The notes below the pieces were generated by a model that did not search any database, was not told the DNA's origin, and worked only from the letters and a program-made list of their open reading frames with translations. 45,667 bases of DNA from Gammaproteobacteria bacterium. GTDB lineage: Bacteria; Pseudomonadota; Gammaproteobacteria; GCA-001735895. The first letter of the stretch is position 1, and each line of letters starts with the position of its first letter. Below, in pieces: positions 1 to 45,667 of the stretch. The position numbers and the translations under genes were made by a program. Where the stretch lies: assembly GCA_024225395.1 (NCBI GenBank), contig JAAEMR010000022.1:1-45667 (forward strand), read 5' to 3'.

Positions 1-2
1 AC

Positions 3-158
3 TCAGGTAATCATGCCGCCTGCATTGATCATATCGTTAATCAGAATTTCATTTGCCTTCAAGTCTACTTCCGGGTAGTAATCGGTAAAAGTATCGACCA
101 ACCCCCAATGTGTTTTCTCTATTCTGGTTGATTTTTGTATCTCTGTAGACGAGATGAT
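3..158 (-). pseudogene. Remnant of a GlxA-type (DJ-1/PfpI) regulator
   Basis: A 51-codon open stretch on the minus strand reads through KTHWGLVDTF, YYPEVDL, EILIND and NAGGM. This order matches the end of the DJ-1/PfpI-like domain of GlxA/FtrA-type AraC-family regulators, where THW, YP-V, a -D-D/ND- element and TAGG follow each other. The frame hits TGA at 3-5, where the family usually continues (often with Trp), and a stop at 159-161 upstream. No start codon or Shine-Dalgarno sequence is seen. I read it as a decayed fragment. It could instead be the interior of a disrupted gene continuing left of the window. The assignment rests on a short stretch, so confidence is modest. Confidence 0.4.
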
Positions 159-378
159 TCATAACATTGCTTTACATGCCGTTTCAACTCATGTGCCTTT
201 AGTACCAGCCGGTCAACTGCTGTAATCAGTTAGTGGTAAATTAATTGATCCAGCCCCGTTTTTTGCTCGGTTTGCATGATTTTTTTTACCTAATGCTTCT
301 ATAATCCATGCACTGATCTCTGTATTTTCTGGAACAGTAAATCGATTCAATTTTACAATCATTACAACTGGAATAAAA
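159..378. other. Intergenic leader upstream of satP
   Basis: With the remnant before it, this makes about 380 bases without an intact gene. A minus-strand frame from ATG at 277 to TAG at 119 is open except for one TAA, but the product is not recognisable. No convincing sigma-70 promoter or operator was found for the acetate transporter that follows. Its ribosome binding site is only a weak GGAA about eight bases before the ATG. Confidence 0.3.
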
Positions 379-993
379 ATGAACACTCAAACAGCTCAAG
401 CTGATACTGAAACACAATTTGTGCGGCAACTGGACACCACTTCCAACCCGGCACCGCTCGGTTTAATGGGATTTGGTATGACCACCGTTTTATTAAATTT
501 TCATAATGCAGGTATTTTTAATCTTGGCTCGATGATATTGGCGATGGGTTTCTTTTATGGCGGGTTTGCGCAGATTATTGCAGGGTTGATGGAGTGGAAA
601 AAAGGCAATACCTTTGCAACCACTGCTTTTACTTCCTATGGTTTTTTCTGGATGTCGCTGGTGATGCTGGTTGTACTACCCAAAATGGGACTGGTGGAAG
701 CTCCAGAAAATTCGGCCATGGTTGCTTATCTGGCAATGTGGGGCGTTTTTACCGGCGTATTGTTTATTGCAACTTTAAGAATCAGCCGGGCTTTACAATT
801 TGTGTTTGGCTCACTGACATTATTATTTTTCCTGTTGGCTTTTGGCGATTTGACCGGCAGCCAGACTATCAAGCTTATTGCCGGGTACGAAGGTATTATC
901 TGCGGATTTTCTGCAATCTATACAGCTCTTGCCCAGGTACTGAACGAGGTTTATGGCAAAACGGTCATGCCTATCGGGCTAATCACAAAATAA
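379..993 (+). CDS. satP: Acetate/succinate uptake transporter (SatP/YaaH, AceTr family)
   Basis: Inner-membrane, proton-coupled uptake of acetate and probably succinate. The family signature [14 protein letters not shown] starts near residue 24 and is followed by six hydrophobic segments spread over residues 30-195. Further family-typical blocks are [26 protein letters not shown] and the C-terminal [11 protein letters not shown]. The 204-aa length is a little longer than E. coli SatP (188 aa) because of a hydrophilic 20-residue N-terminal extension. It stands alone: no acetyl-CoA synthetase or acetate kinase gene is adjacent, so its operon context is uninformative. Family assignment is very secure; exact substrate range is inferred from the family. 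Confidence 0.93.
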
Positions 994-1038
994 ATCCTGA
1001 TTACCTCAGAGAGTAAACTGATTTAACTCAAAATATTC

Positions 1039-1116
1039 TCACCGCAGAGGACGCAAAGAAATACAAGGGGTTTACCTGTTTTAAAGCTCTGCGTACCTTT
1101 GCGCCCTTTGCGGTTA
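1039..1116. repeat. REP/MITE-like imperfect inverted repeat
   Basis: The left arm (1041-1058, accgcagaggacgcaaag) and right arm (1098-1115, ctttgcgccctttgcggt) are complementary at 16 of 18 positions around a 39-base centre. A further partial copy of the motif (ctctgcgtacctttgcg) runs into the right arm. Elements built from CTTTGCG and TTTGCGGT units are common intergenic palindromes in proteobacterial genomes, to my knowledge. It lies 3' of satP and could form an RNA hairpin, but there is no U-tract, so it is not a simple terminator. Confidence 0.6.
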
Positions 1117-1150
1117 AATAGCTGTCATGGCATAAATCTGCCATGTATGA

Positions 1151-1651
1151 CTACCAGGGCATCATATTGGTTGGAGGTAGTTTGTTATCAATTTGACCCA
1201 TCAAAAAGGTTATGCGTCCCAGGTGAGTCGCTATCACCACGGTCATTTGCTCCACCGAAGTCGTCATTCTCTCAACTGAAGTATTCATCATTTTTACTTC
1301 CGGCGTCATTTCTTCCAGGTTCTGCATCGAGCCATGCATATCTTTCATAATGGTTTCCATGTCATTCATGGATTTATTCATTTTAGTCATTTCATCCAGC
1401 ATAGCCGGAATAGTTGCCGATGCAGGCTGAGCAGTTCTATCCAGCTTATCTATTGCATTACTGATGGTATGGAAATCTTTAAACCCGCTAGACCATATGG
1501 GTTGCCACACAAAAATAAACATCGACATTAGAATAATAAGGGATATAGAGGAAACCATAAAAAACATGCCTATCCATAGGTTTGCAAATTTTTTGGTTTT
1601 TATTTCAGTATCAACTTCAACTTTTATTTGCTCATTCTCTAGTTCGCTCAA
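1151..1651 (-). CDS. Hypothetical single-pass membrane protein with coiled coil
   Basis: Unrecognised 166-aa protein. A charged N-terminus (1-24) is followed by one strong transmembrane segment (about 26-48) and a long heptad-like region (about 60-145) rich in Met, Glu and Lys that should form a coiled coil. The C-terminus ends with PPTNMMPW. The start is TTG at 1651, supported by an AGGAG Shine-Dalgarno on the minus strand (1658-1662) exactly six bases upstream; no ATG in frame is equally placed. This suggests an oligomeric membrane-anchored scaffold or sensor stalk, but no function can be assigned. It is flanked by repeat and pseudogene DNA, so its operon context is uninformative. Confidence 0.7.
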   Translation of the reverse strand: MSELENEQIKVEVDTEIKTKKFANLWIGMFFMVSSISLIILMSMFIFVWQPIWSSGFKDFHTISNAIDKLDRTAQPASATIPAMLDEMTKMNKSMNDMETIMKDMHGSMQNLEEMTPEVKMMNTSVERMTTSVEQMTVVIATHLGRITFLMGQIDNKLPPTNMMPW

Positions 1652-1706
1652 TGTGTTCTCCTAAACATAGTTTAATTAATGACAATTCCAGATATCTCAA
1701 TATTAA

Positions 1707-2118
1707 TTAAAAGAGCTCTTTAACTGTTTCACCAATGGCAATGGCATTAGTTTCTTTTTCTATACACACGGAAACATGTTCCCAGGAAACAGGTAGTATA
1801 AATTGATTAAAATTCCAGTCCTGACCAAAAGGTAATCAAGGCCTCCACAGTCAAAATTACCACGTTGAGATACAATCTTAAGCATAGCTGGATTTGCTAA
1901 TAACTCTTCATAGTTATCAGACTCTGAGCTACTTGCCGCTTCTATTTCATTTTTTGTTTGAGTCTGTAACTGATCATCATTGTAAATGGCAACATAACGA
2001 ATACTATCTGAAATTTGAAACCATTTTTAATGATGCCCTGGGCAAGCTTCCGCGTAATGATGACATCATGTTCAACAGTTTCTCTGCCCCATAATTTTTT
2101 ATGTTCAGCCTTGGGCAT
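1707..2118 (-). pseudogene. Hypothetical gene broken by two frameshifts
   Basis: Reading the minus strand from ATG at 2118 gives a protein-like sequence beginning MPKAEHKKLWGRE. The frame breaks near 2010-2025; one frame over it continues coherently (IRYVAIYNDD, SESDNYEELL, MLKIVSQRGNFDCGGLDYLL). It breaks again near 1825-1840 and continues in a third register (GQDWNFNQFILPVSWEHVSV, ending IGETVKELF) to TAA at 1707. Joined, this would be a protein of about 137 residues with normal composition throughout, which random DNA would not give. I do not recognise the family. Sequencing error at two homopolymer-like sites is the alternative. The rest of the 1652-2229 gap shows nothing else. Confidence 0.55.
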
Positions 2119-2229
2119 CCAGTAGTTACTTATTTAACAAGATGCATTTCTGAATATAAAATATCTTTATTAAAGATGCAAAGGGCTCTAATAATTAAAA
2201 TGATTCTGCCAAAAATACATGTGATAAAA

Positions 2230-4035
2230 CTAATTTCGATTATCTTTAAGCCGCTCCATCAAGCCAGAAACTCTCAATGTTTTCTGATTTATCGTGGTTT
2301 TTATTATTGACTCACTACCCCAGATTTCTACCGATTCAGCAGCACGCGTAATGCCCGTGTAAAAAAGTTCACGAGTAGAAACAGCTGTTTCGGTGTAAGG
2401 TAATATTAGTAATATATGTTTGAACTCTGAGCCCTGAGATTTATGAACCGTCATGGCATAAGCAGTTTTATGTTCCGGGCATTGTGAAAGTGACAGCTTT
2501 CGATACTTTCCATTGTTTTGTTCAAACCAGATTTTTAACTGTTCATTCTCATCAGGCCAGACAATACCAATATCTCCATTATGAATGTCGTATAGATACA
2601 CATTGCTGGTCATCATAACGGGTTTTCCCTTATAAAATTCAGCGTGACTTTCCGAGCCCTGTTTAACGCTAATGTAGGATTCAATCAGACTATTAATGGT
2701 ATCTACACCTGTTGGGCCACTCCACACAGCTGATAGTATCTGGAACTGATGAAACAGCTTAAAGGCTTCTGAAATTGATTCCGCCTGAAGCATCGGTAGA
2801 TAAGTTTCATGCGCCTGTTTCTTAAGTTTTGCCGGCAATTCATTTTCAACAGGCTGTGACCAGTTTATTGTTGAAAACAGATCTGTTGCTTTCAACTGGT
2901 TTATACTTTGCTCAACATCTCCCTGATTAATTGATTTTGCTAATAAACCAATCCCGGAATATTCATCAAAGCGGTGACTTTTCTGTAACACTACCACGTG
3001 ATCAGATAACGAATAACTTGATCGGTGTAACGGTAAGTCATAGTCTACTTGTTGTTTTATCCAGCGTTGCTGATCTTTATTAAATTCTGTTTCGCTCAAA
3101 CCGCCGCATAAATCTGCAAATACACTGCCTGCCTCTACCGATGACAACTGATCTTTATCACCGAGTAATATCAATTTGCATTGCGCAGGCAATGCAGCAC
3201 AGATAACAGCCATCATTTGCTGATCAATCATTGAAGCTTCATCCAGAACCAGCACATCACAGGAGAGAGGGTTAAGCTGGTGATAGCCTGGTCGATGTGT
3301 ATATCGATGTATTCCGAGCAATCGATGTAAGGTGACCGCCTCACCGGGTATCTGCTTTTTGATAGTGTCATCCAGATTCATTTCGCTACGTAATTTTTCT
3401 ATCGATTCAGATAGGCGTGCTGCAGCTTTACCCGTAGGTGCCGCGAGTTTTATCTTCAGCTTATTGTTTTTCTGTTGCAGAATTAATAAGGTTAAAATTT
3501 TGCTAACGGTCCAGGTTTTACCGGTACCCGGTCCACCGGAAATAATACTAAGTTGATGTTTGCAGCTAATGATAGCTGCAAGCTTTTGATAGTCTGGAAC
3601 CTCTGAACCCGCAAACAGATTATTGATTGTATTAATATCTATATCGACGTTGCTGGTTTTCGTCATACTTAACAGGCTTTCGCTTATATTCTTTTCATTA
3701 TGATAATAACGATTCAGATACAGCTTGTTATTTTCAAAAATTAAAGGGCTTAATTCATCACCCTCACCAACAACCGGACTGGAATTTATTCTGGGTAAAA
3801 TCTCACTAATTTTCGGGCAGTTAATCCAGCCAAGTTCCTGACTTTTTTGAGGTATTGATGAAACATCAAGGCAAACATTGCCACGATTTATTTCAACATT
3901 CACCAGCACACTTAACCATAAACAAAACTCTGTAGCATGCTGGATATTATCGTCTATAAATCGTGCCAGAGTATAGTGGCAGTAATCCAGTTTATTTTCA
4001 GCGGCCAGTTTTTTAATTTCAGCCAGCTTACTCAT
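2230..4035 (-). CDS. recD: Exonuclease V (RecBCD) subunit alpha, RecD helicase
   Basis: Fast 5'-3' helicase of RecBCD, acting on double-strand breaks and foreign linear DNA. Superfamily 1B motifs are complete: Walker A GGPGTGKT (167-174), VLDEASMID, LLGDKDQLSSVEAGS, the late motif AMTVHKSQGSEF and FYTGITRAAE near the end. Two starts are possible. An ATG at 4047 gives 605 aa, but the ATG at 4035 (601 aa) is preferred because it overlaps the recB stop in the sequence ATGAGTAA, a typical translational-coupling junction. Length agrees with E. coli RecD (608 aa). It is the last gene of the recC-recB-recD operon. Confidence 0.95.
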   Translation of the reverse strand: MSKLAEIKKLAAENKLDYCHYTLARFIDDNIQHATEFCLWLSVLVNVEINRGNVCLDVSSIPQKSQELGWINCPKISEILPRINSSPVVGEGDELSPLIFENNKLYLNRYYHNEKNISESLLSMTKTSNVDIDINTINNLFAGSEVPDYQKLAAIISCKHQLSIISGGPGTGKTWTVSKILTLLILQQKNNKLKIKLAAPTGKAAARLSESIEKLRSEMNLDDTIKKQIPGEAVTLHRLLGIHRYTHRPGYHQLNPLSCDVLVLDEASMIDQQMMAVICAALPAQCKLILLGDKDQLSSVEAGSVFADLCGGLSETEFNKDQQRWIKQQVDYDLPLHRSSYSLSDHVVVLQKSHRFDEYSGIGLLAKSINQGDVEQSINQLKATDLFSTINWSQPVENELPAKLKKQAHETYLPMLQAESISEAFKLFHQFQILSAVWSGPTGVDTINSLIESYISVKQGSESHAEFYKGKPVMMTSNVYLYDIHNGDIGIVWPDENEQLKIWFEQNNGKYRKLSLSQCPEHKTAYAMTVHKSQGSEFKHILLILPYTETAVSTRELFYTGITRAAESVEIWGSESIIKTTINQKTLRVSGLMERLKDNRN

Positions 4036-7000
4036 TGAATAAACCATCCAGTTGTTGAATGACTTTCAGTTCTGGTTTATGAAAATAAATCCCCTGCATA
4101 TTTTCGTTTTCAACTGACATGCCTCGCAAAAATAAATAATAGACACCACCGAAGTGTGAATCATAATCATAGTCTTTAATTCGTTGCTTCAAAAAGCGGT
4201 GTAGAGCCAACGTATAAATCAGATATTGCAAGTGATAGTGATGATCATACATCGCTTCTTTACAGCTTTGTTTGTCATATTTCTGGGCTGAATTACCCAG
4301 AAAATTACTTTTATAATCAGCAATAAAATACTTATCATCATATTCAAACACCAGATCTATAAACCCTTTTATGAAACCGTTTATAGTGAAAAAAGAAAAT
4401 GCCTGTTCAGGCCTGCTGTAACTGTATTGATGTAATATGGAATTTAACTGCTCTGCCTGTAAATGATGACTCGACATATAAAATTCCATCTCACTTATTT
4501 TTTGTTTTGCGGTTAACTGATTGAGTCGCATATCTCCTATATTACAATTCAGAATATCTTCCATCCACTGCATTAGACAGGGAATCCATTTTTCATCAAA
4601 CCCATATTCACTGCATTTACCCTGAATCAAGCTTTCATTTACAGATTCATCAAAAGGCTGGTACTCCAGAATATCGTGTAAGAAATTACCTGCTTTGGCT
4701 CCTTTTTGAAAAGTAAATCTACTCAGTTCATCAATAGGTAAAGAAGCCTCTTTTTCTATTACCGGGCTGATGACTGCATCATAATCGGGACGATGGATCT
4801 CTTCAATCAATCCGCTCGAAGTTATCTGGCTATATGAACTGATTCGCCATTGCTGTTGTATTTTCCGCGTAAATTTTTTTGCGGATGCCTGCTCCAGCTG
4901 TGATTTTGTATCATCATGTCCGGGCAAATTTATAGATTCAGCGATAACATCGTCGTGGAATGAAATTAACGGAACATCAACTTTTGCATTTTGCGCTTGC
5001 TGATTAAGGGTCAAGAATGGCTGGCGTAACTCAGCCTCTTTATATATATCCAAATTTTGTGGGTAGTTTCCCTTTTTAATAAGATCACTAAACAAACAAT
5101 GTGCAACGGCACTACTACCGGCTCCTTTAATATGACCAAACCCCAGGTAGCATCGATAAATCGCACGAGTCATCGCCACGTAAAATAATCTTATTTCTTC
5201 GGCCAGGTTTTCCTGATGCCAGCTATCCCGCTCAGCTTCATCATAAATCATGACTTTTTTGTTTCCATTCTCATCATGATAACTATAACTTTCAGGCTGG
5301 TACCTGTTACTTTTGACATCCCACATAAACGGAATAAAGACAACGGGGTACTGCAACCCCTTACTTTTATGAATAGTGACAATTCTGACCAGATCACTAT
5401 CACTTTCCAGGCGTAATTGATGCTCTTCATGACTAATACCATCCTTTACCTGTTCACGTTGCTGCACTAACCAGTGTAAAGCCTGACTAAAACTCGCGTG
5501 TTTGTTTGACTGCTGCTGTAATAACTCGACGATATGCATCCAGTTAGTCATTCTTCGTTCACCATCCATGTCACTCAGACTTTTTTGCAGGGTTTGCTGC
5601 TCATCCAGCAATTTAAAAAACATTGACAGAATTCCTTTATGTTGCCAGTGCAACTGATACTCTTTCATTTGCTCAAGCAGGGTTACCAATTGAAAGTTGT
5701 CCTGTTGTAAGTTCGCAATTTGCTTTGAATTCCAGCCAAATAAATCGGTGCTTAGTAAACCACTCAATCGTCGAATATTTGAAGGATCTATCAATACTTC
5801 AAGTAATAAACTTATTTCTCGCGCCTGTTCACTGGCAAAAACAGAATCGCGTAATATCAAAGCGCTGCTGATACCGAGCTCTGCCAGTTTATTTTTCATC
5901 AGGCTTGCCTGGCGACCGGTTTTCACCAGAATGGTCAAATCTCTAGCTTCTACTATTTTTTTATCCAGCAATAAAGTTTTTTGCTGTAACAAGTTGAATA
6001 TTTCATTGGCACAGGTTGTTGCAAAAAAATCTGTGGCTTTATCTTTTGCTAAGGGTTTATCGGTTAAAGGATGAATCCAGCAAACTAACGGGCAAGAGTT
6101 GACATTGTTTTCAGAAATAAATTTTGGCTTTTTATTATTAGCCTGGCTGGCAGAAAACTCTATCAACTGTTCAAAAATAAAGGAATTTTCATTGTATTTA
6201 AAAATGCTGTTAACCAGGTTAATATAATCAGATGTCGAACGATAATTAGTGTTCAGGGTGTAGTGATTATCGGTGGACTGTTTCGCCTGTTGGTAGGTAA
6301 AAACATCGGCACCACGAAAACTATAAATAGCCTGTTTTGGATCTCCAATTAAAATTAAAGTTTTATCCTTATCCGACGCTGACTGATACAGTGTTTTAAA
6401 AATATTATATTGTTTATGGTCTGTATCCTGAAATTCATCCACCATCGCCAGAGGATATAAACTGGTCACTTTATTTATGAATGAAGTGTTATCAGAATTT
6501 AATACGCTGCTTAACTGTTTTATTAAATCGTTGAATGAAATATTTTGTGTGTCAGCTTTAGTCTCTTTAACACTTTGTTGAACGTTATTAGTTGCGTTGA
6601 TTATAATTTCTAGTTTTTGTTTTGATAACCAGTCTTGATGTGACTCACTAAAATTTTCTGCTACTTCAAAAAACTGCAAATTCACTCGATCATCCTGAGT
6701 ATTTTTTTTGAAACATGTTACCAATTTCGATCGTGTTAGTAATTCCCATTTCTCTGGAATACCGTAGGAAACTGTTGCTCCAATATATTGCTGCAGTTCT
6801 ATTATTAATTTTTCAATGGTTTTTTTGGCTACACTTCTTCTATTTAACGCAGGGCTATCCATCAAGAAAGCCACAACTTCCTCGGAGGAACTTTCCCACA
6901 GTTTATTTAATTCCACCCATGTCTGTTTTAGTTTTTCTTCAACCGACTCCATGTCAAGCTGTTCGGCAGCCTGATTGACAGCTTCTTCAAAACCCAGTAG

Positions 7001-7570
7001 CGGCCTTACATCGTTTAATAATTTATCCGGATGTTTCCACTGTGTCAGCAACCAGCGTAATTTATTAATCTCTGTACTGGTAATATGAATACGCCAGAAA
7101 TCACGAATCGCGGCTTGCTCCAGTTCTCTTTCGTCAGGCACAATCTGCTGCTGTAACAATGAATTCGTTTCAACTGGAAAACTATTTAATACCCGCTGAC
7201 AAAAACCATGGATAGAATAAATGGACGCTTCATCAAAATTGATTAAAGCTTCCTGTAGAGCAAAAATTGCTTTTTCATTTTGTCGAAACTGTAAAAACAA
7301 ATCATCAAATTGATTATTTTCAATATCCATATTTGTCAGGTAATTCCATACCTCATAAACCAGCTCTCTTATTCTGCCTTTCAGCTCCTGGGTTGCAGCA
7401 TTGGTGAAAGTAACCACCAGAATCTGATTAACCTTGTATTCAGTTTCTAACAGACAGCGAACATAAAGATGCGTGATGGTATACGTTTTACCTGTACCTG
7501 CACTGGCTTCTATCAGCGACACCCCCTGCAGTGGATGCAATTTTATATTGACGACTGATGCCTGTTTCAT
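4028..7570 (-). CDS. recB: Exonuclease V (RecBCD) subunit beta, RecB helicase-nuclease
   Basis: 3'-5' helicase and the only nuclease of RecBCD; it loads RecA after Chi. The N-terminal Walker A is ASAGTGKT with Lys28. Then come VDEFQDTD (motif II), LIGDPKQAIYSFRGAD (motif III), TIHKSKGLQYPVVF (motif V) and LFYVAMTRA (motif VI). The C-terminal nuclease domain has GFIDLVF and ADYKSN, placing Asp1072, Asp1085 and Lys1087 as counterparts of E. coli Asp1067, Asp1080 and Lys1082. The 1180-aa length equals E. coli RecB. The start ATG overlaps the recC stop by four bases (ATGA) and the 3' end overlaps recD by eight, so the three subunits are probably translated in concert. Confidence 0.97.
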   Translation of the reverse strand: MKQASVVNIKLHPLQGVSLIEASAGTGKTYTITHLYVRCLLETEYKVNQILVVTFTNAATQELKGRIRELVYEVWNYLTNMDIENNQFDDLFLQFRQNEKAIFALQEALINFDEASIYSIHGFCQRVLNSFPVETNSLLQQQIVPDERELEQAAIRDFWRIHITSTEINKLRWLLTQWKHPDKLLNDVRPLLGFEEAVNQAAEQLDMESVEEKLKQTWVELNKLWESSSEEVVAFLMDSPALNRRSVAKKTIEKLIIELQQYIGATVSYGIPEKWELLTRSKLVTCFKKNTQDDRVNLQFFEVAENFSESHQDWLSKQKLEIIINATNNVQQSVKETKADTQNISFNDLIKQLSSVLNSDNTSFINKVTSLYPLAMVDEFQDTDHKQYNIFKTLYQSASDKDKTLILIGDPKQAIYSFRGADVFTYQQAKQSTDNHYTLNTNYRSTSDYINLVNSIFKYNENSFIFEQLIEFSASQANNKKPKFISENNVNSCPLVCWIHPLTDKPLAKDKATDFFATTCANEIFNLLQQKTLLLDKKIVEARDLTILVKTGRQASLMKNKLAELGISSALILRDSVFASEQAREISLLLEVLIDPSNIRRLSGLLSTDLFGWNSKQIANLQQDNFQLVTLLEQMKEYQLHWQHKGILSMFFKLLDEQQTLQKSLSDMDGERRMTNWMHIVELLQQQSNKHASFSQALHWLVQQREQVKDGISHEEHQLRLESDSDLVRIVTIHKSKGLQYPVVFIPFMWDVKSNRYQPESYSYHDENGNKKVMIYDEAERDSWHQENLAEEIRLFYVAMTRAIYRCYLGFGHIKGAGSSAVAHCLFSDLIKKGNYPQNLDIYKEAELRQPFLTLNQQAQNAKVDVPLISFHDDVIAESINLPGHDDTKSQLEQASAKKFTRKIQQQWRISSYSQITSSGLIEEIHRPDYDAVISPVIEKEASLPIDELSRFTFQKGAKAGNFLHDILEYQPFDESVNESLIQGKCSEYGFDEKWIPCLMQWMEDILNCNIGDMRLNQLTAKQKISEMEFYMSSHHLQAEQLNSILHQYSYSRPEQAFSFFTINGFIKGFIDLVFEYDDKYFIADYKSNFLGNSAQKYDKQSCKEAMYDHHYHLQYLIYTLALHRFLKQRIKDYDYDSHFGGVYYLFLRGMSVENENMQGIYFHKPELKVIQQLDGLFNE

Positions 7571-10500
7571 TTTTTTATCTCCTGCATGTTTGTTACCACG
7601 GGAGACATATAAAGTGACGAGTTATCAAAAAATTCTGCTGAAAAATTATCTGCATTATAAGAAGAATTTTTCAGACTGGTTTTTAAATAAATATCTTCAG
7701 CTTCATAAAATGAATTGAAATCACCTGGCGTCCATAGACTTTTTATTTTTTCCAGCGCAATGGTTTCACCCTTTGAATGTAAAAGTTTTTCATATTCAAA
7801 GGCTGTGTCTACGTAAAATTCCAGTGCTTTTTTTCTTCCAGCATTGAAACCATTAATAAACTGCTGTAAGTATTCTTTTGCCTGCTCTACTGAAAAAACA
7901 GGAAACCCATATATTTTTTCTTTATTATAAAACTCACAAAACTGGATACTTTCAAGTGCACATAAGAAACAGTGTTGAATCCAGTAGCTGAAAAAATGTT
8001 TCCCTTTCAAGCTTGACTGATTTATCTGTAATAATCCCTGCTGTGAAAAAGAAGCAACCCGACCACTGATTTCCTCTTCATCCAGCTTTACACTTCCATC
8101 AAAAAATGTAAATCCGTTAAATTCCTGATGCGTTGAAACTTTCTGATAATCATCATTGACCTGTTGATAATTTTCTTCAAATTGAATGAGCCCGATATTC
8201 TGTTCTGCCAGCTCTCCACTGTTTAAATATCTACTATTTTGTACTTTTCCATTTTCAAATAATTCATTCAGTAGTTTGGCATTAAGCGAAAATTTCTGTA
8301 ATGGATCCAGAGTAAATATTTCATCATCCTGAATACTTTCTGCGTAATCGCTCAATGACATATTCAATCGCTTTTCCATAAAATATTTAGCCGGGTTTTT
8401 ATAGAATTTTATTAATTCATCGAGGGTGATAATTGCATCGGGCTGTTCTTGCTCAATGTTTTGTCCGAAGGGTTCTAATATTCTGTTTTTTGAATTAGCC
8501 TGCCACTGCCTGGCATAACTACCCTGTTCAAAATTTTTAGCACTAAATGCCTGTAGTGCAGTTTTATTAACAGGTATTCTAAACCCCGTTGTTTGTTCGA
8601 TGTAATCCAGTAGCTCCGTAACAACTACCGAAGGTTCTAAGGTAGAATCATCTTTTTTATTCTGTCCGACATAACTGATATATAGTCTATCCTGAGCCGA
8701 CAACAACGACTGTAGAAACATGTATCGGTCATCTTCCCTTCTGGATCTATCACCCTTTTGAGGATTAATACTGATTAAATCCAGTTGCAAGGGAATTTCC
8801 TGACGAGGAAAATGTTCGTCACCCATTCCAATCAGGCAAACCACTTTAAATGGCAGCGTACGCATCGGTATAAGATTACAGAAATTAATGCCACCCGACA
8901 GATAGTAGTGATGTGCCGATCCCTGTGATATTGCATTTTGTAAAATATAATGAATCAACGTTGCATCTAATTGTTCACTGAACCCAGCTTCAGTCATCTG
9001 TTGCTGCCAGCTGGCAATTTCATCCCTTAGCGGTTTTATCAACCACTCTTCTTCATCATCAAGTTGCAGAAATGTATCTATCAACTCATTAACATTGTGT
9101 TGCCATTGTTGTAATTCCACAGCCTGAGACAGGCGTTTAGACCAGTCTGAAAGGTCATCCAGAAACTTTTGCAGATGGCCCAGAGACTGATAGTCAGCCT
9201 GACTCATGACGGTTTCTGAAGCCACCCTGTTATGAAACAGCTCAACGCCAGCATTCATGATATAGGCCGTTAGCAGCCGGCTCAAACCATGCAACCAGGT
9301 ATTTAGACTATCTGCAGCCTCTGCCAGACCCAATTTTTGTTTATGCTGTTGGTCCAACCCCCAGTGAATATGATTGTTGATGATCCAGTAACGTATGGTT
9401 TCGACTGAAGTTTCATTCAACCCATATTTTCTTTGTAAAGCCGGTAGCTCCAGCCAGCTTAAGATTTCATTGGCCGTGAGGCGGCTTACCGGTAATCGAA
9501 TCCAGTCCAGAATGGCCTGCAGTAAGGGTGACGATGACAATTCATTATGGTCTGAAATACTGAAGGGTATTGTCTTATTGTCATCCTGTTGTCCGAAAAC
9601 AGCTTCAACATAAGGTGCAAGTGTATTGATATCAGGGCACATGACGACAATATCATGCGGTTGCAGCGAGTGATTAGCCGCCAGCATTTTCAGTAAGCGA
9701 TCATGTAATACCTGAAGTTCACGCAATTCGCTGTAACAACTCACGACCTGAATAGAATCATCTTCAACAAATTCAGTCTCTGGTGGGTCAAGAGACAATT
9801 GCAAAATATCATATTTCACCCGGTTCAAAATGCTATCCGGGTGAATGTCTTCAAATAGGTGGTTATCAATCGTTTCAAAAGCACTGTCATAGAATTGATC
9901 GATATAGTCTCTTCCCTGTTTTCCCAAAGATGCCAACAGTTCATTTTCAGACAGAGGTTTATCACCTAATCTGACCCGCTCTTTTTTACTCTGGATATCA
10001 CCCCAGTAATGTTCACAGGGGTTCAGGTTAAAGATATGCACATCAATGTTAGATCCCAGGGCAGCCAGCACATTAAGATACAGTGGTGACATTGCCGAAA
10101 TGGCGAAAACAAAGAGTCGGTCCGGTAATTTAGTCCGATCGATTTTGTCACTGGAAAGGTGATTAATCAGCTTTAAAATGAGATCCGCACGATGGGGTTT
10201 ATGATTTTGTTGACGAATCAACGACCATAGGTACGCCTGCCAGACTTCGGTTGACGACTTTATCGGCTTTCCCTGTTCCCAGTTTTGAATCATTTTTGGG
10301 CGATAGACCAGGTACTGGTCATATAATCCAGCCAGTTTTTCCGCCAGTTGAAAACGGCTTAGTGCTTTATCATCATTGGCTAGATAGGACTTTAGCAGCG
10401 TAAGCTGAGGGTCATCGATATGTTGCTGCAAAACAAACATCAGTTGCCATCTGAGTACTTCACCATCATAGGCTGACAGGGTTTCAACATCATCAAACTG

Positions 10501-10722
10501 TGTCAGGAAAATATCCCAGATAAATCTTGAGGGTAAGGGAAACCGTAAATTGGCAGCAATACCCTGAGACAGGCTGATTTGCTGTTGCAACCAGCGTTTC
10601 ATGCCCGGATTCTGCACCAGAATATGCTCTGGGTCGAGTACCGATGAGCGACTCCCCTGCAATTGTAGTAACAAAGTTTCTGTTAATTTCTTCAGGCTAT
10701 TACTGTGATGAATACTCAGCAT
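7567..10722 (-). CDS. recC: Exonuclease V (RecBCD) subunit gamma, RecC
   Basis: RecC holds the complex together, splits the duplex and reads Chi. It starts MLSIHHSNSLKKL, close to the E. coli N-terminus, and keeps RecC landmarks: NPGMKRWLQQQIS, the helicase-like fold without catalytic Walker motifs, IPMRTLPFKVVCLIGMGDEH, FPRQ and DRSRREDDRYMFLQSLLSAQ. The 1051-aa length is slightly shorter than E. coli (1122). It is the first gene of the operon, and the 216-base gap to the divergent regulator gene should hold its promoter, though no clear -35/-10 pair was found. Unlike E. coli, no ptrA gene separates recC from recB. Confidence 0.95.
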   Translation of the reverse strand: MLSIHHSNSLKKLTETLLLQLQGSRSSVLDPEHILVQNPGMKRWLQQQISLSQGIAANLRFPLPSRFIWDIFLTQFDDVETLSAYDGEVLRWQLMFVLQQHIDDPQLTLLKSYLANDDKALSRFQLAEKLAGLYDQYLVYRPKMIQNWEQGKPIKSSTEVWQAYLWSLIRQQNHKPHRADLILKLINHLSSDKIDRTKLPDRLFVFAISAMSPLYLNVLAALGSNIDVHIFNLNPCEHYWGDIQSKKERVRLGDKPLSENELLASLGKQGRDYIDQFYDSAFETIDNHLFEDIHPDSILNRVKYDILQLSLDPPETEFVEDDSIQVVSCYSELRELQVLHDRLLKMLAANHSLQPHDIVVMCPDINTLAPYVEAVFGQQDDNKTIPFSISDHNELSSSPLLQAILDWIRLPVSRLTANEILSWLELPALQRKYGLNETSVETIRYWIINNHIHWGLDQQHKQKLGLAEAADSLNTWLHGLSRLLTAYIMNAGVELFHNRVASETVMSQADYQSLGHLQKFLDDLSDWSKRLSQAVELQQWQHNVNELIDTFLQLDDEEEWLIKPLRDEIASWQQQMTEAGFSEQLDATLIHYILQNAISQGSAHHYYLSGGINFCNLIPMRTLPFKVVCLIGMGDEHFPRQEIPLQLDLISINPQKGDRSRREDDRYMFLQSLLSAQDRLYISYVGQNKKDDSTLEPSVVVTELLDYIEQTTGFRIPVNKTALQAFSAKNFEQGSYARQWQANSKNRILEPFGQNIEQEQPDAIITLDELIKFYKNPAKYFMEKRLNMSLSDYAESIQDDEIFTLDPLQKFSLNAKLLNELFENGKVQNSRYLNSGELAEQNIGLIQFEENYQQVNDDYQKVSTHQEFNGFTFFDGSVKLDEEEISGRVASFSQQGLLQINQSSLKGKHFFSYWIQHCFLCALESIQFCEFYNKEKIYGFPVFSVEQAKEYLQQFINGFNAGRKKALEFYVDTAFEYEKLLHSKGETIALEKIKSLWTPGDFNSFYEAEDIYLKTSLKNSSYNADNFSAEFFDNSSLYMSPVVTNMQEIKK

Positions 10723-10938
10723 ATAAAAAGTTGATTAATCTATTTAACCTGGAAAACAGGAAACCGTTACTGTAACAGCACAATCATTCAATTTAAATGA
10801 CCTGTGACTTTCAGGATTTAAACCATCATAAACTATATTTCACTGCTAAAAGACATTTTTGATCCTGTTAAAATCTTGATTAACGGTGGTTTTGTACTAC
10901 AAAAAGGGGGTCATATATAAAAAATCTAAGCTTTAAAA

Positions 10939-12639
10939 ATGAACCCCCAATCTGCACCACTGAAAGCCCTGATAGTCGATGATGAAATAATAAATCGACT
11001 CATACTGCGCTCACTGCTCAAAAAGCAGGGTTACGAAACCGTAGAAGCAGAAGACGGGCAACAGGCAGTCGAATTATTTGTTCAGGTATCTCCCAATATA
11101 GTTTTCATGGATGTCTTGATGCCTGTGATGAATGGCTATGAAGCTACCCGGGCTATAAAAAAAGAAGCTGGAAATAACTTTATTCCCGTTATTTTTCTCA
11201 CCGCAATCACTGACGAGGAATCACTGCAAGCCTGTATCGATGCTGGTGGAGATGACTTTCTGGTAAAACCCTACGATAGATTTTTGCTGCAGAGCAAAAT
11301 TCAGGCGATGCAAAGAATTTCAAACCTACACAGCGAAATAAAGGGCATGTATAGCCTGATTCACCGCGAACAGGAAATCGCTGAGCAGGTTTTTAACAAT
11401 GCAGTACAGAAAACCAATATTATAAATCAAAATATTCGCAGTATTATTCGTCCCACAACGACTTTTAGTGGTGACATGATTCTGTCCGAATACAGCCCCT
11501 CCCGGGATATCCACTTTTTGATAGGCGATTTTACTGGACATGGACTATCTTCGGCTTTAGGCGCTATGCCGGTATCGGAAGTTTTTAGAGCTATGACCGC
11601 TAAAGGTTTTACGCCGGAAGAAATTTTGAATGGAATTAATAAAAAATTACGCCAGTTCCTGCCCGTTGGCATGTTTTTATGCGTTCAACTAATCAGTATT
11701 AGCCATGATCTTGACCAGGTCACAATATTCAATGCCGGCATGCCGGAAATGCTGATAATTGATGGAGCAACCAATCAGATCAAGCATCATGTAAAGTCTA
11801 ACATTCTACCATTAGGGATTATCGACAATCCAAATACCAGAGAGTCAGCGCAAACCCTTGAGCTGCATCAGAACGACAAATTGATTCTATACAGTGACGG
11901 CCTTACTGAAGCCTGGTCAGAATTAGATGAAGAGTTTGGATCAGAGCGTCTTGAGTACACTATTCAGAATGCTGAAAAAAATAGCATCTTTGAGAGCCTG
12001 CTTTCTCAGCTGGAACAGTTTTGTGGAAACCGGGCTCAGGCTGATGATATTACATTAATTGAGATTAACTGCGTTCCCGATTTACTTCCGAAAATTACTG
12101 AACATAAATCTATACCTGAAAAAACACATAATTTTGAATCTAATGGTGATTGGGAATATGTATTTAATCTGAAGAACCACCGTTTACGAGAAACCAATCC
12201 CGTACCCTTAATCATTAATCAAATTATGGAAATGGAAGGTATCGAGTCTGAACGACAAACTTTATTTACCGTGTTAACCGAGCTCTATGTTAATGCACTA
12301 GACCATGGTGTTCTAAAGTTAAATTCAACACTAAAATCAGACCCATCAGGTTTTGCACTCTATTTTAAAGAACGGGAAAACCGGTTAACCAACTTAATAG
12401 ACGGTCATATTACTTTCCATATTGCAGTCGAACAAAATGACAATGTTCGAAGTATCATGATTCGGTTGGAAGACAGTGGAGAGGGATTTGACCATGAAAA
12501 ACAACTAGTTCCAGATCTTGAAAATCACACCGGTTTATCTGGCCGGGGAATATCGTTAATCAGAGATTTATGTGAATCTCTTAATTACATGGGAAATGGA
12601 AATATCTCTGAAGCTATTTACAGCTGGAAGACTTCATAA
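10939..12639 (+). CDS. HsbR-like response regulator: REC, SpoIIE/PP2C phosphatase, HATPase anti-sigma-type kinase
   Basis: Three domains are visible. Receiver (about 8-125): acidic VDDE pocket, phospho-acceptor Asp58 in VFMDVLMP, and the conserved Lys in FLVKPYD. SpoIIE/PP2C phosphatase (about 165-375): metal residues Asp197 (GDFTGHG), Asp320 (YSDGLTE) and Asp369/370 (ADDITL). C-terminal GHKL ATPase (about 420-560): N-box with Glu448 and Asn452, and EDSGEGFD. The order and 566-aa length match Pseudomonas HsbR, which sets the phosphorylation state of a STAS anti-sigma-factor antagonist. No STAS gene is in this window. The stop TAA overlaps the next gene's ATG (TAATG), so this is a coupled operon with the kinase that probably controls it. 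Confidence 0.88.
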   Translation: MNPQSAPLKALIVDDEIINRLILRSLLKKQGYETVEAEDGQQAVELFVQVSPNIVFMDVLMPVMNGYEATRAIKKEAGNNFIPVIFLTAITDEESLQACIDAGGDDFLVKPYDRFLLQSKIQAMQRISNLHSEIKGMYSLIHREQEIAEQVFNNAVQKTNIINQNIRSIIRPTTTFSGDMILSEYSPSRDIHFLIGDFTGHGLSSALGAMPVSEVFRAMTAKGFTPEEILNGINKKLRQFLPVGMFLCVQLISISHDLDQVTIFNAGMPEMLIIDGATNQIKHHVKSNILPLGIIDNPNTRESAQTLELHQNDKLILYSDGLTEAWSELDEEFGSERLEYTIQNAEKNSIFESLLSQLEQFCGNRAQADDITLIEINCVPDLLPKITEHKSIPEKTHNFESNGDWEYVFNLKNHRLRETNPVPLIINQIMEMEGIESERQTLFTVLTELYVNALDHGVLKLNSTLKSDPSGFALYFKERENRLTNLIDGHITFHIAVEQNDNVRSIMIRLEDSGEGFDHEKQLVPDLENHTGLSGRGISLIRDLCESLNYMGNGNISEAIYSWKTS

Positions 12640-15600
12640 TGTCTACTAACCTTGTAGATAATAAAGATTATCTTCATCAGCTGATACAGCTTTACAATAA
12701 AAATGTTCCTTTAGGCGTTTTTTCCGTTAGTACCGCCGCCAGTTTTTTAGCTTATTTTTATTTCTACAGTGCCCCGTTTATTTTAGTTTTATGCTGGTAT
12801 GTGGTGCAAATTCTAATAATACTCTCCAGATTGGCCCTTTTCAAAATCTATGCCAGAGGACAATTTTTTACTGACGAAAGCTACCGCAAGGCAATCTACT
12901 TCAATATTATATTAACGGGACTCGGCTGGACTTTTATTTCTATTATTTTTCTGGATTTCTCTGACCAGAAGATAGTACTCATTACAGTAATGGCTTTCTC
13001 TGCTCTTTCTGCCGGGTCTATGACCACTACGACTGGTTTTACCAATCTTGGCATCATCTATATTTGTTTAACTCTAGTCCCACTTTTGATTATGGATCTA
13101 ATCAATAATGAAGGTATAAAATTTGAACTGGCAATTGGAATGCTGATTTACCTGGGTTTTATAGTTATAACCAATTTCAGGTTATCAGAGGCAACCAGCA
13201 AAAATATTAGTGACTCTATACGCCACTTTAAAAGTGAACAACTCACTCGACACGTCATTAATTCATCTGTAGATCCTATTATTACGGTTAACCGTGAAGC
13301 AATAATCATCGGCTGGAATAACGCCGCAGAAGAAATTCTTGGCTGGAGCTATGATGAAGTTATTAACTTACCCATTCAACCTATTATTGATTTACACAAT
13401 AATAATGATTTTTATGAGAATCTTGAATCAACCCCTTCTAATAATTCACTTTCAAGAAATAAAATTTTAACGATTAGAAACAGGTTCCATACTGAACTTA
13501 CTGTGGAATTAAAACTGCGTCAGGCACTGTCAGGAGAGAATAGTTTATTCACAATTAATATTCATAATCTGACAGAGCAGATTAAAAAAGATAAAACCAT
13601 TATCGAAGCTGAAGCCAGGGCCAGAAACCTGCTTAATCTGGTCAATACTGGCATCATAGAACTGGATATCAATGGGCAAATAAGATTTATCAATGATTCA
13701 GCTTTAATAATAACCGGTTACAAAAGAGGCGAATTACTGGGCAAACATTTTCATACTAAATTACAGTATCAGGATATCAACAAGGTTAAATTAGAGTGGA
13801 CTAAATCACCCATTTATCAACTATTATTTAGCGGCTCATACAAATATCTGGATAGAGAGATTTTCTGGCATAAAGACGGGCATATGCTGTACACCTCAAT
13901 TAGCTCAGCTCCGGTATATGAAAAAGACAAAATAGTCGCTTCTATCCTTTCTTTTTCCGATATTAGCGAAAGATTTCACGAATATCAGGAAAAGGAACGG
14001 CTATTGCAAATACGTGAAGCCAGTCCAGACCTGATGATGACATTTTCACTTGAAGGCACCATTCTTTCAATCAATAAATCCTCCAGAGATACCTTTGGCA
14101 TAACCAATGAGATCTTAAACCATGGTCTTAACTTAAACGATATTTTTAAAAAGCAGGCAATACTGCCAACCCTTATAGATGTTGCAATTCCGACTGCTCT
14201 GAATCAAAACTTCTGGGCTGGAGAAACCGCCCTTGATACATTATATGGATATAAAATATTTGTCAGTCTGTTTATAATGAAACTTAAAGATGATGTCGCT
14301 GTTCAATATTTCTCTCTAACTATGACTGACATCACCGATGCTAAAAATGCACAGAAGGCATTACTAACAGCAAAAAATGAAGCTGAAGCAGCCGCCAGGG
14401 CTAAAGCAGATTTTCTCGCCATCATGAGCCATGAAATAAGAACGCCGATAAATGGTGTTCTCGGTATGGGCCAATTATTAAATGATACCAGCCTGGACCA
14501 TGAGCAGGCTGAATATGTCTCTATTATTTCCAGTTCCGGTAATGCGCTGCTCACTATTATTAACGATATACTGGATTTCTCTAAATTTGAGGCGGGTCAT
14601 TTATTAATCGACCCCATAGATTTTGACCTGGAAAGATCTGTTCACGAGATATGTAAACTGTTAATGCCCAAAGCCAGTGAAAAAGGACTTGAACTCATTT
14701 TAAATTATTCTGCAGAATGTCCAAAACTTGTAAAAGGTGATGCCGGACGCATAAGACAAATACTGATGAACCTGGTAGGAAACTCATTGAAGTTTACTAA
14801 AGAGGGGTATGTCATTATTCAGGTACAACCCCTAGCAACTAATTCAGACAATAGCATTAGTTTAGAATTTTCAGTGATCGATACCGGTATTGGAATAGCA
14901 GAAGATAAACAGCAGAAGTTATTTGAGTCTTTTACTCAGGCAGATAATTCTACAACCAGGAAATACGGGGGTACCGGTTTAGGTCTCTCTATAAGTAAAC
15001 AGCTGGTCGAATTAATGGGCGGTTCTATTAATATCGAAAGCGAACCGGATAAAGGATCAAAATTTTATTTTACAATTGAATTACCCATTGTTGAAGAACG
15101 TAAAAACCTGCGACAAAAATCTTTGCTCTCTAAAAAAGTTCTTATCATCGATGATCACAGTATCAATTTACACGTTTTGCGAAATCAATTACAACATTTT
15201 GGCATGGATGTCTTTATTGCATCGAATTACTTACAGGGTATAGAAATTTTAAAGGGATCTGATGTATTAAAAAAATCATTTGACCTTATTATTCTTGATT
15301 ATTTAATGCCGGATATAGATGGAGCTGAATTGGGTAAATTAATTATCAATGATCCAGAAATTCCAGATTGTCCTCTGGTTATTTACTCATCATCTGCAAG
15401 TCAGGGCGATGCTAGTAAATTTGAAGATATCGGCTTTTCAGGTTACCTGACAAAACCTGCCTTATCAGATGTTTTACACGATACCCTGGAATGTGTTTTA
15501 GGTGAGTATAATAGTCCCGTATCAAACTCTGGTATTATTACTAAATACGATGTAATAGATTCGAAGGATAATGATGTACTTAATTTTGATTTTAAAGGTG

Positions 15601-16352
15601 TCAGAGTCTTGCTGGCCGAAGATAATCTGGTAAATCAAAAAGTTGCAAGTAACTTACTGAAAAAATATAACCTGATAGTTAAGGTTGCAAATAATGGTCA
15701 GGAAGCGATTGATCTTTTTAAGCAACATGAATTCGATGTAGTGTTGATGGATTGTCAAATGCCGGTTAAAGATGGTTTTGAGGCTACAGAAGAAATTAAT
15801 TTTTACCAGCAACAGAATAATTTATCTGTACCCATTATTGCTTTAACCGCCAACGTCATGGAAAATGATAAGGGTAAATGTAGTAGAGCCGGGATGCAGA
15901 GCTTTGTTTCCAAACCATTTACTACCGAAATTTTATTATCCTCTATTCAACATGCCATTAATAAAATGGTTTCAGGAAAAAAACTAAATCATATCTCCCG
16001 GTCATTGCCCACAATCAATCTGCTCGATAAAGAGACCTTAATCTCTTTAAAAAATGCGATGGAAGATGATTTTGATGAACTTATATCTGTCTTTTTTGAA
16101 AGCAGCAGGCAACTAATTTCAGATTTATGGAAAGCACTGAATGACCAGCAGTTCACACTATTAAAACGTCATGCGCACAGTTTAAAATCCAGCAGTGCAA
16201 ACCTTGGGGCGTTAAACTTATCCTCCATGGCAGAGTCTATAGAGTTGCAATGCAAGGACAATATCAAGGTTGAATCCACACAGTTAAATGCTATTGAAGA
16301 AGAGTATTTACGTGTAGAAAATGCACTAAAAGCCTTTTCTTCAGAAAAGTAA
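12639..16352 (+). CDS. Tripartite hybrid sensor histidine kinase (7TM-PAS3-HK-REC-REC-HPt)
   Basis: Membrane sensor with a complete internal phosphorelay. The N-terminus (about 15-195) has six or seven hydrophobic segments. Three PAS-like regions follow (about 205-310, 325-450, 455-570). The dimerisation domain carries His598 in FLAIMSHEIRTP, and the ATPase has NSLKFT, DTGIGIAEDK and GGTGLGLSIS. Two receivers follow with Asp887 (LIILDYLMP) and Asp1038 (VLMDCQMP), then an HPt domain with likely His1180 in AHSLKSSSANLGA. The plan resembles BarA-class kinases, but the multi-TM sensor is different and its signal is unknown. The coupled upstream HsbR-like protein is the natural phosphate acceptor. 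All phosphotransfer residues look intact. Confidence 0.9.
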   Translation: MSTNLVDNKDYLHQLIQLYNKNVPLGVFSVSTAASFLAYFYFYSAPFILVLCWYVVQILIILSRLALFKIYARGQFFTDESYRKAIYFNIILTGLGWTFISIIFLDFSDQKIVLITVMAFSALSAGSMTTTTGFTNLGIIYICLTLVPLLIMDLINNEGIKFELAIGMLIYLGFIVITNFRLSEATSKNISDSIRHFKSEQLTRHVINSSVDPIITVNREAIIIGWNNAAEEILGWSYDEVINLPIQPIIDLHNNNDFYENLESTPSNNSLSRNKILTIRNRFHTELTVELKLRQALSGENSLFTINIHNLTEQIKKDKTIIEAEARARNLLNLVNTGIIELDINGQIRFINDSALIITGYKRGELLGKHFHTKLQYQDINKVKLEWTKSPIYQLLFSGSYKYLDREIFWHKDGHMLYTSISSAPVYEKDKIVASILSFSDISERFHEYQEKERLLQIREASPDLMMTFSLEGTILSINKSSRDTFGITNEILNHGLNLNDIFKKQAILPTLIDVAIPTALNQNFWAGETALDTLYGYKIFVSLFIMKLKDDVAVQYFSLTMTDITDAKNAQKALLTAKNEAEAAARAKADFLAIMSHEIRTPINGVLGMGQLLNDTSLDHEQAEYVSIISSSGNALLTIINDILDFSKFEAGHLLIDPIDFDLERSVHEICKLLMPKASEKGLELILNYSAECPKLVKGDAGRIRQILMNLVGNSLKFTKEGYVIIQVQPLATNSDNSISLEFSVIDTGIGIAEDKQQKLFESFTQADNSTTRKYGGTGLGLSISKQLVELMGGSINIESEPDKGSKFYFTIELPIVEERKNLRQKSLLSKKVLIIDDHSINLHVLRNQLQHFGMDVFIASNYLQGIEILKGSDVLKKSFDLIILDYLMPDIDGAELGKLIINDPEIPDCPLVIYSSSASQGDASKFEDIGFSGYLTKPALSDVLHDTLECVLGEYNSPVSNSGIITKYDVIDSKDNDVLNFDFKGVRVLLAEDNLVNQKVASNLLKKYNLIVKVANNGQEAIDLFKQHEFDVVLMDCQMPVKDGFEATEEINFYQQQNNLSVPIIALTANVMENDKGKCSRAGMQSFVSKPFTTEILLSSIQHAINKMVSGKKLNHISRSLPTINLLDKETLISLKNAMEDDFDELISVFFESSRQLISDLWKALNDQQFTLLKRHAHSLKSSSANLGALNLSSMAESIELQCKDNIKVESTQLNAIEEEYLRVENALKAFSSEK

Positions 16353-16372
16353 ACCTTAAAAACTCTTTTGTG

Positions 16373-17500
16373 CTACTTAATATAAGTCTTCAGATACATT
16401 TTTTCATACAGCACCTTGACCCAGTGTAATGGTGGCATCTTCATCATAAAACCACGTTTTGGTCCTCGATAAACCATACTGGCATTATTCAATGTATCGA
16501 CAATACATATCAATTCTGTTCTGAATTTATGCCTGACTTTTTTCAGCTGTAAGGTTTCTAGAACATTTTTTGCGGCTGCTTCAGCCTGAAGATCTGCCAT
16601 GTGTGCCTGTTTAGGTTTCCACTCCGGTCCCGGAAAGCTGCCAGCATCACCTGCAACAAATACTGAGTCTTCACCTTCAACCTGGCAATATTCATTGGCT
16701 TTAAAAAAACCGCCTTCAGATAAACTCAGTCCAGAATTCATAGCCCAGTCGGGTCCTGTCATTCCGGGGATAAATAGAATCAAATCTGCATTGAAAGTTT
16801 CTTTTTCGGTTTCTACTGAATTCTCGGTAAAACGTTTCATTTTTTTACCCAGATAGGTTTTTATATTACGTTTTTTCATTTCAGAAAGAATTCTATCGAC
16901 AGCTTTTTCTCCCATGCGTTTACCAGGTTTTGGTGCCGGGCTGAAAAATACCAGATTAAAATTCTCACGCCTTCCCTGCTGCCTTAACATGGTATCAACA
17001 CCAAACAGAAATTCGAAAACAGGTCCGCCACGCATGGCCGATGGTTCATTTGGATTACCGGAAAAGCCGAAAGCTATCGTGCCTTCATTCATCGCAGCCA
17101 ACTTGTCTGAAAATTCCTTGGTCGCTTCCCAGCCACTGCAGGCTATTTTGGCATGTTCTATTCCCGGAAGTTTTTGAATATAACGCCCGCCACTGGCAAT
17201 GATAACCGCATCGTAATCAACAGAGCCCTTTTCTAGTGTGAGTATTTTTGCAGAAGTATCGATTCCGGTTACTTTTGACTGGATATAATCGACATTTTTA
17301 CTTTCCAGATAATCATGCAAAGGCACGATAAGATCAGTATGGTCTCTTTTACCGGGGGGCACCCAGATAAGGCTGGGGTAATAAAACAATTCTGCGCGGG
17401 GGGCAACCAGACTTATTTTCCCAATAAAACCCTTTTTTCTTAATGTTTTTATAGCTGTACAAGCAGCAAAGCCGGCACCGACAATAACAATATGTGGCAT
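16373..17500 (-). CDS. Sulfide:quinone oxidoreductase-like FAD flavoprotein
   Basis: Two-dinucleotide-binding-domain flavoprotein of the SQR/flavocytochrome-c sulfide dehydrogenase group. The N-terminal FAD motif is VIVGAGFAACTA (5-16). A middle GGPVFEF block and the second FAD motif VFVAGDAGSFPGPEWKPKQA (281-300) follow the SQR pattern. Cys121 and Cys332 sit where the redox-active pair of SQRs is expected. The third catalytic Cys found in classical SQRs, near residue 155-160, is absent (AMRGGP). The C-terminus has aromatic and basic residues (HWVKVLYEKMYLKTYIK) suited to membrane contact. It is monocistronic and convergent with the kinase gene. Sulfide oxidation is likely but not certain; a type II NADH-dehydrogenase-like or other sulfur substrate role remains possible. 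Confidence 0.75.
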   Translation of the reverse strand: MPHIVIVGAGFAACTAIKTLRKKGFIGKISLVAPRAELFYYPSLIWVPPGKRDHTDLIVPLHDYLESKNVDYIQSKVTGIDTSAKILTLEKGSVDYDAVIIASGGRYIQKLPGIEHAKIACSGWEATKEFSDKLAAMNEGTIAFGFSGNPNEPSAMRGGPVFEFLFGVDTMLRQQGRRENFNLVFFSPAPKPGKRMGEKAVDRILSEMKKRNIKTYLGKKMKRFTENSVETEKETFNADLILFIPGMTGPDWAMNSGLSLSEGGFFKANEYCQVEGEDSVFVAGDAGSFPGPEWKPKQAHMADLQAEAAAKNVLETLQLKKVRHKFRTELICIVDTLNNASMVYRGPKRGFMMKMPPLHWVKVLYEKMYLKTYIK

Positions 17501-17648
17501 GAATACCCCTAAAAATAGTTTATTAACATTTCAGTAACTGATCAGTCTGAAATTAAAAAGCGGGTAATCTTAACCGGCTTTTCAAAGAGCTGTAAAGGCG
17601 GAATTTGATGTGATCGAAAAGTGAATTATAAAAATTCGGGAGGGAACT

Positions 17649-17678
17649 AGAAAACCTCTAAAGGTTTAGAGGTTTTCT
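17649..17678 (-). terminator. Terminator-like palindrome downstream of dsbA
   Basis: A perfect 14-base inverted repeat (17649-17662 and 17665-17678) with a 2-base centre lies 15 bases past the dsbA stop. Read on the minus strand, the stem is AT-rich outside and ends in TTTTCT, so it can work as an intrinsic terminator for dsbA. By symmetry it could act in both directions. Confidence 0.6.
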
Positions 17679-17692
17679 ATTAAATTATGCTT

Positions 17693-18319
17693 CTATTTCC
17701 CTGCTAATTCTTTCTTTACCAGATAATCAATAACCTCGATCATTCTCGCATTACTACCTGCCTGAGAAGCACTGGTTCTGTACTTTCCATTGATCACAAC
17801 TGCTGGAACGCCACGATGTCCATATTTACGTTCTTTCTGTTTACTTTTTCTAACCAGTGTATCAACTGGAAATGAGTGATAATGCTCACGAAATTTCTTT
17901 TCATCGACACCAAAATCTTTAACAAATGCAGCAATAGTATCAACACTGTTTAGACGCATATTTTTTAAATGAATCGCACTGAATAATTTCATATGTACTT
18001 TTTCAGTTTCTCCCATCATTTCAAGCGCAAAATAGGCACGGGCATGTTCCATCCAGCTTGGATTCAATACAGAAGGTACCTGTTCGAGCACAACACTGTC
18101 TGGAATAGTTTTGTGCCACTTTTCTACATAAGGCTCAAATCGAAAACAGTGAGGGCAGCCGTACCAGAATAGCTCGGTCACGACGACTTTATCTTTATTA
18201 GAGGTTTTTACCGGTTTCTTGATTTCAATGTATTCGATGCCTTCATCGAATTGTTGAGCATTTACTGATGTAAAAGAGACCAATAAAGCAAAAATTGTAA
18301 AAATTCCTGTGCGGAACAT
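17693..18319 (-). CDS. dsbA: Thiol:disulfide interchange protein DsbA
   Basis: Periplasmic oxidase that introduces disulfide bonds into exported proteins. The thioredoxin fold carries the CPHC active site in FWYGCPHCFRFEP and the cis-proline loop RGVPAVVING. Start: an upstream in-frame ATG at 18364 would add 15 residues, but the ATG at 18319 is followed directly by a good signal peptide (FRTGIFTIFALLVSFTSVNA, cleavage after VNA). It is preceded by GAGGAAA about five bases upstream, so the 208-aa form is chosen. It lies downstream of cytochrome c4 in the same direction, a neighbour pair also seen near polA in pseudomonads. DsbB is not in the window. Confidence 0.95.
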   Translation of the reverse strand: MFRTGIFTIFALLVSFTSVNAQQFDEGIEYIEIKKPVKTSNKDKVVVTELFWYGCPHCFRFEPYVEKWHKTIPDSVVLEQVPSVLNPSWMEHARAYFALEMMGETEKVHMKLFSAIHLKNMRLNSVDTIAAFVKDFGVDEKKFREHYHSFPVDTLVRKSKQKERKYGHRGVPAVVINGKYRTSASQAGSNARMIEVIDYLVKKELAGK

Positions 18320-18444
18320 AGTATTTCCTCTTGTTGTTATATTTAAACGAGTCATTTTGACCATTAAGTTAGCACTTAGTTTAACTTAATTAACATGAAT
18401 ATTGGATGAACCAGCCTGAATCAGAAAAGTTTTTTATTTTGAAT

Positions 18445-18476
18445 TGCCCTCAATAGGTTTCAGGCTATTGAGGGCA
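18445..18476 (-). other. Perfect stem-loop between cytochrome c4 and dsbA
   Basis: A 12-bp perfect inverted repeat (18445-18456 with 18465-18476, tgccctcaatag and its complement) encloses an 8-base loop, 15 bases after the cytochrome c4 stop. The minus strand continues with ATTCAAAATAAAAAACT rather than a U-run. It may act as a weak terminator or as an mRNA 3'-end stabiliser that sets different levels of cytochrome c4 and dsbA transcript. Confidence 0.6.
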
Positions 18477-18491
18477 GGCACAGGTCTGGCG

Positions 18492-19103
18492 TTATTTCAA
18501 ACCTGCAACATAGGCTGCTACAGCGTTAATTTCTTCATTAGACATGCGGTTTGCTACATTACGCATCATCTTTCCTGCATCATTATTACGACTGCCATCT
18601 TTAAATTTTAGCAACTGGGCTGCAATATATTCTGGATGCTGACCGTTTAAGCCAGGGTAAGCTGCAGGACCGTTTCCTTCACCGGATGGACTGTGACATC
18701 CCATGCAGGCCGCAACTGAAGTTTCAGTTATTCCACCGCGATAAATATTTTGACCTTGTGCGATTAATGCTTCGTCAAATTTAGCTTCATTGGGCTTTTG
18801 GGAAGCGAAGTAGGCTGAAATATTAACCATATCTTCATCGGTTAAAGACGCAACCATGGCATTCATGGTCGGATCGCTTCTTTTACCCGATTTGAAATCA
18901 CGTAGCTGCTTCACCAGATAGGACGCTTGTTGTCCTGCCAGACGTGGCCAAATGACATTGACACTATTACCATCTGCCATGTGACAACCAATGCATAAAG
19001 GTGTTTTAGCTTTACCGGCTTCGATATCAGCCGCCTGAATTGAGGTTACAGCCATTAAGCCTGTTAACCCAAGCATTACCGCTTTGATGTGGCGAGCTTT
19101 CAT
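18492..19103 (-). CDS. Cytochrome c4, periplasmic di-haem electron carrier
   Basis: Di-haem cytochrome that passes electrons to terminal oxidases. The signal peptide is residues 1-24 (cleavage after IQA). Haem 1 binds at CIGCH (Cys37, Cys40, His41) and haem 2 at CMGCH (Cys133, Cys136, His137). Likely axial methionines are Met80 or Met83 for the first domain and one of Met179/Met180 for the second. The 203-aa length and the repeat of two homologous domains (each with GQ-, Y-QL/FK-G and NISAYFA/AVAAYVA helices) are typical. It has a good Shine-Dalgarno AGGAG seven bases before the ATG. It is divergent from engB with under 90 bases between, and upstream of dsbA. Confidence 0.95.
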   Translation of the reverse strand: MKARHIKAVMLGLTGLMAVTSIQAADIEAGKAKTPLCIGCHMADGNSVNVIWPRLAGQQASYLVKQLRDFKSGKRSDPTMNAMVASLTDEDMVNISAYFASQKPNEAKFDEALIAQGQNIYRGGITETSVAACMGCHSPSGEGNGPAAYPGLNGQHPEYIAAQLLKFKDGSRNNDAGKMMRNVANRMSNEEINAVAAYVAGLK

Positions 19104-19191
19104 AGGATCTCCTAGTTAAAAAAATGAATACAGAAATTTTGGGGCGGAATGTATATCATACCTTCCCTTGCTATTCAATAAACTCTGCCTA

Positions 19192-19782
19192 ATGCCTAAC
19201 CTATATCAAAAAGCTAGCTATTTAACCAGTGCTTTTGAGCTATCTCAGCTTGTTGAAGACGTCGGGCACGAAATAGCATTTGCCGGACGATCCAATGCAG
19301 GAAAGTCCACCGCTATAAATAGACTGACCAATCAAAAGAACCTTTGTAAGACCAGTAAAACACCCGGACGCACACAATTAATCAACTTTTTTGAACTCGA
19401 TGATGAGCGTAGACTGGTTGATTTACCCGGATATGGTTTTGCCAAAGTTCCGAAAAAACTGCGTCAACACTGGAATACCGTGTTATCCAGTTATTTAGTC
19501 GATCGCAAATCATTGAGCGGCCTGATCATCGTCGTTGATATACGTAGAGGTTTAACCGATCTGGACTGGGGACTTATTGAGTTAATGGATGAACAATTAC
19601 CCATTCATATTCTACTGACCAAAGCAGATAAGCTGAAAAATGATAGCAGAAAAAGAACTGTCATGAAAATTAACCGGGAATTGGGCGGCCAGGATATCAC
19701 TGTGTCTGCATTTTCGGCTTTGAGTGGATTGGGTCTTGATGAATTTGTGGGTTACTGTGATAAGTTGCTTGATGTTGGGTAG
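19192..19782 (+). CDS. engB: Ribosome-biogenesis GTPase EngB (YsxC/YihA)
   Basis: Essential GTPase for assembly of the large ribosomal subunit. G-motifs are AGRSNAGKST (G1), TPGRTQLINF (G2), DLPGYGFA (G3), LLTKADKL (G4) and a SA-like SAFSALSG (G5). The start is taken at ATG 19192 because MPNLYQKASYLTSA aligns with the E. coli N-terminus. A TTG at 19168 in the same frame adds eight residues without improving the match, and neither has an obvious ribosome binding site. The product is 196 aa. It converges on polA; the gap between them holds a small RNA on the opposite strand. Confidence 0.93.
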   Translation: MPNLYQKASYLTSAFELSQLVEDVGHEIAFAGRSNAGKSTAINRLTNQKNLCKTSKTPGRTQLINFFELDDERRLVDLPGYGFAKVPKKLRQHWNTVLSSYLVDRKSLSGLIIVVDIRRGLTDLDWGLIELMDEQLPIHILLTKADKLKNDSRKRTVMKINRELGGQDITVSAFSALSGLGLDEFVGYCDKLLDVG

Positions 19783-19935
19783 TTTCTTGTGAGCATTGCT
19801 CGCTGTTAACTATTTATTTGGAATTTATTATTGCTGGAGCAATATATCTGCACATGGCTTTACAGCATAAGCACATCTGTGGCCAGGCAGCTTTCTTGAC
19901 CATATATGGTTTCTGGGTATAAGGCATCCATGGCC

Positions 19936-19972
19936 AAAAAAAACCCTGGCAGAGACTTAACTGAGCCAGGGT
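19936..19972 (-). terminator. Strong intrinsic terminator of the small RNA
   Basis: On the minus strand, an 8-bp GC-rich stem (ACCCTGGC with GCCAGGGT; 19965-19972 and 19943-19950) closes a 14-nt loop and is followed directly by a run of T. The plus strand has no matching T-run after the hairpin, so the signal is specific for the minus-strand transcript. Confidence 0.88.
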
Positions 19973-20048
19973 CTAAACTCGATCCGGTGGGGTAACCAGA
20001 TCCATCCGTTCAACAGGAGGGAAGAACGAACTTGCGCTGGGCTTTAGC
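19936..20048 (-). ncRNA. Putative Spot 42/ErsA-position small regulatory RNA
   Basis: About 113 nt, transcribed on the polA strand between polA and engB, the locus of Spot 42 in enterics and (as I recall) ErsA in Pseudomonas. A TATAAT -10 lies at 20054-20059, with a predicted start near 20048. Four hairpins can be drawn by eye, 5' to 3': GCGCT/AGCGC (loop AAAGCCC); a 7-bp stem (20024-20030 with 20005-20011) presenting the 12-nt loop UUCCCUCCUGUU; an 8-bp stem (19995-20002 with 19981-19988) presenting UACCCC; and an intrinsic terminator. The CCCUCC loop is complementary to Shine-Dalgarno sequences. Sequence identity to Spot 42 is not evident, so homology rests on position and architecture. Confidence 0.75.
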
Positions 20049-20053
20049 GCATA

Positions 20054-20080
20054 ATTATATGACCAAACCATTTATTCAAG
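20054..20080 (-). promoter_or_regulatory. Promoter of the polA-engB small RNA
   Basis: A perfect TATAAT -10 is at 20054-20059 on the minus strand. Upstream, CTTGAA or CCTTGA at 15-16 bases is the only -35-like sequence, so the -35 is weak and an activator or alternative factor could be needed. Confidence 0.5.
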
Positions 20081-20156
20081 GTTCCTTCATATACTTTAGT
20101 TATAGTCATTTATTTATATTTTTCAGTTTTACCCGATAATCGGCACTATTTTACCT

Positions 20157-22856
20157 CTAATGTGCTTCATTCCAGCTATCCCCGACTCCTGCATCAACTT
20201 CAAGCGAAACTGATAATTCTGCAGCCGATGTCATCAGAGCAGACAATTTTTCCCGGTAATACTCTATTTCATTTTGCTTAACTTCAAACACCAGTTCATC
20301 ATGAACTTGCATAATCATTCTGGCCTGATCACCTTCACTGCTTAACCATTGATCAACCGTGATCATCGCCCGTTTGATAATATCTGCAGCTGTACCCTGC
20401 ATCGGAGCATTGATCGCTGTTCTTTCTGCATATTGTCTACGTTGTGCATTCCGTGATTTAAGTTCCGGCAGGTATAGCCTTCTACCATAAACCGTTTCCA
20501 CATAACCCATCTGATGCGCTTTTTCACGTGTTTCATCCATATAGTTTTTTACACCCGGATAACGTTCAAAATACAGGTCGACATACTTTTGTGCTTCACT
20601 TCGACCGATATTGAGTTGCTTACCCAGACCAAAGGCCGACATTCCATAAATTAATCCAAAGTTGATCGCTTTTGCGGCCCGGCGCTGTTCGGTAGAAACC
20701 AGCTCATTAGAAATAGCAAAAACTTCTGCCGCTGTTGCCCGGTGCACGTCCAGGCCCTGAGCAAAAGCTGCTAGCAGGCTTTCATCCCCGGAAAGGTGAG
20801 CCATGATACGCAATTCTATCTGAGAATAATCCAGAGCCATTATCTTATAGCCTTCAGGAGCAATGAAAGCTTCACGAATTCGCCGGCCCTGTTCAGTTCT
20901 AATCGGGATATTCTGTAAATTTGGACTGGATGAAGACAACCTTCCCGTTGATGCAACAGCCTGGTGATAGGAAGTATGAATTCTGCCCGTGTGTAAATTG
21001 ACCTGTTGTGGCAGTTTATCAATATAGGTGGTTTTAAGTTTATTCAGGCTTCTATGTTCCAACAATAACCTTGGAATATCATGATCTCTGGCCAACTCTT
21101 CCAGAACATCTTCTGCTGTTGAAGGTTGTCCCTTCGGTGTCTTACGAATAACTGGTAATTCCAGCTTTTCAAATAAGATGACCTGTATCTGTTTTGGCGA
21201 ACTCAAATTAAAGCTCTCTCCCGCCAGTTCAAAAATTGTTCCCTGAATCGTATCCAGTAAATGGTCAACTTCCTGGGCCTGCTTTTCCAACAGCCCCTGA
21301 TCAAGACAAACACCGTTTTGTTCTATGCGTGCCAGCACCGGTATCAATGGCATTTCAATATCCTGATAAACCTTGAGTAAGGATTTTTCCTGTTTCAACT
21401 GGTCAAACATTGCCTGGTGTAACTGCAAAGTGACATCAGCATCTTCACTGGCATAAGGGACTGCCATCTCCAGATCGACCTGATCAAAGCTGACCTGCTT
21501 GGCACCTTTTCCGGCTACATTTTCAAAATGGATGGTCTTTCTATTCAGGTAAAACTCGGCCAGGTCATCCATGTTGTGTCGTGTTGCCGTCGAGTTTAAA
21601 ACATAGGATTGCAACATCGTATCATGTTGAATACCTTTTAAATTGATCCCGTATTTTTTGAAAATATGATGTTCATATTTTATATTTTGGCCCACTTTAC
21701 CAATTTGGGAGTTTTCCAGAATGGGTTTAAGCGCTTCCAGAACCTTTTCCCTGTTCAATTGCTCTGGTGCGCCTGAGTAACTGTGTGTCAGCGGGATATA
21801 ACAGGCTTTGTTTGCTTCTGTGCACAGTGATAAACCTACAATTTCGGCGTCCATGTAATTAATACTGGTAGTTTCAGTATCAATTGCAAATAACTCAACC
21901 GAAGAAATTTCTTTTAGCCAACGATCAAAAGAGGCTTGTTCCAGTACCATTTCATAATCACCGACTGGAGCTTCCTCAACCTCTTCAATCTCAAAACCTT
22001 CTGATTCCAGTTCATCCAGCCAACGTTTAAATTCGAATTGCTGGTAATAATCACTCAGTGCTTTTACATCTATTTCCTGCTGGCGTAGATCTTCTATTTC
22101 AAAATCGAGCTCTACATCCCGTTTGATGGTAGCCAATTCATAAGACATGGGTAAAAAATCCAGCGATGCTCGAAGATTTTCACCGATTTTTCCTTTGAAG
22201 CTTTCAGCATTATCGATCACATTTTGTAACGTTCCATATTCATTTAGCCATTTACTGGCTGTTTTCGGTCCTACTTTAGGCACGCCTGGAATGTTATCGG
22301 AGGTATCACCCATTAATGCCAGGTAATCTATAATCTGATCCGGTTTTACCTGAAACTTTTCAACGACCATGTTTTCATCCATCAGCACATTATTCATTGT
22401 GTTAATTAAGGTCACATGTTCGTTCACCAGCTGAGCCATATCCTTATCGCCCGTGGAAACCAGTACCTGAAATCCCTGTTCTGCAGCCAGTTTGGCCAGG
22501 GTACCTATCACATCATCGGCTTCAACATTATCAACGATTACCAAAGGCAGACCTTGCGCCTTGATAATGTTATGCAAAGGTTCTATCTGCACACGTAAAT
22601 CATCCGGCATGGGTGGCCGATTGGCTTTATAGTCCTGATAGATATCATTTCTGAAGGTTTTTCCCCTGGCATCGAAGATAACGCCGATGAAATCCGGGTT
22701 TTCATCCAGCATCAATTTCCGCAACATATTTAAAACACCATAGATAGCGCCCGTGGGATGACCATTACTGATCAACGGAGGCAGGCCATGAAATGCACGA
22801 AACAGGTATGAACTGCCATCGACTAACACCAGTTTTTTTCTTTTCTCTTCTTTCAT
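20157..22856 (-). CDS. polA: DNA polymerase I
   Basis: Repair and Okazaki-fragment polymerase with all three activities. The 5' nuclease domain (about 1-290) begins KLVLVDGSSYLFRAFHGLPPL. The 3'-5' proofreading domain is active: Asp326/Glu328 in FAIDTETTS, and a later ASEDADVTLQLH. The polymerase domain has motif A with Asp676 (MALDYSQIELRI), motif B (RRAAKAINFGLIYGMS) and motif C with Asp853 (QVHDELVFE). The 899-aa length is typical. Its start is 55 bases from the divergent LOG-family gene. Downstream on the same strand follows the small RNA; whether polA has its own terminator first is unclear, since no hairpin lies in between. Confidence 0.98.
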   Translation of the reverse strand: MKEEKRKKLVLVDGSSYLFRAFHGLPPLISNGHPTGAIYGVLNMLRKLMLDENPDFIGVIFDARGKTFRNDIYQDYKANRPPMPDDLRVQIEPLHNIIKAQGLPLVIVDNVEADDVIGTLAKLAAEQGFQVLVSTGDKDMAQLVNEHVTLINTMNNVLMDENMVVEKFQVKPDQIIDYLALMGDTSDNIPGVPKVGPKTASKWLNEYGTLQNVIDNAESFKGKIGENLRASLDFLPMSYELATIKRDVELDFEIEDLRQQEIDVKALSDYYQQFEFKRWLDELESEGFEIEEVEEAPVGDYEMVLEQASFDRWLKEISSVELFAIDTETTSINYMDAEIVGLSLCTEANKACYIPLTHSYSGAPEQLNREKVLEALKPILENSQIGKVGQNIKYEHHIFKKYGINLKGIQHDTMLQSYVLNSTATRHNMDDLAEFYLNRKTIHFENVAGKGAKQVSFDQVDLEMAVPYASEDADVTLQLHQAMFDQLKQEKSLLKVYQDIEMPLIPVLARIEQNGVCLDQGLLEKQAQEVDHLLDTIQGTIFELAGESFNLSSPKQIQVILFEKLELPVIRKTPKGQPSTAEDVLEELARDHDIPRLLLEHRSLNKLKTTYIDKLPQQVNLHTGRIHTSYHQAVASTGRLSSSSPNLQNIPIRTEQGRRIREAFIAPEGYKIMALDYSQIELRIMAHLSGDESLLAAFAQGLDVHRATAAEVFAISNELVSTEQRRAAKAINFGLIYGMSAFGLGKQLNIGRSEAQKYVDLYFERYPGVKNYMDETREKAHQMGYVETVYGRRLYLPELKSRNAQRRQYAERTAINAPMQGTAADIIKRAMITVDQWLSSEGDQARMIMQVHDELVFEVKQNEIEYYREKLSALMTSAAELSVSLEVDAGVGDSWNEAH

Positions 22857-22911
22857 ATGAATAAGTTACAATTGAATATTGGAAATTTTAATGTCTGGGC
22901 AGAATACCTGA

Positions 22912-23637
22912 ATGAATAATAAAAACACAGTTAAGAGCAAGGATGATATCGCTTATATTGAATCCACTCTGACCCGGGAATCGTGGAAAATTTTTCAAAT
23001 CATGGCAGAGTTTGTGGATGGTTTTGAAAACCTGGCCTGTATCAAACCTTCCGTCAGTATTTTTGGTTCTTCTCGAACTGATCCAAACCATGCTTATTTC
23101 AAAAAAGCAGAAATTATTGCGCGATTATTATCGGATGCAGGGTTTTCTGTAGTCAGTGGTGGCGGGCCCGGTATTATGGAAGCGGCAAATAAAGGGGCGT
23201 TTGCTGGAAAGTCTTCCAGTATCGGGTTGAATATTCAATTACCCCATGAACAAACCACTAATGAATACCAGGATATTTCACTAAATTTCCGTCATTTCTT
23301 TACTCGTAAAGTGATGTTTTTAAAATATGCCACTGCCTATATCGTTTTGCCCGGCGGATTTGGAACTCTGGATGAAATGGCTGAAATTCTAACCCTGGTT
23401 CAAACAGGGAAAACACGAAAGATTCCTATTATTCTGGTCGAGTCAAAATTCTGGTCTGGTTTAATTGACTGGTTCAAAAATACTTTGGCTGAAGAAGGCA
23501 CTATCAGTAAATCCGATCTCGATTTAATTAAGATTATCGATGACCCGCAGGAAGCGGTAAATTCTATTTTTGACTATTACCGTAGCAGAACTTTTGAACC
23601 CTCTGCCGAAGAAAAAGAACGTATGCTGCAATTGTAG
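22912..23637 (+). CDS. LOG-family (TIGR00730) nucleotide phosphoribohydrolase-like protein
   Basis: Rossmann-fold protein of the lysine-decarboxylase-like/LOG group, which hydrolyses nucleoside 5'-monophosphates (cytokinin-type or PpnN-type activity). It has GGGPGIMEAANKGAF (about 84-98) and the catalytic PGGFGTLDE (147-155) preceded by FTRKVMFLKYA, carrying the conserved Arg. The 241-aa length fits the larger bacterial LOG proteins. The true substrate is not predictable; a housekeeping role in purine nucleotide salvage is the usual proposal. It is transcribed away from polA and converges with mnmE across a 27-base gap. It is the only plus-strand gene in the polA-to-rpmH block. Confidence 0.88.
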   Translation: MNNKNTVKSKDDIAYIESTLTRESWKIFQIMAEFVDGFENLACIKPSVSIFGSSRTDPNHAYFKKAEIIARLLSDAGFSVVSGGGPGIMEAANKGAFAGKSSSIGLNIQLPHEQTTNEYQDISLNFRHFFTRKVMFLKYATAYIVLPGGFGTLDEMAEILTLVQTGKTRKIPIILVESKFWSGLIDWFKNTLAEEGTISKSDLDLIKIIDDPQEAVNSIFDYYRSRTFEPSAEEKERMLQL

Positions 23638-23664
23638 TTTTACATAACTACTCAGAGAGTTTTA

Positions 23665-24996
23665 TTACTTTCCGACACAGAAGCTGGAGAATATTTTCCC
23701 CAGTAAATCTTCAGTGGTGAATTCACCGGTGATTTGATTCAGTGCCTGCTGAGAAAAACGTAAATCTTCAGCCATTAATTCGCCGGACTGAGTTTGTTCA
23801 AAAATAGACTTCGCATGATGTAAACTGGTTAAACTTGCTTTTAACGCTTCAACATGCCTTTTGCGGGCAATGAAAGTGGATTGATTTTGATTATAATCTG
23901 CGTAATTTTTAGTCAATAACTCAATCACATCATCAATACCTTCACCATTTTTAGTGGAGATTAAACACTCGGTAATGGTTTTTTTCTGCTTGGCGTTTAT
24001 CAGGTCTGATTTTGTGTATAGACGCAATAAATGGGCTTCACTCAAACGTGCTTCAATTTTTTCATCTTCTGCTGAATACCCTTTTGAAGCATCGATCAAT
24101 AACAGCACTACATCTGCTTTTTCTATTTCATGCCAGGCTCGTTTTATGCCTTCCTGTTCTATTGGATCAGTCGAATCCCTTAATCCGGCAGTATCGATGA
24201 TTTTTACCGGAACTCCTTTTAACGCAATATGCTCTCTGATGACATCCCGGGTCGTGCCTTCAATATCAGTCACGATGGCAGCATCGTAGCCGGCCAGGTA
24301 ATTCAGTAAACTGGATTTACCTGCATTGGGACGACCGGCAATGGCAAGTGTCATGCCCTCGTTTAATATCCTGCCTTTTTCAGCTTCGGTCAGAATGTAT
24401 AAATTACTGTCTATAATTTCCTGAATTTTAAGCTGGATGTCCGATTCTGCCAGAAAATCAATTTCCTCTTCTGCAAAATCGAGTGCCGCTTCAACATAAG
24501 CCCGTAAGTTGATGATGGATTCAACCAGTGTATGAATTTGATGTGAAAAAACACCCTGTAAAGATCGCATCGCAGCACGGGCTGCCGCCTGGCTACCGGA
24601 TTCAATTAAATCTGCGATAGCTTCTGCCTGAGTTAAATCCAGTTTGTCATTATGAAAAGCACGCTCTGAGAATTCACCCGCATGCGCTAGCCTGGCTCCC
24701 AGTTCACAAACTCGACTGAGCAACATGTCCTGTAACACTACGCCACCATGACCCTGCAGCTCTACAACATCTTCACCGGTAAAAGAATGGGGCGACTTAA
24801 AATACAGCACAATGCCATGATCAAGCTGTTGATCATCAGCATCATAAAATTTACGGAAGTGTGTTGAAGATACTTTTAAGGTGGATTTAGTTAAGGTTTC
24901 GGTAATGGAAAGAGCTTTATTTCCGGATAACCTGATAATACCAATGCCACCTGCACCCGGGGGTGTTGCTATGGCGGCAATGGTATCTTGTGACAT
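23665..24996 (-). CDS. mnmE: tRNA-modifying GTPase MnmE (TrmE)
   Basis: With MnmG it installs the (carboxymethyl)aminomethyl group on U34 of tRNAs. The N-terminal folate-binding domain (1-118) contains TIAAIATPPGAGGIGIIRLSG. The inserted G domain has GRPNAGKSS (Lys227), a G2 loop EGTTRD, DTAGLRD and TKSD. The helical domain ends in CVGK (Cys440), the family-specific C-terminal motif. The 443-aa length is close to E. coli (454). It lies 19 bases after yidC, in the usual rpmH-rnpA-yidD-yidC-mnmE order. mnmG (gidA) and the parAB genes that often follow are not in this window. Confidence 0.98.
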   Translation of the reverse strand: MSQDTIAAIATPPGAGGIGIIRLSGNKALSITETLTKSTLKVSSTHFRKFYDADDQQLDHGIVLYFKSPHSFTGEDVVELQGHGGVVLQDMLLSRVCELGARLAHAGEFSERAFHNDKLDLTQAEAIADLIESGSQAAARAAMRSLQGVFSHQIHTLVESIINLRAYVEAALDFAEEEIDFLAESDIQLKIQEIIDSNLYILTEAEKGRILNEGMTLAIAGRPNAGKSSLLNYLAGYDAAIVTDIEGTTRDVIREHIALKGVPVKIIDTAGLRDSTDPIEQEGIKRAWHEIEKADVVLLLIDASKGYSAEDEKIEARLSEAHLLRLYTKSDLINAKQKKTITECLISTKNGEGIDDVIELLTKNYADYNQNQSTFIARKRHVEALKASLTSLHHAKSIFEQTQSGELMAEDLRFSQQALNQITGEFTTEDLLGKIFSSFCVGK

Positions 24997-25015
24997 TGAT
25001 ATTTTTAATGAGGCG

Positions 25016-26686
25016 TTACTTTTCTTCGCCGGAATCTATACGTTTGGTAATAACCCACTGCTGGGAAATAGTCAGGATATTATTTGATACCCAGTATAAA
25101 ACCAGTCCGGCAGGGAAAAAGGCAAAAAATACGGTGAACACCAGGGGCAGAGCCATCATCATTTTAGCCTGCACAGGATCAGCCATCGGTGTCGGGCTTA
25201 GTTTTTGCTGGATAATCATGCTAATTCCCATAATAACCGGCAAAATATAATAGGGGTCCATGACCGACAAATCCTGTATCCAGAAAATAAACGGTGCCTG
25301 GCGCAAATCAACACTTTCTAACAATGCCCAGTACAGTGCGATAAATACCGGCATTTGCACAAGCATCGGCAAACAACCACCCATCGGGTTAATTTTTTCT
25401 GTTTTGTAAAGTTCCATCATCGCCTTGTTCATCTGTTGGCGATCATCTCCATAGCGCTCTTTTAATGCTTTTAGGCGTGGCCCGACTTTACGCATTCTGG
25501 CCATGGATTTATAACTTTTTTCCGACAGTTTATAAAAGATAGCTTTGACGGTCAGGGTAAGAAGGATAATGGCTAATCCCCAGTTTCCTACAATGTCATA
25601 AAAGAATGATAACAACCAGTAAAGTGGCTTGGATAAGAAAGTTAATGCTCCATAATCAACCGTTAAATCCAGTCCCGGAGAAATTTCTTCTAATCGATTA
25701 ACCAGTTTTGGTCCACCAAATAGCTGGCTATTAAATTCACCTTCTGAACCGGCACTAATCTGTTGATTGTCAGAACGCATACCGATGGTGTAAGTGGCAG
25801 GGTAACGTTTGGTATTTGCGATAGAATACAGAAGATTTTTTTCTTCCGGTTTAGCTATCCAGGCTGTCAAAAAGTAATGATGGATCATGGCCGCCCAACC
25901 ACCGGAAGATTCCAGTTGAAAAGCTTTTTCTTCCATGTCATCAAAATCTATTTTTTCATATTTTATTTCATCGTTATAAACAACCGCACCGGTGTAAGTA
26001 TAAAGTAGCTTACTGGTTTCTAGCGGGCGTGAACGTTGTAATTGACGATACTGACTACCAACCCATTCAGTATTAGATTGATTAATAACCCGGTGATTCA
26101 GGTTGATTAGATAATCACCACGTTTAAATTCATAAGTTTTAATAACCTGTATGCCACCTTCATTCCACTGAAAGGGGACTCTCAATACATCAGCGGATTC
26201 TTCCATCACATAGCTGTCTTCAGCCGTAGTAAATGAACTGTAATGCGTGGGCGCTGCACTGGCAGAGGACCTTAATCCATTTTGCACCAGGTAAACGGAA
26301 TCCGCTTGACTATGAACTAACTCCAGATACTCATTCGGGTGCTCCAAATCAACCGGATAATTCTTTAATTTCAAAGATTTTATGACACCACCCAAAGTAT
26401 CAATCTGGGCTTCAAATACATCTGTTTCTATATAAATCAGTTTACCGCTGTTATTTGCAGCATTGTTACTCGAATCAGGGCTTACTTCATTTTGAATATT
26501 AGCCAGTTCGGGAAGATCATTCGCTATCTGCGAAGTTTGTGGAGCTGAAGATAGAGCTGATGATGATTGTTGCTGTTGTTGAACAACAGGTTCGGGTTGC
26601 GGGCCGTAATCGGCTTTCCACTGCTCCCAGATGAGTAATCCAACAAATGCTAAAGCTGCATAAAGAAAAAGTCTTGAATTATCCAT
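25016..26686 (-). CDS. yidC: Membrane protein insertase YidC
   Basis: Inserts proteins into the inner membrane alone or with SecYEG. The N-terminal signal-anchor (about 5-22, MDNSRLFLYAALAF) is followed by a Gln/Ser-rich linker and a large periplasmic beta domain (about 55-330). Five transmembrane segments (about 345-545) include GNWGLAIILLTLTVKAIFYKLS with the hydrophilic-groove Lys, and MGGCLPMLVQMPVFIALYW. The 556-aa length and long periplasmic domain are the gram-negative form. Upstream it is 20 bases from yidD, and downstream 19 bases from mnmE, so all are probably co-transcribed from rpmH. Confidence 0.98.
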   Translation of the reverse strand: MDNSRLFLYAALAFVGLLIWEQWKADYGPQPEPVVQQQQQSSSALSSAPQTSQIANDLPELANIQNEVSPDSSNNAANNSGKLIYIETDVFEAQIDTLGGVIKSLKLKNYPVDLEHPNEYLELVHSQADSVYLVQNGLRSSASAAPTHYSSFTTAEDSYVMEESADVLRVPFQWNEGGIQVIKTYEFKRGDYLINLNHRVINQSNTEWVGSQYRQLQRSRPLETSKLLYTYTGAVVYNDEIKYEKIDFDDMEEKAFQLESSGGWAAMIHHYFLTAWIAKPEEKNLLYSIANTKRYPATYTIGMRSDNQQISAGSEGEFNSQLFGGPKLVNRLEEISPGLDLTVDYGALTFLSKPLYWLLSFFYDIVGNWGLAIILLTLTVKAIFYKLSEKSYKSMARMRKVGPRLKALKERYGDDRQQMNKAMMELYKTEKINPMGGCLPMLVQMPVFIALYWALLESVDLRQAPFIFWIQDLSVMDPYYILPVIMGISMIIQQKLSPTPMADPVQAKMMMALPLVFTVFFAFFPAGLVLYWVSNNILTISQQWVITKRIDSGEEK

Positions 26687-26706
26687 AGTAGTCTGTGTTG
26701 TAATAA

Positions 26707-26925
26707 TTAATGTTTAGGTGGAACCGGGTGGTAACCGCATTTCCCCCAGGGATGGCAGGAAAATATTCTTTTTATAGCTAACCATCCACCTTTCAACGCA
26801 CCAAAACGCTCTAAAGCTTCAATTGCATATTCAGAACAGGTAGGAGTATAACGGCAGCGACTGACTAAAAAAGGACTTATCGCGTAGCGGTAAAAACGAA
26901 TTGGCAATATTAAAAGTTTTCGCAT
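26707..26925 (-). CDS. yidD: Membrane protein insertion efficiency factor YidD
   Basis: Small membrane-associated protein that helps YidC-dependent insertion. The 72-aa sequence has the full family pattern: [13 protein letters not shown], then [15 protein letters not shown] with its cysteines, GGWLAIKRI and CHPWG-CGYHPVP. It overlaps the end of rnpA by 16 bases, which implies translational coupling. Assignment is unambiguous. Confidence 0.97.
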
Positions 26926-27278
26926 TGTTTGATCACTTTACGCCAATGTTTATCCAGTCTCGCAAAAATTTGTTGGTTGGTTAAGCGCAAAATTTTAAAG
27001 CGTACCATTACAACTATATCTGTAGCTGGTAATTCGTTTTGATGTAAACGAAAGCTCTCTCTTAACAGGCGCTTAATCCTGTTTCTATCAACGGCACGTT
27101 TTAATTGCTTTTTCGCAACTGCAAAACCTATTCGAGCAGTTGATCCCTGTTGTTTTCCTATCAATAAGGTAAAACAGTCATCTGATACTCGAATATTATT
27201 GTTAAAAACTTGCTTGTATTCACCGCTAAGGGTGAGCCTGGATGACCTGGAGAAAGATTCTCCAGCCCTGGTTTCCAT
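26910..27278 (-). CDS. rnpA: Ribonuclease P protein component
   Basis: Protein cofactor of the RNA enzyme that trims tRNA 5' ends. The basic signature [20 protein letters not shown] includes the RNR motif, preceded by a hydrophobic strand, FTLLIGK. Length is 122 aa. The start ATG lies three bases after the rpmH stop, so the two are coupled. The first residues (METRAGES) replace the usual short N-terminus and are unremarkable. The rnpB RNA gene is not in the window. Confidence 0.97.
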
Positions 27279-27281
27279 GGC

Positions 27282-27416
27282 TTAAGGCGTTAAACGCGCC
27301 CTACCCTTTGCTCTTCTTGCCTTGATAACAAGACGTCCGCCACGGGTTTGCATGCGTGCACGAAAACCATGGGTTCTAGCACGTTTTAGTTTACTAGGTT
27401 GAAATGTACGTTTCAT
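27282..27416 (-). CDS. rpmH: 50S ribosomal protein L34
   Basis: 44-aa, very basic ribosomal protein beginning [19 protein letters not shown], with the conserved MQTRGGRLV and a final RLTP. This is the exact length and pattern of bacterial L34. A GAGAA ribosome binding site precedes the ATG. It is the first gene of the rpmH-rnpA-yidD-yidC-mnmE operon. Confidence 0.98.
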
Positions 27417-27462
27417 ATTAAATTCTCACACTGATCAGTTGCCTTAAAAAGGCAGGCGCGAC

Positions 27463-27491
27463 ACGATACTGATAAGTTCACCATTCGTCAA
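27463..27491 (-). promoter_or_regulatory. Sigma-70 promoter of rpmH operon
   Basis: On the minus strand TTGACG (27486-27491) and TATCGT (27463-27468) are 17 bases apart, a good housekeeping pair. The start would be near 27456, giving a leader of about 40 bases. That leader contains a small inverted repeat GCCTT-TTT-AAGGC (27441-27453) that could form a hairpin before the ribosome binding site. Confidence 0.65.
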
Positions 27492-27541
27492 TATTATTCG
27501 ACACTTATGTTGTTAAATATTAAAAAAATAGCAAAATAATT

Positions 27542-27570
27542 TTGCACGACCTGTGGATAAGTACGATAAT
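27542..27570 (+). promoter_or_regulatory. Probable dnaA promoter with DnaA box in the spacer
   Basis: TTGCAC (27542-27547) and GATAAT (27565-27570) are 17 bases apart on the plus strand. The spacer contains a perfect DnaA box (27552-27560, TGTGGATAA). The start would be near 27577, with a leader of about 100 bases before the TTG start of dnaA. The -35 matches the consensus at only three positions. Confidence 0.45.
27552..27560 (-). promoter_or_regulatory. DnaA box upstream of dnaA
   Basis: TGTGGATAA is the exact complement of the high-affinity DnaA box TTATCCACA. It is the only perfect box in the rpmH-dnaA gap and probably serves DnaA autoregulation. Confidence 0.75.
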
Positions 27571-27675
27571 AGTCACCTGGTCTGAATAAAATCAATATTA
27601 ATGATATTTATCGCTGCATTTTGTTTATAGCTTACAGACGTCTTCTATTAAAATAACTAAACAGGATAACAAAGC

Positions 27676-29019
27676 TTGAAAAACGATCTGTGGGAACAGT
27701 GTATAACTCATCTTGAAACAGAACTGAGTGAGCAACAATTTAATACCTGGATACTGCCCCTTCAAGCAGGCCTTGAAAATAATACATTAAAACTGCTAGC
27801 ACCCAACCGTTTCGTCATGGACTGGGTAAGGAAAAACTTCCTGAGCAAGATAAAAACAACAGTTCACCATTTAGATGACACAAAAACAATTGATGTTTCT
27901 ATCAATATCGGTAGCCAGGTTAAACCAGCTTCAAATGAAAACAATAATCATTCTCTAAATTCGGCTCACCAACAACCTCCTTCAGTCAATCAAGCCTACC
28001 CCGCTAATTTGAATGAATCTCAGGTTTTTGAAAATTATGTGGAAGGAAAATCAAACCAGTTAGCTCGTGCAGCCTCAATCCAGGTCAGTAGCAAACCGGG
28101 TTCAGATTACAACCCGCTGTATATTTACGGGGGTGTCGGACTCGGCAAAACTCATTTAATGCAGGCAGCTGGTAATCAGATAAAAAGACTTCGCCCAGAA
28201 AGTAATGTTGTTTATGTCAATTGTGAACGTTTTGTTTCTGACATGGTTAAAGCTTTGCAGCACAGCAAAATCAATGAGTTTAAAAACTTTTATCGAAGTG
28301 TAGATGCTTTACTAATCGATGATATTCAATTCCTTGCCGATAAAAATAGATCACAGGAAGAGTTTTTTCATACCTTTAACTCTTTATATGAATCAAAAGC
28401 TCAGATGATTATCACCTGTGATCGTTATCCCAAAGAAATTGACGGGCTGGAAGAAAGAATAAGATCTCGTTTAGGCTGGGGCTTAGCAGTGGATATTAAA
28501 CCGCCCGACCTGGAAACTCGTGTCGCAATATTACAGAGCAAGGCTGAATCCATACATGCACATTTACCTGAGGAAGTCGCTTTCTTCATTGCCAGTAAAT
28601 TCAAATCGAACATTCGTGAACTGGAAGGCGCATTAAAAAGGGTAATAGCCCACGCTCACTTCACCGGACACCCGATCACTCAGGAATTTACCCGGGAAGC
28701 CCTGAAAGATTTACTGGCTGTTCAGGATAAAAAAATAACCATAGAAAATATTCAAAAAACGGTGTCTGATTATTTTAAAGTGTCTATTTCTGATTTGTTA
28801 TCGAGTCGTAGAACCCGATCTATAACACGGCCAAGACAAATAGCGATGGCTTTATCGAAACAATTGACCAGGCACAGTTTACCCGAAATTGGCAGTGCAT
28901 TTGGTGGACGTGATCATACAACAGTTTTACATGCCTGCCGTAAAGTGACTGAATTGTGCCAGGAAGATCATTTAATCAATGAGGATTTCGAAAACCTGTT
29001 TAGAACGCTTAGTAACTAA
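27676..29019 (+). CDS. dnaA: Chromosomal replication initiator protein DnaA
   Basis: Origin-binding AAA+ initiator. Domain I starts [27 protein letters not shown] low-complexity Asn/Gln/Pro linker follows (about 90-115). The AAA+ core has [10 protein letters not shown] (Lys158, Thr159) and LLIDDIQFL, with the arginine-finger region near [11 protein letters not shown]. The C-terminal DNA-binding domain contains [15 protein letters not shown]. It starts at TTG 27676, with AGGAT nine bases upstream; no ATG fits the conserved N-terminus. The 447-aa length is normal. It faces away from rpmH and is followed by the candidate origin and dnaN. Confidence 0.98.
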
Positions 29020-29055
29020 ACATTTGATTAGTTTTGAATAAGTCTGTTAGATAGT

Positions 29056-29064
29056 TGTGGATAA
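29056..29064 (-). promoter_or_regulatory. DnaA box
   Basis: TGTGGATAA, exact complement of TTATCCACA, in the dnaA-dnaN gap. It is inverted relative to the box at 29102. Confidence 0.75.
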
Positions 29065-29101
29065 CTACTGAATAAATATTATGGTTAAATTTATCCATCA
29101 C

Positions 29102-29110
29102 TTATCCACA
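29102..29110 (+). promoter_or_regulatory. DnaA box
   Basis: Exact TTATCCACA. It is the box nearest the AT-rich stretch and just downstream of the degenerate TTATCCATC at 29091-29099. Confidence 0.78.
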
Positions 29111-29238
29111 GTTTACTGATAACATAGTGACAACATAAAATAGTAATTTTTGGTACTTAAGTTGTTGAAATATAATATTATTTTTAGTTTATCAACATTT
29201 TTGATGGTTACTAATAACAATAACAGTTTATATATATA

Positions 29239-30339
29239 ATGAATATTATTATTAATAGAGAACAAATACTCACGCCTTTACAACATGTCATTGGAGCCGT
29301 TGAGCGAAAACAAACCTTACCTATTTTAGGCAATGTATTAATTCAGTCGGACAATGGGAAAGTTACATTAACGGCTACAGATCTGGAAATAGAATTAATC
29401 GCCAGTCTGGATATAACCATTACTGAAGATTTTTCTACCACAGTGCCTGCACGAAAATTATTAGATATATGTAAAGCCCTGCCTCAGAATGCAGAAATAA
29501 AATTTACTTTTGAAGAACATAAATTGATTCTGAATTCAGGTAGAAGTCGATTTTCTTTAGCTACCCTGCCCTCTAAAGATTTCCCGAAAATAGATGAAAT
29601 GAAATCTGTTAGTCAATTCACTATTCCTCAGAAAGTCCTGAAGTTGTTGATTGATAAAACAGCCTTTGCCATGGCTCAACAGGATGTGCGCTACTATCTA
29701 AATGGCATGTTATTAGAGATATCGAAAGATGGTGTAAGACTGGTTGCTACCGATGGTCACCGCCTGGCATTAAGTGAGTACAATGAATCAACAGGTTTAA
29801 GTTTTGAAAAACAGTTAATTATTCCTCGTAAAGGCGTACTGGAACTAGCTCGATTATTAACTCCAGTCGACGATGAAGTTATCATCACCTTGAGTCAAAA
29901 TCATATTCGAGCAGAAACTACAGATTTAGTATTTACTTCAAAATTAATTGATGGAAAATATCCTGACTACAATAGGGTAATACCCGTAGACGGTAATAAA
30001 AAAATGACCGTTAACCGAGAGCTGCTGAAACAGTCTTTGCATCGAATTTCTATACTTTCAAATGAAAAGTACAGAGGAATTCGATTAATTTTCAGTGAAA
30101 ATAATTTATCCATTCAAGCGAATAATCCCGATCAGGAAGAAGCTGAAGAGGAAATCACTGTTCAGTATAATGAGGCAAATATTGAAATTGGTTTCAATGT
30201 TACATACCTACTCGATGTGTTCTCAGTTCTTGATTCTGAAGAAATAGAAATAAATCTAAAAGATGCTAACAGTAGCTGCATAATAACATCAACAGAATCA
30301 AATCTGTTTCGCTATGTTGTTATGCCGATGCGTTTATAA
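29239..30339 (+). CDS. dnaN: DNA polymerase III beta sliding clamp
   Basis: Ring-shaped processivity factor of the replicase. It begins MNIIINREQILTPLQHVIGAVERKQTLPILGNVLI and ends RYVVMPMRL, both nearly invariant in gammaproteobacterial clamps. Internal marks include YYLNGMLLEI, RLVATDGHRLALSE and DGKYPDYNRVIP. The 366-aa length equals E. coli. The ATG is preceded by an AT-rich stretch with no visible Shine-Dalgarno. It heads the dnaN-recF-gyrB cluster, with recF 15 bases downstream. Confidence 0.98.
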   Translation: MNIIINREQILTPLQHVIGAVERKQTLPILGNVLIQSDNGKVTLTATDLEIELIASLDITITEDFSTTVPARKLLDICKALPQNAEIKFTFEEHKLILNSGRSRFSLATLPSKDFPKIDEMKSVSQFTIPQKVLKLLIDKTAFAMAQQDVRYYLNGMLLEISKDGVRLVATDGHRLALSEYNESTGLSFEKQLIIPRKGVLELARLLTPVDDEVIITLSQNHIRAETTDLVFTSKLIDGKYPDYNRVIPVDGNKKMTVNRELLKQSLHRISILSNEKYRGIRLIFSENNLSIQANNPDQEEAEEEITVQYNEANIEIGFNVTYLLDVFSVLDSEEIEINLKDANSSCIITSTESNLFRYVVMPMRL

Positions 30340-30354
30340 AAACATAGAAATCAA

Positions 30355-33835
<3,481 letters not shown>

Positions 33836-33838
33836 CCA

Positions 33839-34417
33839 GTGGATACCGACGTAATTATTTTCTGGGCAGTTTTACTATTTGTTATAGCTTTTGTAATAAA
33901 TATTTATAATCACCTTGTTAGAATTAAACATAATGTCTCTAAGGCATGGTCGAATATAGATGTGCTATTAAAGCAACGTCATGATGAAATACCCAAACTG
34001 GTAGAAACCTGTAAACAGTACATGAAGTTCGAAAAAGATACCCTGGAAAAGGTGATGCAGGCTCGAAATCAGGTATCAGCCAGTAGACAGTCCCAGGATA
34101 TGGCTGGATTAGGTGAGGCAGAAGGAATGCTTAGAATGGGGTTAGGGAATTTATTTGCAGTAGCTGAAGCTTATCCAGAGTTAAAATCCAATGAAAATTT
34201 CCAACACCTACAACATCGTATAAGTTCTATTGAGTCAGCAATTGCAGATAGAAGAGAATTTTATAATGAGTCTGTGAATATTAATAATACACGTATAGAA
34301 CAGTTTCCAGATATTATTATCGCAAAAGGTTTAGATTTTAAAGCCAGAGATCTACTAGAATTTAATGTTGAAGAAATTAAAGATGTTAATTTGAATAATT
34401 TATTTTCTGATGGATAA
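33839..34417 (+). CDS. LemA family protein
   Basis: A membrane-anchored helical-bundle protein of unknown function. One N-terminal transmembrane segment (about 4-24) precedes the family core, which includes HNVSKAWSNIDVLLKQRHDEIPKLVETCKQY and the later block RREFYNESVNINNTRIEQFP. The 192-aa length is normal. The start is GTG at 33839, only three bases after the gyrB stop; no ATG precedes the membrane segment, so coupling to gyrB is likely. The next gene encodes a GIDE-domain protein, a common LemA partner. The pair is probably an envelope-maintenance module, but this is inferred from context only. Confidence 0.92.
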   Translation: MDTDVIIFWAVLLFVIAFVINIYNHLVRIKHNVSKAWSNIDVLLKQRHDEIPKLVETCKQYMKFEKDTLEKVMQARNQVSASRQSQDMAGLGEAEGMLRMGLGNLFAVAEAYPELKSNENFQHLQHRISSIESAIADRREFYNESVNINNTRIEQFPDIIIAKGLDFKARDLLEFNVEEIKDVNLNNLFSDG

Positions 34418-34444
34418 CAGTATTTGTCCGTCAATATTATATGT

Positions 34445-35362
34445 ATGATTTCCTGGATTAATGAATATATAAAGGGTTTAAGTTCTGCAGAATATCATTT
34501 ACAGGTTTCCCTGCTTTTTATATTCCTTATTATTTTAATTGTAAAAATTTACAAAACATATCATCGTTATCGATATATCAATGATACTGCAACTTCAAAA
34601 ATAGCCTCTGCTGCACAAGGTTATGTAGAGCTTAAAGGTATGGGTGAATTCATACCCGGGTTGGAAATTACATCCCCTTTTAGTAACCGCCGTTGTTTGT
34701 GGTATCAATGCATAGTAGAAAAGAAAAATAGAAGTGGAAAATATAATTCCTGGTCAGAACAAACCAATGATGTATCTGATCAGCTCTTTTATTTGGAAGA
34801 TAATACGGCTGAATGTGTAGTCATACCTGAAGGTGCTTTAGTTGTACCTTCTGAAGAATTAATTTGGTATGGAAGTAGTTTCCAGGCAAAGTCTAGAGGG
34901 AAACTTAAATCATGGTGGTTTAGTCGATATATTGGCTTTGGATTATATCGATTTACTGAAAAAATAATATCCGTTGCAGAACCACTTTATGTATCTGGAT
35001 TGTTTAAATCAATACAAAAGAAAAGTGATATAAATTCTACCGAAAAACAGGTTGAAGAATTAATAAAAAACTGGAAAAAAGAGCCACAGAAAAAATTACA
35101 ACGATTTGATCTTGATAATAATGGTAAAATTCAGAAACAGGAATGGAAGCTTGTAAGGAAAAAAGCTATTGAAGAAGTACGTGAAAAGCAACAACAAAAT
35201 TTTGTTCATATAGTAAAAAAAACTATAGAAAAAAATCAACCTTTTATAATATCTGCTCTATCAGAAGAGGCATTAAAAAGGAAAAAATTAAGAATACTAT
35301 CAATTTATTTAGTGTTATTTTTTTTCTTATTAATTACTCTTATTGCTGCCGTAAAATTCTAA
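34445..35362 (+). CDS. GIDE-domain membrane protein with EF-hand loop
   Basis: Membrane protein related to the GIDE domain of the MULAN/MAPL E3 ligases, without their RING finger. The first transmembrane segment is about residues 20-37, then ATSKIASAAQGYVELKG, SNRRCLWYQCIVEKK and the beta-rich GIDE region to about 185. A canonical EF-hand calcium loop DLDNNGKIQKQE (222-233) follows, then a charged helix and a C-terminal transmembrane segment (about 284-303). The start is uncertain: ATG 34445 (305 aa) is used here, and TTG 34424 (312 aa) is the alternative. Neither has a Shine-Dalgarno. It follows the LemA gene. The EF-hand is unusual for this family as far as I know. Confidence 0.8.
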   Translation: MISWINEYIKGLSSAEYHLQVSLLFIFLIILIVKIYKTYHRYRYINDTATSKIASAAQGYVELKGMGEFIPGLEITSPFSNRRCLWYQCIVEKKNRSGKYNSWSEQTNDVSDQLFYLEDNTAECVVIPEGALVVPSEELIWYGSSFQAKSRGKLKSWWFSRYIGFGLYRFTEKIISVAEPLYVSGLFKSIQKKSDINSTEKQVEELIKNWKKEPQKKLQRFDLDNNGKIQKQEWKLVRKKAIEEVREKQQQNFVHIVKKTIEKNQPFIISALSEEALKRKKLRILSIYLVLFFFLLITLIAAVKF

Positions 35363-35380
35363 TAAAAAGAGAATAAAAAC

Positions 35381-37420
35381 TTGAATAACCCATTACTAAA
35401 TAACAGTGTTTTACCTCAATTTGAACAAATAAAACCAGCAATAATAAAATCTGCAATTGAAGAAATTTTATTAGAAAACAGAAAGCAAATATCCAGTCTT
35501 GAAAAACTGGAAGAATGTAACTGGGAAAATTTTGTTCAGCCTCTGGAGTTACTGGATGATCGTTTAAATAAAGCCTGGTCACCTGTCAGGCATTTGAATT
35601 CAGTGAAAAGTAGTGATGAATTAAGAGAAGTCTATAATGAATGTCTACCCCTGATGAGTGAGTATTCCACTGAAATAGGACAAAACAAAAAATTATTTGA
35701 TGGTTATCAGCAGATTTCAAACAGTGATAATTATAATGATCTCAATGATGCCCAACAAAAAACACTCAAAGACTCTTTGCTATATTTTAAATTAGGTGGA
35801 GTTGATTTATCGGGTGAAGATAAGAAAAAATATCAATCTATACAAAAAAAATTATCTGAATTACAAACAAACTATGAAAATAATTTACTGGATTCAACTC
35901 AATCCTGGGAATTGATTTTAGAGGACGATTGCCGTTTACAGGGTTTGCCTGATTATGCAGTTGCTATGTTAAAACAATATGCTGAACAGAAGTCACTGAC
36001 TGGTTACAGAATAACTCTTGATATGCCCTGTTATATAGCGGTGATAACTTATGCTGCCGATAGAAATTTAAGAAAGGAAATTTATCAGGCTTTCAGTACA
36101 CGTGCTTCGAATCAGGGTTATACCGATAAGAAATGGGATAATGCTGCAAATATGGTCGAAATCCTACGAAATAGAAAGGAGAAAGCAAATTTATTGGGTT
36201 TTTCCCACTACTCAGAATTATCTCTTCAAACCAAAATGGCGACTAGCTATGATGAAGTGGTTAAGTTTTTAAACGAACTGGCTGAAAAAAGCTTACCCGT
36301 CGCACACAAAGATATAGAGCAGCTTAAAGAATTTGCCAAATCAGAAGGTTTTACCGAGGAATTAATGGCCTGGGATAATGCATACTACAGTGAAAAATTA
36401 AAACAACAGAAATATAAAATTTCAGATGAAGATTTAAAACCCTATTTTTCTGAGGACCTGGTGGTTAGCGGGTTATTCAAAATAGTTGAAAAGCTTTACC
36501 AGATAAAAATATCAGAAGTAATAAATGAAATTCAAACATGGCATGATGATGTCAGGTTTTTTCAAATACAGAATGCAGATGGAGAAATATCAGGAAAATT
36601 TTATCTCGATTTATATGCCCGTGATGGCAAACGAGGCGGTGCCTGGATGGATGAATGTATTAATCGATATAAAATAAATGAAAAAATTCAACAGCCTGTT
36701 GCTTATTTAACCTGTAATTTAACACCTCCGATAGGTGATGAACCTGCCCTGTTTACTCATGATGAGGTAATCACTTTATTTCATGAATTTGGTCACGGTT
36801 TACATCATATGTTAACAACCGTTGATGTTCCTGAAGTTTCAGGGATCAATGGAGTGGAATGGGACGCTGTAGAGTTACCCAGTCAGTTTATGGAAAATTT
36901 CTGCTGGCAGAAGGAAGCTTTAGATTTATTTGCAAAACATTATAAAACAGGTGAATCTTTACCAGATGAACTGTATCAGAAAATGATAAAGGCTAAAAAT
37001 TTTCAAAGTTCCTTACAAATGCTAAGGCAAATAGAGTTTTCATTATTTGATATGCAATTACATCAAAGGAATGATGTGGAAACAGAACAGGATATCCAGC
37101 AGATTCTGGATGCTGTCAGAAAAAAAGTAGCTGTTATTATTCCGCCGTCATTTAACAAATTTCAAAATAGCTTTGCACATATATTTGCCGGCGGTTATGC
37201 GGCTGGATACTATAGCTACAAATGGGCTGAAGTTTTATCTGCTGATGCCTTTTCAGCATTTGAAAAAGAAGGAATATTTAACATAAAAACAGGTAAACGT
37301 TTTCTACAATGTATTTTATCTCAGGGTGGATCACGCCCTGCAAGGGAATCTTTTGAATGTTTTATGGGTCGTGAACCAGAAATTAACGCCCTGTTAAGAC
37401 ATAATGGAATAGATGTTTAA
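35381..37420 (+). CDS. prlC: Oligopeptidase A (M3 zinc metallopeptidase)
   Basis: Cytosolic zinc peptidase that degrades short peptides, including cleaved signal peptides. The HEFGH zinc motif is at 468-472, with the third ligand in the block that follows (GVEWDAVELPSQFMENF). The substrate-side block FAGGYAAGYYSYKWAEVLSAD and the N-terminal NNPLLNNSVLPQF match E. coli PrlC. The start is TTG at 35381, because the conserved N-terminus begins there and no ATG is present; the ribosome binding site is weak (AGAGAA). The 679-aa length is typical (E. coli 680). It lies 18 bases after the GIDE gene, so it is likely in the same transcript. Confidence 0.96.
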   Translation: MNNPLLNNSVLPQFEQIKPAIIKSAIEEILLENRKQISSLEKLEECNWENFVQPLELLDDRLNKAWSPVRHLNSVKSSDELREVYNECLPLMSEYSTEIGQNKKLFDGYQQISNSDNYNDLNDAQQKTLKDSLLYFKLGGVDLSGEDKKKYQSIQKKLSELQTNYENNLLDSTQSWELILEDDCRLQGLPDYAVAMLKQYAEQKSLTGYRITLDMPCYIAVITYAADRNLRKEIYQAFSTRASNQGYTDKKWDNAANMVEILRNRKEKANLLGFSHYSELSLQTKMATSYDEVVKFLNELAEKSLPVAHKDIEQLKEFAKSEGFTEELMAWDNAYYSEKLKQQKYKISDEDLKPYFSEDLVVSGLFKIVEKLYQIKISEVINEIQTWHDDVRFFQIQNADGEISGKFYLDLYARDGKRGGAWMDECINRYKINEKIQQPVAYLTCNLTPPIGDEPALFTHDEVITLFHEFGHGLHHMLTTVDVPEVSGINGVEWDAVELPSQFMENFCWQKEALDLFAKHYKTGESLPDELYQKMIKAKNFQSSLQMLRQIEFSLFDMQLHQRNDVETEQDIQQILDAVRKKVAVIIPPSFNKFQNSFAHIFAGGYAAGYYSYKWAEVLSADAFSAFEKEGIFNIKTGKRFLQCILSQGGSRPARESFECFMGREPEINALLRHNGIDV

Positions 37421-37465
37421 TCGTAAGGAATATTACAGAGTAGTGAGTTATTGAAAGGTCACATG

Positions 37466-38176
37466 ATGAAAAAAATAGAATATTTTATTTACTTAATAAT
37501 TTTTACCTTAAGCTTTTCTGTATGGGGTCAGGATGCAGCAAGTGATAATAATGAAATAAGTGAACAGAATTTAAAGCAGGAAGTAAAAGAAAGACAATAT
37601 GTCACCGATAAGTTACGTCTTTCTCTGTATAAAAAAGCAGACTCTAATTCTGGCACGCTAAAGCTTTTATCCTCAGGAGATGTTCTCGATGTACTTGAAA
37701 GGTCCGGACCCTATTCGAAAGTTATTACTGTAGATGGTAAAACAGGTTGGGTTAAAAATGGGTTTCTGGTGTCTATACCAACGGCCAGTTTTTTACTTAA
37801 AGATGAACTTGAAAAAAATGAAAACCTGAGTCGCCAGTTAGAAAAACTTTCAAACACTCAAAAAATTATTGATGATTATGAAAATACTATTATAAAAATG
37901 AATGCAGATAATCAAAATACAGTAGAAGAGTTATCTAAAATTAAGCAGGAATTTGATCAAATAAGTGAAGAGAATAATACATTTAAGGATGAAATTGATT
38001 CATATAAACAGAATAAAAATCAGATAAGTCTGAAAGATATTATCGATTTAGCTCTATTATATTGGTATCTAATACTGGTAGTAGTTTTAGTATTTTTTAT
38101 TATCGGCTTTTTAATAGGTAAAAATATGGTTGAAGCAAAAATAAAAAAACGTTTTCAGGGCGTAAAAGTTTTGTAA
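37466..38176 (+). CDS. Periplasmic SH3-domain, coiled-coil membrane protein (TIGR04211-like)
   Basis: Envelope protein with four parts. A signal peptide (to about residue 22, ending SVWG) comes first. A bacterial SH3 domain (about 45-105) reads [19 protein letters not shown] and ends [12 protein letters not shown] coiled coil runs about 110-185 and a C-terminal transmembrane helix about 195-217. This is the layout of the YgiM/TIGR04211 family, whose role is unknown. The ATG at 37466 is chosen because AAGG lies seven bases upstream and the signal peptide starts there; an in-frame TTG (37451) and ATG (37463) also exist. It lies 14 bases before ubiD. Length 236 aa is close to the family's. Confidence 0.85.
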
Positions 38177-38190
38177 ACCTATTTAAGATT

Positions 38191-39654
38191 ATGAAATATC
38201 AGGACTTAAGAGAGTTTATTCAGTCTCTGGAAGAACAGGGAGACTTAATTCGTATTACTCAAAATATTGATCCCTACCTGGAAATAACGGAAGTCGCCGA
38301 CAGGACATTAAAATCTGGTGGCCCTGCCCTGTTATTTGAACAGGCAGGAGATAGCAAGATTCCATTGCTGGCTAATTTATTTGGTACAGAAAAAAGAGTT
38401 GCCCAGGCGTTGGGTGAAGAACAAACCGCAGCACTTCGGGATATTGGAAAATTACTGGCTTTCCTTAAAGAACCTGAACCCCCGAAAGGATTCAAGGATG
38501 CCCTAAAAACTTTACCGATATATCGTAAAGTTCTGGATATGTCTCCCAGGATGATTACAAAACCGCCATGTCAGCAGGTGATTTTTAAAGGCAATGAAGT
38601 TGATCTATCGATGTTCCCCGTTCAGACCTGTTGGCCGGGTGATGCAGGTCCTCTTATTACCTGGGGCCTGGTAACAACCAAGGGGCCCAACAAAGAACGC
38701 CAGAATATGGGAATTTACCGTCAGCAGGTCATTTCCAAAAACAAAGTTATAATGCGCTGGTTATCTCATCGTGGTGGTGCACTCGATTTTAAAGAGTGGC
38801 AACAGGCTAACCCGGATAAACCATTTCCTGTGGTCGTTACCTTAGGGTGTGATCCTGCAACCATTCTTGCCGCAGTTACCCCCATTCCAGATGGTTTGTC
38901 AGAATATGCATTTGCCGGATTATTACGAGGTCGTAAAACAGAGTTAGCCAAATCGTTATTATCAGATTTACAAATTCCGGCCCGGGCTGAAATTATTCTG
39001 GAAGGATTTATTTATCCGGATGAAATGGCTGATGAGGGACCCTTTGGAGATCATACGGGATATTACAATGAAGTAGAAAAATTTCCGGTGTTTACTATCG
39101 AAGCCATAACCATGCGTAAAGACCCCATTTATCATAGTACTTACACCGGAAGGCCACCGGATGAACCTGCTATTTTAGGTTTGGCTTTAAATGAAGTGTT
39201 TGTACCTATTTTACAAAAACAGTTTCCTGAAATTGTTGATTTTTATCTGCCCCCAGAAGGATGTTCTTACCGGGTGGCTATAGTCAGTATGAAGAAACAA
39301 TATCCGGGTCATGCGAAAAGAGTCATGATGGGCGTGTGGTCTTTTTTACGACAGTTTATGTATACCAAATTTGTCATTGTTGTCGACGATGATATCGATA
39401 CCAGAAACTGGCAGGATGTAATCTGGGCAATAACCACGCGTATGGATCCTGCTAGAGATACCACCTTAATAGAAAATACGCCTATCGATTATCTTGATTT
39501 TGCTTCTCCTGTTTCCGGTCTGGGTTCAAAAATGGGGCTTGATGCTACCAATAAATTACCTGGTGAAACAAATAGAGAATGGGGAGAGCCGATTGAAATG
39601 GATGAAGCAGTGAAACAGAAAATTGATTCGCTGTGGAATGAATTAGGAATATAG
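38191..39654 (+). CDS. ubiD: UbiD, 4-hydroxy-3-polyprenylbenzoate decarboxylase
   Basis: Decarboxylates the ubiquinone precursor using prenylated FMN made by UbiX. It begins [19 protein letters not shown], has the GGPALLFE and [10 protein letters not shown] blocks, GDHTGYYN, and [10 protein letters not shown] with the catalytic Glu region. It ends near the family's normal size (487 aa; E. coli 497). Together with the 2Fe-2S flavin reductase two genes downstream it resembles the ubiD-fre neighbourhood of enterics. ubiX is not in the window. The nearby parA-like gene has its own leader of about 100 bases, so it may not be in the same operon. Confidence 0.97.
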
Positions 39655-39752
39655 CCAATAATAAAGGCAGGGTATATTATAAAATTAATCTAAGATTATC
39701 TTTATACGGGATAAATCATTAAAAATGATACGTTAAAAATAAGAGGTAGGAT

Positions 39753-40403
39753 ATGCGCTCTATCATGATTTTAAATGCCAAAGGTGGATCTGGTAAAAGT
39801 ACACTATCAACTAATCTGGCCAGCTACTATGCGAGTACAGGAAATAAAGTTTTACTGGTAGATTATGATCCTCAACACTCAAGCCTGGACTGGCTAAAAG
39901 AAAGACCGGTTGGTAGACCAGGCATTTCATCTGCCGATGGAAGTAAAGGAACGGTAAGAACGCCTCGCAATATAGATTATGTTATTTATGACACGCCCGC
40001 AGCAGTCAGAGGGAAACAATTAACCGCATTAATTAGAAAAACACAGAGTATTATTATTCCCATATTACCTTCACCTATTGATATGCGAGCTGCAACGCCT
40101 TTTATCCGTGAAGTTTTAAATAATGGAAAAGTCAGTAGAAAAGAAACTCGTGTTGCGCTGGTAGCAAATCGATGCAGAGAAAACACTAATGTTTATCATT
40201 TGCTGGAAGAGTATCTGAAAAAAGTACGAAAAGCGCCGTTCATCAGTGTTATACGCGAAACACAAAACTATAATAAAGCATCAGATAGAGGATTGGGTAT
40301 TTTTGAATTACCGGGCTATATGGTAAACCGGGATCTTGAACAATGGGATCCAATCATTCAGTGGTTAAATAGCCGAAGAAGTCAGCCTATTAAAAGAAAA
40401 TAA
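39753..40403 (+). CDS. Orphan ParA/MinD-family ATPase
   Basis: Deviant Walker ATPase of the ParA type, used for positioning DNA or protein complexes. The motif is KGGSGKST (10-17) with the signature Lys10 and Lys15. The second motif is VLLVDYDPQHSS, followed by YVIYDTPAAV. At 216 aa it is shorter than chromosomal ParA and lacks the N-terminal HTH domain. There is no parB next to it, so it is not the partner of the parS sites at recF. A good AGAGGTAGG Shine-Dalgarno precedes the ATG. Similar orphan ATPases position flagella, chemotaxis arrays or enzymes; the cargo here is unknown. Confidence 0.85.
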   Translation: MRSIMILNAKGGSGKSTLSTNLASYYASTGNKVLLVDYDPQHSSLDWLKERPVGRPGISSADGSKGTVRTPRNIDYVIYDTPAAVRGKQLTALIRKTQSIIIPILPSPIDMRAATPFIREVLNNGKVSRKETRVALVANRCRENTNVYHLLEEYLKKVRKAPFISVIRETQNYNKASDRGLGIFELPGYMVNRDLEQWDPIIQWLNSRRSQPIKRK

Positions 40404-40507
40404 AAAACCATATGGAAATCAAGGGCTTATTAGTGTTTTCTAATACTTCCTATTTCACTTGAAAAGACTTAGACTGCTCGACCAATAGATTTCTAACTAA
40501 TACAACT

Positions 40508-41542
40508 ATGTCATTTCTTATAACGCTGGTGGATGAAGATGTCAATTTTCAGTGTGAAGCTAATCAAACAATTCTTGATGCCGCTTTACAACAGGGTGTT
40601 ACTTTATCTTATGGCTGTAAAAATGGTTTATGTGGTTCCTGTATTGGCACTTTTATTTCCGGACAAATAGAATATCCGAATGGGCAACCAGATGGAATTA
40701 ATGCTGATGAAGTATCAAATCACCAGGCCCTGTTCTGTAAGGCGACTCCCCTTAGTGATTTATCCATAAAAGTTAAAGTCATTAAAGAAGAAATACAGGA
40801 AATTAAAAACCTGCCTGCCAGAGTAAAAGAAATTAAATATTTATCAGAAGATGTTATTCAACTGGTATTGCAACTACCCTCAGTTGAGCCTTTTGATTTC
40901 AAAGCCGGGCAATGGATATATTTTGTATTGAAAGATGGCAGAAAAAGAGCATTTTCTATAGCCAACAGTCCAAATGATAAAAATGAATTAGAGTTACAGA
41001 TCCGACATGCTCCGGGTGGAATATTTACCGATTTTGTCTTTAATAATCTGAAACCGGGCGCTTTACTGAAAATAGAAGGGCCACATGGCAGCTTTTTTAA
41101 TCAACAGGATGAAAGCCCTGTTTTACTGGTAGCCGGTGGTACTGGTTTTGCTCCAATTAAAGGAATATTAGAAGAAATTGTAAAACAGGAAACAAAACAA
41201 CCGATTCATCTATTTTGGGGATTAAGATCGAAAAAAGACTTATACCTTCAGCAGCTCATTAATACCTGGGTTAAAGATTATGGTATCAGCTATACGCCTG
41301 TTTTGTCCGAACCTGAAAAAGAAGATGCATGGAAAGGAAATACAGGTTTTGTACACCAGGCCGTGTTAGAGCAATTTCCACAATTATCAAACTTTGCTGT
41401 TTACATGGCAGGACCCCCACAAATGATAGATGCCTGCAAACAATCATTTATTAGTGCCGGTCTTGATAAAAATAAGCTGTATTATGATTCGTTTGATTAT
41501 TCGACAGATGCAATCGATGCAATGAAAAAAGAGGCTAAGTGA
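40508..41542 (+). CDS. 2Fe-2S ferredoxin-type NAD(P)H flavin reductase (RfbI/AscD-like)
   Basis: Electron-transfer flavoprotein with an N-terminal plant-type 2Fe-2S cluster (Cys37, Cys42, Cys45, Cys77), then FAD-binding (RAFSIANSP) and NAD-binding domains (VAGGTGFAPIKGI; AGPPQMID near the end). Length is 344 aa. Homologues are annotated CDP-6-deoxy-delta-3,4-glucoseen reductase, but no dideoxysugar genes are present here, so that name is probably wrong. Its position near ubiD recalls Fre, the flavin reductase next to ubiD in enterics, and supply of reduced flavin or electrons for quinone biosynthesis is a reasonable guess. The next small gene starts one base after its stop. Confidence 0.85.
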   Translation: MSFLITLVDEDVNFQCEANQTILDAALQQGVTLSYGCKNGLCGSCIGTFISGQIEYPNGQPDGINADEVSNHQALFCKATPLSDLSIKVKVIKEEIQEIKNLPARVKEIKYLSEDVIQLVLQLPSVEPFDFKAGQWIYFVLKDGRKRAFSIANSPNDKNELELQIRHAPGGIFTDFVFNNLKPGALLKIEGPHGSFFNQQDESPVLLVAGGTGFAPIKGILEEIVKQETKQPIHLFWGLRSKKDLYLQQLINTWVKDYGISYTPVLSEPEKEDAWKGNTGFVHQAVLEQFPQLSNFAVYMAGPPQMIDACKQSFISAGLDKNKLYYDSFDYSTDAIDAMKKEAK

Positions 41543-41543
41543 T

Positions 41544-41678
41544 ATGGATACGACTCTTCTTTTTATTATTATCGGCTCAACAGTTTTGTTTGTGGCAATA
41601 GTTGCCTGGAAACTAAGGTGGTTATATAAAAAAATGATTCTGGTTGAGCAGCAGGAATCGAGTAAACAGCAGGATTAA
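41544..41678 (+). CDS. 44-aa single-pass membrane protein
   Basis: A short gene starting one base after the flavin reductase stop and overlapping the rmuC stop region by four bases. The product has a hydrophobic segment (about 4-22, LLFIIIGSTVLFVAIVAW) followed by a positively charged stretch (KLRWLYKK) and a polar Gln/Ser tail. This gives an N-out single-pass topology by the positive-inside rule. The spacing to the upstream gene argues for translational coupling and for a real gene. The family is not recognised; it could be a small subunit or accessory of the reductase. Confidence 0.65.
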   Translation: MDTTLLFIIIGSTVLFVAIVAWKLRWLYKKMILVEQQESSKQQD

Positions 41679-43114
41679 GAATCGTCCTGCTCATGCTCAA
41701 TCAAGTCCAGTTCCATATTAGCCTTATCCACCAGCTCCCGGGGTAATTCCTTTTTAACAGACACACCCAGTTTTTGAAAATCTTCTACCCGTTTTACCAG
41801 GTTTCCTTTACCAGAGATAAACTGCCGCATTGCAGTTTCATAAGTTGAACGTGACTTATCAAGCTGTGAACCAAGAGCTTCCATGCTTTCTAAAAAAAAA
41901 CGCAATTGGTTATAAACCTTTCCAGCCTGATCGGCCAGCTTTGCAGTATATTTATTTTGATCCTCAAAACGCCATAGTTGACGAATAATATTCAAACTGG
42001 TGAGTAAAGTTGTTGGTGTAGTTACCAACACCTGTTGTTCTATGGCTAATTGAAATAAAGTTTCATCGTTTTTAATTGCTTCCACAAAGGCTGACTCAAT
42101 GGGTATAAACATGAAAACCATTTCAGGGGATTTTAGACCGGGCAATTCAAAATAGTTTTTATCTGAGAGTTCTTTAATTCGAGCACCGATTGCCTGAATA
42201 TGTTCCTTAATCGCCTGTTCTTTTTCCAGTTCATTTTGAGCGTTAACAAAACGGGTATATGCATTCAGGGAAACTTTTGAATCTATAACAAGGTGTTTAT
42301 CTTCGGGTAAGTAAACAATAACGTCCGGACGCAACCTTCCCTTCTCGGTATTGAAACTAACCTCACGGCGATAATCTTTATCAATTTGTAAACCGGATCG
42401 ATCAAGCACATTTTCCAGTATTAACTCTCCCCAGTTACCCTGCATTTTTTTTTGTCCTTTTAATGCAGTCGTTAATTCATGAGCCTCGTTGGTCATTTGA
42501 AGATTTAAATTCTGTAGTTGTTTTAATTCGGTTTTTAATTCTTCGCGCTGCTTTAGGTCATTACTGTGGATATTTTCAACCTTGTCTTTAAAATCTTTAA
42601 TCTGCTGACGAAAAGGGGCTAAAAATAAATCCAGACCATTTTTATTTTCAACAGTAAACTCCTGTTGAGTAGATTTTAAAACCTGCTGAGCTAAAGCCTC
42701 AAAATCTTTTTTGAGCTGAACTTTAGTAACCTCTAAGTGAGCCAGTTTTTCATCGGCATATTCCCTCTCCTTTTGACTGGAGACTTTAGTAGAGCTTAAT
42801 TCAGTCTGTACCTGGTAATATTTCTTTTCAAGTTCACTATGGCTGGCCTGTAAATTGATATTTAGATTTTTTAAATCCTGGTTATTGGAGTGTAGATTTA
42901 TGAGCTGTTGATTTCTGACAGCTATATTTTTTTCTGCCAGTTGAAACTTTTCTACTGCAGCTAAATTCTGCTGTTGTTCTGACAGGATATTATTTTCTAA
43001 AGTTGAAATGATGCGGTTACGATTAATGATCGTAAAAAAATAGACAACCAACCCGGTAAGCAGTGATGGTATGGCTATTAATAAAAAATAAAACTGTTCT
43101 AAAGTTAGTTGCAT
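41675..43114 (-). CDS. rmuC: DNA recombination protein RmuC
   Basis: Membrane-anchored protein with a predicted nuclease-like domain that limits DNA inversions; its biochemical function is not fully known. The N-terminal transmembrane segment (about 8-28) is followed by a long coiled coil (about 40-170) and the conserved RmuC domain. That domain has KMQGNWGELILENVLDRSGL, RPDVIVYLPEDKHLVIDSKVSL and VFMFIPIESAF. Length is 479 aa. It is monocistronic and converges with the reductase/small-protein pair, sharing four bases at their ends. The 250-base gap upstream of it, toward the protease genes, shows no clear feature beyond AT richness. Confidence 0.95.
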   Translation of the reverse strand: MQLTLEQFYFLLIAIPSLLTGLVVYFFTIINRNRIISTLENNILSEQQQNLAAVEKFQLAEKNIAVRNQQLINLHSNNQDLKNLNINLQASHSELEKKYYQVQTELSSTKVSSQKEREYADEKLAHLEVTKVQLKKDFEALAQQVLKSTQQEFTVENKNGLDLFLAPFRQQIKDFKDKVENIHSNDLKQREELKTELKQLQNLNLQMTNEAHELTTALKGQKKMQGNWGELILENVLDRSGLQIDKDYRREVSFNTEKGRLRPDVIVYLPEDKHLVIDSKVSLNAYTRFVNAQNELEKEQAIKEHIQAIGARIKELSDKNYFELPGLKSPEMVFMFIPIESAFVEAIKNDETLFQLAIEQQVLVTTPTTLLTSLNIIRQLWRFEDQNKYTAKLADQAGKVYNQLRFFLESMEALGSQLDKSRSTYETAMRQFISGKGNLVKRVEDFQKLGVSVKKELPRELVDKANMELDLIEHEQDDS

Positions 43115-43364
43115 AGACCTGAGTGATTCAACGGTTTTTTATAATTTAACTAGCTATAGTCTATATATCATGTGTTAAAGGAAAAGACATATTTTTTATA
43201 CCAAAGCTCATATTCAAATTTATCAGATAATAATATCTCCTGGTATGCTGCAAATTAAGATAGAACCAGGTGATTAAATTAGTGTTTTACCCAAAATTAA
43301 TATTGAGATAGATAATAAAACCCCCATAATCATAATACACTCCTAATAGATCTTAATAATTACC

Positions 43365-44006
43365 ATGATCCAGCTATTGTTTCAGGGACAAATTGTACTC
43401 TTTACACTCATCCTGTTTTCTCTGATTCTATCTTTGACCTTTCATGAATATGGTCATGGCATTATGGCAAAATATTTTGGCGACCTAACAGCAGAAAGAA
43501 TGGGGCGCTTAACCTTAAACCCTATTGCACATATTGACCCAATGGGATTACTGATGGTGATATTCATCGGTTTTGGATTTGCCAAGCCGGTACCGACTGA
43601 TCCGAGAAATTACAGCTCCAGGTGGGGAGTCTTATTTGTAGCCGCCGCCGGGCCATTGATGAACCTGGTGCTTGCGTTTATAACCATAAATTTATATGGA
43701 TTAGGTTTGTTGCTGGGTTGGGACTTATTTGAAGGTCAGGCTGCCAATAATTTTTTCATATTTCTAGCCAGTATTAATATGATATTGATGGTATTTAATT
43801 TAATACCTATCGGTCCTCTCGATGGACATTATATTTTGCCCTATTTCTTACCAGGTAAGCTGGCCCATATGTATCTGTATTATAATCAAAAATATGGAAG
43901 CTGGTTTCTTCTGTCAATTGTTGCACTGGCATTAATGGGAGTACCTGTTTTTAATTATGTATGGGAACTTGGCCAGTGGTTACTGAGCTTAATATTCCTG
44001 TTTTAA
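43365..44006 (+). CDS. Site-2-type zinc metalloprotease (M50 family)
   Basis: Integral-membrane protease. The zinc motif HEYGH is at 27-31 in the first helix. The second conserved block NLIPIGPLDGH carries Asp153 as the third ligand. The AAGPLMNLVLAF segment is the family's third hallmark. About five or six transmembrane segments fill the 213 aa. It lacks the PDZ domain of RseP, so it belongs to the smaller YwhC/Rip3-like group with unknown substrates. The ATG is 34 bases upstream of an HtrA-like protease gene in the same direction, with the two probably co-transcribed. Confidence 0.9.
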   Translation: MIQLLFQGQIVLFTLILFSLILSLTFHEYGHGIMAKYFGDLTAERMGRLTLNPIAHIDPMGLLMVIFIGFGFAKPVPTDPRNYSSRWGVLFVAAAGPLMNLVLAFITINLYGLGLLLGWDLFEGQAANNFFIFLASINMILMVFNLIPIGPLDGHYILPYFLPGKLAHMYLYYNQKYGSWFLLSIVALALMGVPVFNYVWELGQWLLSLIFLF

Positions 44007-44040
44007 ATAGAATCAGTTAATTAAAGCCTGAAGATTATCT

Positions 44041-45423
44041 ATGGTCAAAATAAAAAATAATCTTAGTGATGTTGCCCGCCAGATGATGAGCGGTGTTGTT
44101 CAAATTCATGTTGAAGGCAATATAGAAGAAGATGTTCAAACAGTTTTAAATCCTGCAATAAATTTACCGGGAAACTGGTCTGGTTCAGGATTTTTCGTAA
44201 AATATAAAAATCTTCAGGGGTACATTGTCACTAATGCACATGTGATAAGAAATGCGATAAAGATAGAAATTAGCTCCATGTTAACCAGTGAGGAAAGGTT
44301 CGAAGCAGAAATAGTCGGTCTTGTAAAAAAACTGGAACCGGATGTAGCACTGATAAAGCTCACTGAAAGTGAATTGAGTCGCTTTAAAAAACTCGCTATC
44401 AAAGAAATTGAATATCTGGAGTTAAGGGAAGGCTCAAGTCCATCAAGAGGTGATGAATTAAAAGCTATTGGTTATCCAATGGGTATGGTGGAGCCAAATA
44501 TATCAGGAGGTGAAATAACTAATTTTATTTCTGGATCTGAATATACAACAGAAAGATTTGTAACCAATGCAGCTATAAATCCGGGAAACTCTGGTGGTCC
44601 CAGTATCACTAAAGATGGAAAAGTTATCGGGTTAAATACAGCCATAATGGCAGGCGCAGATAATATTGGATTTATCACGCCAGCCAGTTTTGTAAAAATA
44701 ATTATTGAAAACCTGGTTCAACAAAATGAACCGCACTTTGCCGGAATGGGTGGTTTGCTGCAAAAAAATGCAGATAATTTTAATGATTTATTGAATCAGC
44801 AAAAAGCTAAAGGCGTCATTGTTTCTAACATTGAAGAGAATGGCTTTCTTTATGCTGCCGGCCTTAAAAAGAGGGATGTTATTCTTGCACTAAATAATAT
44901 TAAATTTGATCGACACGGTATCGTTATAGATAAAGAAGGATATTACAGGCATAAAAATATATATGATGTAATAAAATTAATTCCTATAGGGGATGAAGTA
45001 AGAATTGATTACCTTAGAGAGGGAGTTATAAGCTCCAGTAAAGCACTGGCAATGCGAAATCCTCAAAAAGGAGTTTTCTCAAACCCTGTTATTAGTGAGA
45101 GAAGATACCTTGAAGTTTTTGGAATGATAGTCCAGGAATTAAGTTATGAAATAATTGAAGCTATGGTTAACGTGGATAGCAACGCTCAAATTGACATGTT
45201 GCAAACGATTGATCAGAACAAATCTATGCTGGTTGTTACTCATATACACCAGGGAACCCAGGCTGATGATATGGATTGGCCATTAGGAGAAATGATAGTT
45301 AAGGCTAATGAACAGGAAATTCATACATTAATTGAATTACAGGAAGTCATACATAAAAATAAAAGTGGCAAAGTGCTACTTGAATGTCGAAATGGCAGGA
45401 TTGGTTACTTTACTGTTGAGTAA
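44041..45423 (+). CDS. HtrA-like serine protease with PDZ domains, no export signal
   Basis: Trypsin-type serine protease. The catalytic triad is His67 (TNAHVI), Asp101 (PDVALIKL) and Ser184 (NPGNSGGPS), so the domain is predicted active. A first PDZ domain follows (about 255-345, GVIVSNIEENGFLYAAGL), and a C-terminal region (about 380-455) looks like a second, weaker PDZ. Length is 460 aa. The N-terminus (MVKIKNNLSDVARQMM) has no signal peptide or transmembrane segment, unlike DegP, DegQ or DegS. It would be cytoplasmic if the start is right; no upstream in-frame start was noted. It is probably in an operon with the M50 protease. Confidence 0.9.
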   Translation: MVKIKNNLSDVARQMMSGVVQIHVEGNIEEDVQTVLNPAINLPGNWSGSGFFVKYKNLQGYIVTNAHVIRNAIKIEISSMLTSEERFEAEIVGLVKKLEPDVALIKLTESELSRFKKLAIKEIEYLELREGSSPSRGDELKAIGYPMGMVEPNISGGEITNFISGSEYTTERFVTNAAINPGNSGGPSITKDGKVIGLNTAIMAGADNIGFITPASFVKIIIENLVQQNEPHFAGMGGLLQKNADNFNDLLNQQKAKGVIVSNIEENGFLYAAGLKKRDVILALNNIKFDRHGIVIDKEGYYRHKNIYDVIKLIPIGDEVRIDYLREGVISSSKALAMRNPQKGVFSNPVISERRYLEVFGMIVQELSYEIIEAMVNVDSNAQIDMLQTIDQNKSMLVVTHIHQGTQADDMDWPLGEMIVKANEQEIHTLIELQEVIHKNKSGKVLLECRNGRIGYFTVE

Positions 45424-45426
45424 ATA

Positions 45427-45667
45427 TTAATCAGTGAAAGTTTTAATTTTCTGTAATAACAGTTCATGTTGCTGTCTTCTATTTTGTTCAGGATCATTGC
45501 ATGAGTCTACAGCAATGATTGATGAAGTATAAGAAGCAGGGAATTTCAAGTAACTTGCACCCAGTGCAACGAGCTGCTTATACCAGTGATAGGGCTGTAG
45601 ATCATCGACGATATACTGCTGTTGTGCAAAGTAACTAAAGCAATTGTATTTTTTATTATCAAACTTA
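45427..45667 (-). CDS. C-terminal part of an unrecognised protein (cut by window edge)
   Basis: The last 79 codons of a minus-strand gene whose start lies beyond the window. The sequence is protein-like, with aromatic residues (NCFSYFAQQQ, PYHWYKQLVALGASYLKFP), a conserved-looking SIIAVDSCNDPEQNR and an amphipathic end (QQHELLLQKIKTFTD). The stop TAA at 45427-45429 is three bases past the HtrA-like stop, so the two genes converge tightly. No domain family is recognised. Confidence 0.6.
   Translation of the reverse strand, partial: KFDNKKYNCFSYFAQQQYIVDDLQPYHWYKQLVALGASYLKFPASYTSSIIAVDSCNDPEQNRRQQHELLLQKIKTFTD

Follow-up and report, generated by a model that had tools for sequence, protein, structure and literature searches.

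A predicted sigma-E-dependent small RNA between polA and engB, and its place among the polA-locus small RNAs of Gammaproteobacteria

Small RNAs (sRNAs) are usually described as restricted to families or genera. The sX13 RNA, encoded downstream of polA, was reported by its authors only from Xanthomonadaceae, and they raised the questions of whether sRNAs are also encoded at other polA loci and whether they function in a similar way (PMC3771888). In this study, we addressed the polA-engB gap of a Gammaproteobacteria bacterium, for which the original prediction, made from the sequence, had proposed a new sRNA at the Spot 42/ErsA position with anti-Shine-Dalgarno-like C-rich loops. The DNA analysed, referred to here as the window, was the full 45,667-nt contig JAAEMR010000022.1 (GCA_024225395.1).

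On the comparative evidence given below, the gap holds a real and strongly conserved small RNA gene. As predicted from the fold, the alignment of relatives and a covariance model, it occupies positions 19936-20053 of the minus strand (~117 nt), with a probable 5' end at about 20053 (+/- 3), set by sigma-E spacing, and a 3' end placed at the T-run. The upstream neighbour polA (20157-22856, minus strand) lies on the same strand, its stop (20157) being 106 nt from the sRNA, and the downstream neighbour engB (yihA/ysxC; 19168-19782, plus strand) is convergent with it. The fold comprised hairpin H1 (20033-20051; loop AAAGCCC, 20045-20039), hairpin H2 (20004-20031) with the anti-Shine-Dalgarno-like loop UUCCCUCCUGUU (20023-20012), hairpin H3 (19981-20002; loop UACCCC, 19994-19989), all on the minus strand, and a terminator (19936-19971, minus strand), in which CCCTGGC (19971-19965) pairs with GCCAGGG (19950-19944) ahead of a T8 run (19943-19936). 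The four hairpins, two C-rich loops and GC-rich terminator on the minus strand of the gap were thus all as claimed. The fold energy of the RNA from 20051 to 19936 was -46 kcal/mol, compared with -29.2 +/- 2.9 kcal/mol for dinucleotide shuffles (z -5.8; 0 of 200 shuffles as good). An automated terminator scan of the window did not pick up the sRNA terminator, plain as it is in the sequence, because its loop exceeds the limit of 8 set in the scan. A 10-codon open reading frame within the sRNA (ATG near 20006) was rejected, its ATG being missing from the relatives' alignment. Separately, a short dispersed repeat seems to start at the terminator (window 19910-19945): the T-run and the sequence just past it (TTTTTGGCCATGGATGCC...) had 85-100% matches over ~20-35 nt at many other places in genomes of the same genus.

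The structure was examined by covariation. A first MAFFT alignment of 19 sequences misaligned H2 and H3, had a poor consensus at 14 pairs and was set aside in favour of a covariance model from ten clean sequences and structure-guided alignment. This model, R2, was made from ten family members from 10 other genomes with the window sequence excluded, and it recovered the window RNA with 61.3 bits (E 9.6e-12 over 170 kb). When 50 homologues were aligned to R2, 97.9% of pair cells were standard pairs and 27 of the 28 base pairs had changes on both sides (4/4 modelled pairs in H1, 8/8 in H2, 7/7 in H3 and 8/9 in the terminator). Compensatory cells numbered 282 against 63 in shuffles, and the covariation signal was gone when partners were slid by 1-3 columns. 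The alignment of 50 homologues was fitted to the structure and hence leans towards it; nevertheless, given how large the effect is and how the slid controls behaved, there is little doubt about the covarying structure. The compensatory changes, whose absence among relatives the original prediction had named as grounds for refutation, are therefore present. The stems vary freely, whereas the loops keep the conserved cores GCCC, UCCCUCC and ACCCC, the CUCC of the H2 loop being retained in 49 of 50 homologues and the CCCC of the H3 loop in 46 of 50. The proposal of an sRNA at this position with conserved C-rich loops resembling an anti-Shine-Dalgarno sequence is borne out by this alignment and by the covariation.

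Within the family, a DNA search of relatives found the sRNA in 18 other genomes, giving 19 loci with the window, and in 19/19 it is flanked by polA and engB, or adjoins engB at a contig end. With a group model, R3, the sRNA was recovered at E < 1e-10 from 31 of the 35 family genomes, although several of the 31 sequences had gone into building the model. In the alignment of the 19 loci, only the promoter was conserved in the polA-engB gap beyond the sRNA. Two further observations concern relatives. In the assembly of one of them (L274; G001:C138), a second sRNA copy adjoins a polA fragment of just 64% identity, pointing to either contig contamination or a polA of foreign origin. In another, a c-di-GMP-I riboswitch scored above threshold close to the polA-engB locus (L036; 2036-2120, minus strand).

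The promoter indicated by this conservation differs from that originally proposed. A perfect TATAAT is present on the minus strand at 20059-20054, as had been noted, but it reads TATAGT in the closest relative and is missing in others. What the 19 loci have in common 5' of the sRNA is only NGAAC as the -35 box (19/19; GGAAC at 20081-20085, minus strand, in the window) and, 17 nt on, an invariant GTC as the -10 box (19/19; 20061-20063, minus strand). This GGAAC-N17-GTC arrangement (20085-20061) is the consensus of sigma-E (RpoE; AlgU/sigma-22 in Pseudomonas). Among 82 homologous places scanned, GGAAC-N15-17-GTC stood upstream of 22 (0.1 expected) and a relaxed sigma-E motif upstream of 40 (0.7 expected), for the most part at a distance of 7-10 nt from the modelled 5' end; outside the family, not every homologue had a recognisable motif. 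A single clear RpoE (312.7 bits) is encoded in the source genome, with open frames resembling RseA and RseB after it. Given its lack of conservation in relatives, the TATAAT is probably coincidental rather than a promoter.

These data bear on two other accounts of the locus. An sRNA under growth or carbon control, with Spot 42-like action and sigma-70 transcription from the TATAAT, would fit the perfect hexamer and the polA-engB gap, which is the position of Spot 42. The promoter of Spot 42 is repressed by CRP-cAMP. We consider this account improbable for the window RNA, as the hexamer is not kept in relatives whose GGAAC-N17-GTC is (19/19), a promoter scan saw no sigma-70 pair there, a start set by the TATAAT would land inside H1, and the Spot 42 Rfam model (RF00021) matched nowhere in the window at E values up to 10. 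The other account regards the region as merely the 3' untranslated region of polA with its terminator and no independent RNA. The shared strand and the short distance past the polA stop would agree with it, but the sequence has its own conserved promoter motif and all four hairpins covary, not the terminator alone. Moreover, three loci (L047, L054 and L278) have the sRNA in the polA-engB gap but oriented against polA; the sigma-E motif is retained at L047 and for both copies of L054, and therefore the sRNA forms its own transcription unit there. An untranslated region of polA is accordingly very hard to reconcile with the data. An sRNA with its own sigma-E-type promoter is the reading followed below.

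The window RNA was then compared with named families. No Rfam family passed the gathering threshold anywhere in the window; below threshold, anti-hemB was the best, followed weakly by NsiR1, which probably matches the terminator, and ErsA. The anti-hemB model (Burkholderia RNA 7, RF02837; ncS04 of B. cenocepacia) aligned end to end with 26.3 bits (E 3.4e-4), far under its threshold of 49.5. The two RNAs have in common a CCUCC-loop hairpin of the H2 type, the next hairpin and a U-tailed terminator, and the anti-hemB model, which begins at H2, has one hairpin fewer. Several homologues of the window RNA exceed the anti-hemB threshold at polA-engB loci, whereas the neighbour in Burkholderia is presumably hemB, going by the name. 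Across the class, this model gave below-threshold matches in 168 of 369 genomes, many of them weak and most without a check of position. Anti-hemB/ncS04 itself is an expressed RNA of 105 nt and a reported Hfq binder (PMC5688073).

ErsA (Pseudomon-1, RF01719) resembles the window RNA in its polA-adjacent place (L080), in the CCC loop of its penultimate hairpin and in promoter type, with TGAACTT...GTCATA at the matching place of its locus; it is sigma-22-dependent and represses algC and oprD (PMC8395346). It differs in lacking H1 and the CCUCC hairpin and in having a longer single-stranded 5' part, and its model scored only 14.9 bits in the window (E 1.9; threshold 50). Conversely, R3 found the ErsA locus at the correct place and strand with a weak 18.6 bits, against 1.8 on the antisense. 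Like the window RNA, sX13 (RF02232) is encoded downstream of polA; it is 115 nt long and has three stable hairpins with C-rich apical loops (PMC3771888). With E allowed up to 10, the sX13 model did not match the window, but it scored 48.3 bits in L081 and 37.9 in L055 on homologues of the window RNA. For Spot 42, which like the window RNA lies between polA and yihA (engB), R3 gave just 17.3 bits, mostly from the terminator, against 10.4 on the antisense, and a tie beyond position is unproven. The alphaproteobacterial ar14 (RF02344) is weakly tied to the window RNA: its model reached sub-threshold scores on some homologues (L081, 38 bits; L042, 31.3 bits) and matched nothing in the window.

Searches with R2 placed these likenesses in a wider setting. 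In an even sample of 369 genomes across the class, R2 gave matches in 52, two of them being genomes that had contributed to the model. Outside the family, 22 of the 26 class-level loci (L033-L059 without L040) had polA, engB or both within 1.5 kb. At L279, L286 and L287 the sRNA stands beside cytochrome-c-like genes with no polA in the stretch examined, and these loci may represent the same neighbourhood seen from its engB-cytochrome c4 side. Two sRNA copies each were present in L054, L065 and L070, and L081 (1089-1841) carries four tandem copies in one polA-engB gap, each matched by a different mix of Rfam models (sX13 48.3 bits, anti-hemB 41.8, ar14 38 and ErsA 37.1). L082 and L085 were matched by the anti-hemB and ErsA models, and L055 by sX13 and anti-hemB, so that models of separately named families cross-match at polA-engB loci.

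By these model matches, the window RNA belongs, as a divergent branch, to a wide group of polA-locus sRNAs, which covariance models recover in many gammaproteobacterial families and parts of which Rfam splits into anti-hemB, ErsA/Pseudomon-1, sX13 and ar14. The idea of a positional counterpart with diverged sequence holds as to place and divergence, but the RNA is not an isolated counterpart. We regard anti-hemB, ErsA, sX13 and the window RNA as probably of common descent, or at the least as having the same architecture at the same locus. Cross-matches alone would also allow for convergence of short C-loop hairpins, which is argued against because the locus and the promoter are shared. We lean somewhat towards a single ancient, vertically inherited gene behind ErsA, sX13, anti-hemB and the window RNA, kept beside polA/engB through much of Gammaproteobacteria, ancestrally driven by sigma-E and mimicking the anti-Shine-Dalgarno tail of 16S rRNA, with the named families as its lineage forms. 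A literature search of limited range found no paper joining these families. The window RNA is ordinary in kind, yet a divergent member missed by Rfam; with its promoter reassigned to sigma-E, it helps to link several families that bear separate names. Together with its homologues, it answers the first half of the question of the sX13 authors, in that other polA loci, in many gammaproteobacterial families, do encode sRNAs. A model joining several Rfam families would carry the results on ErsA and sX13 across many genomes.

As to function, a sigma-E-dependent, trans-acting regulatory sRNA whose C-rich loops act on G-rich ribosome binding sites is the likely reading, by analogy with sX13 for the loops and with ErsA for promoter and position. 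Envelope stress would free RpoE from its anti-sigma factor RseA, and transcription by RpoE, starting at the sRNA's own promoter between polA and engB, would yield the ~117-nt RNA. This would fold into three hairpins and the terminator, and its C-rich loops, chiefly UCCCUCC (H2) and ACCCC (H3), would pair with the G-rich ribosome binding sites of a group of mRNAs, reducing how far these are translated. The source genome has an hfq gene, the sRNA ends in a U8 tail, and Hfq may take part; sX13 acts without it, its C-rich loops repressing mRNAs that bear G-rich motifs near the start codon (PMC3771888). Repression by sX13 depends on its loops as well as on a G-rich motif in the target, and swapping loop and target bases failed to restore regulation (PMC3771888); therefore direct pairing is not formally proven even for sX13. 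A different possibility is that the RNA pairs with no mRNA and instead uses its C-rich loops or U-tail as a sponge that titrates an RNA-binding protein. Rigid hairpins with repeated C-rich loops, and the tandem copies in some relatives, would suit such a sponge, but the loops are not GGA (CsrA/RsmA) sites and the sX13 requirement for a G-rich motif in the target (PMC3771888) speaks against it, and we regard it as unlikely. The alignment, promoter and loops provide the means for testing whether polA-locus sRNAs act alike.

Candidate targets were sought among genes with AGGAGGGA before the ATG in 40 family genomes, with AAGGAGAA as control. Exported-looking proteins made up 24 of 43 AGGAGGGA genes and 14 of 44 controls (p 0.02), and 19 of 35 against 14 of 38 once related genes were removed (p 0.10), an excess that is no more than suggestive. 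The canonical AAGGAGGT showed no enrichment over its own control and was not used for the target search. The two targets first put forward do not stand out. The leader of cytochrome c4 (AACTAGGAGATCCTATG) forms a predicted duplex with the H2 loop of -10.7 kcal/mol, the 6th of 75 start sites in the window, so that its ribosome binding site is a possible but not a distinctive target; among the start sites that were scored, the 166-aa membrane protein could not be identified. The recurring candidates were FHA-domain-like, substrate-binding-like and amino-acid permease-like proteins, named by eye from sequence; they come from close relatives and prove nothing. In four family genomes (L187, L191, L197 and L211), AGGAGGGA precedes the start of the gene for the FHA-domain-like protein. 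In L132 (G000:C65:10884) and L144 (G001:C232:14978), the start of a gene for an amino-acid ABC-permease-like protein, also named by eye, is preceded by TAGGAGGGA, a sequence complementary to that of the H2 loop; the gene is a candidate target.
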